Origin: Alphaproteobacteria bacterium
Lineage (GTDB): Bacteria; Pseudomonadota; Alphaproteobacteria; Micavibrionales; Micavibrionaceae
DNA: 64,000 bases
NCBI GenBank assembly: GCA_021775995.1
Contig: JAJFGS010000013.1
Location: forward strand, 434,001 to 498,000
Direction of reading: 5' to 3'
Made by a program: the position numbers and the translations under genes
Notes under the pieces: generated by a model
What the model was told of the DNA's origin: nothing
Seen by the model: only the letters and a program-made list of their open reading frames with translations
Database searches by the model: none
Shown: piece after piece, positions 1 to 64,000 of the stretch
How positions within the stretch are numbered: the first letter of the stretch is position 1
How the letters are laid out: each line of letters begins with the position of its first letter

Positions 1-1
1 A

Positions 2-1003
2 GACGCTGATCAAGTAGCTTCTGTTTCAACAGAAGACCAAGCTGGTACTGGGGATGAGAAGGTTGCAGCTGTTGATACAGCGGCGGGTAACTCCTCTGAT
101 AGTAGAAAAAATAGAAATGATAATAGAAAAAATGTAGAAGCTACTGTACCACAGCCAGCGATAAACGCTGAAGGTATTCAAGTTGAACCAGGCAACCCTA
201 TTGTTGCAAAAGTTGATGGTAAAGAAATTACGCGGACTGATGTTTATCGCTTTATTCAAACAATGCCACAAAATGTTCAACAGTTACCCGCAGTTTCTGT
301 ATATCCAATTGCAATGGAGCAAGTTGTGAATACACGCATTGTTCAAACACAAGCAGATAAAGCAGATATTGAACAAACACCAGAATTTAAGCGTGAGATA
401 GAAGTTGTAAAACAACAGATTGCCCGTAATTTGTATTTGCAAAAACAAGTTGATGCAAAGATTAAAGATAATATGATTAAGGATGAGTATAAAAAGTATT
501 CCAAGAACATTCCTGCTGTCGAAGAACGTAATGCACGTCATATTTTACTTAAGACTGAAGACAAAGCGAAAGCTGTTCTCGAAAAATTGAATAAAGGTGG
601 AAAATTTGAAGAGCTTGCGAAAGAGCTTTCGGTTGGACCAACTGCACCAAAAGGTGGAGACTTAGGATATTTTGCAAAAACTGAAATGGTCACTGAATTC
701 TCAGATGCTGTTTTTGGTATGAAGAAAGGCGAGACCCTTAAAAAGCCTGTGAAAACACAGTTTGGTTGGCATGTGATTAAATTGGTTGATGTTCGTGAGC
801 GGGCAAAACCAACTTTAGAGCAAATGACACCAGCTATTCGTGCTGAGTTAAGCCGTAAAGTGTTGGATAATTTAATTAAAGAATGGCGCAAAGATGCAAA
901 AATTGAGCAATTCGATATTAATGGAAAACCACTAAAAGCAGGCGCAAATGCTATTGGTATTATTCCGCCAAAGTCTGATGCTAAACAAAAACAAGACGGT
1001 TAA
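2..1003 (+). CDS. Parvulin-type peptidyl-prolyl cis-trans isomerase, 5-prime end outside the window
   Basis: The frame is open from the first bases, so the start lies upstream. The visible part begins with a low-complexity, Asn/Arg/Lys-rich stretch of about 55 residues. Next comes a SurA/PrsA-like N-terminal helical domain (NPIVAKVDGKEITRTDVYRF), then a clear parvulin domain with ARHILLKTEDKA, GGDLGYFAKTEMV and FGWHVIKLVDVRE. The family catalyses prolyl isomerisation and acts as a foldase or chaperone for exported proteins, so a periplasmic location is inferred although the signal region is not visible. The C-terminus ends in a Lys/Gln-rich tail. Family membership is secure; the physiological client is unknown. 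Confidence 0.9.
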   Translation, partial: DADQVASVSTEDQAGTGDEKVAAVDTAAGNSSDSRKNRNDNRKNVEATVPQPAINAEGIQVEPGNPIVAKVDGKEITRTDVYRFIQTMPQNVQQLPAVSVYPIAMEQVVNTRIVQTQADKADIEQTPEFKREIEVVKQQIARNLYLQKQVDAKIKDNMIKDEYKKYSKNIPAVEERNARHILLKTEDKAKAVLEKLNKGGKFEELAKELSVGPTAPKGGDLGYFAKTEMVTEFSDAVFGMKKGETLKKPVKTQFGWHVIKLVDVRERAKPTLEQMTPAIRAELSRKVLDNLIKEWRKDAKIEQFDINGKPLKAGANAIGIIPPKSDAKQKQDG

Positions 1004-1028
1004 TTTTTAAAGGTTAACTTATAGTGAC

Positions 1029-1478
1029 ATGGGCTGCGTAGAAGCCTTACAACAGCCGCGAAATGAGACTCCTTCAGGTTTGAAGATTGTCTTGGTTGCG
1101 GCTGTTGCTTTAGCGGATTCCCAAAACAACATTTTGTTGGCAAAGCGTCCTAAGGGGAAAGCTATGGCTGGGCTTTGGGAGTTTCCTGGCGGTAAAGTAA
1201 AAGAAGGCGAAACACCAGAATTTGCTTTGGCACGTGAGCTGGCAGAAGAGTTAGCTATAGAAACGCGGGAATGTTGTTTTACACCACTTGGTTTTGCTTC
1301 TCACTCATATGATGATTTTCACCTTATGATGCCACTTTATGTTTGCCGTATGTGGCGCGGTGAGCCAAAACCTATAGAAGGGCAAGAGCTCGTATGGGTA
1401 AAACCCACTGATTTAGCAAAATATGATATGCCGCCTGCGGATATACCTTTAATTCACCAGATACAAGACAGACTTTAA
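1029..1478 (+). CDS. mutT: Nudix hydrolase, MutT-like 8-oxo-dGTP diphosphatase
   Basis: The 149-residue protein carries a complete Nudix box at about residues 57-79 (GGKVKEGETPEFALARELAE followed by ELAIE), matching GX5EX7REUXEEXGU. The context LAKRPKGKAMAGLWEFPGGK is typical of MutT/(d)CTP pyrophosphohydrolases that clean oxidised nucleotides from the pool. It follows the isomerase gene by 25 bp and precedes a methyltransferase by 3 bp, so the three are probably co-transcribed. The extra 20 N-terminal residues before the beta strand (LKIVLVAAVAL) may be a leader of the annotated start. MutT activity is inferred from the family; other Nudix substrates remain possible. Confidence 0.85.
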   Translation: MGCVEALQQPRNETPSGLKIVLVAAVALADSQNNILLAKRPKGKAMAGLWEFPGGKVKEGETPEFALARELAEELAIETRECCFTPLGFASHSYDDFHLMMPLYVCRMWRGEPKPIEGQELVWVKPTDLAKYDMPPADIPLIHQIQDRL

Positions 1479-1481
1479 GTT

Positions 1482-2219
1482 ATGCGCTCACTGAATGCCT
1501 ATAGTTTGAAAAGTTTTTATAATAGCCGTAAAGGAAAAATTATTCGTTACATAGTGCGGCAAAAAATCCTGAGCACTTGGCCAGAAATAAAATCTAAAAG
1601 ACTTATGGGGTATGGTTACGCTATGCCATATATGAAGCCTTATATGGACGATGCGAGCCGGACATTTAACATGATGCCTGCACAACTGGGCGTTCATAAT
1701 TGGCCGCCAGAATCTAATAACCTTGTGTGTTTACATGAGGAGTCTACGTTGCCACTGGAAACTAATTCTGTAGATTTTGTGCTTATGGTTCATGCCTTAG
1801 AATTTTTGGATAACCCCGAAGAAACATTTGAGGAAGTTTGGCGCGTTTTAAAAAGTACAGGGCGGTTGCTTATTGTTGTGCCAAATCGTTTGGGGTTGTG
1901 GGCGCGGGCGGATTGGAGTCCGTTTGGGCAAGGAAGACCATATTCAATAGGACAAGTAGAAGATTTTTTGAATGATAATTTATTTGTCCATGAGCACACA
2001 AGCCACGCTTTGTTTTCACCGCCATTTGAAAAAGAGATTTTGCTGAAAGGGGCTCATTTTTTTGAAAAAGTTGGCCCTTATTTGTACCCTGCTCTTGGTG
2101 GGGTTCATGTGATAGAGGCAACAAAGCAACTTTATGCTGGGACAGGGAAGCTGGCGCGGGCAGAAGGACGTGATGTTAAAAAAGTTTTGCCTGTCGCTGT
2201 GCCGACATCTAGAGCTTAA
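1482..2219 (+). CDS. Class I SAM-dependent methyltransferase (type 11)
   Basis: This 245-residue protein has a Methyltransf_11-like core. LPLETNSVDFVLMVHALEF corresponds to motifs II/III, and the following EEVWRVLKSTGRLLIVVPNR is the usual fourth-strand region. The N-terminal SAM-binding glycine loop is weak (KRLMGYGYAMPYM), as in alphaproteobacterial homologues of this family that are annotated only as methyltransferases. The substrate is unknown. It starts 3 bp after the Nudix gene and is probably translationally coupled to it. A Lys/Arg-rich C-terminal segment ends the protein. Confidence 0.75.
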   Translation: MRSLNAYSLKSFYNSRKGKIIRYIVRQKILSTWPEIKSKRLMGYGYAMPYMKPYMDDASRTFNMMPAQLGVHNWPPESNNLVCLHEESTLPLETNSVDFVLMVHALEFLDNPEETFEEVWRVLKSTGRLLIVVPNRLGLWARADWSPFGQGRPYSIGQVEDFLNDNLFVHEHTSHALFSPPFEKEILLKGAHFFEKVGPYLYPALGGVHVIEATKQLYAGTGKLARAEGRDVKKVLPVAVPTSRA

Positions 2220-2279
2220 ATTTTTTATAAGCGAGTATCATCCATAATAAGGCGATTAAAAGTTGGTAAATTTGAATTT

Positions 2280-2309
2280 TTGACAATTAGTATATTTTCA
2301 CCCTATATA
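2280..2309 (+). promoter_or_regulatory. Candidate sigma70 promoter of hisC-tyrA, possibly giving a leaderless mRNA
   Basis: TTGACA (2280-2285) is followed after 18 bp by TATATA (2304-2309). Initiation 6-7 bp downstream would fall on or next to the hisC ATG at 2315, and no Shine-Dalgarno sequence precedes that ATG. The rest of the 95-bp gap upstream shows nothing else. Confidence 0.5.
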
Positions 2310-2314
2310 TTCTC

Positions 2315-3400
2315 ATGATTAAAGCTAAAGACAGTATCTATAAAATTACGCCCTATATAGGCGGTGAAAGCACGGCAAAAGAAGGGCAGCGTATTATTAA
2401 GCTGTCTTCGAATGAGGGGGCGTTTGGCCCATCACCTATGGCGGTTAAAGCGATGCAAGAAGCGGCTAAGGATATGAATCGTTATCCTGATAGTGGTTGT
2501 TCTGCACTTAGGGAAGCTTTAGCGAAAAAAAATAATATTTCTGCAGACAGTATTGTCTGTGGAGCGGGCTCCGATGAAATTATCTCATTGCTGTGCTCTG
2601 CTTATGCAGGTGATGGTGATGAAGTATTATACACGGCACATGGTTTTCTTATGTACTCCATAAGTGCCAAAGTAGCAGGTGCTACACCAGTTGCCACTCC
2701 TGAAAAAAATTTAAAAGCCGATGTTGACGCACTTATTGATGCTGTTACAGAAAAAACAAAGATTTTATTTATTGCCAACCCTAATAATCCAACAGGTAGT
2801 TATTTAAAGCGTGCAGAAATTGAAGATCTTCACGCACGTTTACCAAAGTCTGTGTTATTGGTATTGGATGCGGCCTATGCGGAGTATGTCGACGACCCTG
2901 ACTATACAGTTGGTCATGATTTGGTATCCCAGCACGATAATATTGTGGTAACGCGTACTTTTTCTAAAGCGTATGGCATGGGTGGGGTTCGTCTTGGTTG
3001 GGCACATGGGCCAGATCATGTGGTTGATGTTTTAAACCGTGTTCGTGGTCCGTTTAATGTTAGTGCCGAAGCACAGGCTGCAGGAGTGGCGGCTTTACAG
3101 GATGATGATTTCCTAAAAATGACATTAGAGAGTAATAAAAAATGTCTAAAAATGACAGCTGATTCTTTGGAAGCCCTTGGCGTAAAAGTTTATCCTAGTG
3201 CAGGAAATTTTGTACTTGTGGACTTTGGCAATGCTGATAAAGCTGAGAATATACGGTTGGCTCTGAAAGATGAGGGAATCTTTATTCGTCAGATGGGGGG
3301 ATATGGTTTGCCAAGCTGTATGCGGATTACCATTGGAACTGGAGAAGAGATGGAGCTTGTTATTGAAGCAATCAAGGGTTATTTAGGTAGTCATGTTTAA
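2315..3400 (+). CDS. hisC: Histidinol-phosphate aminotransferase
   Basis: A fold-type I PLP aminotransferase of 361 residues, the usual HisC length. Visible landmarks are SSNEGAFGPSPMAV and RYPDSGCSALREALA near the N-terminus, the aspartate region FIANPNNPTGSY, the PLP-binding lysine K218 in RTFSKAYGMGGVRLGWA, and the C-terminal arginine region MRITIGTGEEME. HisC converts imidazole acetol phosphate to histidinol phosphate. In alphaproteobacteria this neighbour of tyrA often also serves aromatic amino-acid transamination. Its stop overlaps tyrA by 8 bp, so the two are translationally coupled. Dual use in tyrosine/phenylalanine synthesis is inferred from this pairing. Confidence 0.93.
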   Translation: MIKAKDSIYKITPYIGGESTAKEGQRIIKLSSNEGAFGPSPMAVKAMQEAAKDMNRYPDSGCSALREALAKKNNISADSIVCGAGSDEIISLLCSAYAGDGDEVLYTAHGFLMYSISAKVAGATPVATPEKNLKADVDALIDAVTEKTKILFIANPNNPTGSYLKRAEIEDLHARLPKSVLLVLDAAYAEYVDDPDYTVGHDLVSQHDNIVVTRTFSKAYGMGGVRLGWAHGPDHVVDVLNRVRGPFNVSAEAQAAGVAALQDDDFLKMTLESNKKCLKMTADSLEALGVKVYPSAGNFVLVDFGNADKAENIRLALKDEGIFIRQMGGYGLPSCMRITIGTGEEMELVIEAIKGYLGSHV

Positions 3401-4286
3401 ACAAATTACAATTATTGGTTTTGGTCTTATTGGATCATCAGTTGCACGGGCGGTTATCGAACACAAACAAGCGGAGTCAATTGTCTGTGTTGATACAGAT
3501 GAAGAGATCTGTAATAAAGTATTGGCAATGGGGTTGGCAGACGATGCCACAACTGATCCCTCACTCGGTGTGGCAGGAAGTGATCTTGTTATTTTATGTT
3601 GTCCTGTCGGTGCAATGGAACATGTTGCTAGCCGTATTGCGGGTCATCTTGAAAATGGATGTATTGTTTCAGATGTTGGATCAGTTAAAGGGTCCGTTAT
3701 TAAAGTGCTACAACCACGCTTACCATCCTATGTTCATTTGGTGCCGGCACATCCGATTTCAGGGGCAGAAAAAACAGGCCCAGAGAGTGGTTTTGCGGAG
3801 CTGTTTAACAATCGTTGGTGTATTTTAACGCCATTGCCACATACGGAGCTTTCCGCGCTTGAGAAGGTAACTAAGTTATGGGAGTCCTTTGGGTCTATGG
3901 TTGAAATTATGGATCCTGAACATCATGATTTAATTTTAGGGCTTACATCGCATTTACCGCATTTGATTGCTTATTCTGTTGTAGGAACAGCAACAAATTT
4001 AGAAGATGATATTAAGTCCGAAGTTATTAAGTTTTCTGCAGGTGGTTTTCGTGATTTTACACGGCTTGCCTCTTCTGATCCTGTGATGTGGCGTGATGTA
4101 TTTTTAAATAATAAAGATGCTGTGTTGGAGGTCTTGCAAAGATTTACCGAAGACCTTACATCATTGCAAAAAGCTATCCGAAAGGGTGACGGAGAATATC
4201 TTTATCAACAATTCTCAGATACCAGAGAAATCAGACCTGCTATTGTTGATGCAGGACAGGCGGATTATTTAGATCCTGAGAGTTAA
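3393..4286 (+). CDS. tyrA: Prephenate/arogenate dehydrogenase
   Basis: The 297-residue protein starts with a Rossmann NAD(P) motif (ITIIGFGLIGSSVARAV) and a second-strand acidic residue (VCVDTDEE). It then shows the family signatures VSDVGSVKG, HPISGAEKTGPESGF and the helical dimerisation half with GLTSHLPHLIAYSVV and FSAGGFRDFTRLASSDPVMW. It oxidatively decarboxylates prephenate and/or arogenate in tyrosine synthesis; cofactor and substrate preference cannot be read here. The start codon lies inside hisC. Its 3-prime end overlaps the convergent DUF2125 gene by 4 bp, an arrangement seen in other alphaproteobacteria. Confidence 0.92.
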   Translation: MFKQITIIGFGLIGSSVARAVIEHKQAESIVCVDTDEEICNKVLAMGLADDATTDPSLGVAGSDLVILCCPVGAMEHVASRIAGHLENGCIVSDVGSVKGSVIKVLQPRLPSYVHLVPAHPISGAEKTGPESGFAELFNNRWCILTPLPHTELSALEKVTKLWESFGSMVEIMDPEHHDLILGLTSHLPHLIAYSVVGTATNLEDDIKSEVIKFSAGGFRDFTRLASSDPVMWRDVFLNNKDAVLEVLQRFTEDLTSLQKAIRKGDGEYLYQQFSDTREIRPAIVDAGQADYLDPES

Positions 4287-5053
4287 ATGCTGTCAGGCCA
4301 GTTAATTTCAGGGATTTCAACGGTTTGAATAGGTCCTAAAGATAGTTTTTGATTATTTATTTTTACACTAAATTCAACGAATTTTTGACCTGTTTTCTCA
4401 TCTGTTTGTGCCATAGAATTTAGAACAGTTGAGGCAACGGCGGCCTGCATTGTACTGATTTCGCTTGTCACAACGGTCATAAAATCAATAAGTTTGTCAA
4501 AATCTGTCATAACGGTTTTGAGGTTTAGTGTTGGTTGTAGATTTTCGTCTAAACCAATTGGCCCGCTTGCTTTTACAAGCATATCGTTTTTACCGAGCTC
4601 GATATTTTTAAATATAATTTCACCAACATTTTTTTGCCATGCGCGGACTTCGGATTGAGTCATCTTATTTGGAAGATATTTAGGAATGATAAATGTTGTT
4701 TTGAATTCATCTGCTTCATAAAGTTTTCCGTCATATTTATTTTGAATTGAGATTTTGTCTATAGTTACTTTAAGAGGACGTGAAGGAAGAGGGAAAGCAC
4801 TGATTTTAAGTTCATTAAATTGAATTTTTAAATCACCATTTTTCAGACCTTTTTGGTAGGTAATAACGGGTTTAAAGGGAAATCCTGAGAGTGCTGGTTT
4901 GTTGCCATAGAATTGATAGCCCATTGATGGACCGTCAATGTTGTAGAATTGATCAATTTCTTCATTCAGAGCTCGTGCCATATGCAACCAAAAGCCGCTA
5001 TATATAATAGAGCCAATTAAAGTAAGAAAAAATATATGTTTAGAAATTTTCAT
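4283..5053 (-). CDS. DUF2125-like exported or anchored protein
   Basis: A 256-residue protein with one N-terminal hydrophobic segment (about residues 8-27, FFLTLIGSIIYSGFWLHMA) acting as signal anchor. The remainder is beta-rich and resembles the alphaproteobacterial DUF2125 family, whose members commonly sit beside tyrA as here. A conserved-looking patch is NKPALSGFPFKPVITYQKGL. The function is not known. It is the last gene of a minus-strand series ftsE-ftsX-YdcF-plsC-DUF2125 with 4-bp overlaps, so a role in the cell envelope is a reasonable inference only. Confidence 0.6.
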   Translation of the reverse strand: MKISKHIFFLTLIGSIIYSGFWLHMARALNEEIDQFYNIDGPSMGYQFYGNKPALSGFPFKPVITYQKGLKNGDLKIQFNELKISAFPLPSRPLKVTIDKISIQNKYDGKLYEADEFKTTFIIPKYLPNKMTQSEVRAWQKNVGEIIFKNIELGKNDMLVKASGPIGLDENLQPTLNLKTVMTDFDKLIDFMTVVTSEISTMQAAVASTVLNSMAQTDEKTGQKFVEFSVKINNQKLSLGPIQTVEIPEINWPDSI

Positions 5054-5853
5054 AGTGCTTCATCAGTTATTAATTTAGGAGTGGGGGGTGCCTCAAGATA
5101 GGCATAATTCTGTTTGGCTTCTATCATAAGCGCAATTGATTTTTCTTCCAAGCGATCTTCTAATGCTTTCATTACTTTTTTATCATCTAACCCAGATTCA
5201 ATAGGGGGAAGAAATTCAAAAATAACTTTTCCAGGTTTTTTTGTAAAACTATTACGTCCCCAGAACATACCACTATTAAGGGCTAAGGGGATAATAGGCA
5301 TATCAGTGTGGTTATACATTTTGACGGTGCCGCCCTTATATGGTTTTTCTTTGGCTGTAGCATTTATGGCAACACGTGTGCCTTGGGGGAAGATTACGAT
5401 AGGACGTCCTTGATCTTGCATTCTTTTTGCGCCCTCTACGATTGATTTCATAGCTTCTTCTTTATTGCTACGATCGATAGCTATGATATCTAATTTATTC
5501 AAAAAAGACCCAAACAGGGGTATGTTTAATAATTCTTTTTTTAATACGATCGTAGGATCACCAAATAAATGGTGAAGTTTTAAGGTTTCGTAAGCAGATT
5601 GATGTTTCGCTGCAACAATATAGTTTCTATCAGTTGGGATATTTTCTTTTCCACGTATTTCAAAATCAAGATTTAAGATATTTTTTTCTAAAAAATGTAC
5701 GATTCCTAACCATAGACGTGTAATCCATAGAATAACACCACGAGGTAATAAAAAAGCAGGAATAAAGAAGATACATACGAATGTTGTGGCGATGTAAAAA
5801 CATATATTGAATAATATTGAGCGGATTAAAATCATTTTATGTTTTGCATCCAA
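5050..5853 (-). CDS. plsC: 1-acyl-sn-glycerol-3-phosphate acyltransferase (PlsC-like)
   Basis: The 267-residue protein has an N-terminal membrane segment (about residues 9-35) followed by an LPLAT domain. The acyltransferase motif I appears as AAKHQSAYETL, with H-x4-E in place of the usual H-x4-D, as in many alphaproteobacterial PlsC proteins. Motif III is seen as IVIFPQGTRVA and motif IV as MPIIPLALNSGMFWGR. The enzyme acylates lysophosphatidate to phosphatidate in phospholipid synthesis at the inner membrane. It overlaps both neighbours, by 22 bp with the YdcF gene and 4 bp with DUF2125, indicating one operon. Confidence 0.85.
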   Translation of the reverse strand: MDAKHKMILIRSILFNICFYIATTFVCIFFIPAFLLPRGVILWITRLWLGIVHFLEKNILNLDFEIRGKENIPTDRNYIVAAKHQSAYETLKLHHLFGDPTIVLKKELLNIPLFGSFLNKLDIIAIDRSNKEEAMKSIVEGAKRMQDQGRPIVIFPQGTRVAINATAKEKPYKGGTVKMYNHTDMPIIPLALNSGMFWGRNSFTKKPGKVIFEFLPPIESGLDDKKVMKALEDRLEEKSIALMIEAKQNYAYLEAPPTPKLITDEAL

Positions 5854-6404
5854 CGAATAAGAGTTTTGTTATATTCACTAAATGTTAGTTCCCAAAAACG
5901 ACCTTTCCACGATACAAAGTCATCTGTAAAAACTGGATTTTTAATTATTTGTGTGTCTGGAAGAAGGTTTTTAATTTCCATTGCTGCGCGTGGCATATGA
6001 TAGCTGGAAGTTACAAGGCGAAAAGATTTTATATCATATTTGTTAACCCATTCTTTAATTTCTGTTGCGTTGCTAATGGTGTCTATAGATTTATAGCCTA
6101 AAAATATACAACATGGTCGTGGCGATATTGGGTTTTTCCAACTTTTAAAAATATCTTCTTTTGTAACGTCTTTGTTGACCCCAGAAATAAATAGTTTGGG
6201 AGCCATATTTTCTCCAATTAGATTCAGTCCTGCGTTAATGCGTCCATTTCCACCTGTTAAAACAATTACGGCGTCTGTTTTTGTTTTATCTTGTGTTGGC
6301 TTTCCTATCGCAATATTGGTGGCAAACCATAACCATCCTAATCCCCAGATGATAAAAAGGGTGAGGAGGGGGATAAAAATAAAATTGAAGAATTTTGATA
6401 TCAT
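5832..6404 (-). CDS. YdcF/SanA-type DUF218 membrane-anchored protein
   Basis: A 190-residue protein with an N-terminal transmembrane segment (LTLFIIWGLGWLWFATNIAI) and a DUF218 domain. Seen in the domain are DAVIVLTGGNGRINAGLNLI, APKLFISGV, a conserved cysteine region PCCIFLGYKSIDTISNATE, and the signature RLVTSSYHMPRAAMEIKNL. Family members (YdcF, SanA, ElyC) are linked to envelope integrity, and the biochemical activity is uncertain. The gene lies between ftsX and plsC, 12 bp after ftsX, a common alphaproteobacterial order. Confidence 0.85.
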   Translation of the reverse strand: MISKFFNFIFIPLLTLFIIWGLGWLWFATNIAIGKPTQDKTKTDAVIVLTGGNGRINAGLNLIGENMAPKLFISGVNKDVTKEDIFKSWKNPISPRPCCIFLGYKSIDTISNATEIKEWVNKYDIKSFRLVTSSYHMPRAAMEIKNLLPDTQIIKNPVFTDDFVSWKGRFWELTFSEYNKTLIRWMQNIK

Positions 6405-6416
6405 GAATAGTTGATA

Positions 6417-7358
6417 TTAAGGCATTTTGGATAATTCACGCAAGACAGTTTGCCGCGCAGTTACCATAGCCAATAATCCTATAAAAAATGGAAGTATTAT
6501 TAAAATAATAATTTGTACAAAACTTAAGTTAAAATCTGGCAATAGGCTTATATCTCTTTGTTTTAGCAACCATCCTATTATAAATATTAAGATAAGCCCG
6601 ATAATTGCGCCAATAGCTGATCCTTGAAGACAGGTAATAAAGCTGTAGCGTTGTAATTGATTGGCTATATAGCGGTCTCCAGCCCCCATAAGGTGCAACA
6701 ATTCAAGTTCTTCGTCATAAACAGCCATCCGTGCCTGAACCGCCCCAGCAACGGCAACGACGGTGGTTATGCCAATCAGTGTTGAAATGAGGATAGCGGC
6801 GAAATTTAGAGCTCCCGTAAATTTTAGAAGATCGGCAAGCCAAGTGCCATGTGTGTCCAATCTTACATGTTCTCCAAAACTTTTAAGGCGACTTTCTAAG
6901 ATAGTGTAATTAATTTCTTTATCATCTTTAAATTTTATAGAAACAATACCGGGGAGTGGCACGTTTTCAAATGTAATCTCATTACCTAACCAAGGAGAAA
7001 CAAGATCTTTAATTTCTTGAGGGCGCATAATTTCAGCGGTTTCAACATCGGGGTGTCCTTTTAGAAAGGATTCTATATCTAAAGCTATTTTATCAACGAC
7101 AACCTGTTCAATAATATTACCCTTATTATCTTCTGCAGGAATTTCAACGGTGGCTTTGTTCTCTAACCCTGAGGACCAACGCTCAGTCATTTCAGATAAA
7201 GAAAAAGAAGCAGATAGAGCAAATATAGCGAGGATTGTCATCAATCCCATCAGAATTTTAAGAAAACTACCGCCACTGCCTTTGTTTAAAGGTAGATCAT
7301 ATTTGCGTTTTTCTTTAGCAACGCCGAGGGATCGGTCTTTTTTTATGAAGTTGATCAT
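6417..7358 (-). CDS. ftsX: Cell-division ABC transporter permease FtsX
   Basis: This 313-residue protein has a cytoplasmic N-terminus, a first membrane helix at about residues 34-54, and a periplasmic domain of about 130 residues. Three further C-terminal helices follow (FAAILISTLIGITTVVAVAGA, the GSAIGAIIGLILIFIIGWL region and IIILIILPFFIGLLAMV). This is the 4-TM FtsX layout. ELELLHLMGAGDRYIANQLQ between TM2 and TM3 is the typical coupling segment of this MacB/FtsX superfamily. FtsEX controls peptidoglycan hydrolases at the septum. It starts on the last base of ftsE. Confidence 0.88.
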   Translation of the reverse strand: MINFIKKDRSLGVAKEKRKYDLPLNKGSGGSFLKILMGLMTILAIFALSASFSLSEMTERWSSGLENKATVEIPAEDNKGNIIEQVVVDKIALDIESFLKGHPDVETAEIMRPQEIKDLVSPWLGNEITFENVPLPGIVSIKFKDDKEINYTILESRLKSFGEHVRLDTHGTWLADLLKFTGALNFAAILISTLIGITTVVAVAGAVQARMAVYDEELELLHLMGAGDRYIANQLQRYSFITCLQGSAIGAIIGLILIFIIGWLLKQRDISLLPDFNLSFVQIIILIILPFFIGLLAMVTARQTVLRELSKMP

Positions 7359-8059
7359 TAGAACATACTTCCTAAACGTTGCTTTATAGTTTGTTGAGGC
7401 TTTTCAAGGTATGCTTGACCATCATCGAGGATAATCCTGTCATGCTGGCTAAATTTCTGCATGAGCACGGTATTGTGAGAAGCAATGACAACAGTTGTTC
7501 CCATGCGGTTTAGTTGATCAAATAAGTTCATCAAACGTAGCCCAATTTCATCATCTAAGTTTCCTGTTGGCTCATCGGCAAGAAGAAGTTTTGGGCGCGT
7601 AATGACAGCGCGTGCAACAGCAATTCTTTGTTGTTGTCCACCAGACATGGTGTTGGGCAGCATGTGACGATGATCACCAAGACCAACCCATTCCATGAGT
7701 TCTTCGACATTGGCACGAATTTCTTTTTCGGGCTGTCCGCTAATGCGTAAAGGTAGGGCAATGTTATCAAAGGCAGACATATGATTAAGTAGGCGGAAAT
7801 CTTGGAAGACAACGCCGATACGTTGCCTTAATTTTTTAAGTTCTTGTCTGTTTAATTGACCAACATTTTTACCAAACATAGACATAAGGCCACGTGTAGG
7901 CTGGCGACCAAGGTAAAGCATAGACATGAGGGAGGTTTTTCCAGAGCCACTGGGTCCAGAAAGGAAGTGAAATGTACCTGGTTCAAGAGTAAAGTTTATA
8001 TCTGATAAAACTTCAGGTCCGACACCATATCTCAATCCTACATGTTCAAATTTAATCAT
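7358..8059 (-). CDS. ftsE: Cell-division ATP-binding protein FtsE
   Basis: A 233-residue ABC ATPase. Walker A is SGPSGSGKTS, the Q-loop is VFQDFRLL, the signature is MSGGQQQR, Walker B is LLLADEPTG and the switch histidine is in VIASHN. It pairs with the FtsX permease that begins at its stop codon. The opening MIKFEHVGLRYGVGPEVLSDINF and the length are typical of FtsE. The ATP-driven conformational change is transmitted through FtsX to periplasmic hydrolase activators. The upstream gene ends 2 bp away, so the transcript probably starts before 8814. Confidence 0.93.
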   Translation of the reverse strand: MIKFEHVGLRYGVGPEVLSDINFTLEPGTFHFLSGPSGSGKTSLMSMLYLGRQPTRGLMSMFGKNVGQLNRQELKKLRQRIGVVFQDFRLLNHMSAFDNIALPLRISGQPEKEIRANVEELMEWVGLGDHRHMLPNTMSGGQQQRIAVARAVITRPKLLLADEPTGNLDDEIGLRLMNLFDQLNRMGTTVVIASHNTVLMQKFSQHDRIILDDGQAYLEKPQQTIKQRLGSMF

Positions 8060-8061
8060 CG

Positions 8062-8814
8062 TTATTCTTTGAGCGTTTCTTCTTCGTTGCCAAAATTCAC
8101 AATTTTTTGAAGTGTTTGAGCTTTGGCATAGGGGTTATCTATTTTATGCGCAGAGGCATAAGCATCGTCAAGCTTTCCTGCCTTCGTAAAAATAGCTGCA
8201 ATTGTGCCGTAGGCTTTATTACGATAAGAAGTGCTATTGATCTCAGCAATGCTTAACATAGCATTTTTAAAGTCCCCACGTTCCGCCTGAATTTCTGCAG
8301 TTTCACCAAAAGCCTTATTGCGAAGCGCTTCATTTTTCATGGTTTTAGCCGTTGCCATTGCTCCTGCGTTATCTTTGGCAAAAGCTTGTGCCATAGCGAT
8401 ATAAGTATAAGCGATAGCGTAAGAGGGTTCGTGTTCAATTTTTTCGGCTTCAAGCGCTAAGTTTTTAAAAAGTGATTCATAACGGTCTTTGTCATTCCAA
8501 TCATTATCTGCCGCCGCCATACCGATACCGCGAATGGTCATGGCTTTTGTGTCAGGTTTTTTGATTTGTGTTATTAGCTCTATAGCTTTAGCTTCCTGTC
8601 CTTCATAGGTGAAAGATTTGGCAAGTTCGCGTAAGGCTTTATCGCGCCAAGCAGGATTATCTATTTCTTCTGTTGTTTTTAAAATTTCATTCATGACACA
8701 GAGCTTGTCTGTGGCAACACATTGGGCATAGGAAATATGGGAAAATATAAGGGCAATCGTAAATAGAATAATTGCTATAATAGCTTGAGATGATATTGCT
8801 TTAAAATTTTTCAT
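8062..8814 (-). CDS. Exported helical-repeat protein of unknown function
   Basis: I chose the ATG at 8814 because it begins a good signal peptide (MKNFKAISSQAIIAIILFTI, cleavage near SYAQC) and is preceded by GGAG. An upstream in-frame ATG would add 20 unlikely residues. The mature part of about 215 residues is a run of TPR/HEAT-like helix pairs (for example KALRELAKSFTYEGQEAKAI and RNKAYGTIAAIFTKAGKLDD). An N-terminal cysteine pair (CVATDKLC) may form a disulfide. It lies 2 bp upstream of ftsE in the same orientation and may be co-transcribed. No function can be assigned; a periplasmic scaffold is inference. Confidence 0.7.
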   Translation of the reverse strand: MKNFKAISSQAIIAIILFTIALIFSHISYAQCVATDKLCVMNEILKTTEEIDNPAWRDKALRELAKSFTYEGQEAKAIELITQIKKPDTKAMTIRGIGMAAADNDWNDKDRYESLFKNLALEAEKIEHEPSYAIAYTYIAMAQAFAKDNAGAMATAKTMKNEALRNKAFGETAEIQAERGDFKNAMLSIAEINSTSYRNKAYGTIAAIFTKAGKLDDAYASAHKIDNPYAKAQTLQKIVNFGNEEETLKE

Positions 8815-8900
8815 GGGGCTACTCCAACGCTTGTATTGCACCTGAAATCTATAGACTTTATATATAAAAGACAAATCACTTTAGAGATTATTGGCCTTTT

Positions 8901-9680
8901 ATGCTTCTGCTCTGCCCAAATTGTTCTGCTCGTTACCTTGTTTCTTCCATTGCATTGGGAGAGGTGGGTAGAGGCGTGCGTTGTGCGAAGTGCGATCACG
9001 AATGGTTTGAAAAACCGGATGATGTGCCGTTCAGAGAAGAAGTTACGGAAACTGAGGGGGAGTCCTCAGATTCGGATGAAGAAGGGCAGGAAGATGTCTA
9101 TGATTTTGTAGATGTTGAAGAAGAAACAGGCACTCCTTTGGTTGATGAACCTATCCCCGAGAGTGTAAAACCACGTGATGATAAAATAAATGTTCCTGCT
9201 TTAGCTGATGATGCTTTACGAACGTCAGCTAGTCTGCAGGCGAAAGTAACAGGATATTTTTCAGCGCTTGCGATTTTTGGAATTCTTTTTGGGATGGCCG
9301 TTTTATTGAAGCAACCCATTGTTTCGCTATGGCCGCCCGCGTCGGCTATTTATAGTTTAGCAGGATTGACGGTTTCTTATAAAGGCGAAGATTTGGTCAT
9401 GGAAAGCTTAACGGCACAAATTCAAAAAGATGCAGAGGGCAAAGATTATCTAACGCTACAAGGGCGTGTGATTAATTTGACGAATAATGTTCAAGAAGTT
9501 CCTAAATTATTTGCCCGACTTCGATCTACAAATGGTGAAGACGGCAAGGGCTGGAGTATTGATTCACCACTTGAAAAGTTGGCCCCTGGAGAATCTTTTA
9601 CTTTTAAGTCTGATTATCCTGTTGTACCGCGTGGTGTGGGGTCGGTGAACTTAACTTTTGTTCCTACGGTATCACTTTAA
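8901..9680 (+). CDS. Zinc-ribbon (MJ0042-type) membrane protein
   Basis: The first 40 residues are a CxxC...CxxC zinc ribbon (LCPNCSARYLV and VRCAKCDHEWF), the MJ0042/zinc_ribbon_4 type. A very acidic stretch of about 60 residues follows, then one membrane helix (VTGYFSALAIFGILFGMAVLL) and a C-terminal DUF3426-like beta domain (TLQGRVINLTNNVQEVP, SFTFKSDYPVVPRGVGSVNL). Such proteins are usually found divergent from ftsEX in alphaproteobacteria, as here, and their role is unknown. The gene is divergent from the TPR-like gene with 86 bp between them, which must hold both promoters. Confidence 0.8.
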   Translation: MLLLCPNCSARYLVSSIALGEVGRGVRCAKCDHEWFEKPDDVPFREEVTETEGESSDSDEEGQEDVYDFVDVEEETGTPLVDEPIPESVKPRDDKINVPALADDALRTSASLQAKVTGYFSALAIFGILFGMAVLLKQPIVSLWPPASAIYSLAGLTVSYKGEDLVMESLTAQIQKDAEGKDYLTLQGRVINLTNNVQEVPKLFARLRSTNGEDGKGWSIDSPLEKLAPGESFTFKSDYPVVPRGVGSVNLTFVPTVSL

Positions 9681-9689
9681 AAAAATCAT

Positions 9690-10964
9690 TTAAGCCTTTA
9701 TAAAATCAGGGATAACTTCTTTATCTAAAATTTCTTCGACTGTTTGACGTGGGTTAATGAGATGCGCTTTGCCTTCATGAACCAGAATTTCAGGAGGAAG
9801 CCCACGTGTATTGTAGTTTGACGCCATGCAGTAGCCATAAGCTCCTGCAGATTTAATGATGGTTAAGTCCCCGCGTTTCATTTCAGTTAATTCACGATCT
9901 GTTGAAAAGGTATCGCCAGTTTCACAAATGGGTCCAACAACATCGTAAATGGTTTTTGGTGCATTACGATTTTCAACGGCTTCTATGTCATGATAGGCTT
10001 CATATAACGTAGGGCGAATTAAATCATTCATGGCGGAGTCAACAACAAGGAATTTACGTTCTGACGTTTCTTTCACGTAAGCAACTTTGGTTAATAACAC
10101 ACCAGCATTACCAACGAGATAACGCCCTGGCTCCATAATGATTTCAGTATCAAGCGGTAAGATAATGTCACGCACCCATTCGGCATAATTATCAAGGTCG
10201 AGTAATTTTTCATCTTTGTAGATGATGGGAAAGCCGCCACCAATATCAAGGCGTGTAACTTTGTGACCTTGATCACGAAGTTTGCCTACAATGGCAGGAA
10301 TCTTTTCAAATGCCGCTTTAAAAGATTCAACAGTAAAGACTTGAGAGCCAATATGCATGGACATTCCCAGCGGTTCAATATTGTTCATGTTACTAGCAAG
10401 TTGATAGGCTTTGTAAAGGCTGTCTTCACTAATACCAAACTTATCACGTTTGCGCCCTGTTGAAGTTTTGTGATGACCTCCACCAGAAACATTAGGATTT
10501 AAACGAAAAACAACAGTGGCGATTTTTCCAAGTTCTTTTGCAATCTTATTAATGTTTTCAAGTTCCGGAATTGATTCAACATTAAATTGATGAATGCCGG
10601 CTGTTAAACAAGCTGCAATTTCACTGTCCAATTTACCAACACCTGTTGAGACAATTTGGTTTGCATCAAAGCCTGCTTTTAGACCGCGTTTAAGTTCGCC
10701 TTCGGAGACGATTTCTAAAGAACTGCCAAGCGAGCGAAGGTAGCCTAAAATTGCAATATTGCTGTTTGATTTACAGGCAAAACACAACTTAGGTTGACGA
10801 TCTGCCGGTAGTGCGCGTTCCATTGCGCCTTTTAAGGCGTCATATTGGTTTTTAATAACGGATGCTGAGTATACATAAGTTGGCGTACTGTGTTCTTGGG
10901 CAATTTCTTTTAGGGAAACCCCATCTACATGGAGACAACCATTTATTTCTTCATAACCACTCAT
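9690..10964 (-). CDS. lysA: Diaminopimelate decarboxylase
   Basis: A 424-residue fold-type III PLP enzyme. The PLP lysine is K65 in CFACKSNSN. Other visible signatures are VSGGGHHKTSTGRKRDKFGI, the glycine loop RLDIGGGFPI, EPGRYLVGNAG, the partner-site cysteine in VGPICETGD and the terminal AGAYGYCMASNYN. It makes L-lysine from meso-diaminopimelate, the last step of lysine synthesis. LysC in the same window supplies the first step. The upstream tiny lipoprotein gene, 20 bp away in the same direction, is the usual alphaproteobacterial partner. Confidence 0.95.
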   Translation of the reverse strand: MSGYEEINGCLHVDGVSLKEIAQEHSTPTYVYSASVIKNQYDALKGAMERALPADRQPKLCFACKSNSNIAILGYLRSLGSSLEIVSEGELKRGLKAGFDANQIVSTGVGKLDSEIAACLTAGIHQFNVESIPELENINKIAKELGKIATVVFRLNPNVSGGGHHKTSTGRKRDKFGISEDSLYKAYQLASNMNNIEPLGMSMHIGSQVFTVESFKAAFEKIPAIVGKLRDQGHKVTRLDIGGGFPIIYKDEKLLDLDNYAEWVRDIILPLDTEIIMEPGRYLVGNAGVLLTKVAYVKETSERKFLVVDSAMNDLIRPTLYEAYHDIEAVENRNAPKTIYDVVGPICETGDTFSTDRELTEMKRGDLTIIKSAGAYGYCMASNYNTRGLPPEILVHEGKAHLINPRQTVEEILDKEVIPDFIKA

Positions 10965-10984
10965 AATAATTTCTTTTATCTAAT

Positions 10985-11125
10985 TTAATTGGATGGGTAG
11001 GTTCTAGGGAATTGATCTTTATCATTGCCCTGTGGGGCGTCGACAGATTTAGGCTTGATGCCGCAAGCCGCTAAAGGCAAACTAACAAAGATTATAACAA
11101 CAATGATTTTTAAAATGTATTTCAT
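10985..11125 (-). CDS. Small LptM-like lipoprotein
   Basis: A 46-residue open frame not obvious from length alone. It has a short basic N-terminus, a hydrophobic stretch and a perfect lipobox LPLAAC with Cys21, then GIKPK and a C-terminal FPRTYPSN. The tail and the position just upstream of lysA match the small alphaproteobacterial lipoproteins related to LptM (YifL), which in E. coli assists maturation of the LPS translocon. It is 20 bp from lysA. The gene-neighbourhood argument is strong; the LptM function is inferred. Confidence 0.75.
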   Translation of the reverse strand: MKYILKIIVVIIFVSLPLAACGIKPKSVDAPQGNDKDQFPRTYPSN

Positions 11126-11185
11126 GATATGCTATTTAAAATCACGGGCGCAGCGGATAAGCAAGGGTTTTTAAGGTTAAAATAG

Positions 11186-11797
11186 ATGAATAAACAAAAA
11201 CTTTTTAGGATCCTATCTGTTTTAGGCGCTATTTTTGCTATAATGGGGGTTATATCCTATGTTTATACGGTCAAGACTCGGGGAGAGGTTATTCAACATA
11301 GAGTTGAGATTCCCAAAGAATTTTCTAAATATTTTGATCGTATTCTAGCCAGACAAAGATATGCTGATATGGGGAGAGCAACCTTCATGTCGCCAGAAAA
11401 TAGGCGCGTCAATTGGCGTATGTTTGATGGAGACTACCTTCTTGTTAATTTTTGGGCAACTTGGTGTGCTCCTTGTGTTTTAGAATTACCTTCGTTGGGG
11501 AGGTTGAAGAAGCAGTTTGAGGGGCAGGGATTGAATGTAATTTCCATATCTATTGACGCAACGCGTAGTCATGATGATATTAAGGCGTTTCTGAGTAATA
11601 GGGGTATTGGTGAATTTGCAGCTTATTTAGATGATGTGGGTGAAGTCCAAAAAACCACCTATATGCGAGGAATCCCAACATCTTATCTGTTAGATCGAAG
11701 GGGGCGAATTCTATATATTTTTGAAGGAGACGCTGTTTGGGACTCTTCTTCTTCTTTTAGTTTCTTTAAAGAGCTTTTAAATCAGAAATCAGAGTAA
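11186..11797 (+). CDS. TlpA-like membrane-anchored thiol-disulfide oxidoreductase
   Basis: The 203-residue protein has an N-terminal membrane anchor (about residues 8-27) and a thioredoxin-like domain. The active site is WCAPC in NFWATWCAPCVLELPSL, and the cis-proline loop is GIPTSYLLDRRGRI. TlpA/ResA-like proteins act in the periplasm and reduce cytochrome c or copper-site cysteines. It is divergent from the lptM-like/lysA pair, which matches the usual alphaproteobacterial lysA-tlpA neighbourhood (argH, often nearby, is not in view). Catalytic class is clear; the partner is not known. Confidence 0.85.
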   Translation: MNKQKLFRILSVLGAIFAIMGVISYVYTVKTRGEVIQHRVEIPKEFSKYFDRILARQRYADMGRATFMSPENRRVNWRMFDGDYLLVNFWATWCAPCVLELPSLGRLKKQFEGQGLNVISISIDATRSHDDIKAFLSNRGIGEFAAYLDDVGEVQKTTYMRGIPTSYLLDRRGRILYIFEGDAVWDSSSSFSFFKELLNQKSE

Positions 11798-11839
11798 ATT
11801 TAACTATTTTTTTAACCTTTTCAAGGGCATAATAGATAC

Positions 11840-13159
11840 ATGATTACTGCACAAACACTCCATGAGGCGGAGAAACAATCTTCTTTAACACAAGACCAGC
11901 TTGATGCAATGGTTGAATTGCATACGCGTTTTCTATGTGGCCGTCTAGGTGGTCGTAGAGCCTTGCTTCAAAATATAAATATTTCGGGGCTATCTTTAGC
12001 CGGTAAAGATATGCGGCAAGTTGATTTTAGTGGCTGTTCGATGATGGATATGGACCTCATGGGAGCAAACTTTCAAGAAGCCCGACTTTATGCTTGTGAT
12101 TTAACAGGTTCTGATCTTTCAGATGTAAATTTTTTACGTGCTGACTTGCGGGGATCACGTATTGAGTTTGCAAATCTTAAAGGTGCAAATCTTGATAAAG
12201 CTGATTTGCGAGTCGGCGGTATTGTGCGTGAAGGTGAAGATTATAGTGCTGGGAAAAGCGTGAATTTTAAAGGAGCTAATTTAAGTGGCGCAAAATTAAC
12301 GGGGTCGTTAGCAGGGCAAGCAGATTTTTCTGATGCTATTATGACTGGAATTAATATCATGGGTGCAGATTTGCGTGAGGCTAACCTTGATGGAGCAGAT
12401 TTATCGGGTGCTAAAGTTGTGGGTGCCAATTTAATGGGGGCTAATTTAAAGGCTACTATTTTTACTGGCGTTGATTTAACGGGCATGACAGAAAATGACG
12501 CTGATTTTTCTGAAGCCATTACGGATGCCAATGTTGGACTATCTATTACAGATACGGATAAACCGCTAGCCAGTATGATTGATACACATCGTACATGGGT
12601 TGAAACCTCTGGTGAAGAAGGGGAGCAACTTGATTTGAGTGGTCTTGATATGCGTCCTTTGGAAACTTTAAAAATGGAAAAACTTACGGCGATTAAGGCG
12701 GTGGCCACACGTTTCTTTGGGATGAATCTTTATAAAATTGAAATGCAAAGTGCCAATTTGGATGATGCTGACTTTAGACGGTGTGATATGGAAGAGGCAG
12801 ACTTACGTGGTTCAACATTTCGTGGAGCAAGGCTTAATCACGCCAATTTAAAAAATGCGAATTTTGTTCCATTGATGTTTGGTAATTCCTTGGCGGCAAA
12901 AAGATTTAGTCCATCTAATTTTGAAGGTGCATCACTTTCCTATGCAGATTTTACAGGGTGTGAAATGAAATCAGCTAATTTTAAGAATGCAGATTTAACT
13001 TTTACTAATTTCACCAATGCTGACTTGCGCGATGCCGATTTTACTGGCGCCAAAATTGATAATGTTATTTTTGAAGGTGCTACCATGGACGACGTTATTA
13101 TGAAGCCAGAACGTGTTTTCAAGATGAATATCAGTGAAGATGAAGAAGTAAGCGAATAA
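11840..13159 (+). CDS. Pentapeptide-repeat protein
   Basis: The 439-residue protein consists largely of A(D/N)LXX repeats in two blocks, roughly residues 50-235 and 285-430 (for example ADLRGSRIEFANLKGANLDK and ANFKNADLTFTNFTNADL). A repeat-poor segment with ETSGEEGEQLDLSGLDMRP separates them. The fold should be a right-handed quadrilateral beta helix. No signal peptide is seen. The family includes gyrase-protecting proteins (Qnr/MfpA), but most members have no known role and nothing here points to gyrase. A weak CATAAT lies 7 bp before the ATG and no Shine-Dalgarno is visible. It is convergent with the Flp pilin gene. Confidence 0.85.
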   Translation: MITAQTLHEAEKQSSLTQDQLDAMVELHTRFLCGRLGGRRALLQNINISGLSLAGKDMRQVDFSGCSMMDMDLMGANFQEARLYACDLTGSDLSDVNFLRADLRGSRIEFANLKGANLDKADLRVGGIVREGEDYSAGKSVNFKGANLSGAKLTGSLAGQADFSDAIMTGINIMGADLREANLDGADLSGAKVVGANLMGANLKATIFTGVDLTGMTENDADFSEAITDANVGLSITDTDKPLASMIDTHRTWVETSGEEGEQLDLSGLDMRPLETLKMEKLTAIKAVATRFFGMNLYKIEMQSANLDDADFRRCDMEEADLRGSTFRGARLNHANLKNANFVPLMFGNSLAAKRFSPSNFEGASLSYADFTGCEMKSANFKNADLTFTNFTNADLRDADFTGAKIDNVIFEGATMDDVIMKPERVFKMNISEDEEVSE

Positions 13160-13176
13160 ACTTTTTTATTAAGCTT

Positions 13177-13362
13177 CTAAGTGCCTATACCAAGCGCACC
13201 ATCAAGATAACCTGAAAAAGTTTCCATCATAACGTCAAGATTATCACCGAAGACAAAGGCAAAGGCTATGACAGATAGGCTAACGCCTGCCAGAACCAAA
13301 CCATATTCTATGCTCGTTGCTCCATTTGTATCTGTAAGTAACTGATAAAGCTTATTTTTCAT
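13177..13362 (-). CDS. Flp/Fap-type pilin component
   Basis: A 61-residue class IVb pilin. DTNGATSIEYGLVLAGVSLSVIA shows the G-A-T-x-I-E-Y-G processing and assembly signature, with the +5 glutamate followed by a hydrophobic helix. Such pilins are cleaved by a prepilin peptidase (TadV/CpaA) and assembled by the Tad machinery into adhesive Flp pili. No Tad genes are in this window, so the pilin stands alone. It runs convergently to the pentapeptide gene, and the 96 bp upstream must hold its promoter. Assignment is secure from the signature. Confidence 0.9.
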   Translation of the reverse strand: MKNKLYQLLTDTNGATSIEYGLVLAGVSLSVIAFAFVFGDNLDVMMETFSGYLDGALGIGT

Positions 13363-13458
13363 TTGTTTATCCCCCTGTACTATATAATATCATTATTGGG
13401 GAGTGGCCTGTCAAATTTAAGGGGGGTTGCCTGAAAAATACTTAGATTCCAAGGTGAT

Positions 13459-14388
13459 TTATAACTTTTCAGTCAGTTCAGGCACAATATCAAATAAATC
13501 ACCCACAAGACCGTAATCTGCGACACCGAAGATAGGGGCTTCTTCATCTTTGTTGATGGCTACGATGTATTTTGAATCTTTCATGCCAGCCAAATGTTGA
13601 ATAGCACCTGATATACCGACAGCGATATAAAGCTCAGGTGCTACGACTTTACCAGTCTGGCCGACTTGGTAATCATTCGGCACATAACCTGCGTCAACAG
13701 CGGCACGAGAGGCACCAACGGCGGCGCCTAATTTATCGGCAAGCGCATCAATAAGGGCAAAGTTTTCGCCAGAGCCAACACCACGTCCGCCAGAAACAAC
13801 AATTTTGGCGGAGGTTAGCTCTGGGCGATCAGATTTTGACAGTTCTTGTTTTACAAAGTTTGATAGGCTTGAATCACCATTAGAGGCAACGTCTTCAATG
13901 GGAGACGTTCCGCCCTCGGATTTTGTTGGATCGAAGGCTGTCCCACGCACCGTAATAACTTTTTTAGCGTCAGATGATTTTACGGTAGCGATGGCATTGC
14001 CCGCATAGAATGGGCGGTCAAATGTATCAGCGTCATGGATGGCGGAGATGTCAGAAATTTGTTGTGTATCCAGTAGGGCGGCAACACGTGGCATGACATT
14101 TTTACCAAAGGTTGTGGCAGGGGCAAGGATATGAGAATAACTATCCGCTAAACCAACAATGATAGGTGTAAGATTTTCGGCCAGGCGGTGTGATAGTTCC
14201 GGTGCGTCGGATTTTAGAACTTTGGTTATACCATGAATTTTGCTGGCCTCATCGGCGGCGGCTGAGCAATCAGTGCCAGCGATAAGAATATGGACATCGG
14301 CATCGATTTGGCGTGCGGCGGTCACAACATTAAGCGTGACAGGTTTAATGGATTGATGATCATGTTCTGCAAGAATAAGTATAGACAT
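13459..14388 (-). CDS. etfA: Electron transfer flavoprotein alpha subunit
   Basis: The 309-residue protein has the N-terminal ETF fold ([20 protein letters not shown]) and the C-terminal FAD domain, with [60 protein letters not shown] and [20 protein letters not shown]. With EtfB it accepts electrons from acyl-CoA and other dehydrogenases and passes them to ETF-ubiquinone oxidoreductase. It follows etfB by 97 bp; that gap is filled by a palindromic repeat element, so the spacing has been expanded. Confidence 0.95.
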
Positions 14389-14407
14389 TTATTTTTCTCC
14401 TGTTTTG

Positions 14408-14472
14408 GCATCCTGAATTTAATTCAGGATCCACCATTATTTATTACTAGATCCTGACTTTTGTCAGGATGC
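14408..14472. repeat. Two-hairpin palindromic repeat between etfB and etfA
   Basis: Hairpin 1 is CATCCTGAAT/ATTCAGGATC and hairpin 2 is GATCCTGAC/GTCAGGATG, joined by an AT-rich linker. The outer ends are CATCC/GGATG and the inner ends GGATCC/GATCC, so the whole element is itself an inverted repeat. There is no U-tract, so it is not a normal terminator. It shares this architecture with the elements at 19862, 45904, 50689 and 52922. Confidence 0.75.
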
Positions 14473-14485
14473 TTATGAGGCAAAA

Positions 14486-15250
14486 TTAAATAACTTTTGC
14501 CTCATTGCGCAGTTTATCAATCAGTTCGTCAACATCGGCAACTTTGCCACCACCAACACGTTTAGGAGGCTCGGTTACTTTTACAACAGAAAGGCGAGGG
14601 GTATAATCAATGTTTAAATCTTCAGGTTTCATAACATCAAGCGGCTTTTTCTTTGCTTTCATGATATTAGGAAGAGAGGCGTAACGCGGCTCGTTCAATC
14701 TTAAATCCGTTGTAATAACCGCAGGAAGATTAATTTCAATCGTTTCTAAGCCCCCATCAATTTCGCGGGTAACGGTTGCCTTGCCATCGTTTAGCTCAAC
14801 TTTGGAGGCGAAAGTTCCTTGTGGCCAGTTAAGAAGGGCTGCCAACATTTGTCCGGTTTGATTGCTATCGTCATCAATTGATTGTTTACCCATGATGACA
14901 AAATCTGGTTTTTCTTTTTCAACGAGGGCTTTTAATGTTTTAGCAACGGCAAGAGGTTCAACACCACCAATATCTGTGGGGGCATCTGTTTCAACCAAGA
15001 TGCCACGATCAGCACCAATTGCCATAGCGGTGCGTAAAGTTTCTTGTGCTTTGTCAGGGCCAATGGTTACGGCAATGATTTCAGTCACTGTACCAGCTTC
15101 TTTTAATTTTGTGGCCTCCTCGATGGCAATTTCATCAAAAGGATTCATCGACATTTTAACATTATTGAGCTCAATACCGCTATTGTCGGCCTTGACGCGA
15201 ATTTTGACGTTGAAATCAACGGCACGCTTAACGGGAACCAGAACTTTCAT
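14486..15250 (-). CDS. etfB: Electron transfer flavoprotein beta subunit
   Basis: A 254-residue EtfB. It opens with [19 protein letters not shown] and shows [42 protein letters not shown], the signature [20 protein letters not shown] and [20 protein letters not shown]. It binds AMP and forms a heterodimer with EtfA downstream. The twin-helix small protein gene lies 21 bp upstream in the same orientation, a common alphaproteobacterial order, so the operon probably begins before 15472. Confidence 0.95.
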
Positions 15251-15271
15251 ATTAGATGAGACCTTTTGAAA

Positions 15272-15472
15272 TTAATCCGAATTTTGTGTTAATACAGCAA
15301 GAACAAACAAGCCTAACGCTACACCTTGTAATGTAACGCGTAGGCGCATGAGTTTATTGCCGTATTTTTTGTTGAATTCACCACCTTTAATCATGCTGAA
15401 GAGCCCGACGGCCAAGGAGCCTAGAACGAGTAGCATGGCAATAATCATTAGAATAAAAAAGAATCGTGACAT
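15272..15472 (-). CDS. Twin transmembrane helix small protein (HIG1-like)
   Basis: A 66-residue protein with two membrane helices (FFFILMIIAMLLVLGSLAVG and LRVTLQGVALGLFVLAVLT) joined by a basic loop GGEFNKKYGNKLMRLR. This is the pattern of the HIG1-domain-like twin-helix proteins that sit upstream of etfB in alphaproteobacteria. Related proteins associate with respiratory complexes in mitochondria; the bacterial role is not established. It is 21 bp from etfB. Confidence 0.75.
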   Translation of the reverse strand: MSRFFFILMIIAMLLVLGSLAVGLFSMIKGGEFNKKYGNKLMRLRVTLQGVALGLFVLAVLTQNSD

Positions 15473-15523
15473 GTAGATAATAATAGCGATTTCAAAGAAT
15501 TGTGACTAGAGTGAAATAAATGC

Positions 15524-15551
15524 TTGACTTTATCTTGCTTTATGGTAAATA
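15524..15551 (+). promoter_or_regulatory. Candidate sigma70 promoter for the 85-residue protein gene
   Basis: TTGACT (15524-15529), 16-bp spacer, TAAATA (15546-15551). Thirty bp further on is a strong Shine-Dalgarno (GAGGGA) before the ATG at 15582. Confidence 0.5.
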
Positions 15552-15581
15552 AGAGAAATATAATAATTTGAGGGAATAGAA

Positions 15582-15839
15582 ATGAAGCTTAATAAAAGAA
15601 TATCAATGTCTAAAGATCACTCTTTTGAAAGAGCTGTTGTTGTTGAAAACAACAATAATTCTTATTCCGTTGTGAAAGCTGACCTTTTTTTGAAAGAAAT
15701 GTCCTATGCGCAGAAAAAGCAAATGCCAGTTGCTTTGAGATCATTTTTAGAGGAAAAAGCTAAAGAAGGTAAGTCTTTAAATGCAAAAGAGCTAGAAAGT
15801 GCTTGTGTTGCTCCTCTGCGTCACTTCGGGGCTATCTAA
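15582..15839 (+). CDS. Hypothetical 85-residue protein
   Basis: A short cytoplasmic protein with no signal peptide or membrane segment. It has an Asn-rich patch (VENNNNSYSVV) followed by a helical, charged region (FLKEMSYAQKKQMPVALRSF). I do not recognise a family. The coding call rests on a good ribosome binding site (GAGGGA, 11 bp before the ATG) and a plausible promoter just upstream. Its end overlaps the convergent ubiG gene by 4 bp. Confidence 0.6.
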   Translation: MKLNKRISMSKDHSFERAVVVENNNNSYSVVKADLFLKEMSYAQKKQMPVALRSFLEEKAKEGKSLNAKELESACVAPLRHFGAI

Positions 15840-16555
15840 ACCCGAACAGTCATAAAGTAATTCACATCGACACGATTTTTATTGAGTGAGAATGATTTTG
15901 TGAAGGGATTATAAATCATACCGCATAAATCATGTGCAGATGCTCCGTTATCACGGAGCATTTTTGATAGTTCCGACGGTTTCACAAATTTCTTCCAGCT
16001 ATGTGTACCTTGCGGTACCCACCGTAATATTTGTTCGGCCGCGATAATGCCGAGGGCATAAGATTTAGGGGTACGGTTTAGCGTTGAAAAAATAATCAAA
16101 CCATTTGGTTTGCACAAATCAATTACGCTTTTTACAAAGAGTTCAGGGTTATCGACATGTTCAATAATTTCTAGAGCGAGTACGACGTCAAATTTTTGTT
16201 TTATATTTTCAGAGGAATTCGCTTCATAATCAATTTGAAGGCTAGATTGTTTAGCGTGTGCGGTTGCAACTTGGATAGCATTCGCATCTGCATCAATGCC
16301 TGTAACATTTCCGCCAAGACGTGCCATAGGTTCACAAACTAAGCCTCCACCGCAGCCAACATCTATAATATCTAATCCTTTATAGGGAAGGAGGGTATTG
16401 TCATCGATTTTAAAATGTTCGCATATTTGAGTCTTAAAATAGCTTAAACGAGTAGGGTTTAAGAGGTGGAGAGGCTTAAAGGGACCAGATTCATCCCACC
16501 AATGGTCAGAATCTTTAGAAAAGTTTTGAATTTCTTGTGTGTTCACTGTATTCAT
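15836..16555 (-). CDS. ubiG: Ubiquinone biosynthesis O-methyltransferase
   Basis: The 239-residue enzyme begins with the UbiG signature WWDESGPFKPLHLLNPTRL. The SAM motif is DIIDVGCGGGLVCEPMARLG, followed by VTGIDADANAI and LALEIIEHVDNPELFV. The C-terminal segment FVKPSELSKMLRDNG also fits. UbiG performs both O-methylations in ubiquinone synthesis. Presence of ubiG and etfAB is consistent with aerobic respiration. It is divergent from lysC, leaving only 43 bp for both promoters. Confidence 0.93.
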   Translation of the reverse strand: MNTVNTQEIQNFSKDSDHWWDESGPFKPLHLLNPTRLSYFKTQICEHFKIDDNTLLPYKGLDIIDVGCGGGLVCEPMARLGGNVTGIDADANAIQVATAHAKQSSLQIDYEANSSENIKQKFDVVLALEIIEHVDNPELFVKSVIDLCKPNGLIIFSTLNRTPKSYALGIIAAEQILRWVPQGTHSWKKFVKPSELSKMLRDNGASAHDLCGMIYNPFTKSFSLNKNRVDVNYFMTVRV

Positions 16556-16598
16556 AACGACACATTAATTAAGTTGCACAAGAGGTGCAAGAGAACTT

Positions 16599-17840
16599 AT
16601 GGCACGTATAGTTTTAAAATTTGGAGGAACTTCCGTAGCGGATATGGGGCGGATAGAGCGCGCAGCAGGAAAAATTGCACGTGAAGTGGCGCTTGGCCAT
16701 GAAGTAGCAGTTGTTGTTTCTGCTATGTCAGGCGTTACAAATCAATTGGCTGATCATTGTAATGCAATCACGCCTATTTATGATGCCCGTGAATATGACA
16801 CTGTGGTTTCTAGTGGAGAGCAGGTAACAGCGGGACTTATGGCGATAGCTATTCAAAAGCTGGGTATTGAAGCGCGAAGCTGGCTGGGGTGGCAAGTGCC
16901 TATCTTATGCAGTGAAGTTCATGGTAAGGCGCGTATTGAAGATATTGATAGTTCTAAAATGCTTCGGCATTTAGGGCGTGATCAGGTGGCTGTGCTGGCT
17001 GGTTTCCAAGGTATTACAGAAAGAAATAGAATTGCAACATTAGGACGTGGTGGGTCTGATACCACGGCGGTGGCTTTGGCGGCGGCACTTGAAGCAGATC
17101 GTTGTGATATCTATACGGATGTGGATGGGGTTTATACGACAGACCCACGTATTGTAAAACGTGCTAAAAAAATTAAAAAAATATCCTATGAGGAAATGTT
17201 AGAACTGGCTTCATTGGGTGCAAAAGTTCTGCAAACACGCTCTGTCGAGATGGCTTATAAACGAGATGTTCCTATTCAGGTATTATCTAGTTTTGATGAT
17301 GCCATTGGTAGTGATTTAGTAGGAACATTAGTTACAAGAGAGGAAGATATCATGGAAAAACAAGTTGTGAACGGGGTGGCTTACGATAAAAACGAGGCTA
17401 AAATTACTTTAATTAATGTGCCCGATATTCCAGGAGTAGCGGCAGAGGTTTTTGGCCCACTGACGGATTGTGACATCAATGTTGATATGATTGTTCAAAA
17501 TGTTTCCAGTGATGGCAAGGTCACAAATATTACCTTTACCGTGCCTAAGGAAGATTTAGATCGTGCAACTGAATGCATTAAAAATATTGATAAATTAAAA
17601 GGCGCGGATGTTCGATCCGATAAAGATATTGTTAAAATCTCTGTGGTTGGTATTGGTATGATATCGCATGCTGGGGTAGCAAAAGTAATGTTCCAGACTT
17701 TGGCAGATAAGGGCATTAATATTCAGGTTATTGCGACATCTGAAATTAAGATTAGTGTTATTATTGATAAAGAGTATCTTGAGCTGGCTGTTCGCGCTCT
17801 CCATACGGCCTATGGATTGGATGCCGAAAGTGCGGCTTAA
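16599..17840 (+). CDS. lysC: Aspartate kinase
   Basis: A 413-residue monofunctional aspartokinase. The kinase signature VLKFGGTSVADMGRIERAA lies at residues 4-22, with SSGEQVTAGLMAIAI, LGRGGSDTTAVALAAAL and DVDGVYTTDPRIV following. The C-terminal half has two ACT domains (ITLINVPDIPGVAAEVFGPL and ISVVGIGMISHAGVAKVMFQ) for feedback control. It phosphorylates aspartate at the head of the lysine, threonine, methionine and diaminopimelate pathways. RodZ-like and ispG genes follow on the same strand. Upstream is GAGGTGCAAGAG, a reasonable ribosome binding site. Confidence 0.95.
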   Translation: MARIVLKFGGTSVADMGRIERAAGKIAREVALGHEVAVVVSAMSGVTNQLADHCNAITPIYDAREYDTVVSSGEQVTAGLMAIAIQKLGIEARSWLGWQVPILCSEVHGKARIEDIDSSKMLRHLGRDQVAVLAGFQGITERNRIATLGRGGSDTTAVALAAALEADRCDIYTDVDGVYTTDPRIVKRAKKIKKISYEEMLELASLGAKVLQTRSVEMAYKRDVPIQVLSSFDDAIGSDLVGTLVTREEDIMEKQVVNGVAYDKNEAKITLINVPDIPGVAAEVFGPLTDCDINVDMIVQNVSSDGKVTNITFTVPKEDLDRATECIKNIDKLKGADVRSDKDIVKISVVGIGMISHAGVAKVMFQTLADKGINIQVIATSEIKISVIIDKEYLELAVRALHTAYGLDAESAA

Positions 17841-17883
17841 AGAAAATCTTTAAGAAAACCATGTTTTGCGTTATGTTTGCCAC

Positions 17884-18681
17884 ATGAGCAGTCTTGAACA
17901 TTGTCCAGAAAACCCACCCTATATTGACCTTGATAGCTATAAGGACATGTCGGTTGGAGATATCTTACGCAAAACGCGTGAGAATTATGGGCAGAGTCTT
18001 GCCGAAGTTGAGGGTAATCTTCGTATTCGCTCGTCACAACTTGATGCACTTGAAAAGCTTCGTTTAGATAAATTACCAGGGCGCGTTTACGCCATTGGTT
18101 TTGTTCGTTCTTACTCAGAATATCTTGGTCTTGATGGTGACAAGATGGTGCATTTGTTTAAGGCACAGTCTGTTGGTAAGCGCAATAAACCCAATCTACA
18201 ATTCCCTGTTACTTACGATGAAAATAATGCGCCGAGTGTTGCTATTATTCTGATTTCACTTGTTGGGCTCGTATTGTTGATTTCTTATTGGGTCATGTAT
18301 AAGACGCCGACTAAATATGTTGAATCTATACCACCTGTTCCAGAAGTGTTGAAAAAGACAAGTGTTGGTTTGGTAAAATTTCCTAAAGAAAAACTTGAGG
18401 TGGTTAGATCGTCTAATAAGATGGAGCTTGTTATTACTCAAGATAGTTGGGTTGAAATTAAAAATGCTGAGGGTAAAAAATTAATTAGCCAGGTTTTGAA
18501 AACAGGCGATAAATATATTGTTCCTGATGAAAAGGGGATTTTATTAACAACGGGTAATGCAGGCGGGGTGACAGTATTTGTCGACGGGAAGAAAATCAAA
18601 GCGATTGGTAAATCATCTCAGGTTATGCGTGACGTGAAATTGATTCCAGAGAATTTCAGTAAAAATGCCGATAATGATTGA
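17884..18681 (+). CDS. RodZ-like helix-turn-helix and DUF4115 protein
   Basis: The ATG at 17884 is chosen over an upstream TTG at 17866, although neither has a strong Shine-Dalgarno. Residues 20-100 form a RodZ-type HTH (SVGDILRKTRENYGQSLAEV, LRIRSSQLDALE, YAIGFVRSYSEYLGLDGDKM). One membrane helix follows (VAIILISLVGLVLLISYWVM). The C-terminal DUF4115 domain has SWVEIKNAEGKKLISQVLKT and GNAGGVTVFVDGKKIKAIG. RodZ links MreB to the membrane in rod-shaped cells. Position directly upstream of ispG is the usual one in alphaproteobacteria. Confidence 0.85.
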   Translation: MSSLEHCPENPPYIDLDSYKDMSVGDILRKTRENYGQSLAEVEGNLRIRSSQLDALEKLRLDKLPGRVYAIGFVRSYSEYLGLDGDKMVHLFKAQSVGKRNKPNLQFPVTYDENNAPSVAIILISLVGLVLLISYWVMYKTPTKYVESIPPVPEVLKKTSVGLVKFPKEKLEVVRSSNKMELVITQDSWVEIKNAEGKKLISQVLKTGDKYIVPDEKGILLTTGNAGGVTVFVDGKKIKAIGKSSQVMRDVKLIPENFSKNADND

Positions 18682-18713
18682 AAAACGTCGCTAAAGCAGG
18701 CAAAACCTAGCCT

Positions 18714-19853
18714 ATGACCAGAGATCACAACAGTATTAGGCCTTGGCGGATGATTGAGCGGCGGAAAAGCCGTAAGATCTGGGTGGGTGATGTGCCTGTT
18801 GGTGGTGATGCGCCGATCACGGTGCAATCCATGACAAATACGTTGACGACGGATGTTAAGGCGACGATTGCTCAAATTCGTGAGTTGGAAGTAGCGGGGG
18901 CGGATATTGTCCGTGTTTCTTGTCCAGATGAGGAATCTAGTGCGGCGCTAAAACAAATTATCCCAGAAGTTACTGTGCCGATTGTTGCGGATATTCATTT
19001 TCATTATAAGCGCGGAATTGAAGCGGCACAAAATGGTGCGGCATGCTTACGGATTAATCCTGGTAATATTGGTAATGCAGAGCGGGTTAAAGAAGTTGTT
19101 CAAGCGGCGAAAGATAATAATTGTTCCATGCGTGTTGGTGTGAATGCGGGTTCGCTCGAAAAGGATTTGTTGGAAAAATATGGAGAGCCCTGTCCAGACG
19201 CAATGGTAGAAAGCGCGTTGCGCCATATTCAAATTTTAGAAGATCACGATTTTTTTAATTTTAAAATTTCTTGTAAAGCATCCGATGTTTTTATGGCGTG
19301 TGCGGCGTATCAACAATTGGCAGAGGCGTGTGATTATCCTCTTCATGTTGGAATTACCGAAGCAGGCGGTTTGCGTACGGGGACAATTAAATCATCAGTC
19401 GGTATGGGAAATCTTCTTTGGGCTGGTATTGGTGATACAATTCGGGTGTCCTTAAGTGCAGACCCTGTTGAAGAGATTAAAGCAGGATTTGATATTTTGA
19501 AGTCTCTTGGCTTGCGCCATCGTGGTGTGAATGTAATTTCTTGTCCCTCTTGTGCGCGCCAGCAATTTCAAGTGATTGATACCGTGCAAAGGTTAGAAGA
19601 ACGTTTAGTGCATATTACAACACCTATGACGCTGTCTATTATTGGTTGTGTTGTGAATGGTCCGGGAGAGGCGCTGATGACTGATATTGGTCTCACAGGT
19701 GGTGGACAGGATAATCATCAAATCTATGTTGGGGGTGAAAAGGCGCATCGTTTTCATGCTGGCGATCAAGACATTGTTGACCATATTGTCGAGATGGTTG
19801 AAGAAAAGGCCGAGCAGATTCAAAAACTTGAAAAGTTAGTTGCCGCAGAATAA
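18714..19853 (+). CDS. ispG: 4-hydroxy-3-methylbut-2-enyl diphosphate synthase (flavodoxin)
   Basis: The 379-residue enzyme begins after a short extension with [20 protein letters not shown]. Substrate-site segments [17 protein letters not shown] and [10 protein letters not shown] are visible. The Fe-S ligands lie in [12 protein letters not shown] and [13 protein letters not shown]. It makes HMBPP in the MEP isoprenoid pathway and needs a 4Fe-4S cluster, which the suf operon at 43-50 kb could supply. It lies 32 bp after the RodZ-like gene. A two-hairpin repeat element follows its stop. Confidence 0.95.
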
Positions 19854-19861
19854 ACCTCTTT

Positions 19862-19957
19862 CGTCATTCCCTGAGTTTTTACTTGTAAAAATTCTAGGGG
19901 AACCCATATTAGGGCTGTGGATCGCCCTAGAATTATTGCATAATTCAGGCGATGACA
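19862..19957. repeat. Two-hairpin palindromic repeat between ispG and prfA
   Basis: The outer ends are CGTCATTCCC and GGCGATGACA. The first hairpin runs from TCATTCCCTGAG to a diverged TCTAGGGGAACCC. The second is GATCGCCCTAGAATTA/TAATTCAGGCGATGA with a short loop. The stem sequence differs from the other copies in the window but the arrangement of ends is the same. It fills most of the 125-bp gap; no terminator U-run is seen. Confidence 0.6.
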
Positions 19958-19978
19958 ACTATAAAGTAGAAAGAAACC

Positions 19979-21043
19979 ATGTCACTTGTCGATAAATTGC
20001 AGACCATTAAACGCCGCCACGAGGAACTCGCCCAGCTTATGGGGGAGCCCGGTTTGGATGGTGCGCAAATGGTGAAATTATCAAAGGAATACGCAGACTT
20101 ATCGCCCGTTGTTGACACGGTAAATGCCTATGAAAATGCCTTAGCAGAAAAAGAAGGGTTGGCTGAAATGATGGCTGATCCTGAGATGAAGGCCATGGCA
20201 GAGGCCGATATGGTCCAATTGAATAAAACCATCCCTGATTTAGAGGATAAAATTAAACTCGCTCTTATTCCCAAAGATAGTGCCGATGAAAAAAATGCGA
20301 TTTTAGAAATTCGTGCAGGCACTGGTGGTGATGAAGCCGCTTTGTTCGTGGCAGATTTATTTACAATGTATAAAGGCTATGCTTCCAAACAAGGTTGGAA
20401 ATTAGAAGTTATGGAGACTTCGGAGAGCGATATTGGTGGCTATAAAGAGATTATTGCTGAAGTAACTGGGGCGAGTGTTTTCTCACGGTTGAAATTTGAA
20501 TCTGGTGTGCATCGTGTTCAGCGTGTACCGAAGACAGAAACGCAAGGTCGAGTGCACACGTCAGCAGCGACGGTGGCTGTTTTGCCAGAGGCTGAAGATG
20601 TCGATATTCAACTGAATGATAAAGATTTACGGATTGATACTTTCCGCTCACAAGGAGCAGGAGGTCAGCATGTGAACACAACAGATTCTGCAGTGCGTGT
20701 GACCCATATTCCAACAGGATTAGCCGTGGCCATTCAGGAGAATAAATCTCAGCATAAAAACAAAGACCGTGCGATGAGCCTTTTGAAATCAAGATTGTAT
20801 GACATGCAACGTCAAGAATTGGATGATGCACGAGCGGCGGATCGCAAAGGTCAAGTGGGCTCAGGGGATAGATCAGAGCGTATTCGAACTTATAATTATC
20901 CGCAAAGCCGTGTGTCAGACCATCGTGTTAATTTAACCAGCCATAATTTGGATGGAATTATGACGGGCGATGGACTGGATGAAGTTGTAGAAGCCCTGAT
21001 TGCGGATGATAATGCTTCTAAACTTGCTAATCTGGATGTTTAA
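19979..21043 (+). CDS. prfA: Peptide chain release factor 1
   Basis: A 354-residue class I release factor. Signatures are [20 protein letters not shown], the peptidyl-hydrolysis GGQ at residues 228-230 within [35 protein letters not shown] and the C-terminal [16 protein letters not shown]. It terminates translation at UAA/UAG. prmC, encoding the methyltransferase that modifies the GGQ glutamine, begins 12 bp downstream, so enzyme and substrate are made together. Confidence 0.96.
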
Positions 21044-21055
21044 AAAGCCGTTTTC

Positions 21056-21913
21056 ATGGAATTAGGCATAATTTATCAAGATATAAAAAACAAGTTTGCT
21101 GAATCAGGGATTAAACCACCTGATTTAGAGGTGAAAAGGCTTATACAGGCGGTGACTGGGCTGGAGAGTGCAGATTTTATCGCTCATCCTGATAAAAAAC
21201 TCTCTGAAGCAGATATAGAGCGCATCAATATCTATCTTGAACGGCGTTTAGCCGGAGAGCCTCTCTCTAGGATTTTAGGCGTGAAGGAGTTTTGGGGGCT
21301 TGAGTTTCACCTCAATGAACACACCCTCGATCCACGTTCTGATACAGAAACACTCATTGAGGCTGTTTTAAAGTGGGTAGGAGAGCGCAAAGAAGAACCG
21401 CTCAAGATTATCGACTTGGGAACAGGCACGGGCTGTATTCCTATCGCTTTGCTCTCGGAATTGCCCAATGCTACAGCTGTTGCTGTTGATATTAGTGTTG
21501 ATGCTCTCAAAATAGCTTCGAAAAATGCCGAAAAACACAAAATGAGCAGACGTATTCGTTTCCGCGAAAGTGACTGGTTTGATTGGCTGGAAGACGAAGA
21601 TTTCGATATTATAACCTCAAATCCGCCTTATATCCCCGAATCTGACATCGAAAATCTGCCTATAGAGGTAAAGAATCACGACCCTATTTTTGCTCTTGAT
21701 GGAGGAAATGACGGTCTAAATTGCTACAAAATAATTTTTTCCCAATTAAAAAATAAATTAAATGGCAAAAATAGGGCATTCCTCGAGATTGGATTCGGAC
21801 AGCTTTCAGACATAGAGCGACTCGTGGACGAATCTGGCCTTTTATTGTGCGACTCGGAGGCCGATATAGCAGGGATTCCAAGGGTTGTAGAAATATCCTG
21901 TGGGGATAAATAA
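21056..21913 (+). CDS. prmC: Release-factor glutamine methyltransferase
   Basis: The 285-residue protein has the HemK/PrmC N-terminal helical domain (about residues 1-75, ending RLAGEPLSRILGVKEFWGLE). The SAM domain has IIDLGTGTGCIPIALLSEL, and the glutamine-binding NPPY is at residues 189-192. FALDGGNDGLNCYKIIF and FLEIGFGQ near the C-terminus are also typical. It N5-methylates the GGQ glutamine of RF1 and RF2. It is coupled to prfA and followed by a 274-bp gap. Confidence 0.94.
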   Translation: MELGIIYQDIKNKFAESGIKPPDLEVKRLIQAVTGLESADFIAHPDKKLSEADIERINIYLERRLAGEPLSRILGVKEFWGLEFHLNEHTLDPRSDTETLIEAVLKWVGERKEEPLKIIDLGTGTGCIPIALLSELPNATAVAVDISVDALKIASKNAEKHKMSRRIRFRESDWFDWLEDEDFDIITSNPPYIPESDIENLPIEVKNHDPIFALDGGNDGLNCYKIIFSQLKNKLNGKNRAFLEIGFGQLSDIERLVDESGLLLCDSEADIAGIPRVVEISCGDK

Positions 21914-22187
21914 TTTTTTTTCTCCCTTGGCGGTTGCTAGGAAATCAGAAGCGGCGCTATTGTCTAGAAGTTCAAAACATAAATGCTGCTGGTGAACATA
22001 AGGTTCTTAAGAACTCGATATTTTACAAAAAGCATATGAAATGTTTGGCGACCGTACGTGAATCATGTACAGTTGTACGTGTGAATGATTCTGTGAGTAA
22101 CTAAAAAGATTCGGGAAAATAAAATTTAAAAAGAACACAGAACTTATAAATTAACGGGAATTACAAAAAAGAGAGCTTAGAAATCTA
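21914..22187 (+). other. Long leader of the DUF4167 gene with a hairpin; no protein gene seen
   Basis: The 274-bp gap contains a candidate promoter (TTGCTA, 17-18 bp, TATTGT, about 21943-21973). It also contains a hairpin at 22060-22091 with outer arms GAATCAT/ATGATTC and an inner GTAC/GTAC around AGTT. The heptamer GTACGTG occurs twice (22054 and 22075), so an alternative pairing is possible. A ribosome binding site GAGAG precedes the ATG at 22188. I recognise no known riboswitch or RNA family. Confidence 0.35.
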
Positions 22188-22604
22188 ATGAGAAACGCAA
22201 GCACCAATAGAAGGTCCAGAGGCCGCAATAACAATAATAATCGCGGTAAAGGCGGTAATAACCGAACTCAGGTCTATGATAGCAATGGTCCTGACGTTCG
22301 TATCCGTGGTACAGCACACCAAATATGTGAGAAATATGAAGCTTTGGCTAAAGATGCTAATTCTGCAGGGGATGCGGTGCTTGCTGAGAGCTATTTGCAA
22401 TATGCAGAGCATTATCAACGCATTATCTCGGATATGAATGCACAGCAGGCGCTGCGACAAGGTGATAATAATAAAGATGAAAATAAAAAAGTTGATGGAA
22501 ACACAAAAGATAATTCCAATGATGATTTATCGTTGCCTACCAGTATCTTAGGTGAAGGTGTTAAAGCTAATTCTCAGGCTGTACGTGCTTTAGAAGATGC
22601 TTAG
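22188..22604 (+). CDS. DUF4167 domain protein
   Basis: A 138-residue protein with a basic, Arg/Asn/Gly-rich N-terminus (NRRSRGRNNNNNRGKGGNNR). The conserved DUF4167 core follows: SNGPDVRIRGTAHQICEKYE, LAKDANSAGDAVLAESYLQY and AEHYQRIISDMN. The C-terminus is acidic and Asn-rich. The family is essentially alphaproteobacterial and usually lies downstream of prfA-prmC, as here. The RG-rich tail suggests RNA binding, but this is inference. A clear terminator follows. Confidence 0.85.
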   Translation: MRNASTNRRSRGRNNNNNRGKGGNNRTQVYDSNGPDVRIRGTAHQICEKYEALAKDANSAGDAVLAESYLQYAEHYQRIISDMNAQQALRQGDNNKDENKKVDGNTKDNSNDDLSLPTSILGEGVKANSQAVRALEDA

Positions 22605-22630
22605 TTAATTTTTATAATTTGATATTAATC

Positions 22631-22655
22631 AAGGCAGGATTTCCTGCCTTTTTTA
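22631..22655 (+). terminator. Rho-independent terminator after the DUF4167 gene
   Basis: Inverted repeat AAGGCAGGA/TCCTGCCTT with a 2-bp centre, followed by a T-run. It separates the prfA-prmC-DUF4167 group from clpB. Confidence 0.85.
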
Positions 22656-22739
22656 TTATCTTTTTTTAATTATTTGAAACCAATTTACTGTTATAATGTT
22701 TAGTTGCTACTAGCTTTAGGTTATTTAGGATATTAACTC

Positions 22740-25349
22740 ATGGATTTTGAAAAATTTACCGAAAAGTCGCGAACTTTCTTGCAGCATGCACAAACGCTTG
22801 CGACACGCTCAGATCATCAATCATTAGAGCCAGAGCACTTAGCGAAGGTGATGCTGGATGATGAAGATGGTATTATACAGCGCCTTATCCAGTCAGCAGG
22901 TGGAGATGATGTACGTCTCAAGAAAGATTTGGAGGCGGGCTTAGCAAAATTACCTGCCGTCACCGGATCAGGAGTGGGTCAACTTCGTATTTCAGGTGAT
23001 CTCTCAAAGATACTCGATAATGCATTGAATTTAGCAGAAAAATCGGGTGACAAGTTTGTGACAGCTGAACGTATTTTACAGGCCATGGGCATGGCAAAAT
23101 CTGCAGATATTGGCGGTATGTTTGAAAGTGCCAAAATTAAACCCGATGCCCTTAACCAATCAATTAATGATATGCGAAAAGGCCGGACGGCGGATACCGC
23201 ACAGGCAGAAGATAATTTTGATGCGCTAAAAAAATATGCACGAGATTTAACAGAAGCCGCCAGAGAGGGAAAATTAGACCCTATTATTGGTCGAGATGAA
23301 GAAATTCGTCGCACGATACAGATTTTATCACGCCGTACAAAAAATAACCCTGTTCTTATTGGTGAACCAGGCGTTGGTAAAACTGCGATTGTTGAAGGTT
23401 TGGCTTTACGTATTGTAAATGGCGATGTTCCTGAAAGTTTGAAGAATAAACGCCTGATGTCACTTGATTTAGGATCGTTGATTGCAGGGGCTAAATTTCG
23501 TGGTGAATTTGAAGAGAGGTTAAAAGCAGTTTTGGACGAAGTCACGAGTGCAGATGGTCAAATTATTCTGTTTTTAGATGAACTCCATACGTTGGTTGGA
23601 GCTGGTAAGGCTGAAGGATCTATGGATGCTTCCAATATGCTGAAGCCTGCTTTGGCGCGGGGTGAGTTGCACATGGTTGGTGCAACAACGCTAGAAGAAT
23701 ATCGAAAACATATTGAAAAAGATGCGGCTCTTGCACGGCGTTTTCAATCTGTGTTTACACCAGAGCCTACGGTTGAAGATACAATTTCAATTTTACGTGG
23801 CTTGAAAGAAAAATACGAAGCCCATCATGGGGTGCGTATTACTGATTCCGCTATTGTCAGTGCGGCAACATTATCAAATCGCTATATCACAGATAGGTTT
23901 TTGCCCGATAAGGCTATTGATTTAATTGATGAGGCCTCATCACGTCTACGTATGCAGGTGGATAGTAAGCCTGAAAAAATTGATGAACTGGATCGCCGTA
24001 TTGTGCAGTTAAAGATTGAACGTGAGGCGTTGTCGAAGGAAAAAGATACAGCTTCTAAGGAGCGTTTGAAATCTTTAGATAAAGAATTAAAGGGGCTGGA
24101 ATCTGAATCGGCCGATCTAACATCCAAGTGGCAATCTGAAAAAGATAAGTTGAACGCCGGTCAAAAAGTGACGGAACAGCTTGATAAGGCGCGTATTTCT
24201 CTTGAGCAAGCAGAGCGAGATAGTGACTGGGCTAAGGCCAGTGAATTAAAATATAGCCAAATTCCACAATTAGAAGAGCTTCTTGAAAAATCTTCTAAGG
24301 TGAGCACTGATCATATGATTGATGAAGAAGTGACCGAGGATGACATCGCTTACGTCGTTAGTAAATGGACAGGTATTCCCGTCGACAAGATGATGGAAGG
24401 GGAGCGTGATAAGCTGCTTAAAATGGAAGACAAGCTGGGTGATCGCGTTATTGGTCAAAATCAAGCTGTGGTTGCTGTGTCCAATGCGGTTCGTCGTTCA
24501 AGAGCGGGACTTCAATCGCCAAATCGTCCTATTGGGTCGTTCTTATTTTTAGGACCAACGGGAGTTGGAAAAACTGAATTAGCAAAAGCTTTGGCAGAGT
24601 TTTTATTTGATGATGATTCTGCGATGGTGCGAATAGATATGTCTGAATATATGGAGAAACATTCTGTTGCCCGTATGGTTGGTGCCCCACCTGGATATGT
24701 AGGATATGAAGAAGGGGGCGCTTTAACAGAAACTGTCCGACGCCGTCCTTATCAAGTTGTATTATTTGATGAAATTGAAAAGGCACATCCTGATGTATTT
24801 AATATATTGCTTCAGGTATTGGATGACGGTCGCCTGACTGATGGGCAGGGGCGTACTGTTGATTTTAGTAACACGGTTTTGATTATGACATCAAATTTAG
24901 GTTCGCAACACTTGGTGGAATTAAAAGATGGCGAAGATGTTGAAAAAGCAAGGGAGCCTGTTATGGAGGCGGTTCGAGCCTCGTTCCGTCCTGAATTTTT
25001 GAATAGATTAGATGAAATTCTTCTTTTCTCTCGTCTTGGTCGTGAACAGATGACTGGTATTGTTGATATTCAGATGAAGGAATTGCATAAAATTCTGTCT
25101 AATCGCCGTATTCAGTTGAATGTTGATGCAAAAGCCAAAAAATGGTTGGCTGATAAGGGGTACGATCCTGTTTATGGTGCCCGCCCGCTAAAACGTGTTA
25201 TACAGACAGAATTGCAAAATAAATTGGCAGAAATGTTGCTACAGGGACAGATTGTTGATGGTTCTCAGGTCGATGTGACTGAAAAGGGCGGTGCGCTTGA
25301 TTTTAAAATTCAATCCCCGAAGGTGAAGTCTATTAAACAGGCCGCATAG
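22740..25349 (+). CDS. clpB: ATP-dependent disaggregase ClpB
   Basis: The 869-residue AAA+ protein has the Clp N-domain (residues 1-145) and NBD1 with Walker A GEPGVGKT at 208-215. The long coiled-coil M-domain follows (about 400-520). NBD2 has Walker A GPTGVGKT at 605-612, Walker [17 protein letters not shown] and the C-terminal [15 protein letters not shown]. The full M-domain and the lack of a ClpP-binding tripeptide identify ClpB rather than ClpA or ClpC. It resolubilises aggregated proteins with DnaK. The 84 bp after the upstream terminator hold TTGAAA and TATAAT hexamers only 12 bp apart, so the promoter class (perhaps heat-shock) is unclear. Confidence 0.97.
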
Positions 25350-25420
25350 ACAGCCAGTTCAACTTAAGGTATTTTAGTTATAGAATTAATTTCCATTCTT
25401 GCCTTTAACGGATTCTTATT

Positions 25421-26047
25421 ATGAAAAAAATTATTCTTTGTACTTTTGCTTGTTTGATTTTAGCTTCTTGCGCGTCAGTGGTGGATCATCAAACGGTGAA
25501 CATGACCGTGAAAACCCCAGGTGCTGAAAATGCAAAATGCTATTTAGAAAACCAAGATTATAAAAAAGTTGCGTATAGCAATGAGACAGTTGAAGTAATG
25601 AAATCTCCATATGATTTAGTTGTGAGATGTACGGCTCCTGGAAATAGAGAAAAAACTGTTTTGGTTAAGCGCGGGGTTAATGGTTGGATATTTGCCAATG
25701 TTGTTAATGGTTTTGTGCCAGGAACTACTTATGATTTGATGTCTCGCGGCGCTTATGATTATCCAGATACGGTTACAGTTGATTTTACTGGCGAAGCGAT
25801 AAAACCGTATCCTTTACCTGATTATATGGCGCAGGATTTAGCCAATCAAAATAATGGTAAAATTGAGTATATGGGTCCAGGAACAGTTGTCAGCGAAAAA
25901 AATAAATTGGATGGATCGCAAGAATTACAAAAGAAAGAAATTCTTTACAGTGATTTTCTAGGCTTTGATAGTTATGAACCAAGCGCACAAGGCAATACTA
26001 CCTCATTACCTGCCGTGTCCTATGACCCAACGGAAGAAGATAAATAG
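25421..26047 (+). CDS. Predicted lipoprotein of unknown function
   Basis: A 208-residue protein with a classical lipoprotein signal, MKKIILCTFACLILASC, lipidated at Cys17. The mature part begins with a compact beta-rich region resembling PEGA-like or surface lipoproteins (VNMTVKTPGAENAKCYLENQ, VRCTAPGNREKTVLVKRGVN, FVPGTTYDLMSRGAYDYPDT). A low-complexity C-terminal tail follows. Cysteines in KCYLE and VRCTA could form a disulfide. It lies 71 bp after clpB and is convergent with the NlpC/P60 gene. No defined function. Confidence 0.7.
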   Translation: MKKIILCTFACLILASCASVVDHQTVNMTVKTPGAENAKCYLENQDYKKVAYSNETVEVMKSPYDLVVRCTAPGNREKTVLVKRGVNGWIFANVVNGFVPGTTYDLMSRGAYDYPDTVTVDFTGEAIKPYPLPDYMAQDLANQNNGKIEYMGPGTVVSEKNKLDGSQELQKKEILYSDFLGFDSYEPSAQGNTTSLPAVSYDPTEEDK

Positions 26048-26049
26048 TT

Positions 26050-26808
26050 TTAAATTCGGGCGATGTGGGTGATGTCGTTATAGGCTTTTTCAATATCGCT
26101 TAGTTTTTCAATAACGGTCGCCATATGTCGCGCGGTAGCGTTTAAAACATAATCTTCATCCATCATAATTCCAACATGATCTTTAAAATAGACGATATCA
26201 TTTCTTTTGATATTTTCTTTTTTGATGGTTGTTCCAATTTTACCTTCTTGGTCACGGGCGTCACGAGGTGGACAAGGGTGCCCTAATGAACTGACGCATT
26301 GTTGTACCAAAGCAGAGCAATCAATGCCAAAGAAAGACCGTCCGCCATAAAGGTATGGTGTGCCTAAATATAAGGTTGCTGTTTGCGCCAAATCATCTGG
26401 CATTTTAAAATCTTTAATAGGGGTAATGTGGTCAGTAAAAATCCAATCACCATCTTCAAGTTGAGTAAAATCTCCATCAGTTTTGTCTAATGAGGTTAAT
26501 CTTGATAAAAAACTTAATGATATTGTCGGGCGTGATTTAAAGTTTGGTTCAGGATATATATGTGTTGATCTTACTTTTACAATAACGTTAGAGGCACTAG
26601 CATCTTGAACCAATTGATCACGCCCAACATAACCTTTGTAGCCATCTAAAACGCTATGACCATAAACATAAGCACCATGGGCTTCTTCAACCATAAATTC
26701 TTCACCATAAAGAAGTTGAGAATCTTTATTACTTATTATTGTAGGTTCAGTAGGTTCACCGAGGATATCAGCAGTTGGTGTAATAACGGTGAGACGCATT
26801 AAATTCAT
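26050..26808 (-). CDS. NlpC/P60 family peptidoglycan endopeptidase with SH3 domains
   Basis: The 252-residue protein has two N-terminal bacterial SH3-like regions (about 20-70 and 75-125), then an NlpC/P60 domain. The catalytic Cys164 is in FFGIDCSALVQQCV, the histidine in DIVYFKDHVGIMM, and a polar third residue is likely in VLNATARHM. The motif ATLYLGTPYLYGGRSFFGID is typical. Such enzymes cleave gamma-glutamyl-diaminopimelate bonds in murein stem peptides or recycled peptides. No signal peptide is visible, so cytoplasmic recycling is possible. It overlaps the upstream aminopeptidase gene by 4 bp, and this pairing recurs in alphaproteobacteria. Confidence 0.88.
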   Translation of the reverse strand: MNLMRLTVITPTADILGEPTEPTIISNKDSQLLYGEEFMVEEAHGAYVYGHSVLDGYKGYVGRDQLVQDASASNVIVKVRSTHIYPEPNFKSRPTISLSFLSRLTSLDKTDGDFTQLEDGDWIFTDHITPIKDFKMPDDLAQTATLYLGTPYLYGGRSFFGIDCSALVQQCVSSLGHPCPPRDARDQEGKIGTTIKKENIKRNDIVYFKDHVGIMMDEDYVLNATARHMATVIEKLSDIEKAYNDITHIARI

Positions 26809-28226
26809 GAATATTTATCCTTAATGAATTGTGCTATGGCACGCATGCCTGTGTCTGCGCCACCTTTAGGGCGTCCGGCCTTACCATTTTTTTCCCATGC
26901 AAAACAATCGAGGTGAATCCAGTCTGTTTTTGGTGTTATAAAACGCTGCAGGAAAAGAGCCGCTTCAATATGACCTGCGCGACCTGTACCTTCGTTTCGA
27001 ATATCCGAAATGTCCCCATCCAAATTTGAATTGTAACCATCCCATAGAGGGAATGGCCAAACAAAATCATCTTTTTCAACGCTTGAATGACGCAGTTCAT
27101 CTATATAATTATCATTATTAGAAAAGAAAGCGGGGATGTCGTAACCAACACCAACACGTGCGGCACCAGTCAGCGTTGCAAAGTCAATCAAGAGGTCTGG
27201 ATTCTCTTCGCAGGCATAGGTTAGAGCATCTGATAAAACCAAACGGCCTTCTGCATCCGTATCTTCAATTTCAACCGTTAAACCTTTACGTGTAGGTAGA
27301 ATATCTCCTGGTCGATATGAGTTACCGGCAACAGAATTTTCAGCAATAGGAAGAAGCACACGTAGTTGAATGGGTACATTTAACGCCATGAGCATCCAAG
27401 CAACACCAAGAGCATGTGCCGCACCGCCCATGTCTTTTTTCATGTCACGCATATATTGTCCAGGCTTTAAATTTAGTCCGCCAGTATCATAAATAATGCC
27501 TTTACCAACAATAGTGACTTTGGGGTGCGATGAGTCCCCCCATTTAATATCAACCAATTGAGGGCGGCGGGGGCTGGCTTTGCCAACATTATAAATCATG
27601 GGGAAGTTCTTTTTTATAAGATCATCATCATGAATGATTTTAATTTTGGCTTTATGGTGTTTGGCTACTTCTTTTGCAGCATTGGCAAGCTCGTCCGTGC
27701 CTAAATCATTAGGCGGCGTATTAACTAAGTTACGCAGTAAGCTAATAGCTTCAATGGTTGCGGTGACTTCTTTTTCATCAGCATTGGCAGGCCAAAGAAG
27801 AATAGGTGTGGCCGTATCATTTTTCTTGTATGGATCAAAGCGATAAGCGCCAAGTCCCCAGCCAATAGAAATTTTATTAGAAACACCTTCTTCATGTGTG
27901 CTGACTATCTCAAAGACATGTTCTTCAATAAATTCTTTTGAGTAATTGCTTTCAATATGTTGAACGATAGAAGCTGTATCAAGATAATAAGCAGGCTGGC
28001 TCAAGCCAAATATAATTTTTTCAAGTTTGCTGTATTTATCTAAAATTGCGACGGTTTGTAATGGCTCTGCCTTAAAAGAGTTTTGTGCAATTTGAATTTG
28101 TAGGCGTTCATCCTGTTTTTTTACCCAATTGGGAAAGTCAGATTTATCCAATAAAATTATTGAAATTTTTGGCTTTTTTGTGTTTTTGGTAAAAGGAGAA
28201 GGAAATTTGAAGATGAAATTTGTCAT
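26805..28226 (-). CDS. Leucyl aminopeptidase family protein (M17)
   Basis: A 473-residue M17 metallopeptidase. Metal and active-site segments are VTIVGKGIIYDTGGLNLKP, MKKDMGGAAHALGVAWMLMA and the signature EIEDTDAEGRLVLSDAL (family NTDAEGRL, with the first Asn replaced by Asp). LLIDFATLTGAARVGVG follows. It releases N-terminal residues from peptides using two divalent metals. Coupled to the NlpC/P60 gene by a 4-bp overlap, so a joint role in murein or peptide turnover is plausible. The N-terminal domain (residues 1-160) is divergent, as in PepB/alphaproteobacterial forms. Confidence 0.88.
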   Translation of the reverse strand: MTNFIFKFPSPFTKNTKKPKISIILLDKSDFPNWVKKQDERLQIQIAQNSFKAEPLQTVAILDKYSKLEKIIFGLSQPAYYLDTASIVQHIESNYSKEFIEEHVFEIVSTHEEGVSNKISIGWGLGAYRFDPYKKNDTATPILLWPANADEKEVTATIEAISLLRNLVNTPPNDLGTDELANAAKEVAKHHKAKIKIIHDDDLIKKNFPMIYNVGKASPRRPQLVDIKWGDSSHPKVTIVGKGIIYDTGGLNLKPGQYMRDMKKDMGGAAHALGVAWMLMALNVPIQLRVLLPIAENSVAGNSYRPGDILPTRKGLTVEIEDTDAEGRLVLSDALTYACEENPDLLIDFATLTGAARVGVGYDIPAFFSNNDNYIDELRHSSVEKDDFVWPFPLWDGYNSNLDGDISDIRNEGTGRAGHIEAALFLQRFITPKTDWIHLDCFAWEKNGKAGRPKGGADTGMRAIAQFIKDKYS

Positions 28227-28297
28227 CCAAATAAGATAGCTTGTATTTTAAAGTGTTTCTACAAATACCTGTTGAATTCCCCACGGTTTATAAAGCA

Positions 28298-28326
28298 TTG
28301 ACAATGCCATTTTACTTTATTACATA
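28298..28326 (+). promoter_or_regulatory. Candidate sigma70 promoter for the lipoprotein gene at 28357
   Basis: TTGACA (28298-28303), 17-bp spacer, TACATA (28321-28326), in the 130-bp divergent gap upstream of the ATG at 28357. Confidence 0.45.
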
Positions 28327-28356
28327 AAACATTTTACAAGTAACCAGTCAAAATTT

Positions 28357-28794
28357 ATGAGTAAACTCTGTGTAGCCCTTCTTTTCCCTTTTTTGATGGC
28401 CTGTAATAATGGTCCCACTCTGTCTGATATAAAGCTGGGTGAGAAGATTGATTTAAAAAAAACTTCCCAAATCCCGGCAGATACTGCTGTCACAAGATAT
28501 AAAGAGAAAGACTCCCCCAGAAGAATATTCGAAAAAGTGGAAAATCTTGGCGATTGCATCGATCAGGGAAAAACAAGCCTTAGAAAAGATGTGATCAGCA
28601 CCGTGTTCAATACAGAGGTTATATGCGGAAACGGGAGAGAGGCAATCAAACTTACCTGCACCCTTAAGGATCCTAAAGAGCTTACAAATGAGACGATGCT
28701 GTTAAATGGTGGCTATGCAAAAAATCTTGAAAAAACATGCCTCAGGATCAGAAGAGAAAAAGACATCGATGCTATTACAAGCGCATCGCCGTGA
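28357..28794 (+). CDS. Small predicted lipoprotein
   Basis: The 145-residue protein starts with a short signal and lipobox FLMAC (Cys16), followed by NNGPTLSDIKLGEKIDLKKT. Four further cysteines (in LGDCIDQ, EVICGNG, KLTCTLK and EKTCLRI) could form two disulfides in the periplasm. I do not recognise a family. It stands alone between the divergent aminopeptidase gene and the convergent tRNA-Ser gene. Start chosen because it creates the signal peptide; there is no strong ribosome binding site. Confidence 0.6.
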   Translation: MSKLCVALLFPFLMACNNGPTLSDIKLGEKIDLKKTSQIPADTAVTRYKEKDSPRRIFEKVENLGDCIDQGKTSLRKDVISTVFNTEVICGNGREAIKLTCTLKDPKELTNETMLLNGGYAKNLEKTCLRIRREKDIDAITSASP

Positions 28795-28876
28795 AGTTAC
28801 TTTATCAGCGCCTCAATATTGGTTTTGCTGACCAGCCATTTACAACAAAATATAGGTGTTTTTTAATGATAAAAAA

Positions 28877-28969
28877 TGGCGGGCACGGAGAGATTCGAAC
28901 TCTCGATGAGGCTATAAACCCCATACTCCCTTAGCAGGGGAGCGCCTTCAGCCACTCGGCCACGTGCCC
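28877..28969 (-). tRNA. tRNA-Ser(GCU)
   Basis: Read on the minus strand, the acceptor stem GGGCACG pairs with CGTGCCC, followed by discriminator G and an encoded CCA (93 nt in all). The anticodon stem CTCCC/GGGAG encloses the loop CTGCTAA, giving anticodon GCT for AGC/AGU serine codons. A long variable arm and GTTCGAATC T-arm are present, as expected for a class II tRNA. An inverted repeat of the 5-prime acceptor strand lies immediately upstream. Confidence 0.95.
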
Positions 28970-28985
28970 ATTTATGTGGGCACGT
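28962..28985 (-). repeat. Inverted repeat spanning the tRNA-Ser 5-prime end and its leader
   Basis: ACGTGCCCA (28962-28970) and TGGGCACGT (28977-28985) are perfect 9-bp arms around a 6-bp loop. One arm is the 5-prime acceptor strand of the tRNA, so the leader of the precursor can pair with it. Confidence 0.7.
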
Positions 28986-29036
28986 CATATAGGAAAGTGC
29001 CCAACGCTCTTTATGTAACAAGGCTTCATTGAAATA

Positions 29037-29645
29037 TCAATCAATAAACTGAGATAAATAGCTGCCCCAGTCTTCTATTTGAGAAACATCAGGAAATTCG
29101 CTGATATTGTAGAGTTGCCAGCCTGTTGGGCTACCCGAGCTACGTTGAATGGCACACATGACGAAAGCATTTGCGTTGGCAGCTTGCTCTCCTGCGATTG
29201 GCATTTCAAGGAGGTTGGTATTGTCCATTCCATCAGCAATACGGGCAAAGGGGGTTAAGACATCTGTAAAAGTATGTTTGCTACGAATTTCAACGATAAA
29301 GACCATGCCGTAAACGTCTGGTGGAACATTGGCGAGCTCGGCTGATATATATTCATCATCACCGTCACCTGTACCACTTTGGTCATCACCGCTGTGATAA
29401 ATTTTTTCGCTATGGTCCATTGAATCTTGGGCTTCGGAACCAACAAAATCGCTAAATTCTTTATTACGATCAAAAATATAGCAGTTGATATCCAGGTCGT
29501 GCTGAGAATCGCCCGTCACACGGCCAAAAAGACCAACCTTTGTTTCACGTACATCCCAACTGAGTCCTGCTACGATGCGTTGGCGTGCTTTCAGGGTGTG
29601 ATTGAGTGGACCTTTTTGTCCTATCGCTAGAAAATTTTGTGTCAT
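29037..29645 (-). CDS. TerD-family protein
   Basis: A 202-residue TerD domain protein. Signatures are RIVAGLSWDVRETKVGLFGR, DLDINCYIFDRNKEFSDFVG, the calcium-binding region HSGDDQSGTGDGDDEYISAE, GMVFIVEIRSKHTFTDV and the C-terminal FVMCAIQRSSGSPTGWQLYN. TerD proteins bind calcium and belong to stress and phage-resistance (tellurite) gene sets; no other ter genes are visible here. It is 3 bp from a membrane protein gene and forms an apparent three-gene operon with it and the DUF4177-like gene. Confidence 0.85.
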   Translation of the reverse strand: MTQNFLAIGQKGPLNHTLKARQRIVAGLSWDVRETKVGLFGRVTGDSQHDLDINCYIFDRNKEFSDFVGSEAQDSMDHSEKIYHSGDDQSGTGDGDDEYISAELANVPPDVYGMVFIVEIRSKHTFTDVLTPFARIADGMDNTNLLEMPIAGEQAANANAFVMCAIQRSSGSPTGWQLYNISEFPDVSQIEDWGSYLSQFID

Positions 29646-29648
29646 GAT

Positions 29649-30077
29649 TTAATCCAAATAGTTTTCATCTTTAAGTTTTTTGTTTTCGAAGAAGTCGTCA
29701 AATATTGCCAAAACAAAGGCGGCAAGGAGACCTATAACAACAAGCGTTGATATAATTTTACCAAAAATTAGACTGCCTAAAAGAGATGTCCAAGTTTGGA
29801 GTAAGACAAGAACGGCGAGTGATATAGCAGATCCGCCAATGATATAGACAAGGCGTTGAGAATATTTTTTATCCGTTCCTGCATTGAGTGTGTAGAGGAA
29901 CCCGCTAAGTGCGCCGATTATTACGAATGAAGCGATGAGTTTATACAGGATAGAATCTTCGGGGCGTAATCCCCAGATACCTAACAAGCCAATGAAGGCA
30001 ATGGCCAATACACAGCCGAGTAATGTGTAAGCATAAGTTTTGCCGCGTTTGTCAGAGTCATTCAGAAAGCTATTCAT
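29649..30077 (-). CDS. Small membrane protein next to TerD
   Basis: The 142-residue protein has four predicted membrane helices (about residues 15-34, 45-63, 75-98 and 105-128) and short loops. The N- and C-termini are charged (NDSDKRGKTY and ENKKLKDENYLD). I do not recognise a family. It overlaps the upstream DUF4177-like gene by 4 bp and is 3 bp from the TerD gene, so co-expression is almost certain. Confidence 0.7.
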   Translation of the reverse strand: MNSFLNDSDKRGKTYAYTLLGCVLAIAFIGLLGIWGLRPEDSILYKLIASFVIIGALSGFLYTLNAGTDKKYSQRLVYIIGGSAISLAVLVLLQTWTSLLGSLIFGKIISTLVVIGLLAAFVLAIFDDFFENKKLKDENYLD

Positions 30078-30304
30078 GCGGTTTCTCTTTCAAGGATAGT
30101 AACAAAAGCTTCACGCTTAAAGAAGAGGAGTTCACGACGGCTTTCACGTTCCATTGTTTTTACGCGCCAACCCTCAGCAGCATTTTTGTTCAAAAATTCT
30201 GAATAACGGACGGGGTTTACTTTTGAGCCTTGTAGAAAGATCGAGCCGAGTAGGGGCTCACGATATATAGCGACTTTATATTCGTACTTTTGAGTCATCG
30301 GCAT
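30074..30304 (-). CDS. DUF4177-like small protein
   Basis: A 76-residue protein. YEYKVAIYREP, a central YSEFLNKNAAEGWRVKTMER and a terminal hydrophobic/basic strand resemble the DUF4177 fold (short beta-alpha-beta proteins with an EGW motif). Either of two close ATGs (30304 or 30298) could be the start. It is the first gene of the TerD trio. Function unknown. Confidence 0.65.
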   Translation of the reverse strand: MPMTQKYEYKVAIYREPLLGSIFLQGSKVNPVRYSEFLNKNAAEGWRVKTMERESRRELLFFKREAFVTILERETA

Positions 30305-30720
30305 AGTTTACCTGTTGTTTTTTGATGCGTCACGATATTTTTGGGCGTTTTTTTGTGTTTCTGGGCAGGAAACTGATGGTGTAACTATTTGATTCCATTT
30401 TAAAAAAATATGCTCTTTCTTTTTGCTCGTTGGAAATTAGGGAGGGGGGGCATACTTTTTCCGTAATGAAAAACTGTTTTGCTGTGTTTATCATGTTCGA
30501 GAATAGATTGCTTGTTTGTATTGTTAAGATAATCATGCGGTAGAATAGCATTTTAGGCCGCAATAGTACAGGAATTATTTCCTACTTTGTGGAAGAAGGT
30601 AGCTTACTTTTTTAGCACGTGCACCCATATACGATCAGGAAGATAAGTGTCGATCAGGACATAATTTCTCAATTACGATTATTTGAAGACTAAATTGCTT
30701 AAAACAGGCTATAATGTCCT
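30305..30720. other. Gene-poor intergenic region
   Basis: About 415 bp with no convincing gene; a 77-codon minus-strand frame here lacks a ribosome binding site and family resemblance. The region holds the G-rich repeat at 30422-30450 and a direct repeat CGATCAGGA (30632-30640 and 30651-30659). The second of these lies about 60 bp before the first toxin-antitoxin operator. Confidence 0.5.
30422..30450. repeat. G-rich dispersed repeat, copy A
   Basis: The 29-bp sequence begins TTTGCTCGTTGGAAAT and ends in a GGGAGGGGGGG tract. A nearly identical 30-bp copy lies at 50824-50853 in the same orientation. No known element is recognised. Confidence 0.6.
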
Positions 30721-30739
30721 ATACGGTAAAATAACGTAT
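30721..30739. promoter_or_regulatory. Upstream operator half of the DUF1778/GNAT toxin-antitoxin operon
   Basis: A 19-bp near-perfect palindrome, ATACGGTAAAATAACGTAT, with one mismatched pair. It has the same length and arms as the second site at 30754-30772, 33 bp downstream (start to start), as expected for cooperative binding of an RHH antitoxin. Confidence 0.65.
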
Positions 30740-30746
30740 AAAAATG

Positions 30747-30775
30747 TTGACTAATACGGTTTTTTACCGTATAAT
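30747..30775 (+). promoter_or_regulatory. Promoter of the toxin-antitoxin operon with an operator inside it
   Basis: TTGACT (30747-30752) and TATAAT (30770-30775) are spaced 17 bp apart. The perfect palindrome ATACGGTTTTTTACCGTAT (30754-30772) fills the spacer and enters the -10. Binding there would block RNA polymerase directly, the usual autorepression design of such systems. Confidence 0.8.
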
Positions 30776-30804
30776 GGTAATATAACAATTGAGGATTAAA
30801 GGAC

Positions 30805-31089
30805 ATGATACAGACAGAAAAAATAGATAAGGCTAGGTTTGACGGTAACTTACCCCAAGAACAAAAAAACTTTTTTGAAAGGGCCGCGACACTGGCTGGT
30901 TTCAAAAACCTTACAGAATTTGTATTTTCTTCAGCTCAAGAAAAAGCAGAAGCTATTGTGATGAATCACGAGACACTTTTAGCTTCTAAAAGAGATAGTG
31001 AAATTTTCTTTGATGCCATATTGAACCCACCAGAGCCAAACCAAAAATTAAGGGCTGCGGCAGCAAAATATAAAAAGAAAGTCCAATAG
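30805..31089 (+). CDS. DUF1778 (TacA-like) antitoxin
   Basis: The 94-residue protein has a basic/hydrophobic N-terminal ribbon-helix-helix region (KARFDGNLPQEQKNFFERAA, TLAGFKNLTEFVFSSAQEKA). A helical toxin-binding tail follows, ending PNQKLRAAAAKYKKKV. DUF1778 proteins neutralise GNAT acetyltransferase toxins and repress their own operon. The toxin gene starts 6 bp downstream, and two palindromic operators lie upstream. The first strand is atypical (EKIDKARFDGNL rather than the usual K..R.DLR) but the fold call is supported by context. Confidence 0.85.
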   Translation: MIQTEKIDKARFDGNLPQEQKNFFERAATLAGFKNLTEFVFSSAQEKAEAIVMNHETLLASKRDSEIFFDAILNPPEPNQKLRAAAAKYKKKVQ

Positions 31090-31095
31090 AATTAA

Positions 31096-31608
31096 ATGAC
31101 ATATATAACAGAATTATTAAATCCAGATCATAACCGATCTGGATTTAAGTGTGGTGAAAAGCCATTAGATACATACATACAGAAAATAGTAAAACAGGAT
31201 AAAAAACGTTATTTATCATTTCCCCACGTTTTGGTAGAAGAGGGGACGAACAAAATAATCGGATATTACACCTTATCTGGATTATCCATCCCAAGCACAA
31301 TATTACCAGAAAACATAACCAGTAAGTTACCGAGCGGATACGATAACCTACCTGCTGTTTTACTCGGTAGATTAGCCGTTGATTTAACATTTCAAAAGCA
31401 GGGGCATGGTGAGGCTTTATTAATAGATGCCATGCAAAGAGTTTATGACTTAACGCAAAGTAGTATTGGGGCTATGGCGATTGCCGTTGACCCAATAAAC
31501 GATGAGGCTGAAAATTTTTATAAACAATATGGATTTATAAATCTTCCTGATCGAGGCAGAATGTTTCTTCCAATGGGAACAGTTAAAATCCTATTAGGTG
31601 GTGCTTAG
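31096..31608 (+). CDS. GNAT-family acetyltransferase toxin (TacT-like)
   Basis: A 170-residue GNAT protein of the type paired with DUF1778. Signatures are the opening LNPDHNRSGFKCGEKPLDTY, an IIGYYTLSG strand, and the acetyl-CoA region VLLGRLAVDLTFQKQGHGEA (Q-x-x-G-x-G). The conserved tyrosine is in NFYKQYGF, and the ending RMFLPMGTVKILL fits. TacT toxins acetylate the amino group of charged tRNAs and block translation. All motifs are intact, so it looks functional. The toxin target is inferred from the family. Confidence 0.88.
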   Translation: MTYITELLNPDHNRSGFKCGEKPLDTYIQKIVKQDKKRYLSFPHVLVEEGTNKIIGYYTLSGLSIPSTILPENITSKLPSGYDNLPAVLLGRLAVDLTFQKQGHGEALLIDAMQRVYDLTQSSIGAMAIAVDPINDEAENFYKQYGFINLPDRGRMFLPMGTVKILLGGA

Positions 31609-31653
31609 CTAAATAAATATTGTATTTATTCCTCTGAGGGTAATTTTTAAACC

Positions 31654-33117
31654 TTAAGACAGCTTCTTCTTCAAAAGCTCATTCACCATAGCGGGATTGG
31701 CTTTACCGCCTGTTTCTTTCATAACTTGCCCAACAAAGAAGCCGAAGAGCTTGTCTTTACCGCCTTTGTATTTTTCAACATTGTCAGGATTGTCAGCAAT
31801 AACTTTATCGACGATGGCTTCGATTTCACCCGTATCAGTGACTTGTTTGAGGCCTTTTTCTTCAACAATGGCGGCAGCGTCTTTGCCAGAGCTGTACATC
31901 TCGGCGAAAACATCTTTGGCGATTTTACCCGATATCGTGTTGTCAGTAATAAGATTAATCAGCCCACCCAACTGTTCAGCCGAGATAGGGGAATCAGCCA
32001 AACGTTTCTCATCTTTTTTGAGTGCGCCGAGTAATTCATTAATCACCCAGTTGGCGGCAAGCTTTGCTGATTCTGGGGCATCATTGTCGTTTGCAACGGC
32101 TTCAAAATATTCTGCACGAGATTTTTCAGCAATGAGAACGGAAGAGTCATAAAGGCTCAAACCATAATCATTCATGAAGCGATGTTTTTTCTGATCTGGG
32201 AGCTCAGGCAAGGTGGCTTTCATTTTCTCAATCAAACCATCCTCAAGAACAAGAGGTAGCAGATCAGGATCAGGGAAATAACGGTAATCATGTGCTTCTT
32301 CTTTTGAACGCATAGAACGTGTTTCCATCTTTACAGGATCCCAAAGACGCGTTTCTTGAACAACTTTGTTACCGCTTTCGATGTGATCAATTTGACGTTC
32401 AACTTCAAAATCAATGGCTTGTTGGATGGCCTTCACACTATTTACATTTTTAATTTCCGCGCGTGTCCCCAGTTCATCCCCCGGATGACGGACGGAGATA
32501 TTCACATCGGCGCGCATTGATCCTTCGTCCATATTGCCATCGCAAGTTTCAAGATAACGCAAAATCATGCGAATTTTATTGATATAGGCGGCGGCCTCTT
32601 CGGGGCCTCTGATATCAGGTTCCGACACGATTTCCATGAGCGCACAACCTGAACGGTTCAAATCAACATAAGATTTGGTTGGATGTTGGTCATGGATAGA
32701 TTTGCCCGCATCTTGTTCTAGGTGTAAGCGGGTAATGCCAATATCTTTGGTTGTGCCGTCGGGTAAGTCAATTTCAATTTTGCCTTCGCCAACGATAGGG
32801 TCTTCAAATTGTGAGATTTGGTAACCTTGTGGCAAGTCAGCGTAGAAGTAGTTTTTACGCGCAAAAATAGAAGTTTCGTTGATTTTTGCATTAAGACCAA
32901 GCCCTGTTTTAACAGCTTGTTCAACACATAGTTTGTTGAGAACAGGAAGCATTCCAGGCATGGCGGCATCAACGAAGGAGACTTGCGTATTTTGTTCCGC
33001 GCCAAAGCTAGTAGCAGACCCTGAAAATAATTTTGATTCAGCCGTTACCTGTGCATGTATTTCCATACCGATAACAATTTCCCAATCGCCTGTTTCACCT
33101 TTAATTAATGCTGACAT
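31654..33117 (-). CDS. gatB: Asp-tRNA(Asn)/Glu-tRNA(Gln) amidotransferase subunit B
   Basis: The 487-residue protein starts [13 protein letters not shown] and shows the GatB signatures [55 protein letters not shown] and [18 protein letters not shown]. The C-terminal YqeY-like domain ends in [14 protein letters not shown]. With GatA and GatC it converts misacylated Glu-tRNA(Gln) or Asp-tRNA(Asn) to the amidated forms. gatC and gatA lie upstream on the same strand, separated by the cysteine-rich gene. Confidence 0.96.
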
Positions 33118-33141
33118 GATTTATTAATCCTTTTTGTGTTC

Positions 33142-33678
33142 CTAAAGAACGCAGCCCAAAATTTGTTTGCTCACATAACCTTGAAATTCTGGGTCGGCTT
33201 CTAGAGCACTCATTGGGTCAACAATGTTTGGATTCCGAGTTAAAATACCCGCAAAAACTTGCTCACCTTTCTCAGCTAGATAGCCTGCCACCTTATCTGC
33301 CATGCAATTGCATGTTTTTTCAGGATTTGCCCCTAAAGCAGAGTTTTTATTTGAGATACATGTATTGTAGTAATGATCTTTTGCAGGATATTCCATACAC
33401 GGCGCATATACTTTAACAATCATGTAGTTCATGGCGGCGCGACCAGTTGCATCCTGAACATTCATCGCCTCAATATCTTCTGTTGTCATGTGGTCCATCA
33501 TTTCAGAGGCGGTACAAGCACATAAAAAGTCTTGGCTTTCTTTAGTAAGATTTTCTGCCGCTTCTTTAGAAATACAGTTTTGATAATAAGAATCCGCCAT
33601 TTCTTTATCAACAGGTTCGGCTATGGATGTCGTTATGCCTAAAAATAAAACAAGAGTAGTTAGTAATAAAATACGCAT
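33142..33678 (-). CDS. Exported cysteine-rich protein with an internal duplication
   Basis: A 178-residue protein with a signal peptide (MRILLLTTLVLFLGITTSIA, cleavage near IAEP). The mature part contains two copies of a similar module: SYYQNCISKEAAENL...FLCACTASEMM and HYYNTCISNKNSAL...KTCNCMADKVA. Each has a C-x(n)-C-x-C pattern suggesting a disulfide or metal site. Extra cysteines lie in APCME and ILGCVL. I do not recognise a family. It lies between gatA and gatB with short gaps of 23-24 bp, so it is probably in that transcript, which is an odd place for a periplasmic protein. Confidence 0.7.
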   Translation of the reverse strand: MRILLLTTLVLFLGITTSIAEPVDKEMADSYYQNCISKEAAENLTKESQDFLCACTASEMMDHMTTEDIEAMNVQDATGRAAMNYMIVKVYAPCMEYPAKDHYYNTCISNKNSALGANPEKTCNCMADKVAGYLAEKGEQVFAGILTRNPNIVDPMSALEADPEFQGYVSKQILGCVL

Positions 33679-33701
33679 ATTTGTGACCTTCCTATAATAA
33701 C

Positions 33702-35189
33702 TTAAGCGGCAATCTTACCGGTAAGTTGTGGTTGTGCCGTAAAGTTAGCAGCTTTTTCAATTGAGTGTCCGACACGAAGAACCATTTCTTCATCCCATGG
33801 ACGACCAATAATTTGTAATCCTAATGGCAGACCATCACTGTTTAATCCAGCGGGGACTGACATTCCTGGTAATCCAGCCAATGAGGCGGGAATCGTAAAC
33901 ACATCATTTAAGTACATTTTAACAGGATCGTCCTCGTTTTCGCCAATTGCAAAGGCTGCGCTAGGCGCTGTAGGGGTTAGAAGTGCATCACATTCTTTGA
34001 AAACATTCTCAAAATCATTGGAAATCAAACGACGAACTTTTTGAGCTTTGATGTAATAAGCATCATAATAGCCAGAAGATAGGGCGTATGTGCCAATCAT
34101 AATACGGCGTATGACTTCATCACCAAAACCTTCGGCACGGGTGTTTTCGTAGGTTGAATTTAAATCTTCACCATCAACACGAAGGCCGTATTTTACACCA
34201 TCATAACGGGCCAAATTAGATGATGCTTCAGCAGGAGCAATGACGTAATAAGTTGGTACGGCATATTTTGTATGAGGTAGGGAAACGTCAACAATTTCTG
34301 CGCCTGCATCTTTGACCATCTCAATCCCTTGTTGCCAGAATTTTTCAATTTCATCGGGCATGCCATCAATACGGTATTCTTTTGGAATACCAATTTTCTT
34401 ACCTTTAATGTCGCCTGTAATGGCAGCAGCAAAATCAGGAACAGGCAAATCAGCACTAGTTGAATCTTTAGGGTCAAAACCTGCCATTGATTTTAAAAGA
34501 AGCGCGGCGTCTTCGACAGTGCGTCCAAAGGCACCTGCCTGATCAAGCGAAGAAGAAAAAGCGATGATGCCCCAACGTGAACAACGCCCATAAGTTGGTT
34601 TGATACCTGCCAGCCCACAAAAAGCTGCTGGTTGGCGGATAGAGCCGCCGGTATCTGTACCCGTTGCCGCCATAGAAATACGTGCTGCAACAGCCGCAGC
34701 CGATCCACCAGAAGAACCACCAGGGACTAGGTCAAGATTATTACTGTTTTGGTTTTTCCATGGGCTGATAACGTTACCAAAATGAGATGTTGTATTGGAA
34801 GAACCCATTGCAAATTGATCTAGGTTGGCTTTACCTAACGTCACTGTTCCTGCATTTAATAAATTTTGGCTCACCGTAGATTCATATTGAGGAATAAAAT
34901 TTTCTAAAATTTTACTGGCTGCTGTTGTACGGATACCCTTCGTGCAGAATAAATCTTTCATTGCAATAGGAATACCATCCAGAGCGCCTGCGTTACCCGC
35001 AGCGCGGCGTTTATCACTTTCGGATGCTTGTTTAAGAGCAAGCTCTGGCGTTTCAGTAATGAAAGCGTTCAGATGTTTGGCTTGTGCCATTGCATCAATA
35101 TGTTTTTGAGTGAGCTCAACCGATGTGAATTCTTTGTTTTCGAGACCTTTTAGAGCCTCGGCCATTGTCATGCTTGTTAAATTAGTCAT
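33702..35189 (-). CDS. gatA: Asp-tRNA(Asn)/Glu-tRNA(Gln) amidotransferase subunit A
   Basis: A 495-residue amidase-signature enzyme. The catalytic lysine is in [14 protein letters not shown], and the Ser-cisSer region in [16 protein letters not shown] followed by [22 protein letters not shown]-type tail segments are replaced by [18 protein letters not shown], and the end is [15 protein letters not shown]. It releases ammonia from glutamine for the GatB reaction. gatC ends 2 bp upstream. Confidence 0.96.
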
Positions 35190-35191
35190 GT

Positions 35192-35479
35192 TTATTCTAC
35201 TACTTTCGGGACAACAAAATATCCTTCTAGGGAATCTGGTGCATTGGCGAGAATTTCTTTTTGATACCCGCCATCGGTGACTTTATCTTCACGAAGGCGT
35301 AGATTGATATCAACGACGCTTGCCAAGGGTTCAACATTATCCGTATCAACCTCAGAGAGTTGTTCTACGAAGCCAATAATATTGGAGAGTTGGGGGGCGA
35401 GCTCTTCCAGCTTGGCATCATCCATTTTGATGCGGGCGAGATTTGCTACTTTGGCAACATCTTTTTTAGTCAGAGACAT
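35192..35479 (-). CDS. gatC: Asp-tRNA(Asn)/Glu-tRNA(Gln) amidotransferase subunit C
   Basis: The 95-residue protein begins [20 protein letters not shown] and continues with [20 protein letters not shown] and [20 protein letters not shown], ending in VVPKVVE. This is the complete GatC pattern. It clamps the GatA-GatB interface. It is the first gene of the gatC-gatA-orf-gatB group, whose promoter must lie in the repeat-containing gap up to 35655. Confidence 0.95.
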
Positions 35480-35544
35480 GTTAAAAACCTTTTTATTTCA
35501 TATGTTTTTTAAACTCCAAGCCCCCAAGACGCAATAGTTTATGT

Positions 35545-35657
35545 TGTCATTCTGAGCTTTAGCGAAGAATCGTTGTTTCGATAAAGTAACCCCGCACTTG
35601 TTGCGGGGTCTTTAAAGGTGATGAAGAGACCCCGTAATAAATACGGGGTTTCGTCAT
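35545..35657. repeat. Palindromic repeat cluster between gatC and ruvX
   Basis: It begins GTCATTCTGAGC...GCGAAGAATC and continues with two hairpins, ACCCCGCA/TGCGGGGT (35589-35609) and ACCCCGTA/TACGGGGT (35629-35649), then ends TTTCGTCATGA. The conserved GTCAT ends relate it to the other palindromic elements, although it looks partial or composite. It fills most of the 200-bp gap before ruvX. Confidence 0.6.
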
Positions 35658-35679
35658 GAATTATGCTATAACCCTTTTC

Positions 35680-36168
35680 ATGAAAATTGAATTGTTAAAA
35701 GATTGTCTGGGTAGGGTTCCTAAAAATTGTCGTCTGATGGGGCTGGATTTAGGAAGCAAAACGATTGGGATTGCCGTGAGCGATGTGGGGCAATCTATCG
35801 CAACACCTGTCACAACAATTAAACGAACAAAGTTTTCAAAGGATATTCTGGAGCTGGAAAAGCTTATTAAAGAGTTTGAAATAGGGGGGTATATTCTAGG
35901 CTTGCCTCTCAATATGGATGGTTCGGAAGGGGCACGATGTGATGCAACGCGAAGTTTTGCTGATGAAATGAGTAAAAACGAGACTGTGTTTGGCTCTCAG
36001 CCATTTATAGCCCTTCAGGATGAAAGGTTGTCCACACATACAGTGGATAACTTTCTGGATAACCGTGTGGATATGAAGAAATCTTCTAAGCGGGGCGCTA
36101 AGGATTCAGGGCTTACCGACCAGCTTGCCGCTCAGGTTATATTACAAGGGGCGTTAGATAGTTTTTAA
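35680..36168 (+). CDS. ruvX: Pre-16S rRNA processing nuclease / Holliday junction resolvase-like YqgF
   Basis: The ATG at 35680 gives MKIELLKDCLGRVPKNCRLM before the conserved GLDLGSKTIGIAVSD, matching alphaproteobacterial RuvX. An upstream ATG at 35656 lies inside the repeat end and would add eight residues. Other motifs are YILGLPLNMDGSEGARCDAT and the acidic cluster in LQDERLSTHTVDN. The protein of about 162 residues has an RNase H fold and processes the 16S rRNA 5-prime end. Its stop overlaps the convergent metallopeptidase gene by 4 bp. Confidence 0.88.
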   Translation: MKIELLKDCLGRVPKNCRLMGLDLGSKTIGIAVSDVGQSIATPVTTIKRTKFSKDILELEKLIKEFEIGGYILGLPLNMDGSEGARCDATRSFADEMSKNETVFGSQPFIALQDERLSTHTVDNFLDNRVDMKKSSKRGAKDSGLTDQLAAQVILQGALDSF

Positions 36169-36977
36169 TTATATCTAATTAACTGGTCACTATGGCGTTT
36201 CATCCAAGATTTACCTTTGGAGTAATGGGCGGATAAATCTTTACATTCCATCCAAAAATCAGGGGAATGATCCATATGAATGAGGTGGGCTACTTCATGA
36301 GCCACAACATAGTCAAAGGCATACTCAGGAGCGAAGATAAGTCGCCAAGAGTAGGAGAGTTTGCCATCTTGTGAGCAACTACCCCAACGGCTGGACGTGT
36401 CTTTTACATCGACGGAAATGATCTTTTTATCGATTTGTGCGGCCTTTTCGTGGGAAAGGACCGTTAATTTATCTTTCGCTAGATTAATAATAAAGCGTTT
36501 AATACGCGATGTAGGGTCTATTTTATTTGTTAAAACGGTTAATTTGTTGTTTTTCAATGTGATATCGGTTGTTTTTAAAGTAATATCGTAAATAATATCA
36601 ATTTCTGTGTTATTTCCTAAAATAGGAATAGTCACTCCATCATTAAAACCAATAGAGGGTGGAAGTTCTTTTAATTTCTGGCGTATCCAGAATTTATGTT
36701 CCAAGGCAAAAAGGTAAGCGGAACGCATAGAGGCACGTTTTGGCACAACCAAATTGATAATCTGTTTCTTTGGATCTAGCCTAAGGGCCATTCTTTTAGC
36801 TCTTGGGTTGATTTTCAACACTAAATCAGGAGAAATATCATCAAAAGGGTAGGTATTTAGGGCATTATCAGCTTTTTGCGCCCGTAAAAGCGCATCTGTA
36901 CGTGTATTTTTAGTGTTTCTGAGCGCTTTTGAGCCCACAATTTCCTCAATAGTTTCTTTAAAGTTGAATAAGCTCAC
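36165..36977 (-). CDS. YgjP-like zinc metallohydrolase (DUF45)
   Basis: A 270-residue protein with the WLM/YgjP-like C-terminal peptidase domain. The zinc site is YVVAHEVAHLIHMDHSPDFW (H-E-x-x-H with a distal His), preceded by SRWGSCSQDGKLSYSWRLI, a family signature. The N-terminal half is a beta-rich domain with VLKINPRAKRMALRLDPKKQ. It is likely cytoplasmic; the substrate is unknown. It is convergent with ruvX. Confidence 0.88.
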   Translation of the reverse strand: MSLFNFKETIEEIVGSKALRNTKNTRTDALLRAQKADNALNTYPFDDISPDLVLKINPRAKRMALRLDPKKQIINLVVPKRASMRSAYLFALEHKFWIRQKLKELPPSIGFNDGVTIPILGNNTEIDIIYDITLKTTDITLKNNKLTVLTNKIDPTSRIKRFIINLAKDKLTVLSHEKAAQIDKKIISVDVKDTSSRWGSCSQDGKLSYSWRLIFAPEYAFDYVVAHEVAHLIHMDHSPDFWMECKDLSAHYSKGKSWMKRHSDQLIRYN

Positions 36978-37112
36978 TATATCGTCCAGTTAAAAGATGG
37001 CAAGAGGCAAGTTGATAACATTTAATAAACATAACATTGATTCATTCTTAATATGTAGGGATAAACTGAATTACATGGCGGAATACCCCCAGTTCTATGA
37101 TATTTTTAAAAA

Positions 37113-38132
37113 ATGATTGAATGGTTTCAGGATATTCACGCGCAGATAATTGACCCTGCAAGGCTACCCTTGGCGATGACAGCATTATTGGTTGTAACGC
37201 TTGTTGGTATGATCCGTGGTCCGCTCGGTGGCAATGCTCAGCCCTTTTTCTGGCATATCATTGAGATTATATTCGGTAAATTCGGTAGTAGAATGGACAA
37301 AGCTGGCCGCCCTGAAGGAGATTTGATCTTTCGTGGGTTTATTTTGTGCATTTTAGCTCTGATATTTTCTATTTTAATAGGAAAAGGGTTAGAAGTGCTC
37401 AGTTTTCAATATCCAAAGTGGTCAATCATCGAAATTTTGGCGCTTTGTCTTACCATGACTTCAGGGGCAATGTTTGCAGCGCAAGGGCGGCTTTATCGTG
37501 CTATTAATGAAAAAAACATAACTCCTGGAGCCTATTTTACGATTGCGCGGTCAACACGTACAGATCTAAGCCGTAATGATGATTACACAATTACCCGTGT
37601 TGGGATGGGAATGGGATTAAAAGCCTTTGATAAAGGTATGGTAGCCCCAATTTTATGGTATTTAATATTGGGAATCACAGGGGCTTATTTATATGCTGGA
37701 TTGGCGGCTATGCAGTGGATTTTTGGTCGTGAAGGACATTCTAGTGGTTTTGGCAAGTCTATTAACGCTCTTGAAGAATTGCTCGGTTTTGTGCCGAATA
37801 TGCTGAGTGGGTTGTTTATTGCTTTGGCAGGAATATTGACCCCGACGGCAGGAATGACGCGGGCATTTCTTGGTCTTATGAAGCCCAAGGGTAAGGCTTC
37901 GTACGCTGAAGGGGGGTTGCCCATGACAGCGGCAGCCTACGCGTTGAATGTGAGTCTAGGGGGCCCAACACAAAGCCTTGATGGCTATGCTATAAAGCGG
38001 AGCTGGGTAGGACCAAAAGGGGCAACGGCTCAGCTAAATGCTAAGCATCTCCATCGCGCCGTTTATATAAGTTTTATGGCGCATATTTTACTTTTAGCTA
38101 CTCTTAGTGGTGCTATGATTGTTGCTCCTTGA
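37113..38132 (+). CDS. Adenosylcobinamide-phosphate synthase (CobD/CbiB)-like membrane protein
   Basis: The 339-residue membrane protein shows CobD/CbiB signatures: SRMDKAGRPEGDLIFRGFIL, STRTDLSRNDDYTITRVGMG, FDKGMVAPILWYLILGITGA and GLPMTAAAYALNVSLGGPTQ. About six membrane helices are seen. CbiB joins the aminopropanol arm to cobyrinate in cobalamin synthesis. No other cobalamin gene is in the window, so it may act in salvage or have a related role. It stands 124 bp upstream of rpmB. Confidence 0.8.
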   Translation: MIEWFQDIHAQIIDPARLPLAMTALLVVTLVGMIRGPLGGNAQPFFWHIIEIIFGKFGSRMDKAGRPEGDLIFRGFILCILALIFSILIGKGLEVLSFQYPKWSIIEILALCLTMTSGAMFAAQGRLYRAINEKNITPGAYFTIARSTRTDLSRNDDYTITRVGMGMGLKAFDKGMVAPILWYLILGITGAYLYAGLAAMQWIFGREGHSSGFGKSINALEELLGFVPNMLSGLFIALAGILTPTAGMTRAFLGLMKPKGKASYAEGGLPMTAAAYALNVSLGGPTQSLDGYAIKRSWVGPKGATAQLNAKHLHRAVYISFMAHILLLATLSGAMIVAP

Positions 38133-38185
38133 AAAACCATCATACATGCAAGCATGAGGATGTTTAAAAAATCCCCACAGAACGC

Positions 38186-38214
38186 TTGACTTTACAGAGC
38201 AAATTCCATTAATG
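38186..38214 (+). promoter_or_regulatory. Candidate promoter for rpmB-tgt
   Basis: TTGACT (38186-38191), 17-bp spacer, TTAATG (38209-38214), about 42 bp before the rpmB ATG at 38257, which has an AAGGAA ribosome binding site. Confidence 0.45.
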
Positions 38215-38256
38215 TCCTGCAGAATTTAGTTTATTTGATATTTAAGGAATAGTGCC

Positions 38257-38547
38257 ATGAGCCGCCAATGCATGATTACAGGTAAGAAACGTATGGTTGG
38301 AAACAACCGTTCACATGCGCGTAATGCAACAAGACGCACTTTTGAAGTTAATCTTCAAGATACAAGTATGTACAGCGAAATTTTAAAGCGTGAGATTAAA
38401 GTGCGTGTTTCTGCACATGGCCAACGTATTGTTGATCATAATGGTGGAATTGACGCTTTTGTCACAAAAATAGCAAAAACAAAGCTGCACCCTAAACTTC
38501 GCCCAATTAAAGCAGAAGTTGAGAAAAAGCAGGCAGTTGCCGCTTAA
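38257..38547 (+). CDS. rpmB: Large-subunit ribosomal protein bL28
   Basis: The 96-residue protein begins [20 protein letters not shown] and continues [19 protein letters not shown], the standard bL28 core. The C-terminal extension ([20 protein letters not shown]) is common in alphaproteobacteria. The CxxC pair of zinc-binding bL28 forms is absent. tgt begins 12 bp downstream, so the two genes are likely co-transcribed. Confidence 0.95.
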
Positions 38548-38558
38548 TAAAGAATAAA

Positions 38559-39803
38559 ATGACAAAGTCATCTTTGAAGAAGTCCGCAGAGACACAGGTC
38601 CCTAGCGGGCTTTTTGATTCTAATCTTGAATACCCCAATTTTGAATTTGAGGTTATGCATAAAGATGCAAAGTCTGGTGCGCGTGTCGGAAAATTAAAAA
38701 CCCCGCACGGTACTATTGAAACACCGAACTATATTTTCTGTGGCACGAAGGCCTCGATTAAGAATCTATCACCGACGCAGATGGAAGAGGCACAAACCGA
38801 TATTATTCTCGCGAATACTTATCATTTGATGATTCAACCTGGTGCAGAGTTGGTTGAAAAAATGGGTGGTTTGCATAAATTTATGAACTGGAATGGTCCG
38901 TTATTAACGGATAGCGGCGGTTTTCAAGTCTTTTCTATGGGGCATGGAACTTGTGCCGATGAAATTAAAGGTCGTAACACGGCGACGAAGAAAGAAAGCT
39001 TGCTCAAAATTACGGAAGAGGGCGCGGTTTTTAAATCTTATTATGATGGTCAAAAATTAATGTTGAACCCTGAAACGTCAATGAAGTTACAGCGGCAATT
39101 AGGGGCTGATCTAATTATGCAGATGGATGAATGCACGGCCTATCAGGTGACGCGGGATTATACTGCGAAGTCGATGGAGATGAGTATGCGGTGGGGTGAT
39201 CGCTCCCTCGCGGCGTTTGAGGCAATGCATGATGGAAGTCAGGGGCTATACGGTATTGTACAAGGTGGCATTTATCATGACTTACGCATCACGAGTGCAG
39301 AATATGTTGCAAGCCGTCCGTTCTTTGGTACGGCTGTCGGTGGTTGTCTAGGTGGTAGTGATGATGAAATGTATGGTATTTTAGAAGCTATAAAACCTTA
39401 TAACCATCCAGATAGACCTATCCATTTCTTAGGGATTGGGCGGATTAAAGATGTCTTTGAAAGTGTAAAATACGGCATTGATACGTTTGATTGTGTAATG
39501 CCAACGCGTATCGCACGTCACGGTATGGCTCTTATTAAAGGCGCACCGAACGAGCGAATTAACCTTGTAAATGCCCGATTTAAAGATGATCCGGAACCGT
39601 TAGATGTCCGTATGGATATTGCGTGTTCTCGTGATTATTCGAAGGCTTATATCCATCATTTGTTAAAAGCGGGTGAAATGTTGGCTTATCAGATTATCTC
39701 TCAGCATAATGTAGCTGTTATTAATCAATTAATGCGTGAAGTGAGAGCGGCCATTTTAGAAGATTCTTTAGATGATTTACGTCAAGAATGGCTTTGTGAT
39801 TAA
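38559..39803 (+). CDS. tgt: tRNA-guanine transglycosylase family protein lacking the canonical zinc cysteines
   Basis: The 414-residue TIM-barrel enzyme has the first catalytic Asp in LLTDSGGFQVFSMG, the binding loop GLYGIVQGGIYHDLR and the nucleophile Asp in YGIDTFDCVMPTRIARHG. TGT exchanges G34 of GUN tRNAs for a 7-deazaguanine. Three points are unusual. The C-x-C-x-x-C zinc cluster before SRAYxHHL is replaced by MDIACSRDYSKAYIHHL, with only one shifted cysteine. The loop MPTRNARNG reads MPTRIARHG. There is an N-terminal extension of about 30 residues. Queuosine function is likely but the incorporated base is uncertain. Confidence 0.8.
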   Translation: MTKSSLKKSAETQVPSGLFDSNLEYPNFEFEVMHKDAKSGARVGKLKTPHGTIETPNYIFCGTKASIKNLSPTQMEEAQTDIILANTYHLMIQPGAELVEKMGGLHKFMNWNGPLLTDSGGFQVFSMGHGTCADEIKGRNTATKKESLLKITEEGAVFKSYYDGQKLMLNPETSMKLQRQLGADLIMQMDECTAYQVTRDYTAKSMEMSMRWGDRSLAAFEAMHDGSQGLYGIVQGGIYHDLRITSAEYVASRPFFGTAVGGCLGGSDDEMYGILEAIKPYNHPDRPIHFLGIGRIKDVFESVKYGIDTFDCVMPTRIARHGMALIKGAPNERINLVNARFKDDPEPLDVRMDIACSRDYSKAYIHHLLKAGEMLAYQIISQHNVAVINQLMREVRAAILEDSLDDLRQEWLCD

Positions 39804-39868
39804 GTTTGAGTCTAAATATCTTTAATATTTTATTTTTTCTTTAAAGATTTGCTGTATTATATATCCCT

Positions 39869-40738
39869 ATGGTTATTGATTATAATGAGAAAAACGCATT
39901 TAAGGGCCTGGCCTCTATTCTTGAAGATTACACAGAATGGTTTGGGCAGATAGCACTCTATGTTGCCTATTCAGGTGAAGAACATATTCCTCCCAGCTTT
40001 ACGGTTCCACGAAGTTTTGTGGATTGGTTGGAGAGTGATGATGTTAAAAATGAAATTAACCCCTCTGTTATCAAACCAATTGTGGATATGCATGGGGCAA
40101 TGAGGGGTGTCGCATTAGAGATAATTGAAAATTTAAAAAACAATAAAAAGCCAACACATCAAAATTTTGTTGAATTTAAAAATTTGCAAACTTCTTTTTT
40201 GGCAAGTATTCGCCGATTAGAAAAAGATAACGGTATGCAAGTTAATGGAACGGATGATCTTACAGGGTTGCGTCCAGCTGAATCTATTAAGGCAGACCTT
40301 GATAAGGAAATGGAACGTTTATCACGAAATGGAAATCCATTTGCCCTTGTTGTTGTTCGTATTGATTCCTTTCAAGAGTTTAGTGACCAGCAAGGAACCA
40401 TTAAAATTGTTGTAGAAAACATAAAAAAATCTATGCGCCCATTTGATGACGCTTATTATTTAGATCATGGTGAGTTTTTGTTAAGTTTAAAGCATGCGGA
40501 TATGGTTGGGGCTGAGGCCGCGGTTAATCGTATTCAGCACATGCTGCAAGGCGATAAAAGCAATGTCGAAAAAATCACAATCTCTTGTTGTATGTCAGAA
40601 CCAGTAACTGGAGATCAGATAACTGATTTATTAGAAAATATGCAGGATGACTTAAAGGATCATAAGACTGATCAAGAAGCCATCCTTAAGTTTTTGGACA
40701 TTAGTCCATTAGAACGGTTTCTTGGATCACAAAAGTAA
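39869..40738 (+). CDS. Degenerate GGDEF-domain protein
   Basis: A 289-residue protein. The first 125 residues are helical and unassigned. A GGDEF-like domain begins at DDLTGLRPAESIKADLDKEM and continues through FALVVVRIDSFQEFSDQQGT. The active-site loop reads YLDHGEFLLSL instead of GGDEF. Loss of the first two glycines and the aspartate suggests it does not make c-di-GMP but may bind nucleotide or act as a regulatory partner. It lies 9 bp upstream of the histidine kinase gene, so the two likely act together. An AT-rich TATTAT sits just before the ATG, without an obvious Shine-Dalgarno. Confidence 0.8.
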   Translation: MVIDYNEKNAFKGLASILEDYTEWFGQIALYVAYSGEEHIPPSFTVPRSFVDWLESDDVKNEINPSVIKPIVDMHGAMRGVALEIIENLKNNKKPTHQNFVEFKNLQTSFLASIRRLEKDNGMQVNGTDDLTGLRPAESIKADLDKEMERLSRNGNPFALVVVRIDSFQEFSDQQGTIKIVVENIKKSMRPFDDAYYLDHGEFLLSLKHADMVGAEAAVNRIQHMLQGDKSNVEKITISCCMSEPVTGDQITDLLENMQDDLKDHKTDQEAILKFLDISPLERFLGSQK

Positions 40739-40747
40739 TAAAAATTA

Positions 40748-42259
40748 ATGGCTGAAAAAATAATAGATCATAAAGCCTTGTTTGATCAAATGCCGGTTAT
40801 ACGGTTTTTGGTGGAGTATTATAATGATTCTTTATCAGTTTCTGCCGTTAATAAATTAGGACTAACTTTCTTTGATAAACCAGAAGAAAAAATTATAGGC
40901 CAGCCTTTAAAAGACTTAATAGGCGAAGAAAATTATCATTACCTTTCCGAATCCTTAATGGTTTGCCTGCAAAAAAAGATGGCAGTTACAATACCTGCAT
41001 TACCCGCCTTGCCTGATTTGTTAGGTGAGGTACATCCTTCAGGTTTTTGGGTTAATCCAGTCTATAACCAAGATAATGAGGTCATGTATTTGGACGTCAT
41101 TGGGCAGCCTAGCGCAACAGATGTTTCGGTTGTTGAGCGGGAAAGGGATGATGCCCTCTCTCTTCTGACCTCAATTTTTAATGCGTCGGATGTTGGTATT
41201 CTGGTCTTCGATAAAAAACGACACGTTGTTAAGATGAATGATAGTTTTGAACGGATCTTTGGGTGGGACAGAAAGGACATGTTAGGTAAAGACTTTATAG
41301 ATTTTGTTACAGAAGATGAACACCAACTAGCCCAGCAAAGTTTTGAAGGTTTTTTAAAAGACGATTCTAATCATTCTGGTGAGGTCAAAATATTTCGTAA
41401 AGACGGCACTATTGCCAATACAATTTTTACAACAGCATCACTAAAGCTAAGCCATGGTCGAAGATTTCAGGTAACCACACTTTTTGATATTACGAAGCGT
41501 AAGCAGATGGAGTTGTCGTTACGTGTTGCAAAAGATCAAGCGGATGCGGCCAATAACGCAAAATCAGTATTTCTTGCGAATATGAGTCATGAGTTAAGAA
41601 CGCCGTTAAATGCCATTATAGGCTTTTCAGAAATGATGGTGAATGAATCCTTTGGCCCATTGGCAAATAAAAAATATCATGAATATCTAAATGATGTTTT
41701 TATGAGTGCTACACATCTTTTGGAAATTATCAATGAAGTTTTGGATATGTCTAAAATTGAATCTGGAAAAATTGAACTGGATGAAAGAAAAATAGATTTA
41801 AATACATTGCTGCAGACATTAACCCGCATAATGAGTTCACGAACTCTGAAGTCTGATATATCTATTGAAGAAATTTATCAGGAAGATTTACCAAAAATAT
41901 ATGCGGATCCAAGACTGTTAAGGCAAATATTTATTAATCTGATAACAAATTCAATTAAGTATTCGGTAGATGGTGGTGTCATTACTTTACAGACACGGTT
42001 AAGTGAAAAAGGAGAGATAGAAGTCGTTGTGGCGGATCATGGCATGGGTATTCCTTCGGACCGTATCAAAGATGCAATGGAACCATTTGGGCAGATACAT
42101 GATCCATCCACCCATAGTGAGATTTATCAAGGTACGGGTTTAGGGCTTCCTCTTGCCAAGGCTATGGTTGAAATGCATGGCGGTGTCTTTGCTTTACAAT
42201 CTGTTGAGGGTGAGGGAACAACCATTACTGTAAGCTTTTCTAAGGCGAGGACTCGTTAA
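40748..42259 (+). CDS. PAS-domain sensor histidine kinase
   Basis: The 503-residue cytoplasmic kinase has two PAS regions (about residues 10-115 and 140-255), with the second ending in the usual TLFDITKRKQMELSL. HisKA carries the phospho-acceptor H281 in FLANMSHELRTPLNAIIGFS. HATPase has NLITNSIKYS (N box), VADHGMGIPSDRI (G1) and GTGLGLPLAKAMVEMHGG (G2). No membrane segment is seen, so it senses an internal signal. No response regulator gene is adjacent. It follows the degenerate GGDEF protein by 9 bp. Confidence 0.92.
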   Translation: MAEKIIDHKALFDQMPVIRFLVEYYNDSLSVSAVNKLGLTFFDKPEEKIIGQPLKDLIGEENYHYLSESLMVCLQKKMAVTIPALPALPDLLGEVHPSGFWVNPVYNQDNEVMYLDVIGQPSATDVSVVERERDDALSLLTSIFNASDVGILVFDKKRHVVKMNDSFERIFGWDRKDMLGKDFIDFVTEDEHQLAQQSFEGFLKDDSNHSGEVKIFRKDGTIANTIFTTASLKLSHGRRFQVTTLFDITKRKQMELSLRVAKDQADAANNAKSVFLANMSHELRTPLNAIIGFSEMMVNESFGPLANKKYHEYLNDVFMSATHLLEIINEVLDMSKIESGKIELDERKIDLNTLLQTLTRIMSSRTLKSDISIEEIYQEDLPKIYADPRLLRQIFINLITNSIKYSVDGGVITLQTRLSEKGEIEVVVADHGMGIPSDRIKDAMEPFGQIHDPSTHSEIYQGTGLGLPLAKAMVEMHGGVFALQSVEGEGTTITVSFSKARTR

Positions 42260-42316
42260 CATTGAAAATAAAGTCCTATAATAGTACTATATTTTCAAAT
42301 TAAGGGATTATATAAA

Positions 42317-42736
42317 ATGACAGCTATAGATCTTGAGCAAAAATGTATAGATGCGGGCTTAAAAATGACAGAGCCCCGCAAAGTTATACTTTCTATTTTG
42401 GCACATGCCACAGATCACCCTTCGGTTGAGGATGTTTATGAGCGCTCTAAGCAAGAAGATGCCTCTATTAGTATGGCAACGGTATATCGCACACTTGGTC
42501 TTCTTGATGAGCTTGGTCTGGTTTATCGCCATGAATTTAGCGATAGTGATCATGCAAGATATGAAGTTAATTCGGAACATCATCACCATTTGATTGATTT
42601 AGAGACTGGTAAAGTTGTTGAATTTAAAAATGAACAAATTGAAAAAATAAAACAAAAAATAGCCCAAGATTTAGGCTATGAGCTTGTTGAATGCCGTCTT
42701 GAACTTTACGGTAAAAAATTAAAGAAAAAGAAGTAA
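42317..42736 (+). CDS. fur: Fur-family metal-responsive regulator
   Basis: A 139-residue Fur-family repressor. The winged helix includes LKMTEPRKVILSILAHATDH and ISMATVYRTLGLLDELGLV. The metal site region reads FSDSDHARYEVNSEHHHHLID. The C-terminal CxxC zinc site of some Fur proteins is absent, and HHHHLID replaces the usual HHDHxxC, as in many alphaproteobacterial Fur/Mur forms. It could sense iron or manganese. TATAAT and AAGGGA lie upstream. A Fur-box-like sequence precedes the suf operon 600 bp away. Confidence 0.88.
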   Translation: MTAIDLEQKCIDAGLKMTEPRKVILSILAHATDHPSVEDVYERSKQEDASISMATVYRTLGLLDELGLVYRHEFSDSDHARYEVNSEHHHHLIDLETGKVVEFKNEQIEKIKQKIAQDLGYELVECRLELYGKKLKKKK

Positions 42737-42742
42737 ATATTC

Positions 42743-43078
42743 TTGTTTTCTGAAACACCAAGAACTCCTACGCATGTATGGCTTGACGCTAAGATTAGAG
42801 AATTAACAATCTCTGGTATAGGTGTCTATGTGACCCATAGAGGTGAGAAGATGAGTGGCTTAGTGTTGTTAAAAATAAACTCCACTCAAGGCGATTGCAA
42901 ATTGAAAACGCAACAGCGTAACTTAGACGGTATATTAGAATGGATAGATGTTTTTCAAGATGATGTTATTGAAGAGAAAAAGGCAGATGAGTATATAAAC
43001 CGGTCAATAGATCGTGACCCAGATTTGTGGGTCGTGGAAATTGAAGACAAACAGATGGAAAATCCGTTTATAAATTAA
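42743..43078 (+). CDS. DUF1491 family protein
   Basis: The 111-residue protein probably starts at TTG (42743), 7 bp after fur. THVWLDAKIRELTISGIGVY, VTHRGEKMSGLVLLKINSTQ and the terminal DPDLWVVEIEDKQMENPFIN match the alphaproteobacterial DUF1491 pattern. The family has no known function. Its end overlaps a tiny convergent open frame by 4 bp. Confidence 0.8.
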   Translation: MFSETPRTPTHVWLDAKIRELTISGIGVYVTHRGEKMSGLVLLKINSTQGDCKLKTQQRNLDGILEWIDVFQDDVIEEKKADEYINRSIDRDPDLWVVEIEDKQMENPFIN

Positions 43079-43188
43079 CCAAGCTTTTGTAACCCTGAAA
43101 TTTCTAGGGCTTTTTCTGTGAATGCAGGCACGTCCATTGTTGGCTCTGGAGTAATGGCTGCTACAAAACTATCTTTTAATGTACCCAT
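43075..43188 (-). CDS. Candidate 37-residue microprotein
   Basis: ATG at 43188 is preceded by a good ribosome binding site (GAGGAAAGA). The peptide MGTLKDSFVAAITPEPTMDV continues PAFTEKALEISGLQKLG. It has no membrane segment or lipobox. The N-terminus resembles that of the 57-residue protein at 50924-51097 (M-small-x-L-polar-x-x-V-A). The stop overlaps the convergent DUF1491 gene by 4 bp. No known family; coding status rests on the start signal and the partial resemblance. Confidence 0.5.
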   Translation of the reverse strand: MGTLKDSFVAAITPEPTMDVPAFTEKALEISGLQKLG

Positions 43189-43328
43189 TATTCTTTCCTC
43201 ATTTGTTATGCCCATTATCATCTAAAAGACTTTAAAATTAGTTAAAGGCTAAATCAGGATTGAATTCGTACTTATTTAAGGTAAAAACCTTGATTTTTGG
43301 GTAAAAAAGAGTACAAAAGACCCTAAAG

Positions 43329-43345
43329 AGGACTGTTTTAGTCCT
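43329..43345. promoter_or_regulatory. Inverted repeat upstream of the suf operon
   Basis: AGGACT and AGTCCT are perfect 6-bp arms around GTTTT, 25 bp before the regulator ATG. A second, smaller palindrome AAGGT...ACCTT lies near 43278-43291. Either could be an operator for the Rrf2 regulator encoded first in the operon. Confidence 0.4.
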
Positions 43346-43346
43346 A

Positions 43347-43366
43347 ATTGAGAATGGTTTGCAAAT
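43347..43366. promoter_or_regulatory. Fur-box-like sequence before the suf operon
   Basis: ATTGAGAATGGTTTGCAAAT is an imperfect palindrome resembling Fur sites of the GAGAATGATTTGCA kind. It ends 3 bp before the start codon of the Rrf2 regulator, where bound protein would block initiation. A fur-family gene lies nearby. Confidence 0.45.
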
Positions 43367-43369
43367 ACA

Positions 43370-43780
43370 ATGCTTAAGCTATCTAAAATGACAGATTATG
43401 CCGTGGTAATTTTGGCAGATATGGCGCAGCAAAAAGGTGAGACTTTAAGTGCGACGATCATTGCTGTGAATACCATGCTGCCAGAGCCAACAGTTTCTAA
43501 AATTCTTAAGCTTTTAGCAAAATATGGTTTGGTTAATTCTTTACGGGGTATGAATGGTGGATACACGCTGAACAAAACACCAGAAGAAATTAATATGGCG
43601 CATATTATTCAGGCGACTGATGGTCCGGTTGAACTGACGGCTTGTGTTGATACAGGTAGTCAATGTTGTGATCGTGCGGACAATTGTAATATTAAAGGAA
43701 AATGGAATCCTGTGAACATTGCCATGCAATCAGCACTTGAAAATGTTTCCTTAAAACAAATGATGGGGGATAGGTTGTGA
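43370..43780 (+). CDS. Rrf2-family SUF operon regulator
   Basis: A 136-residue Rrf2 protein beginning [19 protein letters not shown], the form found at the head of alphaproteobacterial suf operons. The winged helix has [20 protein letters not shown] and the wing [11 protein letters not shown]. Three cysteines with spacing [15 protein letters not shown] can hold an Fe-S cluster, so it likely senses Fe-S status. The sufB GTG start overlaps its stop, giving translational coupling. Confidence 0.9.
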
Positions 43781-45273
43781 GTGATACGCCCCAAACAACA
43801 TCAGCGCATATAGATCAAGAAACGATTGATACAGTCAAAAACCTTGGGGCCTATACCGCAGGGTTTGAAACCGATATTGAAATGGAATATGCCCCAAAGG
43901 GCATTGATGAAGATATTATTCGTCTGATTTCCAAGAAGAAGGATGAGCCAAAATGGATGCTGGAACTGCGTTTGAAGGCTTTTCGCCATTGGTTGACGAT
44001 GCCAGAGCCAGAGTGGGCAAAAGTTGAGTTTCCAAAGATGGATTATCAAGATGCTTATTACTATGCGCAGCCAAAGAATATGAATCCTGCGCCGAAATCT
44101 CTCGACGAAGTTGATCCAAAGTTATTAGAGACATACGAGAAGCTTGGTATTTCTTTGAAGGAACAAGAGGTATTAGCGGGTGTAGAAGGTGCACCAAAAG
44201 TTGCCGTTGATGCTGTTTTTGACTCTGTGTCTGTGGCCACCACATTTAAAAAATCTTTGAGTGAAGCTGGCGTTATTTTTTGTTCCATCAGTGAGGCCAT
44301 TCGTGAGCATCCTGAGCTGGTTCAAAAATATCTCTGTTCTGTGGTGCCGATGGCCGATAACAAACATGCCTGTCTAAACACAGCGTGCTTCACCGATGGT
44401 TCGTTCGTTTATATTCCACCAGGTGTGCGTTGTCCGATGGAGTTGTCGACTTACTTCCGTATGAATGCGATCAATACAGGGCAGTTTGAACGCACGCTGA
44501 TTATTGCTGATAAAGGCGCCTATGTATCCTATTTAGAGGGCTGTACTGCGCCGATGCGTGATGAAAACCAGCTTCATGCTGCTGTGGTGGAATTGATTAC
44601 CCATGATGATGCCGAGATTAAATACTCGACGGTACAAAATTGGTATCCCGGTGATGAAAACGGTAAAGGTGGTATTTATAACTTCGTGACCAAGCGTGGC
44701 TTGTGCGAAGGACGTAATTCCAAAATTAGTTGGACACAAGTTGAAACGGGGTCGGCGATTACTTGGAAATATCCATCCTGTATTTTAAAAGGGGATAACA
44801 GCCAAGGTGAATTTTATTCTGTCGCCATCACCAATAATTATCAGCAGGCCGATACAGGCACGAAGATGATTCATATGGGTAAAAATACCAAGAGCCGCAT
44901 CATTGCCAAGGGAATTAGTGCAGGGAAATCAGATTCTACCTATCGTGGGTTGGTCAAGATTATGGCGGGTGCCGAAGGCGCACGTAACTTTACGCAGTGT
45001 GATAGCTTGCTGATTGGTGATAATTGTGGAGCGCATACCGTGCCGTATATTGAAACCAAGAATCCAACGGCGCAGTTGGAACATGAAGCAACGACCAGTA
45101 AAATCAGCGAAGATCAGCTGTTTTATTGTCAGCAGCGGGGGATTAGCGAAGAAGAAGCGCTCGCCTTGATTGTGAACGGGTTCTGCCGTGATGTGATGCA
45201 ACATTTACCGATGGAATTCGCCGTTGAGGCACAGAAATTAGTTGGGATATCTTTAGAAGGGAGCGTCGGATGA
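43777..45273 (+). CDS. sufB: Fe-S cluster scaffold subunit SufB
   Basis: The 498-residue protein starts at a GTG overlapping the regulator stop. SufB features include [80 protein letters not shown] and the C-terminal [20 protein letters not shown]. It forms the SufBC2D scaffold and receives sulfur from SufS. The next gene overlaps its stop. Confidence 0.97.
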
Positions 45274-45533
45274 TGACTGAAGAATTATTTTTAGTTTGGA
45301 ATGGGTGGGGTTTGTTATTTACAGGCTTATCTGCTCTTTATTTTTTTCTACATATATTTGTAACTGTAAAAATAGGTTCAGGCACTCCATTAAGAAAATG
45401 GATTACCCCATTGCTACCAATAGCAGTGGTTTGTGCATTTATATATTCAGGCTGGATTGCAGGACTTTTATCACTTCCAATAGGTGGGTTTATAGGTGTG
45501 TTTTTAGCAAGAATTATAATACCGCCAAAATAA
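45270..45533 (+). CDS. Small membrane protein inserted in the suf operon
   Basis: The 87-residue protein has three predicted helices (about residues 11-31, 45-61 and 62-82) and a short cytoplasmic tail RIIIPPK. Its ATG overlaps the sufB stop. I do not recognise a family, and this gene is not part of the usual suf set. A link to Fe-S assembly is only positional. Confidence 0.6.
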
Positions 45534-45559
45534 CTGTTTAGAATTTAAGGAGAAGAAAA

Positions 45560-45898
45560 ATGACTGAACAAAAGAAAATATTAAATGATGATCCTCGCCA
45601 AGCGGTTGAGGAAATGATTGTGATTACCGAGGAATTGGTGGCACGCATTGAAATTGAAAGCCATGCGGTATCCACCAATGATGGAACAACATTCAGTACG
45701 AATGAAGAGAATAAAGAGCATGTGGCAAATATATACGAAAAGGCCGCTAATGAGTTCCATGCCCGTATAGATGAGTTTGATTCCGTTGATAAAGCCTTAA
45801 TTGAAAAACTGGCAACGGCGCAAAAATCTTTGGGTCAAACAACAAAAAACAATCTTAAATTATTAGATAAATTACAGGATAAAACGGAAGAGAAATAA
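45560..45898 (+). CDS. Hypothetical coiled-coil protein in the suf operon
   Basis: The 112-residue protein is almost entirely helical and charged (DDPRQAVEEMIVITEELVAR, KAANEFHARIDEFDSVDKAL, KNNLKLLDKLQDKTEEK), suggesting a coiled coil. A strong ribosome binding site (AAGGAGAAG) precedes the ATG by 6 bp. No family is recognised. It is followed by a repeat element and a 160-bp gap. Confidence 0.65.
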   Translation: MTEQKKILNDDPRQAVEEMIVITEELVARIEIESHAVSTNDGTTFSTNEENKEHVANIYEKAANEFHARIDEFDSVDKALIEKLATAQKSLGQTTKNNLKLLDKLQDKTEEK

Positions 45899-45903
45899 GG
45901 AGC

Positions 45904-45967
45904 CGTCATTGCGAGGAACCTGAAAGGCGACGCGGTAATCCAGATCCCCGCTCAAGGCGGGGATGAC
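45904..45967. repeat. Two-hairpin palindromic repeat in the suf operon
   Basis: It opens CGTCATTGCGAGG and continues to GACGCGGTAATCC. The second hairpin is GATCCCCGC/GCGGGGATGAC around TCAAG. The outer GTCAT/ATGAC and inner AATCC/GATCC ends match the other elements. The left half resembles the one at 50689 and the right half the one in dusA, as if halves can recombine. Confidence 0.75.
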
Positions 45968-46005
45968 AGTGGGGGTGGTCTAGGGATGACGGTGAGAGTG
46001 GTTTA
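45960..46005. repeat. Two 23-bp imperfect tandem repeats
   Basis: GGGATGACAGTGGGGGTGGT is followed by a second unit GGGATGACGGTGAGAGTGGT (each with CTA or TTA at the end). A degenerate third unit begins at 46006. They extend from the end of the palindromic element, so they may have arisen by slippage of its GGGATGAC end. Confidence 0.65.
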
Positions 46006-46057
46006 GGGGGATGATGGTTAAGGTTAAGGGTAATGACAATGAGGAAGAAGAAGAAAA

Positions 46058-46387
46058 ATGATTGATGATGCAGAAGTAAAAAAAGAAAAGAAAGCCGCCA
46101 AAATATTTTTTGGTGTTGCTAAACTGGCGGGTGTCACTGTTGGGTTGTTTATACTGGCATTGATTGCGCCTCTCATTCATGAGGCGGACACAACATCAGA
46201 AATGCAGGGGCTGTTTAATAAGTATGGCTTTCTTATGATGTTTCATATTGCTGTGATCGTTTTTACTTTTATATTTATGCGAAACAGTATCGTAGCGGTG
46301 CATAGGATCATGCAATTTCTATATTTGCCCTCCGTTACAATTATGTTTCTTTATGAAGCCTATGGAATTATGACGGGGTCAGAATGA
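46058..46387 (+). CDS. Hypothetical three-helix membrane protein in the suf operon
   Basis: The 109-residue protein has a very basic N-terminus (EVKKEKKAAKIFFG) and three predicted helices (about 18-38, 54-73 and 80-100). Its stop region overlaps the sufC start by 4 bp, so it is translationally coupled to sufC. The ribosome binding site is purine-rich. No family recognised. Confidence 0.6.
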   Translation: MIDDAEVKKEKKAAKIFFGVAKLAGVTVGLFILALIAPLIHEADTTSEMQGLFNKYGFLMMFHIAVIVFTFIFMRNSIVAVHRIMQFLYLPSVTIMFLYEAYGIMTGSE

Positions 46388-47133
46388 TTGAAATTAAAAA
46401 CCTACATGCCGAAATTGATGGCAATGAAATTCTGAAGGGATTAGATCTTTCCATCGGTAATGGTGAGGTGCATGCGATTATGGGCCCTAACGGATCAGGG
46501 AAGTCCACGTTGTCTTACGTGCTTTCTGGCCGTGATGGTTATGAGGTTACGAAGGGGTCAGTCACGTTAGATGGGGAAGATATTCTTGAAATGTCACCAG
46601 ATGAACGTGCCGTCGCAGGTTTGTTCTTAGCCTTTCAATATCCTGTTGAAGTTCCTGGTGTTCAAATGACAACATTTTTGAAAACAGCGTTGAATGCCGT
46701 GCGTAAAGCACGTGATGAAGATGAATTGGACGCCATTGGTTTACTGAAATTAATGAAAACAAAATGCAAAGAGCTGAATATTTCAGATGAAATGATGAAA
46801 CGGGCGGTGAATGTTGGGTTTTCTGGTGGTGAGAAAAAACGTAATGAAGTTCTGCAAATGGCGATGTTAGAACCTAAATTCGCGGTGCTGGATGAAACAG
46901 ATTCTGGTTTAGATATCGATGCGCTTCGTATTGTCGCTGATGGTGTGAATGCATTACGGGCAAAAGAAAGATCGTTTCTTGTTATTACGCATTACCAACG
47001 TTTATTGGATTACATCAAACCTGACAAGGTTCATGTTTTGGCAGAAGGACGCATTGTGAAGACGGGTGGCCCTGAATTGGCGTTAGAGCTGGAAAAAAAG
47101 GGCTATGCCGAATTCGTAGGAGAAGCCGCGTAA
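46384..47133 (+). CDS. sufC: Fe-S assembly ATPase SufC
   Basis: The 249-residue ABC ATPase begins MIEIKNLHAEIDGNEILKGL. Walker A is GPNGSGKST, the Q-loop region is FLAFQYPVEVPGV, the signature is FSGGEKKRNEVLQ, Walker B with the SufC-specific FAVLDETDSGLDIDALR follows, and the switch His is in VITHYQR. It drives the SufBD scaffold. A palindromic repeat starts 5 bp after its stop. Confidence 0.97.
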   Translation: MIEIKNLHAEIDGNEILKGLDLSIGNGEVHAIMGPNGSGKSTLSYVLSGRDGYEVTKGSVTLDGEDILEMSPDERAVAGLFLAFQYPVEVPGVQMTTFLKTALNAVRKARDEDELDAIGLLKLMKTKCKELNISDEMMKRAVNVGFSGGEKKRNEVLQMAMLEPKFAVLDETDSGLDIDALRIVADGVNALRAKERSFLVITHYQRLLDYIKPDKVHVLAEGRIVKTGGPELALELEKKGYAEFVGEAA

Positions 47134-47137
47134 TAGT

Positions 47138-47170
47138 CCTCTCCCTTTAGGGAGAGGATTTAGGTGAGGG
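47138..47170. repeat. Left palindromic end of the DUF559 element
   Basis: The hairpin CCTCTCCC/GGGAGAGG with TTTA loop (47138-47157) is followed by ATTTAGGTGAGGG. Its reverse complement matches the right end at 47496 at 29 of 33 positions. The GGTGAGGG part doubles as ribosome binding site for the gene starting at 47174. Confidence 0.85.
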
Positions 47171-47173
47171 TAA

Positions 47174-48646
47174 ATGTTAAAAGATAAAGCGAGAAATTTG
47201 AGGAAAAATCAAACAGATGCGGAAAAGCGTATCTGGAATGCTTTGCGCAATAGACAAATTGATGGAAATAGGTTCCATCGCCAATTCGTTATCGGACAAT
47301 ATATTGTTGATTTTGTTTGCCGTGAAAAAGATTTGATTGTTGAAATTGATGGCGGCCAGCATAGTGATAATAAAAAAGATATAGAGCGTACTCAATATTT
47401 AGAAAAAGAAGGTTATCGTGTTATCCGTTTTTGGAACAATGATGTCATGAATAATTTGGAAGGTGTATTACAAGATATTACGAAAGAATTAGAAGCCCTC
47501 ACCCCAACCCTCTCCCTGAAGGGAGAGGGGGTTTTACCGACACCCAAGATGGAGCGTTGGAAATACACCAACCTGCCTGCTAAGTTGAAGAAATTCGATT
47601 TGCAGGAGGGTGAGGCCGATATTGTTCTAAGCGGTATGACGGATTACGCCTATGCGTTTCCAAAAGTCATGGATAGTTTTCCGACTTGGGCAAAGGAGAT
47701 CGTCAATAAGCCTGTGCCAGGAGAACAAAGATATAAAGATATGATGCTCTGGCAGGCAGCGAATGATGTTTTGAAAAATGGTTTTATTCTCGATGTACCG
47801 GCGAATGAAAAAATTTCAAAGGCGTTAGAAATTACCTATACAGGACATGATAAAAAGCAAACAACTGCGCGACAAGTTATTCGTATAGCTGAAGGTGCGG
47901 AAATGACATTGATTGAATATCAATTGGGCGCAGGACAATATTGGAATAATATCGTAACGCAAGTTGAAGTCGCGAAAGGGGCAAGCTTTAAACATTATCG
48001 TTTTCAAGAAAATTCAGACGAAGCTGTTGTAACGCAAAACACGCATATTGTGATGGCAGAGAGGGCGGATTATGAAGCCTTTACCTTCACAGGCGGTGGC
48101 AAAGCCAGTCGTAACCAAGTCCATGTTGATATGATGGGTGAGCATGCTGTGTGTCGGTTAAATGGTGTCAATATGCTGGATGGATCGGAGCATGGGGACA
48201 CAACGATAACAGTTGAACATCAAGCACCCAATTGTAATTCATTTCAAAATTATCGTACCGTTGTGACGGATACGGCAACGAGTGTTTTTCAAGGCAAAAT
48301 TCACGTTCATAAAATCGCACAAAAAACTGATGGATATCAGATGGCAAAATCTTTGTTGTTGTCTGGGCAGGCAACAGTGAATACAAAACCTGAATTAGAA
48401 ATTTATGCAGACGATGTAAAATGTTCACATGGGGCGACAACGGGGCGTCTTGATGAAGAAGCATTATTTTATCTGCAGTCTCGTGGCATTCCAGAAGCGC
48501 AAGCACGTAATTTATTAATCGAAGCCTTTGTGAATGAAGTTATCGAAGAAATTAGCCATGACGATGTTCAAGAACAAACGGCACATATTGTTAATCAGTG
48601 GCTAACCCGAGAAGATGAGCCAGCAAATGAAGAATGGTTGGATTGA
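47174..48646 (+). CDS. sufD: DUF559 nuclease-like domain fused in frame to SufD
   Basis: The 490-residue protein is a chimera. Residues 1-110 are a DUF559 (Vsr-like) domain with RKNQTDAEKRIWNALRNRQ, FHRQFVIGQYIVDFVC, LIVEIDGGQHSDNKKD and VIRFWNNDVMNN. Residues 109-121 (LTPTLSLKGEGVL) are encoded by the repeat. SufD starts near residue 122 (LPTPKMERWKYTNLPAKLKK) and runs to the end with TGGGKASRNQVHVDMMGEHA and CSHGATTGRLDEEALFYLQS. SufD normally has its own start and 20-45 residues before this point; these are gone. An internal ATG at 47549 has no good ribosome binding site, so the fusion is probably made. Confidence 0.92.
   Translation: MLKDKARNLRKNQTDAEKRIWNALRNRQIDGNRFHRQFVIGQYIVDFVCREKDLIVEIDGGQHSDNKKDIERTQYLEKEGYRVIRFWNNDVMNNLEGVLQDITKELEALTPTLSLKGEGVLPTPKMERWKYTNLPAKLKKFDLQEGEADIVLSGMTDYAYAFPKVMDSFPTWAKEIVNKPVPGEQRYKDMMLWQAANDVLKNGFILDVPANEKISKALEITYTGHDKKQTTARQVIRIAEGAEMTLIEYQLGAGQYWNNIVTQVEVAKGASFKHYRFQENSDEAVVTQNTHIVMAERADYEAFTFTGGGKASRNQVHVDMMGEHAVCRLNGVNMLDGSEHGDTTITVEHQAPNCNSFQNYRTVVTDTATSVFQGKIHVHKIAQKTDGYQMAKSLLLSGQATVNTKPELEIYADDVKCSHGATTGRLDEEALFYLQSRGIPEAQARNLLIEAFVNEVIEEISHDDVQEQTAHIVNQWLTREDEPANEEWLD
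47496..47529. repeat. Right palindromic end of the DUF559 element
   Basis: CCCTCACCCCAA is followed by the hairpin CCCTCTCCC/GGGAGAGGG around TGAA (47508-47529). It is the inverted counterpart of the left end and is translated as part of the linker between the DUF559 and SufD domains. Confidence 0.85.
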
Positions 48647-49869
48647 TGTTTAATATTCCTGATCGAAATGAAAATTTTCCGATATTCAAAAACAACACAG
48701 GTCTGGTCTATTTGGACACCGCCTCCAGTGCGCAGAAACCACAATGTGTGATTGATGTATATAATCGTGTTTATGAGACGCATTATGCCAATATTCATCG
48801 GGGTTTATATCAGTTTTCTCAAGTAACAACTGAGAAGTATGAGGCGGTGCGGGGCAAAGTTGCTCAATTCATCAACGCACCGAATGCGGATGAGGTGATT
48901 TTTACGCGTAATACGACAGAGGCGATTAATCTGGTCGCCGAGAGCTGGGGACGAAAGAATCTACAAGCTGGGGATGAAATTATCATAAGCGGCATGGAAC
49001 ATCACGCTAATATCGTTCCATGGCAGATTTTATCCGAAAAAATTGGGTTTAAAATCAAGATTATTCCTGTTTTGGATGATGGCACGCTCGATTTTGATGC
49101 TTTTAAGGCGTTATTAAGTGAAAAAACTAAGTTTATTGGACTTGTTCACGTTTCTAACGCTTTGGGCACTGTAAACGACGTTAAATTGATCGTAAATGAA
49201 GCCAAAGACTTCTATTCTGATATAAAAGTTCTGATTGATGGATCGCAAAGCATTGTGCATAGCTCTGTGGATATCCAAGATATAGGCTGTGATTTCTTTT
49301 GTTTTACGGGTCACAAAATCTATGGCCCTAATGGTGTTGGGGTTTTATGGGCCAGAGCGGAGATTTTAGCCGATATGCCGCCCTATCAGAGCGGTGGCGA
49401 TATGATTGAAACGGTGAGCTTTGAAGAAGGTGCGACGTTTAAAAGCGGCGCAGCGAAGTTTGAAGCAGGAACGCCAGCCATTGCCGAGGTTATTGCGCTT
49501 GGAGAAGCCATTGAGTTCATCAATGAGGCTGGTATGGAGAATATTGCGGCACATGAAGTCGCTTTGCTCAATATTATGATGGAGCAATTGCAAGCTGTTG
49601 ATGGTTTAACGTTTTATGGCACTGCACCGAATAAAGTCGGTGTGGTTTCTTTTACGGCCAGTTGGGCGCATGCGAGTGATATTGCGATGATCCTTGATCA
49701 GTGTGGTGTTGCTGTACGTAGCGGTCATCATTGTTGTATGCCGTTAATGGCGCGATTTGGTATTGATGCCACGGTTCGTGCTTCACTTGGACTATATTCT
49801 AATGAAGCAGATATTGAGGCGCTTGTGAATGGATTGAAGAAAGCAAAAGAAATGTTGGGGAGTTACTGA
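48646..49869 (+). CDS. sufS: Cysteine desulfurase SufS
   Basis: The ATG at 48646 overlaps the sufD stop by one base and gives MFNIPDRNENFPIF; an upstream in-frame GTG at 48634 is less likely. The 407-residue group II desulfurase has YLDTASSAQKPQCVID, YANIHRGLYQFSQVTTEKYE, the PLP lysine in FFCFTGHKIYGPNGVGVLWA and the active cysteine in VRSGHHCCMPLMARFG. It provides sulfur to SufB directly, since no sufE gene is present in the operon. Confidence 0.95.
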   Translation: MFNIPDRNENFPIFKNNTGLVYLDTASSAQKPQCVIDVYNRVYETHYANIHRGLYQFSQVTTEKYEAVRGKVAQFINAPNADEVIFTRNTTEAINLVAESWGRKNLQAGDEIIISGMEHHANIVPWQILSEKIGFKIKIIPVLDDGTLDFDAFKALLSEKTKFIGLVHVSNALGTVNDVKLIVNEAKDFYSDIKVLIDGSQSIVHSSVDIQDIGCDFFCFTGHKIYGPNGVGVLWARAEILADMPPYQSGGDMIETVSFEEGATFKSGAAKFEAGTPAIAEVIALGEAIEFINEAGMENIAAHEVALLNIMMEQLQAVDGLTFYGTAPNKVGVVSFTASWAHASDIAMILDQCGVAVRSGHHCCMPLMARFGIDATVRASLGLYSNEADIEALVNGLKKAKEMLGSY

Positions 49870-49873
49870 GCTA

Positions 49874-50278
49874 ATGGAACATGTTGCGGATAAAGAAATG
49901 GTCAAAAACGCTGTCGGTGATGAGGAGGCTTATGATGAGCTGGCTCAGCCGCCGAATGTGGAGCTTTGTGAGCATGAGCTAACGGGGATAATTGTTGCGG
50001 CGATTAAAGAGATTTTTGACCCTGAAATTCCCGTGAATATCTATGAGCTCGGCCTTATTTATAAGGTTGATGTGAATAAAGACAATGATGTCTATGTTGA
50101 GATGACGCTGACATCACCAGCATGCCCTGTGGCGCAAGAAATGCCAGGGTGGGTGCAATCCGCCATTATGCCGATTGAAGGTGTGCGCCATGTCGATGTT
50201 GATATTGTTTGGGATCCCGCATGGGATCCCTCCATGATGGCGGAAACGGCCAAATTACAACTCAACATGTTTACTTAA
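49874..50278 (+). CDS. sufT: SufT (DUF59/MIP18-like) Fe-S maturation factor
   Basis: The 134-residue protein has an N-terminal extension of about 40 acidic residues and a DUF59 domain with IKEIFDPEIPVNIYELGLIY, TLTSPACPVAQEMPGWVQSA (conserved cysteine) and VDIVWDPAWDPSMMAE. SufT assists maturation of Fe-S proteins. It starts 4 bp after sufS. A small palindromic repeat separates it from sufA. Confidence 0.92.
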   Translation: MEHVADKEMVKNAVGDEEAYDELAQPPNVELCEHELTGIIVAAIKEIFDPEIPVNIYELGLIYKVDVNKDNDVYVEMTLTSPACPVAQEMPGWVQSAIMPIEGVRHVDVDIVWDPAWDPSMMAETAKLQLNMFT

Positions 50279-50290
50279 TGAAAAAGAGCT

Positions 50291-50314
50291 GTCATGCGGG
50301 CAAGCCCGAGGACG
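50291..50314. repeat. Short GTCAT hairpin repeat between sufT and sufA
   Basis: GTCATGCGGGC/GCCCGAGGAC with loop AA. It has the GTCAT...AGGAC ends seen in the hairpins at 52391-52503 and 62948. Confidence 0.65.
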
Positions 50315-50334
50315 CTGAATACTGAAAGAAACCG

Positions 50335-50685
50335 ATGAATACTGAACCTATTACAATCACCGACATCGCTGCAGAGCAAATTAAAGCCAAAACCGCCCTG
50401 AATAGTGAAGCGGTTGGTATTCGTCTTACGATTGATGCAACGGGATGCTCGGGCCATTCATACAAAATGGAACATGTTTTGGAGGAAGACCTCTCTCAAG
50501 ATGACCGTTTTGAGCATAATGGCGCTGTACTCTATATCCCTAAAATCCATAGTTGGATGCTATTTGGGACTATTGTGGATTATAGTGAGGGTGAATTTGA
50601 TAGTAGCTTTACCTTCACCAACCCGAATGAAGTAGGGCGTTGCGGTTGTGGTGAAAGCTTCACGGTGCAGCGTTCAGAAGAATAG
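50335..50685 (+). CDS. sufA: A-type Fe-S carrier SufA/IscA
   Basis: A 116-residue A-type carrier. ITDIAAEQIKAKTALNSEAV starts the fold; the three ligand cysteines are in DATGCSGHSYKM and VGRCGCGESFTV. The SYKMEHVLEE strand and YSEGEFDSSFTFTNPNE are typical. It transfers clusters from the SufBCD scaffold to targets. It is the last gene of the suf operon, with a palindrome and a terminator downstream. Confidence 0.94.
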   Translation: MNTEPITITDIAAEQIKAKTALNSEAVGIRLTIDATGCSGHSYKMEHVLEEDLSQDDRFEHNGAVLYIPKIHSWMLFGTIVDYSEGEFDSSFTFTNPNEVGRCGCGESFTVQRSEE

Positions 50686-50688
50686 CTA

Positions 50689-50770
50689 CGTCATTGCGAG
50701 GAGCGTAGCGACGCGGCAATCTATTTCATTGAGAGACTCTGGATTGCTTCGCATACGCTCGCAATGACGA
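50689..50770. repeat. Large palindromic repeat after sufA
   Basis: CGTCATTGCGAGGAGCGTAG...GACGCGGCAATC faces GGATTGCTTCGC...ACGCTCGCAATGACG across a short spacer, so the outer 15-20 bp arms pair over about 82 bp. The halves carry the same GTCATTGCGAG start as the element at 45904. No U-run follows. Confidence 0.8.
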
Positions 50771-50823
50771 CAATATTCTCTTTTATAAGCTATTGTTAAA
50801 CCTTGTAAATTAGAGTTACTCAG

Positions 50824-50853
50824 TTTGCTCGCTGGAAATATGAGGGAGGGGGG
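50824..50853. repeat. G-rich dispersed repeat, copy B
   Basis: TTTGCTCGCTGGAAATATGA leads into GGGAGGGGGG. It matches copy A at 30422-30450 except for one substitution and a short gap near the centre. It sits between the palindrome after sufA and the terminator at 50879. Confidence 0.6.
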
Positions 50854-50878
50854 TAATATCCCATATCCCAGATACAAC

Positions 50879-50902
50879 AAAAGGCTCACAAAGGAGCCTT
50901 TT
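50879..50902. terminator. Bidirectional terminator between the suf operon and the minus-strand microprotein operon
   Basis: AAAAGGCTC/GAGCCTTTT with loop ACAAAG gives A-runs and T-runs on both sides, so it can end transcripts from either direction. Confidence 0.75.
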
Positions 50903-50923
50903 ACTTAGAATTATAACAGTTTA

Positions 50924-51097
50924 TTAAATATCAAATTTTTGAGTGTTATCCATACCCACCTTAGATTCAGAAACAAGGTTTTTACCCAGTACGATGGCTA
51001 AATCGGCTTTTCCATACCCATGAGCTTCTTCTGTATTTGCTGCAAATTCGACGGCTTCGCCTGCTACTGATGCTACTACGTTACTTAATGCTGACAT
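50924..51097 (-). CDS. Candidate 57-residue microprotein
   Basis: ATG at 51097 is preceded by a strong ribosome binding site (GAGGAGAAAG). The peptide MSALSNVVASVAGEAVEFAA continues to QKFDI. It has no membrane segment. It lies 28 bp after the 51125-51742 gene on the same strand and is followed by a terminator, so it looks like the last gene of a three-gene operon. No family recognised. The N-terminus resembles the 37-residue peptide at 43075. Confidence 0.6.
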   Translation of the reverse strand: MSALSNVVASVAGEAVEFAANTEEAHGYGKADLAIVLGKNLVSESKVGMDNTQKFDI

Positions 51098-51124
51098 ATA
51101 TACTTTCTCCTCTACTAACTAAGT

Positions 51125-51742
51125 TCACCCTTTAGAATAAATATCGTAAAGTTCGTCTAAACTCGCCTTACTTTCATATCCTTTATATAGCTTAATATAG
51201 CCGAAAGTCTCTATTGCGTCAAGTAAATTCGGAAAAACCTCAGAAGATGACATTTCTGAAACAACTTTGCAAGCATAAATTATACAATCTACGTTTTTAG
51301 CATGTAATCTACCTGCATATTTCATGACTTCCATGCCTGGATCAGGCGTCTCAAGCCCCATATACTCTTGTTCTAAGGCTCTGAAGGCTTTTATAAATAA
51401 AATAAAGGTTTTTGCGTCTAATTTGTCTTTTTTACCGGAAATAGGGACATAAATGACCTTAGATTGTGGATTATACCCCGACTCGCCATTACCTTTTAAG
51501 ACATGAATTGGTGCTTTTTTTAGCTCTTGAGCGCGAATTAAGGCTCTTCCAGCCTCTGATTCGGCTAATAATTCCTTTGCTCTACCAATAATATCTTCGG
51601 CGTAAGGATGGCTAAAGCTTACAGATGTTAAGCTGCTTCCCTTATTGCCAAAGGCACCTTGAAGTTGTTTTGGGGTATCGTTTTCTGTCTCTGTATTCAT
51701 TATTTCTCTTACTATATCATATTTTGTTGTTATAGGGCTCAT
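51125..51742 (-). CDS. Hypothetical protein, possibly a degenerate metallopeptidase-like domain
   Basis: The 205-residue protein begins at an ATG with AAGGG 6 bp upstream; a second ATG at 51700 is also possible. The middle segment (KAPIHVLKGNGESGYNPQSK, VIYVPISGKK, AKTFILFIKAFRALEQEYMG) recalls putative metallopeptidase domains such as DUF6782, but the expected HExxH reads KAFRA, so zinc is unlikely to be bound. The C-terminal part is helical. The family call is weak. It follows the 51758 gene by 15 bp. Confidence 0.55.
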   Translation of the reverse strand: MSPITTKYDIVREIMNTETENDTPKQLQGAFGNKGSSLTSVSFSHPYAEDIIGRAKELLAESEAGRALIRAQELKKAPIHVLKGNGESGYNPQSKVIYVPISGKKDKLDAKTFILFIKAFRALEQEYMGLETPDPGMEVMKYAGRLHAKNVDCIIYACKVVSEMSSSEVFPNLLDAIETFGYIKLYKGYESKASLDELYDIYSKG

Positions 51743-51757
51743 AAGCAGCCCTTGGGG

Positions 51758-52396
51758 TTAAATTGCTGTTTCTGCTCCTGCGGAGACCATAACTTGTTGT
51801 GCCCCCTTTTTTTGCGCTTTTATCTTTATGCGACCTTTGGCAGAAACTTGGATTTTTGTACGGATAATGTGTGATTCAACGTATAAATCGGCATCTACCT
51901 CATACATCTCGTAATCGCTGTCATAATGGACTTCAGGCGCTTTAAAGTTTTCAAATACGGCATTATAAGCGTCAGCCTCTAATGAATCGAGCAAGGGCAT
52001 ATCATGGGGGTTTGTTACCACAATCACATCGCCATCATCACTGCCAACTTGGGCAAAATAGAATTCAAGATATTCAACGACATTACTTTTATTGAGAGCA
52101 AGCTGCCCCTTATCGTTAACGGTGTGTATGGAGGTTTCTGTACCATCCAGGTAATGGAAAAACTTTCCATCGCTTAAAAATTCAAAGGTAAAAGAAGGTA
52201 AGGAGGCAAAATTGGTTACCCTGTAAAGAGAGTAATCTTTATAAAAAGATAGACGTGCAAGCTTCACTTCTGATGTCGTATGCGAAAACATACTCGCATT
52301 TTCATCAGATTTAACGCTGTCTATGACCTTTAGAGAAGTCTCGCGATCTAGTCTTTGCCAGTGCATCAATTTATTATATTCCTTTTTAATCGTCAT
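51758..52396 (-). CDS. Hypothetical 212-residue protein
   Basis: A soluble, mixed alpha/beta protein without signal peptide. Visible features include FTFEFLSDGKFFHYLDGTET, VVEYLEFYFAQVGSDDGDVI and a basic C-terminus KGRIKIKAQKKGAQQVM. I do not recognise a family. It is the first gene of the small minus-strand operon that ends with the 57-residue peptide. The upstream gap to dusA is filled with tandem hairpin repeats, so the promoter must lie close to or within them. Confidence 0.6.
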   Translation of the reverse strand: MTIKKEYNKLMHWQRLDRETSLKVIDSVKSDENASMFSHTTSEVKLARLSFYKDYSLYRVTNFASLPSFTFEFLSDGKFFHYLDGTETSIHTVNDKGQLALNKSNVVEYLEFYFAQVGSDDGDVIVVTNPHDMPLLDSLEADAYNAVFENFKAPEVHYDSDYEMYEVDADLYVESHIIRTKIQVSAKGRIKIKAQKKGAQQVMVSAGAETAI

Positions 52397-52503
52397 ACCT
52401 GCAAGCAGGAGGACATTTTAATCGTCATACCCGCTTATAAAGTTTTTGGCGGGAGGACATTTTAATCGTCATGCCCGCTTATAAAGTTTTTGGCGGGAGG
52501 ACA
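52391..52503. repeat. Three tandem GTCAT hairpin repeats upstream of the 51758 gene
   Basis: CGTCAT starts recur at 52391, 52423 and 52467, each followed by a hairpin (ACCTGC/GCAGG, then ACCCGC/GCGGG, then GCCCGC/GCGGG) and the end GGAGGACA. The second and third units share the same loop TTATAAAGTTTTTG, showing a recent duplication. The remaining 94 bp to dusA show nothing recognisable. Confidence 0.75.
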
Positions 52504-52597
52504 GCTTCCTCGACTATAGCAGATTCATTTGTGTGCTGTTTAGTTAAAGTTGCAAGAGATTAGCAATTTTAAGATTTAAAATGCAAATTTTTTGAAA

Positions 52598-53698
52598 TTA
52601 GGCATGAAAAGCCCTATCCAGAGCGGTTTTTAAAATTTCAGCCGTTACGTCGTCTTGGTGAACCTCTGTGCTTAAAACCTGTCGCCAAGTTCTGGCACCC
52701 GGGATTCCTTGAAATAATCCTGTCATATGACGGGTGATGGATTTCACGGGCGTTTCATAGCGTTTTTGCTGATCGATAATATAGGGAATCATCTGCATGA
52801 CAATTTCTTCGGCAGAAGGTAGATTTTCAGTACCATAAAATTCCTCTTCAACTTGACGAAGAAACCATGGATTTTGGTAGGCTTCACGACCAATCATGAC
52901 GCCATCAAAACCCACAAAACTGTCATCCCCGCGATCTGCGTTAGCAGATACTAACAGCGGGGATCCAGATGTGTTCAGCGAAGCTGAACTCTTTTGCAGA
53001 TCCCGTTCGTGCAAACCTCCTGCGGAGGTGCCAACGGGATGACGGAGGAGGTGTTGGATTCTTTCAATGTCGCGAATGCCGCCATTCACTTGGATATTTA
53101 AATCAGGGAAGGCGGTTCTTATTTTTTCGGCAATTTCATATTGTAAGGGAGGTACTTCACGGTTTTCTTTTGGACTTAAACCTTTGAGCCATGCTTTGCG
53201 TGCGTGAACAATAAAAGTTTGGCAGCCCCCTTGTTTGGAAACGGTTTCAATGAAATTTTTTAGAAAATTATAATCATCACTATCATCAATACCAACGCGG
53301 CACTTTACGGTCACGGGAATGTTCACGGCGTTTTGCATCGCCTTTATACAGCTTGCAACCAGTGCTGGCTCTTTCATCAGGCAGGCTCCGAAAGAGCCGC
53401 TTTGTACACGTTCCGACGGACAGCCACAATTTAAATTTATTTCATTATAGCCTGCAACCTCGCCCATCTTAGCAGACGTCGCGAGGTCATCGGGGTCAGA
53501 ACCACCCAGTTGGAGTACAACAGGATGCTGGCTTTTATCAAAACGTAAAAAACGTTCGGCTTCACCATGAATAAGGGCGCCCGTAATTACCATCTCTGTA
53601 TAAAGGGTGAGCGAGGGCGCAATGAGGCGGTGAAAATAACGGCAATGCCGATCTGTCCAATCCATCATGGGGGCAATGCTGATGATTTTATTTTTCAT
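52598..53698 (-). CDS. dusA: tRNA-dihydrouridine(20/20a) synthase with an in-frame repeat insertion
   Basis: Start taken at ATG 53698 (MKNKIISIAPMMDWTDRHCR); a GTG at 53722 would add eight residues. DusA features are the FMN-site SIAPMMDWTDRHCRYFHRL, LQLGGSDPDDLATSAKMGEV, the catalytic Cys in NLNCGCPSERVQSGSFGACL and GVMIGREAYQNPWFL. Between IERIQHLL and FVGFDGVMIG, where relatives have a direct connection, lie about 41 extra residues (RHPVGTSAGGLHERDLQKSS and onward). These are encoded by a palindromic element. The insertion sits in a surface loop of the barrel, so activity may be kept. The enzyme reduces U20/U20a in the tRNA D-loop. Confidence 0.92.
   Translation of the reverse strand: MKNKIISIAPMMDWTDRHCRYFHRLIAPSLTLYTEMVITGALIHGEAERFLRFDKSQHPVVLQLGGSDPDDLATSAKMGEVAGYNEINLNCGCPSERVQSGSFGACLMKEPALVASCIKAMQNAVNIPVTVKCRVGIDDSDDYNFLKNFIETVSKQGGCQTFIVHARKAWLKGLSPKENREVPPLQYEIAEKIRTAFPDLNIQVNGGIRDIERIQHLLRHPVGTSAGGLHERDLQKSSASLNTSGSPLLVSANADRGDDSFVGFDGVMIGREAYQNPWFLRQVEEEFYGTENLPSAEEIVMQMIPYIIDQQKRYETPVKSITRHMTGLFQGIPGARTWRQVLSTEVHQDDVTAEILKTALDRAFHA
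52922..53043. repeat. Palindromic element inside the dusA coding sequence
   Basis: 122 bp. Hairpin 1 runs from GTCATCCCCGC to GCGGGGATCC and contains an inner ATCTGC/GCAGAT stem. A central palindrome TTCAGC/GCTGAA follows. Hairpin 2 runs from GATCCCGTT to AACGGGATGAC with an inner CCTCC/GGAGG stem. This is the longest and best preserved of the two-hairpin elements in the window. It is read through in frame by dusA. Confidence 0.9.
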
Positions 53699-53834
53699 GC
53701 TTTTTTTTACCGCTACGGACACGGCGGACGCAACGTATTTTTTATAATATATTTAACGTTGTGAGCATGGCGGGCTTTGCGGTTTATTTTTTACTGGCTT
53801 GAAATTTAAGACAATTTGGCCTATTTCAATAAGG

Positions 53835-54353
53835 ATGGGCAGAAAAATTATCTTTATAGCGGTTGTATTGTTTTTAAGCGGGTTTGGTGTTGGTAAAGCC
53901 AGCCTGGCGCAAACAGAAGAAATTTTTAACAATTCTGGTCTGGAAATTCCTCGATTTGTGAGCGTGCGTAGTGATAAGGTTTTTGTCCGCACAGGACCAG
54001 CCTTAAGATATCCCATTAAATGGGTCTATAAGCGTGAAGGTATGCCCGTCGAAATTATTCAAGAATTTGATACATGGCGAAAAATTCGTGATTTAGAGGA
54101 CGGAGAAGGCTGGATTCATCAATCTTTATTGTCAGGACAACGTAATGCCGTTGTCACGCAAGAAGACGGAAATGCCTATTTTTATAAAAAACCAGAGTTA
54201 ACATCAAAAAAGGTCGCTCAAATTGAAAATGGTAATGTCATAACACTGGATAAGTGTGCTGTTTCGTGGTGTAAGGCCGCAATTAATGGTTTTTCTGGCT
54301 GGATTGAAAGAAAGTCACTTTGGGGTATTTACGACACTGAAGAATTCGACTAG
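53835..54353 (+). CDS. Exported SH3-domain protein
   Basis: ATG at 53835 gives a clear signal peptide (MGRKIIFIAVVLFLSGFGVG, cleavage near SLAQ); an in-frame TTG at 53799 is less likely. The 172-residue protein has two bacterial SH3-like domains: RFVSVRSDKVFVRTGPALRY...GWIHQSLL and GNAYFYKKPELTSKKVAQIE...GWIERKSLWGIY. Such proteins usually target murein in the periplasm, without catalytic domain. It is divergent from dusA; the 54421 gene begins 67 bp after its stop. Confidence 0.8.
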   Translation: MGRKIIFIAVVLFLSGFGVGKASLAQTEEIFNNSGLEIPRFVSVRSDKVFVRTGPALRYPIKWVYKREGMPVEIIQEFDTWRKIRDLEDGEGWIHQSLLSGQRNAVVTQEDGNAYFYKKPELTSKKVAQIENGNVITLDKCAVSWCKAAINGFSGWIERKSLWGIYDTEEFD

Positions 54354-54420
54354 AATCTTAAGTAAGGGTGGTCATTCGTATCACCTTTTCAATTTTAATA
54401 ACCCGAACCTAAAAATACAC

Positions 54421-55410
54421 ATGCTTGATTTTATGAACAAAGCCGATGTGGCTCATCGGATTCACTATGCGATTCACGCTATGAGCGCTGATGATGATCG
54501 TGGCATAGACGGTATGAAAGCAACTTTGTTGTTGGCTGGGTTGTATGTGGAATGCGCCTTCTTATTTGATAATTGCGAAGAAGCTTTGCAAGGCACTTTT
54601 GTTAAATTAGGTGATTTATTAAATTGTGATCCTTTGGATGGTGACATTGATATTGCCGCGATGCCGCCTGCCAGCATCATTGACTTTGATGCCGAGATGG
54701 GACGGGCATTGGCGAGAGAATTTTTTGAAGAATGGTTGGATTGTGAATATGAATTTCACAGAATGATTTTAGATTTAACCCAGCAGATTTTTAATCAGTG
54801 GGAAGACTCTACAAATGGCGGGGGCCAGCATAAATCTGAAAGTTTCCGTTTGCTGATTGAGTGTACCTATCGCGCTATGGGGTATGAGTTAGCGGCACAA
54901 GAACTTTGTGACGTTGTGATTGAAAAGAAAATTGGTGTTGATGGTTGGAATTTAGCGGACAGCATTAGCAGTCTTGCCGGATTAGCCGGACGTAAACTTT
55001 CTTACTCTCATGGAGGGCGTGATCAATGTTGTTGGTTCCGTGGTTCGGACTTACCAGACTTGCTCGATCAAACGGCGTATGTGATGACACAAGAGGCGGT
55101 GCGTTTGGGCATGCCAACAGGAACAGATTGGCGATTTGGATTGCCCGCAAATGACGCCCCTGTCAATGCGCCGACTTTATTGGTCAATAGTATTGAAGGT
55201 GTTTGTGAAGATTTTTTCCGTGCTATCAACCTTCATGATTATCATGATCATGCTGTTTGTGCGGCAAAAGCAGCGGGGCGCATGTTGGCTGTAGCTTGTG
55301 CTGGTGAACGCCCAGAGTTAGAACCTCCGATTGGTAAGCCATTAGCAATGGCGGCTTTAACTGAAAGCTATAAAAGTGCCTGTGTTGAATATGCGGCGGT
55401 TAGTTATTGA
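54421..55410 (+). CDS. Hypothetical 329-residue protein
   Basis: Start at ATG 54421 (MLDFMNKADVAHRIHYAIHA) or 54433. The frame extends further upstream without a good start and overlaps the SH3 gene there. The protein is soluble, mostly helical, acidic and cysteine-rich (for example YVECAFLFDNCEEALQ, FEEWLDCEYEFHRMILDLTQ, HGGRDQCCWFRG). No signal peptide. I do not recognise a family. It ends directly against the convergent 55411 gene with no gap. Confidence 0.6.
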   Translation: MLDFMNKADVAHRIHYAIHAMSADDDRGIDGMKATLLLAGLYVECAFLFDNCEEALQGTFVKLGDLLNCDPLDGDIDIAAMPPASIIDFDAEMGRALAREFFEEWLDCEYEFHRMILDLTQQIFNQWEDSTNGGGQHKSESFRLLIECTYRAMGYELAAQELCDVVIEKKIGVDGWNLADSISSLAGLAGRKLSYSHGGRDQCCWFRGSDLPDLLDQTAYVMTQEAVRLGMPTGTDWRFGLPANDAPVNAPTLLVNSIEGVCEDFFRAINLHDYHDHAVCAAKAAGRMLAVACAGERPELEPPIGKPLAMAALTESYKSACVEYAAVSY

Positions 55411-55785
55411 TTAGGTCAGGCTAGGAGCATTATTATTTGACACCAACTGCGATGGCGCAAGTCCTGTTCCAGATAGCCTTCTATGCAATCTTTTAAGTTC
55501 TTGCCCAGAAAAAATGCTCTCTATTTCATGCATGACCTTTGCCGCTACTTCTCTTAAATTACCAAATTGCCAATCTGGTAATTCTGCATGCAGATCAACA
55601 CATTTTTCTAGTGTTTTAAAGGCATCATTGAATTTATCTTGCCGTAGTAGGATTTTTATTTTTTCCATGTAATAGCTAGCCGTTCTTTCGAGAGGGGCGA
55701 TTCCATTAAAATCTCCAGCAAAAGTTAGAGGTATTAGTGGAATTGGCTCATATGGTGAAGCGTTTATCATATCTCTATATATCAT
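55411..55785 (-). CDS. Hypothetical 124-residue protein
   Basis: A small soluble protein with a TPR-like helical region (TASYYMEKIKILLRQDKFND, AFKTLEKCVDLHAELPDWQF) and a basic C-terminal segment (ELKRLHRRLSGTG). No family recognised. It is convergent with the 54421 gene and divergent from fabA, from which it is separated by only 73 bp. Confidence 0.55.
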   Translation of the reverse strand: MIYRDMINASPYEPIPLIPLTFAGDFNGIAPLERTASYYMEKIKILLRQDKFNDAFKTLEKCVDLHAELPDWQFGNLREVAAKVMHEIESIFSGQELKRLHRRLSGTGLAPSQLVSNNNAPSLT

Positions 55786-55858
55786 ACTTTTAATGTCTTT
55801 TGGAAAAATCCTTAACTACACTTGATTCATAGGCTGTGAATGGTTAAGAATCGTTGAT

Positions 55859-56407
55859 ATGTCAGTACAAGAAAAAGTAAGAGATAATATGAGCTTTACA
55901 CCGCAATCCAGCTATTCCTATGACGAAATTATAGAATGTGGCGAAGGTAAATTATTCGGTCCCGGTAATGCCCAATTGCCTTTACCTAATATGTTGATGT
56001 TTGACCGCATCACTCATATTTCTGATGAGGGCGGTGCACATGGTAAAGGGCAGGTGGTTGCTGAATTGGATATAACGCCTGATTTATGGTTCTTTGATTG
56101 CCATTTTAAGGGAGATCCCGTGATGCCAGGTTGCTTAGGCTTAGATGCGCTGTGGCAGCTTACAGGGTTCTTTTTAGGTTGGACGGGCGCTCAAGGCTCT
56201 GGCCGCGCCATTGGAGCGGGTGAAGTGAAGCTAACCGAGCAGATACTGCCAACCTCAAAGAAAGTGACATACACAGTCGATATTAAACGCTTCATCAATC
56301 GTAAACTTGTACTTGGCGTAGCCGATGGACATGTTGAAGTTGATGGTAAGACGGCGTTTGAAGTCACCGACATGAAGGTTGGTCTGTTTGATAATTCAGG
56401 GAATTAA
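55859..56407 (+). CDS. fabA: 3-hydroxydecanoyl-ACP dehydratase/isomerase
   Basis: The 182-residue protein has the FabA hot-dog fold with [31 protein letters not shown], the active-site histidine region [20 protein letters not shown] and the end [13 protein letters not shown]. It makes cis-3-decenoyl-ACP, committing chains to unsaturated fatty acids, and works with FabB. An ATG at 55889 is an alternative start. A diverged copy of its last 30 codons occurs at 57134, after the lysE-like gene. Confidence 0.95.
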
Positions 56408-56437
56408 GTATTTTAAGATACTTTTGGAGTGCCCTTA

Positions 56438-57127
56438 ATGAACCTTGCTCTTGCAGATTTATTTACATTATTCTTGGCTGTTGTTGTTTTGGCTATAAAG
56501 CCTGGCCCTTATATGCTGGCTTTTACTTCTATGGCAATGGATGGCCGCATAAAGTCTATGTTTTTCTTTTGGGTTGGTGGCACCGCCTTAGGGGGAACTC
56601 TCCTTTATTTTGCTTTGTTGTGGGGGATGTCTCTCATCCCAGAGGATTTTGGCTTTGCTTTTATATTCATAAAAGCACTCGCAGCTCTTATTTTTATAAA
56701 TTTGGGGGTAATTTCTCTTAAGGGTACTTTAGAGCTGGATCAAAAGGCAGGTTTCAAAAAAGCAGAAAAAATTAGTTCTCAAAATATTTTAAAAAACCTA
56801 CTGAGCGGCTTTTTCTTAACTCTTAGCAATCCTCTTGATATTATCTTCGTTTTAACAATTATTCCTGCGCTGGTTGGAACAATGACCTTTTCTTTTTTAG
56901 ATGTTTTTGCCATTCGAGGAGTGGTTATAAGCGCAGATGTTTTGGTGCTTGGTTCTTACTGCATACCTATTTTTATTTTTAGAAATTTTCTGAGCAAAAA
57001 GTCTTTGAAGAAATTACGCGTATTTTCCTCATGGGCAATGATTGCCATTGGCTTTTATTTGCTGGTCAATATACTGTTTGTGCAGTTTGATTTGTACGAA
57101 ACGGGTCTATTGGGTGCGAAAAGATAA
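56438..57127 (+). CDS. LysE-family amino-acid exporter-like protein
   Basis: ATG at 56438 has GGAG 9 bp upstream. The protein of about 229 residues has six predicted helices, an N-terminal LAVVVLAIKPGPYMLAFTSM (the LysE/RhtB proline-glycine signature) and GFFLTLSNPLDIIFVLTIIP in the middle. LysE/RhtB proteins export amino acids or similar small molecules. It interrupts the usual fabA-fabB pair and is followed at once by a fabA 3-prime remnant, suggesting it arrived as an insert. Confidence 0.85.
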   Translation: MNLALADLFTLFLAVVVLAIKPGPYMLAFTSMAMDGRIKSMFFFWVGGTALGGTLLYFALLWGMSLIPEDFGFAFIFIKALAALIFINLGVISLKGTLELDQKAGFKKAEKISSQNILKNLLSGFFLTLSNPLDIIFVLTIIPALVGTMTFSFLDVFAIRGVVISADVLVLGSYCIPIFIFRNFLSKKSLKKLRVFSSWAMIAIGFYLLVNILFVQFDLYETGLLGAKR

Positions 57128-57133
57128 TTTTTT

Positions 57134-57223
57134 GGCCGCGTTGAGGTTGATGGCAAGGTCGCTTGCGAAGTGAGCGATATGAAGGTTGGCTTGTTCGATA
57201 ATTCAGCGGGTTCTGCTACCTAA
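57134..57223 (+). pseudogene. Diverged remnant of a fabA 3-prime end
   Basis: Translation gives GRVEVDGKVACEVSDMKVGL followed by FDNSAGSAT and a stop. This aligns with the intact FabA C-terminus [20 protein letters not shown] and FDNSGN. Many differences are at third codon positions, so the two copies diverged under selection before one lost its 5-prime part. No start codon or ribosome binding site is present. Confidence 0.85.
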
Positions 57224-57227
57224 ATAT

Positions 57228-57818
57228 TTACATCTGCAAAGTAGCGGCGCGCATAGAGTTTTTTCTTGTTTTGCGTTTCTCCCTGGTTTTACGTCTGTCT
57301 CTATTTGCAGTCTGTTCAACAACATAGTCGAGTAAACTTCCATCAGATTTGGTGACAGGCATAATGGTTTTTATTGTAAAAAAACCACCCTTTTTTTTAT
57401 CTCTGGTTTGTTCACTTTCTAGGCTTTCTTTAAGGGAGTTAATCTCGGCTGGCATAAGACATAAATTACTTGTTTTATTGTCGCCGCCCCAATGAATACT
57501 TAGACCATGATCTATTGAAAAATGTCCAAATTTTTTGGGGACAATAACTTCAGGATGTCGCATACCATGTTCTGTCATAATACTTATGTCTTGATCGGAA
57601 AATCCCAATCTTTTTAAGATATGAGGCTTATTTTGAGCAAAATGCTTGTAGAAGTTATTTTTTCCGTTAAAATTAAATGCTTCGCGTATGGCACTTCGTT
57701 GCCGTTTTGGTGCTTTAATTACTTCAAACTCAACAAGCTCCAATTGACCTTCATATTTTGCTACGACGTTAAAGGCCTCTCTGCCTATGTTCCGCCTTTT
57801 CCGTATTTTTTTACCCAT
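57228..57818 (-). CDS. HNH-like nuclease domain protein
   Basis: The 196-residue protein is basic, with a central segment GHFSIDHGLSIHWGGDNKTS followed by NLCLMPAEINSLKES. This resembles HNH endonuclease cores (D-H...G-G-D-N...N-L...N-x-x-K), although the first CxxC pair is absent. N- and C-termini are Arg/Lys-rich (MGKKIRKRRNIGREAF and ANRDRRKTREKRKTRK), suggesting nucleic-acid binding. It is opposite in direction to the fab genes and begins 4 bp after the fabA remnant, so it seems to belong to the same insertion. Nuclease activity is inferred. Confidence 0.6.
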   Translation of the reverse strand: MGKKIRKRRNIGREAFNVVAKYEGQLELVEFEVIKAPKRQRSAIREAFNFNGKNNFYKHFAQNKPHILKRLGFSDQDISIMTEHGMRHPEVIVPKKFGHFSIDHGLSIHWGGDNKTSNLCLMPAEINSLKESLESEQTRDKKKGGFFTIKTIMPVTKSDGSLLDYVVEQTANRDRRKTREKRKTRKNSMRAATLQM

Positions 57819-57929
57819 AATAGCAATACCTAATCTAAACTCTTGATAATTGTTTATGGTAACCCTTGATTTGTGTCAATAAAAATTTCCTATTTGTTAT
57901 CAGGCGCGGAATCCTTTAAAACACTCCTC

Positions 57930-59165
57930 ATGAGCAATACTTCACAAAGACGCGTGGTCGTCACAGGGTTAGGGATCATTTCTTGTATTGGAAATGATAC
58001 GGATACAGTTCTAGCAAGCTTAAAGGCAGGTCAGTCAGGTATTACCAAAGACGATACCTATGCCGAAATGGGGTTTCGGAGCCAAGTTTCTGGTAAACCT
58101 GATATTAATCTGGAAGAAGCCATCGATAAACGCCTATTTCGTTTTATGGGTGATGGTGCGGCCTATAATCATTTGGCCATGGAGCAAGCCATCGAAGATG
58201 CAGGACTGGGTGAAGACCAAGTATCAAACCCGCGTACAGGAATTATTATGGGTTCTGGTGGGCCATCAACACGGTCTCAAGTCGCAGCGGCGGATATTGC
58301 ACGTGAGAAAGGACCAAAACGTGTTGGTCCGTTCGCCGTGCCTAAATGTATGAGCTCAACAAATTCAGCAACGATTGCGACGAACTTTAAAATTAAGGGT
58401 GTGAATTATTCTATTAGTTCTGCTTGTTCAACATCGGCGCATTGTATTGGTAACGCCGTTGAACAAATTCAATTAGGTAAACAAGATATTATGTTTGCTG
58501 GTGGTGGTGAAGAATTAGATTGGACGCTTTCTGTTTTATTTGATGCAATGGGGGCGATGAGTTCTAAATATAATGACAACCCTGCAACGGCGGCACGGGC
58601 TTATGATGCAAACCGTGATGGTTTTGTTATTGCTGGCGGCGGCGGTGTTGTCGTGCTGGAAGAATATGAAGCGGCCAAAGCGCGTGGTGCCAAGATATAT
58701 GCTGAAGTTACAGGGTATGGCGCAACATCAGACGGTGCGGATATGGTTGCCCCAAGTGGTGAAGGGGCGTTGCGTTGTATGAAGCTGGCCATGAGTACCG
58801 TAAATACACCTATTACTTATATAAATACGCATGGAACGAGTACGCCTGCAGGAGATATTACGGAACTGAATGCTATTCGTGAAGCATTTGAGGGAAAAGA
58901 TATTCCCCATATCAGTGCAACAAAATCGATGACAGGTCATAGTCTTGGTGCGACAGGCGTGCAAGAAACAATTTATTGTATCTTAATGATGCAGAATGAT
59001 TTTGTGGCGCCAAGCATTAATATTGAGACCTTGGATGAGGGGGCACAAGGCTTGCCGATTGCAACGACACGTATTGATAATGTTAATCATCAATCTGTGA
59101 TGTCAAACTCATTTGGTTTTGGTGGCACAAACTGCACCTTGGTGTTGAGTAAGGTGGAGGGCTAA
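57930..59165 (+). CDS. fabB: Beta-ketoacyl-ACP synthase I
   Basis: ATG at 57930 ([20 protein letters not shown]) is preferred over an in-frame start at 57873. The 411-residue condensing enzyme has the nucleophile cysteine in [20 protein letters not shown] and the two histidines in [18 protein letters not shown] and [18 protein letters not shown]. The end [14 protein letters not shown] is typical. It elongates the cis-unsaturated intermediates from FabA. fabI follows by 4 bp. Confidence 0.94.
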
Positions 59166-59169
59166 TACA

Positions 59170-59982
59170 ATGAGTGAATTTAAGTCAGAAATTATGAAGG
59201 GTAAGCGCGGCCTAGTGATGGGAGTCGCAAACGAGAAGTCGATTGCGTGGGGAATGGCGCGGACTTTACATGCGCATGGCGCAGAAATGGCCTTCACCTA
59301 TCAAGGTGATGCGTTTGGCAAGCGTGTTAAACCTTTAGCAGAGTCAATTGGCGCTGAGGTTTTGATTGATTGCGATGTCTCTAAAGAAGAAGATTTGGAC
59401 AATGCCTTTGCGATTATTAAGCAAGAATGGGGCGAGCTAGATTTTGTTATTCATGCGATTGCTTATTCAGACAAAGAAGAATTAAAAGGGAGATATGTTG
59501 ATACATCGTTAGAAAATTTTCTAACGTCTATGCATATTTCTTGTTACAGCTTTACGAGTGTTATGCGCCGAGCCGCACCGATGATGAAACCGGGCTCAAG
59601 CGCGGTGACTCTATCCTACTATGGCGCAGAAAAAGCCATGCCGAGCTATAATGTGATGGGGGTGGCAAAAGCCGCCCTTGAATCATCTGTGCGTTATCTG
59701 GCGGCAGATTTAGGACAAGATGGTATTCGTGTAAACGCGATATCTGCAGGTCCTATGCGCACATTGGCAGGAGCAGTTATTGGCTCTGCCAGAACAACTT
59801 TCAAATATAGTCAGCTGACGTCACCGTTACAGCGTCCTGTTGATCTTGATGAGCTTGGCGGCTCAGGACTTTATCTTTTGTCTGACTTATCAGGTGCTGT
59901 TACTGGTGAAATTCATTATGTTGATTGTGGCTTTAATGCTGTTGGTATGATTCCGCATGATGCGCTGAAAGAGTTTGGTTAG
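59170..59982 (+). CDS. fabI: Enoyl-ACP reductase (NADH)
   Basis: The 270-residue SDR-like enzyme starts MKGKRGLVMGVANEKSIAWG and has the FabI catalytic region LSYYGAEKAMPSYNVMGVAK (Y-x6-K). RVNAISAGPMRTLAGAVI and GEIHYVDCGFNAVGM follow. It carries out the last reduction of each fatty-acid elongation cycle. It completes the fabA-fabB-fabI set. The HTH gene starts 7 bp after its stop. Confidence 0.95.
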   Translation: MSEFKSEIMKGKRGLVMGVANEKSIAWGMARTLHAHGAEMAFTYQGDAFGKRVKPLAESIGAEVLIDCDVSKEEDLDNAFAIIKQEWGELDFVIHAIAYSDKEELKGRYVDTSLENFLTSMHISCYSFTSVMRRAAPMMKPGSSAVTLSYYGAEKAMPSYNVMGVAKAALESSVRYLAADLGQDGIRVNAISAGPMRTLAGAVIGSARTTFKYSQLTSPLQRPVDLDELGGSGLYLLSDLSGAVTGEIHYVDCGFNAVGMIPHDALKEFG

Positions 59983-59988
59983 TTTTTG

Positions 59989-60666
59989 ATGTTAAAAACT
60001 CTAACACCTAAACAATGTAGAGCAGCGCGTAGTCTTTTAAATTTAAGCCAGCCTGATTTATCTTCTATTTCAGGTATCCATATCCAAACAATAAGTAAAT
60101 TTGAAAACGATACAGGATCGCCGTCACAAAGCACTTTGGATAAACTCTTCCATGCTCTTGAATTGGCCGGAATTGAGTTCATTGATGGTGGAGTGCGCGA
60201 AAATGATACATTGCTAACTTTAAGTGGCAGTGAAGGTTTTGAGACTTTTCTGGATGATGTTTATCAAACGGCATTACAGCATGGTACTCATAAAACCCCA
60301 TGTAAAATTTTTGTTTCCAACGCTGTGCACTCGAATTGGATTAAGTGGATGGGGAAGAAGAAATGGGAATCTCATGTACAGCGAATGGTTAAAATTAAAA
60401 ACAAAATGGACATAAGAATCATCGTAAAAGAGAAGGATAATTTCTTTCCTGCTATATCATATTCTCAATACAAATGGTCTCCAGATCATCTTTTTAACGA
60501 CAAATCTTTTTATTCCTATCACGATAAATTAGCGTTTTTAAATTTTAAGGATGATGATGTTAGTGTAACAATTATGCGACAAGCGGAATTTGCAGAAGGT
60601 TATCGTTCCTTGTTTGAAATTGCTTGGGATCAATACGCTAAAGTACCAAGTGCATTGGAAGCATAA
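59989..60666 (+). CDS. XRE-type HTH protein with a PLD-like C-terminal region
   Basis: The 225-residue protein starts at ATG 59989 and has an XRE helix-turn-helix (TPKQCRAARSLLNLSQPDLS, HIQTISKFENDTGSPSQSTL). The C-terminal domain of about 140 residues (KIFVSNAVHSNWIKWMGKKK, MDIRIIVKEKDNFFPAISYS, FAEGYRSLFEIAWDQYAKVP) resembles the effector or PLD-like halves of TrmB-type regulators. Placed 7 bp after fabI, it could regulate fatty acid synthesis, but that is only positional. Confidence 0.75.
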   Translation: MLKTLTPKQCRAARSLLNLSQPDLSSISGIHIQTISKFENDTGSPSQSTLDKLFHALELAGIEFIDGGVRENDTLLTLSGSEGFETFLDDVYQTALQHGTHKTPCKIFVSNAVHSNWIKWMGKKKWESHVQRMVKIKNKMDIRIIVKEKDNFFPAISYSQYKWSPDHLFNDKSFYSYHDKLAFLNFKDDDVSVTIMRQAEFAEGYRSLFEIAWDQYAKVPSALEA

Positions 60667-60701
60667 GTTTAAGATTTCTTTTTAAACTGCAATAAATTGT
60701 A

Positions 60702-61589
60702 TCAAATAGAGCTTATAATTTTTTTCATCTCTTTAGGGTAGTTACTAATGATTGCATAAAGGGAGTCTAGCAAATCTGCCTCTTTAAGCGCCTTAAGCTT
60801 AGCAAACAACGTTTTGTTTTCTTCTGGTAGCGGTTCAGGGTTTCCTGCCCACCACCATGTTAAAATCTGGGCATCAGGAAATACAGATTTGATCATTTTG
60901 ATATTATCGACGGTTAAATCAGATTCCTCGATGTTGATAGACCATGGGTTTATTTTTTTAACCGCCTCGCTGTTTAAAAGACTTTCAGTGAGGGGGGTAA
61001 AATAGGCATCGCTTTCGGGCATCCAATCATACATTTTGGCTCCTGGCGTGGATGAGGGCTCCACTAGAAGAGAAAGCCTATAACCACAATTCAACTGCCT
61101 GCAGGTTAAAAGCTCAAAATAATTAAAAGATGAAATCATAATTTGATCTCGGGTTATTTTACCTTCTTCTACAGCTTTATCGCATTGTTCAATAACAAAC
61201 TCTGCCGTGCCATGATTTTTTAGTTCAACATTGATTTGGGCGTCAGGATAAGAAGATATAATCTCTATAAATTCAGAAAATAAGGGGAATGATACGTTAT
61301 TATGCGTTTTTAAAGATAAAATATCTTCTATAGGCATTTCATTTAAGTGACGATCTGCAAGAATTTCTACGCTTTTTTTGTCAAGATGGTCTGCAACCAT
61401 ATAGCGTGTGCTATCTCCAGAAAAGAAAACATCATGGACAACAAAAATGTTTTTATCAGCAGAAATAGCAACATCCATTTCCAGCCCATCTGCGTAGCTT
61501 AAAGCATGCAGAAAAGCAGGAGGAGTATTTTGGTATTCTTCTGTTTTGTTGTCGTCACAACGACCACGGTGCCCCAATACTCTAATCAT
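60702..61589 (-). CDS. Divergent glycerophosphodiester phosphodiesterase-like protein
   Basis: A 295-residue GDPD-fold protein. RVLGHRGRCDDNKTEEYQNT holds the catalytic His-Arg, LEMDVAISADKNIFVVHDV the acidic pair and second histidine. The C-terminal AQILTWWWAGNPEP aligns with the usual VxxWTVN. Several core positions differ from standard GDPDs (NTPPAFLHAL in place of ENTLxAF), so the substrate may differ. It lies 12 bp downstream of a canonical GDPD gene. No signal peptide. Confidence 0.75.
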   Translation of the reverse strand: MIRVLGHRGRCDDNKTEEYQNTPPAFLHALSYADGLEMDVAISADKNIFVVHDVFFSGDSTRYMVADHLDKKSVEILADRHLNEMPIEDILSLKTHNNVSFPLFSEFIEIISSYPDAQINVELKNHGTAEFVIEQCDKAVEEGKITRDQIMISSFNYFELLTCRQLNCGYRLSLLVEPSSTPGAKMYDWMPESDAYFTPLTESLLNSEAVKKINPWSINIEESDLTVDNIKMIKSVFPDAQILTWWWAGNPEPLPEENKTLFAKLKALKEADLLDSLYAIISNYPKEMKKIISSI

Positions 61590-61601
61590 AGTTCATTTTC
61601 T

Positions 61602-62363
61602 CTAATGTATGGTTAGTAAATTCTCAATAATTATATCAGGTTCATCAGAAAACATCGACGGCACGCCCCAGCTTTGGTATTTACGCGCTTCTATTGGATC
61701 GTTGACCGTATAAATAAGAGGGCTATAACCCAGCTCTTTAACTTCATCAACCACATCACGGCTGGCGATTTGAGTGTCTAAATTAATTGTCTTCACATCA
61801 AGATAATCCGCAATATTTTTCCATTCAGGATTCATTTCGTTGGTTTGTGGCTCTGCCGCCAGAAGAAGTCCGCGCGCCCAATCTGGAGCCATATGTTGTG
61901 CGGTCTCTAAACTGACAGGATCAAAAGAAGAAATAAGAAGGCGGGTATGGTCGTCCCAATATTGTGAAAGAATATCCAAAGCAGCCTCAGCAGTCTCTTT
62001 TTCACGTCCATGACAAGGAACAATTTTAAGATTGAGCCCAAGGTTACGCTCAATAAGAACATCAACGGCTTCCTCAAGCGTGGGGATTTTAATGCCTGTA
62101 AAGCTTTCACCATACCAGCTACCAGCTTCAAACTGCCTGATCTCGTCATAAGTTTTTTCTGCCACGCGACCAGAACCATTGGTGGTGCGATCCAATTCAT
62201 CATCATGAAAGATAATAGGGACCTCGTCTTTGGTCAGTTTTACATCAAGCTCGACCCATTCAACCTCCATATCCGCAGCGGTATGAATACTTTCAAGGGT
62301 GTTTTCAGGGGCATAAGCGGCCGCCCCACGATGACCTATAACTTTTGGTAATTTTAAACTCAT
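61602..62363 (-). CDS. ugpQ: Glycerophosphodiester phosphodiesterase
   Basis: The 253-residue enzyme has all GDPD motifs: VIGHRGAAAYAPENTLESIH, VEWVELDVKLTKDEVPIIFH, DDELDRTTNGSGRVAEKTYD, IPTLEEAVDVLIERNLGLNL and YSPLIYTVNDPIEARKYQSW. It releases glycerol-3-phosphate from glycerophosphodiesters. No signal peptide is seen, so it is cytoplasmic like UgpQ. It is the first of two tandem GDPD genes and is divergent from the SET-domain gene with 80 bp between. Confidence 0.9.
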   Translation of the reverse strand: MSLKLPKVIGHRGAAAYAPENTLESIHTAADMEVEWVELDVKLTKDEVPIIFHDDELDRTTNGSGRVAEKTYDEIRQFEAGSWYGESFTGIKIPTLEEAVDVLIERNLGLNLKIVPCHGREKETAEAALDILSQYWDDHTRLLISSFDPVSLETAQHMAPDWARGLLLAAEPQTNEMNPEWKNIADYLDVKTINLDTQIASRDVVDEVKELGYSPLIYTVNDPIEARKYQSWGVPSMFSDEPDIIIENLLTIH

Positions 62364-62443
62364 AAAATAACTTACATTTTTATAGTGATTTTTTAACCAG
62401 AAACTGTCATAACACGAGCCTAATTAAACTTATAGAGGCAATA

Positions 62444-62896
62444 ATGAGTCATAACACAGTAATTAAGTATGAAGATTTCGCTCAACCAGAAGAGGCTAAG
62501 CTACCCAAGGTATATAGTCAATTGGGCGGCAAAATTGGCTGGCGTGAAACAGGCGATGGCAGAGGGCGCGGGGTTTTTGCTTTAGAAGATATTCCCGCAG
62601 GAACAATGATTGAAGCTGCGCCTGTTATTGTTGTGGCGGCATCGGCCATATCAGAAGATGGTGGCGCCCCTGACGGGTATCTATTGGACTGGGAGCCAGA
62701 AGAAGAGGGATTTGAGCATTGTATGCCGCTTGGTTATGTGATGCTTTATAATCATAGCCGTTATCCAACATTGCGGCTTGAAAATGATCATGAGGAATTG
62801 ACCATTACATCATTTGCCGCACGCGATATTAAAGCGGGTGAAGAACTGACATGGAATTATTCTTGTGAAATCTGGTTTGATGAAAGTAACGATTAA
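62444..62896 (+). CDS. SET-domain protein
   Basis: The 150-residue protein is essentially a bare SET domain: GDGRGRGVFALEDIPAGTMI, YLLDWEPEEEGFEHCMPLGY, YVMLYNHSRYPTLRLEND and the catalytic tyrosine region ITSFAARDIKAGEELTWNYS. SET proteins are lysine methyltransferases; the bacterial substrates are mostly unknown. The pre-SET and post-SET zinc cysteines are absent. A ribosome binding site (AGAGGC) precedes the ATG, and a terminator follows. Confidence 0.85.
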   Translation: MSHNTVIKYEDFAQPEEAKLPKVYSQLGGKIGWRETGDGRGRGVFALEDIPAGTMIEAAPVIVVAASAISEDGGAPDGYLLDWEPEEEGFEHCMPLGYVMLYNHSRYPTLRLENDHEELTITSFAARDIKAGEELTWNYSCEIWFDESND

Positions 62897-62907
62897 CATA
62901 ATGATAA

Positions 62908-62937
62908 AAAACCCGCCTGAATGAAGCGGGTTTTGTT
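62908..62937 (+). terminator. Rho-independent terminator after the SET-domain gene
   Basis: AAAACCCGC (62908-62916) pairs with GCGGGTTTT (62926-62934), loop CTGAATGAA. It can end the SET transcript; the A-run on the left could also serve the opposite strand after pnp. Confidence 0.8.
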
Positions 62938-62947
62938 TATTTATTTT

Positions 62948-62972
62948 CGCCATGCCCGCAAGCGGGAGGGCG
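62948..62972. repeat. GTCAT-type hairpin repeat near pnp
   Basis: CGCCATGCCCGC/GCGGGAGGGCG with loop AA. It is a variant of the CGTCATGCCCGC...GCGGGAGGACA units at 52391-52503. Confidence 0.6.
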
Positions 62973-63021
62973 AGACGTTTAAATAAGCCGTAGTGCGTTT
63001 ACGCACCTGAGGCTCTTTTAA

Positions 63022-64000
63022 TTAAGCAGCGTCTTCTTTACGCTCGCGTTTCTTCACTTCACGTTCTTCACCAGTTTCCTGATCAACACGCTTCATAGAA
63101 AGCTTAACCTTGCCGCGATCATCCATGCCAATGCAGAGAACCTTCACTTCATCACCTTCATTGATGATATCAGTGGTGTTGGCCACACGCTCATCAGCAA
63201 GCTCAGAAATGTGAACAAGACCGTCTTTGGCGCCCATGAAATTCACGAAAGCACCAAAATCAACACATTTCACAACTTTACCGTTGTAGATTTTGCCAAC
63301 TTCAGGCTCTTCAGTAATGCCCTTGATGATATTCATCGCTGCATCAATTGATTCTTGATTAACAGCAGATACTTTAATCATACCATCGTCATCAATATCA
63401 ACTTTAGCACCCGTTTCTTCAGTGATACCGCGAATAACTTTACCGCCAGTACCAATAACGTCACGAATTTTATCGACAGGGATTTGAATTGATTCAATTT
63501 GTGGTGCGAATGAAGATGTTTCTCCACGCGATTCCGAAATTGCCTTATTCATTTCACCAAGGATATGGATACGACCATCTTTAGCTTGCGCCAAAGCAAT
63601 CTTCATAATTTCTTCTGTAATAGAAGTAATCTTAATATCCATTTGAAGGGAGGTGATACCTTCTTCAGTACCTGCCACTTTAAAGTCCATGTCACCTAAA
63701 TGATCTTCATCACCCAAGATGTCAGAAAGAACAGCAAAATCATCATTCTCTTTGATTAAGCCCATGGCAATACCAGCCACTGGACGTTTCAACGGCACAC
63801 CCGCATCCATCATCGCTAACGATGATCCACAAACTGACGCCATAGAAGATGAACCGTTAGATTCAGTAATCTCTGACACGTTACGCATTGTGTAAGGGAA
63901 GTCTTCGGCATCTGGCAATAACGGATTAACCGCACGCCACGCCAATTTACCATGACCAATTTCACGACGCCCTGGAGGACCGACACGACCCGCTTCACCC
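63022..64000 (-). CDS. pnp: Polyribonucleotide nucleotidyltransferase, 3-prime part
   Basis: The gene runs off the right edge. The visible 325 residues start within the second RNase PH domain ([60 protein letters not shown]). A KH domain ([20 protein letters not shown]) and an S1 domain ([33 protein letters not shown]) follow. The tail after S1 is short and highly charged ([16 protein letters not shown]). PNPase degrades RNA 3-prime to 5-prime with phosphate. Confidence 0.96.

Follow-up and report, generated by a model that had tools for sequence, protein, structure and literature searches.

Of the systems described so far, the PIT or intrastrand-triplex motif (TM, TMECO; Holder et al. 2015, PMC4666352) comes closest to the repeats reported here. 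In the accessible parts of that article, the E. coli TM consensus is given as CCCTCNCCC-N3-6-GGGNGAGGG-N3-GGGNGAGGG, inverted E. coli pairs always combine a type A with a type B motif, and the motif is treated as intergenic and as a source of instability, with no mobility gene associated. Triplex formation in solution is reported there for the E. coli motif and not for the repeats analysed in this work. The main text contains neither "DUF" nor "ycjD". As far as this source could be consulted, PIT/triplex repeats were known by 2015 without a known mover, and their link to the DUF559 family is apparently undescribed. No paper in the open-licence literature was found to bring DUF559 or ycjD together with intrastrand triplexes; subscription journals were mostly uncovered, and an earlier report may exist.

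Other known systems share parts with the unit described below. The REP/REPIN-RAYT systems, judging from the available portions of two sources (PMC2817692, PMC3116915), resemble it in having a palindromic repeat, alternating pairs, few copies with a linked nuclease, and gene-less miniatures. They differ from it in the enzyme, since RAYT is an HUH tyrosine enzyme whereas the DUF559 nuclease is of the PD-(D/E)XK class (Vsr/EDxHD type); furthermore, the repeats considered here are C/G-rich triplex motifs, and the DUF559 gene occurs at many different sites and fuses to its neighbours. Rickettsia palindromic elements (RPEs) are likewise palindrome-bearing units lying in frame in conserved protein genes, but according to the part of the source at hand (PMC10969869) they measure approximately 150 bp and are known from Rickettsia, whereas the DUF559 unit is a coding element found in many phyla. 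The homing endonuclease I-Bth0305I (PDB 3R3P, an entry named mobile intron protein) has the same catalytic fold; it is longer and carries DNA-binding modules (PMC3943268, seen in part), whereas DUF559 is the catalytic domain alone, with palindromic ends and no intron or intein seen. The parts of the unit thus resemble REP/RAYT (repeat, pairs, nuclease), homing endonucleases (enzyme) and RPEs (in-frame insertion), and it is a full member of none of them. We consider it quite probable that the unit is a single copy of a minimal selfish element with a wide distribution, in which a DUF559 nuclease gene lies between inverted PIT/triplex repeats and which works in a REP/RAYT-like manner.

Members of the DUF559 family have been described separately. 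YcjD and NGO0050 (PDB 3HRL) are annotated as DUF559 and belong to the same family as the protein studied here (matches with E 2.5e-8 and 1.5e-36); no link of either protein to repeats was found in the literature searched. YcjD was previously assigned to the PD-(D/E)XK superfamily near Vsr, as stated in the accessible part of PMC1189080. The Caulobacter DUF559 protein VsrA is needed for the DNA-damage response in the absence of a cytosine methylase (PMC12907096, available in part). This result suggests that the family acts on DNA, though its authors propose mismatch repair.

The window, by which we mean the whole stretch of DNA analysed, comprises 64,000 nucleotides of an Alphaproteobacteria bacterium (assembly GCA_021775995.1, contig JAJFGS010000013.1, positions 434,001 to 498,000 of the forward strand). 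At its sufC-sufD junction lies a unit of 392 bp, in which a DUF559 gene is bounded by 33-bp inverted ends matching at 29 of 33 positions. The features of this junction, in window coordinates, are as follows.

46384 to 47133, plus strand: sufC, its stop 4 nt before the left repeat.
47138 to 47170, plus strand: left terminal repeat, an 8-bp hairpin (47138-47157) and a G-rich foot GGTGAGGG (47163-47170); degenerate PIT/triplex motif with SD-like sequence.
47174 to 48646, plus strand: DUF559-SufD fused ORF, 490 aa.
47174 to 47494, plus strand: DUF559 gene part, predicted Vsr/EDxHD-like PD-(D/E)XK nuclease domain, residues 1-107 of the fused ORF.
47496 to 47528, minus strand: right terminal repeat, inverted, translated in frame as LTPTLSLKGEG; the minus strand together with base 47529 fits the E. 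coli TM consensus (PMC4666352, seen in part).
47529 to 48646, plus strand: SufD part of the fusion (SUFBD_core), without about 49 N-terminal residues of the closest relative.
48634 to 49869, plus strand: sufS-like class-V aminotransferase, the next operon gene.

A first-pass annotation of this DNA had proposed 33-bp inverted ends with a hairpin in each, and this was borne out by arm alignment and folding. The arms (47138-47170 and 47496-47528) are 33 nt long, 88% (29/33) complementary and separated by 325 nt; each contains an 8-bp hairpin, the right one at 47509-47528, and as folded DNA the ends reach -7.6 to -7.8 kcal/mol (z -2.4 to -3.0). Allowing up to three mismatches, the end motif has two copies in the window, against 0.00 expected from shuffles. 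The hairpin CCCTCNCCC/GGGNGAGGG and the GGGNGAGGG foot are the same as in PIT/TM: the right end (47496-47529, minus strand) fits the TM consensus, and the left end fits it incompletely, with 8-bp arms and a longer second loop. The gap after sufC, previously given as 5 bp, is 4 nt.

Profile searches of the 490-aa frame matched DUF559 at residues 3-107 (E 1.2e-39) and SUFBD_core at residues 226-452 (E 7.8e-77), and only DUF559 and a sub-threshold MTES_1575 match precede the SufD part in the domain search. Scoring 135 bits against a curated cut-off of 20.6, the window protein is a member of DUF559 (PF04480). The frame is free of stops and, as the annotation had claimed, reads through the right repeat; it enters SufD at the conserved LPTPK-ERWKYTN and continues to the end of SufD. 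Because the DUF559 ATG closely follows the left foot, this foot can act as a ribosome-binding site, a role already ascribed to the left repeat and consistent with the SD-like GGTGAGG just before the ATG at 47174. SufD translation could also restart at the ATG encoding the M of MERWKYTN, and the LPTPK stretch would then be lost. The further claim that the unit had removed the normal sufD start stands as far as can be seen from the nearest relative, G005, whose SufD is 72% identical and has approximately 49 further residues at the junction; it is qualified by short SufD N-termini in relatives that lack the element, e.g. G002. Because SufD N-termini vary in length within the family, the loss of N-terminal residues may be tolerable.

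The AlphaFold2 model (34 sequences) reached a pLDDT of 91.6, and residues E17, D46, E57 and D59 are invariant in the 34 sequences. Its best matches among solved structures were NGO0050 (Z 16.8), I-Bth0305I (Z 12.1 over 89 residues, rmsd 2.3) and Vsr (1CW0, Z 9.9); a profile search of PDB sequences, carried to E 0.1, returned only NGO0050 (E 1.5e-36) and I-Bth0305I (E 5.8e-4). The modelled protein meets the expectations of a PD-(D/E)XK/Vsr fold with conserved acidic residues, and its catalytic domain is homologous to that of an EDxHD homing endonuclease; the extra DNA-binding modules of the latter were not found in the window protein. The nuclease linked to the repeats is PF04480 and not a Y1/HUH transposase (PF01797). 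A PADLOC defence search gave weak matches only.

That I-Bth0305I is the closest relative outside DUF559 in both fold and sequence lends weight to the main rival of the selfish-element reading, a free homing endonuclease. According to it, the DUF559 gene is not transposed as a unit; it would cut PIT/triplex repeats that are already present and home into them, which would make solo repeats its empty sites and the flanks of the gene the two halves of a target. For reasons that emerge from the ends and the empty sites described below, we regard this possibility as unlikely.

To see how far the arrangement in the window is general, we compiled 108 DUF559 loci (one from the window genome, 17 from relatives, 89 from an even sample of the class and one from E. 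coli K-12) and a second sample of 79 loci from a scan of a many-phyla collection (83 domain hits in 80 loci, four duplicates dropped). From the class sample we used the window, 29 loci returned and 60 more that were fetched; we left out 48 weak or partial rows (E no better than about 1e-17) and six with stronger matches, which are additional copies in G067, G102, G109 and G158, and one weak row from the relatives (G039:C113) was excluded. The collection scan, queried with conserved stretches of DUF559, retained the 80 best of more than 570 confirmed places and therefore leans towards relatives of the window protein. The 187 loci are a convenience sample from one-domain searches. Two of the 108 lacked full flanks and two of the second sample had short flanks, leaving 106 and 77 loci, 183 in all, for the flank test, in which a hairpin was required to have a 7-bp pyrimidine arm and to lie within 160 bp of the gene.

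Hairpins flank DUF559 on both sides in 133 of the 183 loci and on at least one side in 177, with six having none. The class-centred sample contributes 68 of 106 loci with both sides and 5 of 106 with neither; in the many-phyla sample (best 80 of more than 570 places) the corresponding counts are 65 and 1 of 77. Random windows of the same loci show hairpins on both sides in 0.12% of 4,240 and 0.29% of 3,080 cases. Among 551 other ORFs of the same loci (at least 150 aa, mechanically called), 20 have a hairpin on the left, 27 on the right and two on both sides. Window shuffles, random windows and this ORF control (2/551) exclude chance as the cause. The G-rich foot points inward at 122 of 149 left and 125 of 151 right ends, and outward at 37 and 32. 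The best reading of these data is an element consisting of a single gene for a Vsr/EDxHD-type PD-(D/E)XK nuclease of about 110 aa, mostly with the hairpin outside and a GGGTGAGGG-like foot inside. Counted against the main reading is that only 94 of 153 downstream genes lie on the same strand as DUF559, compared with 112 of 153 upstream genes. The first-pass annotation had inferred a constant association of DUF559 with its own palindromic repeats and had named a general lack of such flanks as grounds for refutation; in our sample, the flanks are general.

That flanks are nearly universal in the many-phyla sample (best 80 of more than 570 places) is also hard to reconcile with a second rival. 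This sees DUF559 as a Vsr-like gene for repair or restriction that serves the cell, and the repeats as marks of unstable insertion points where passenger genes gather. It can draw on the DNA-damage phenotype of Caulobacter VsrA without a cytosine methylase (PMC12907096) and on the instability tied to the motif by Holder et al. (PMC4666352), both as given in the accessible parts of these sources. It leaves unexplained, in addition to the flanks, why the ends match per element and why insertions occur in frame inside unrelated conserved genes, and we consider it very unlikely.

Repeat types differ in arm, loop and foot. The left and right ends of one element align better with each other than ends taken across elements (27.0 against 14.9 +/- 0.35; 5,000 shuffles, 133 elements), the own partner end being strictly the best for 47 of the 133 and ranking within roughly the top five for 82. 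Left and right ends also match within genomes, with a score of 953 against 810 +/- 36 that none of 20,000 shuffles reached (14 genomes, 33 elements). Similarity of the proteins correlates with similarity of the ends (Mantel r 0.24; largest of 2,000 shuffles 0.15), also in 115 elements thinned for close relatives (r 0.20; largest of 2,000 shuffles 0.17). The correlation is modest, which we count against the main reading. From sequence alone, matched ends would be the expected trace of a protein acting on its own ends, though co-inheritance within one unit would give the same. Homing into existing repeats is made less likely by ends that match those of their own element over those of other elements in the genome.

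At the level of whole genomes, we counted hairpins of the pattern CCCTCTCCC-N2-8-GGGAGAGGG in 241 genomes of the class, taking E below 1e-20 as a strong DUF559 match. The pattern occurs 889 times, compared with five for a reversed control. Three or more hairpins were found in 32 of 57 genomes with strong DUF559 and in 7 of 184 others, which reach this number without a strong match (odds ratio 32, p 9e-18); phylogeny is not corrected for in this or the following comparisons beyond the even draw of genomes. Genome size as the sole cause was rejected, the counts being 29/47 versus 5/69 at 3.0 Mb and above and 3/10 versus 2/115 below. Fewer than three hairpins of the counted type are present in 25 of the 57 DUF559 genomes, and these, like the seven rich genomes without a strong match, weigh against the main reading; because only one type was counted, DUF559 genomes with other repeat types score low. 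In repeat-rich genomes hairpins outnumber DUF559 matches, for example 99 to 3 in G102, a point in favour of homing.

These counts bear on two of the alternatives. Another mobility enzyme, e.g. a Y1/RAYT transposase, might move the repeats while DUF559 hitch-hikes between two of them, and both the generally REP-like behaviour and a single PF01797 match in the host genome (E 1.5e-9) are compatible with this. Hairpin abundance shows no link to Y1_Tnp (PF01797, the RAYT domain; 7/52 versus 32/189, odds ratio 0.76, p 0.67), and although only Y1_Tnp and Vsr were compared, we find hitch-hiking barely credible. The link to true Vsr is weaker than that to DUF559 and not significant (12/46 versus 27/195, odds ratio 2.2, p 0.07), a difference for which the repair-gene rival does not account.

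Close relatives provide empty sites for the element. The sufC-sufD junction could be read in eight congeners (a ninth remained unread), and the unit is absent from all eight. An ancestral DUF559-SufD fusion, which would have refuted the first-pass interpretation, is thereby ruled out. In genus g71 (seven species), the junction in front of a HemW-like radical-SAM/HemN-type gene is empty and tight in G195 and G296, holds an open DUF559 frame in G275, G299 and G298, and holds a decayed remnant with an internal deletion in G086; G297 is unresolved. Insertion is likelier than loss at this junction because the empty junctions are tight. The gene-less alleles at both places, in the eight congeners and in G195 and G296, contain no repeat, which argues against homing into repeats already present.

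Copies within one genome show where the homology between units stops. G211 has two DUF559 units on different contigs that are 79% identical over approximately 660 bp; the homology takes in both hairpins up to their outermost bases, and the sequences beyond them show no relation. The two units of G138 are 81% identical over 467 bp and agree from outer foot to outer foot. These borders meet the description of insertion-sequence-like inverted repeats around one gene, and homology of the two pairs over the whole unit, ends included, again disfavours homing. Flanks, within-genome copies and empty sites together support the reading of a minimal mobile element with which the annotation had ended. An all-against-all comparison of the 108 loci revealed no recent identical copies, a point against the main reading. 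The best within-genome pairs are 79-82% identical (L078/L091, L101/L105 and L093/L110, the homology of the last extending past the unit), and the best between-species pairs are orthologous sites (L100/L114, 84%, and L065/L066, 87%, over whole loci). We also count against that reading that target-site duplications could not be seen at sufD or folA, at the HemW-like and hrpB-mrcB junctions, or around the copies of G211 and G138, although none of these places offers a near-identical pair of empty and filled sites; at sufD and hrpB-mrcB, empty and filled alleles differ by further bases.

Derivatives without the gene accompany the element. In the g71 genomes there are miniatures, about 139 bp long and similar to the pair of repeats next to the HemW-like gene; among the matches listed there are at least 14 in G299, at least four in G298, at least three in G275 and at least one each in G195 and G297, besides many single repeat ends. 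The four inverted pairs of E. coli that we read have inward feet, three of them with a similar interior, and we read such pairs as gene-less derivatives. K-12 has the complete miniature at hrpB-mrcB, only a single collapsed hairpin is left of it in 2010C_5028, and three further strains that were read (ST131, O169:H41 and 2020N21-110) lack it. Searches with an E. coli miniature pair gave whole or partial matches at 1-14 places per genome in 4,763 of 5,426 genomes, 4,194 of which have a place with at least 80% query coverage. By eye, the type A and type B loops are also recognizable at DUF559 loci, L177 having a type A loop at its left and a type B loop at its right end, and L148 and L157 having type B loops at their right ends.

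TMECO no. 9 lies approximately 170 bp behind ycjD, the annotated DUF559 gene of E. coli K-12. On its left, ycjD is accompanied by an inverted repeat of another kind, and the hairpin on its right is degenerate; both points count against the main reading. We rejected ycjD as a clean empty-site case: in the two strains read that lack it, the interval between fabI and sapF is occupied by eef efflux genes or by others. Among the DUF559 records, 44 are on plasmids and three in phages, and six plasmid loci were read; seven matching Azospirillum records have the region at one site. No clean empty site was found in S. meliloti Ak57, where an IS4-type element adjoins. The S. meliloti units may resemble RIME repeats.

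The selfish-element reading adds two inferences, namely that the nuclease cuts its own repeats and the way in which copies move, to the observed association, end pairing, genome co-occurrence, copy borders at the repeats, empty sites, miniatures and in-frame insertions. The DUF559 protein would recognize its own type of repeat, perhaps as a folded hairpin and foot, and would nick or cut at it; repair of the break would then copy the element to a new place, either entire or reduced to a single repeat or a pair of repeats. This would parallel the presumed spread of REPs by RAYT enzymes and the self-propagation of homing endonucleases. Copies at gene junctions or in tolerant protein parts, in frame and with their own ribosome-binding site, would survive because the operon stays unbroken. 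The window element would have landed after sufC, taken the sufD start and become the N-terminus of SufD. We know of no DUF559 protein that has been found to cleave such repeats.

A broader interpretation, which we hold with no more than even confidence, is that DUF559 and PIT/triplex repeats together constitute a class of their own among bacterial selfish DNAs, present in many phyla. The nuclease would recognize the folded hairpin or triplex and drive the copying of itself, of single repeats and of pairs; the PIT/TM repeats seen in E. coli and in numerous other bacteria would be ends and debris of such elements, and in-frame segments would be added to conserved proteins. The link makes DUF559 a candidate enzyme for these unexplained repeats; E. 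coli K-12 has both ycjD and 23 listed repeats. If the interpretation is true, another pair of repeat and nuclease stands beside REP/RAYT, and a family of unknown function with a solved structure acquires a role. It would also identify a source of chimeric proteins, conserved host proteins with a translated element such as SufD, SufS, RimM, PriA, Mfd and DHFR.

The window genome itself offers a second example of such translation. Its 2.0 Mb contain one DUF559 match by profile search and three copies of the palindrome (20-base pattern, up to two mismatches), of which two are the ends of the unit and the third lies inside folA, in a 187-aa ORF matching DHFR_1 (E 1.3e-49). This repeat adds a net 18 residues (54 bp) in frame and is absent from all nine congeners; DHFR is otherwise conserved around it, with 83% identity to G006. 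From the sufD and folA comparisons, both host loci are therefore in-frame insertions into conserved proteins. The sufD copy carries the gene and the folA copy does not.

Six of the 18 DUF559 loci in the relatives' set lie at suf genes (L001, L035-L039). In a DUF559 tree (approximately 100 columns, weak support), the sufC-sufD elements of the window and G033 are placed apart from each other, and the closest neighbour of the window copy is the SufD/SufS copy of G052. These placements speak against a single shared suf insertion. The suf junctions look as if they had been hit more than once, although an old single insertion that was later replaced remains possible.

Capture by host proteins extends well beyond suf genes. 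The frame runs at least 60 residues past the DUF559 domain in 22 of the 187 elements. According to Pfam, N-terminal fusions involve SufS-type aminotransferases (three), RimM (three), an EPSP-synthase family enzyme, CbiC and a PP-loop protein. In-frame insertions in protein genes were met in sufD, folA, Mfd, PriA, TrpF and others. DUF559 lies inside the host gene, with the host domain on both sides or split in two, in Mfd, a class I tRNA synthetase, TrpF and YkuD, and Pfam matches place it inside PriA in two unrelated bacteria.

The junction between sufC and sufD, where the window carries its DUF559-SufD fusion, seems to be a place open to insertion, because other, unrelated open reading frames (ORFs) were found there in relatives. 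An ORF of the glyoxalase family lies between the two genes in L017 and L019, and a GNAT ORF occupies the same position in L025, while the intervening ORFs of L020 and L022 remained without identification. In the suf operon of another comparison genome (G014), a related motif 5' of a DUF559 gene (L038, positions 4360-4560) seems, on visual inspection, to have grown by expansion into a short tandem array.

DUF559 elements, in which the nuclease-like gene lies between inverted hairpin repeats, were also found inside conserved proteins. Rickettsiales bacterium AM-377-L16 carries two of them in frame (L153, L200), in Mfd and in a class I tRNA synthetase. In PriA, an element separates the DNA-binding domain from the helicase domain both in a Gastranaerophilales genome (L193) and in an alphaproteobacterium (L051), and these two insertions are apparently independent of each other. 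The dihydrofolate reductase of the window's own genome (folA; L004, positions 1256-1819, G000:C14) is longer by a net 18 residues, which an in-frame solo repeat of the triplex type contributes; this repeat is absent from all nine congeners.

The PF04480 search of the E. coli control genome returned no match, although strain K-12 has the DUF559 gene ycjD, located between fabI and sapF. Strain variation in ycjD may explain the missing match. The ycjD region (L084, L282, L283) is covered to at least 80% in 3,334 of the 5,375 E. coli genomes that match, and efflux-pump genes occupy the place of ycjD between fabI and sapF in two strains read without it.

In Sinorhizobium (L236, L237), inverted copies of a longer unit were seen by eye around the DUF559 gene; their G-rich feet point outward and the interior is common to the copies, also as judged by eye. 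In evolved Legionella populations, segments that occur repeatedly and carry both a transposase and DUF559 are reported to be recombination hotspots (PMC12308824).
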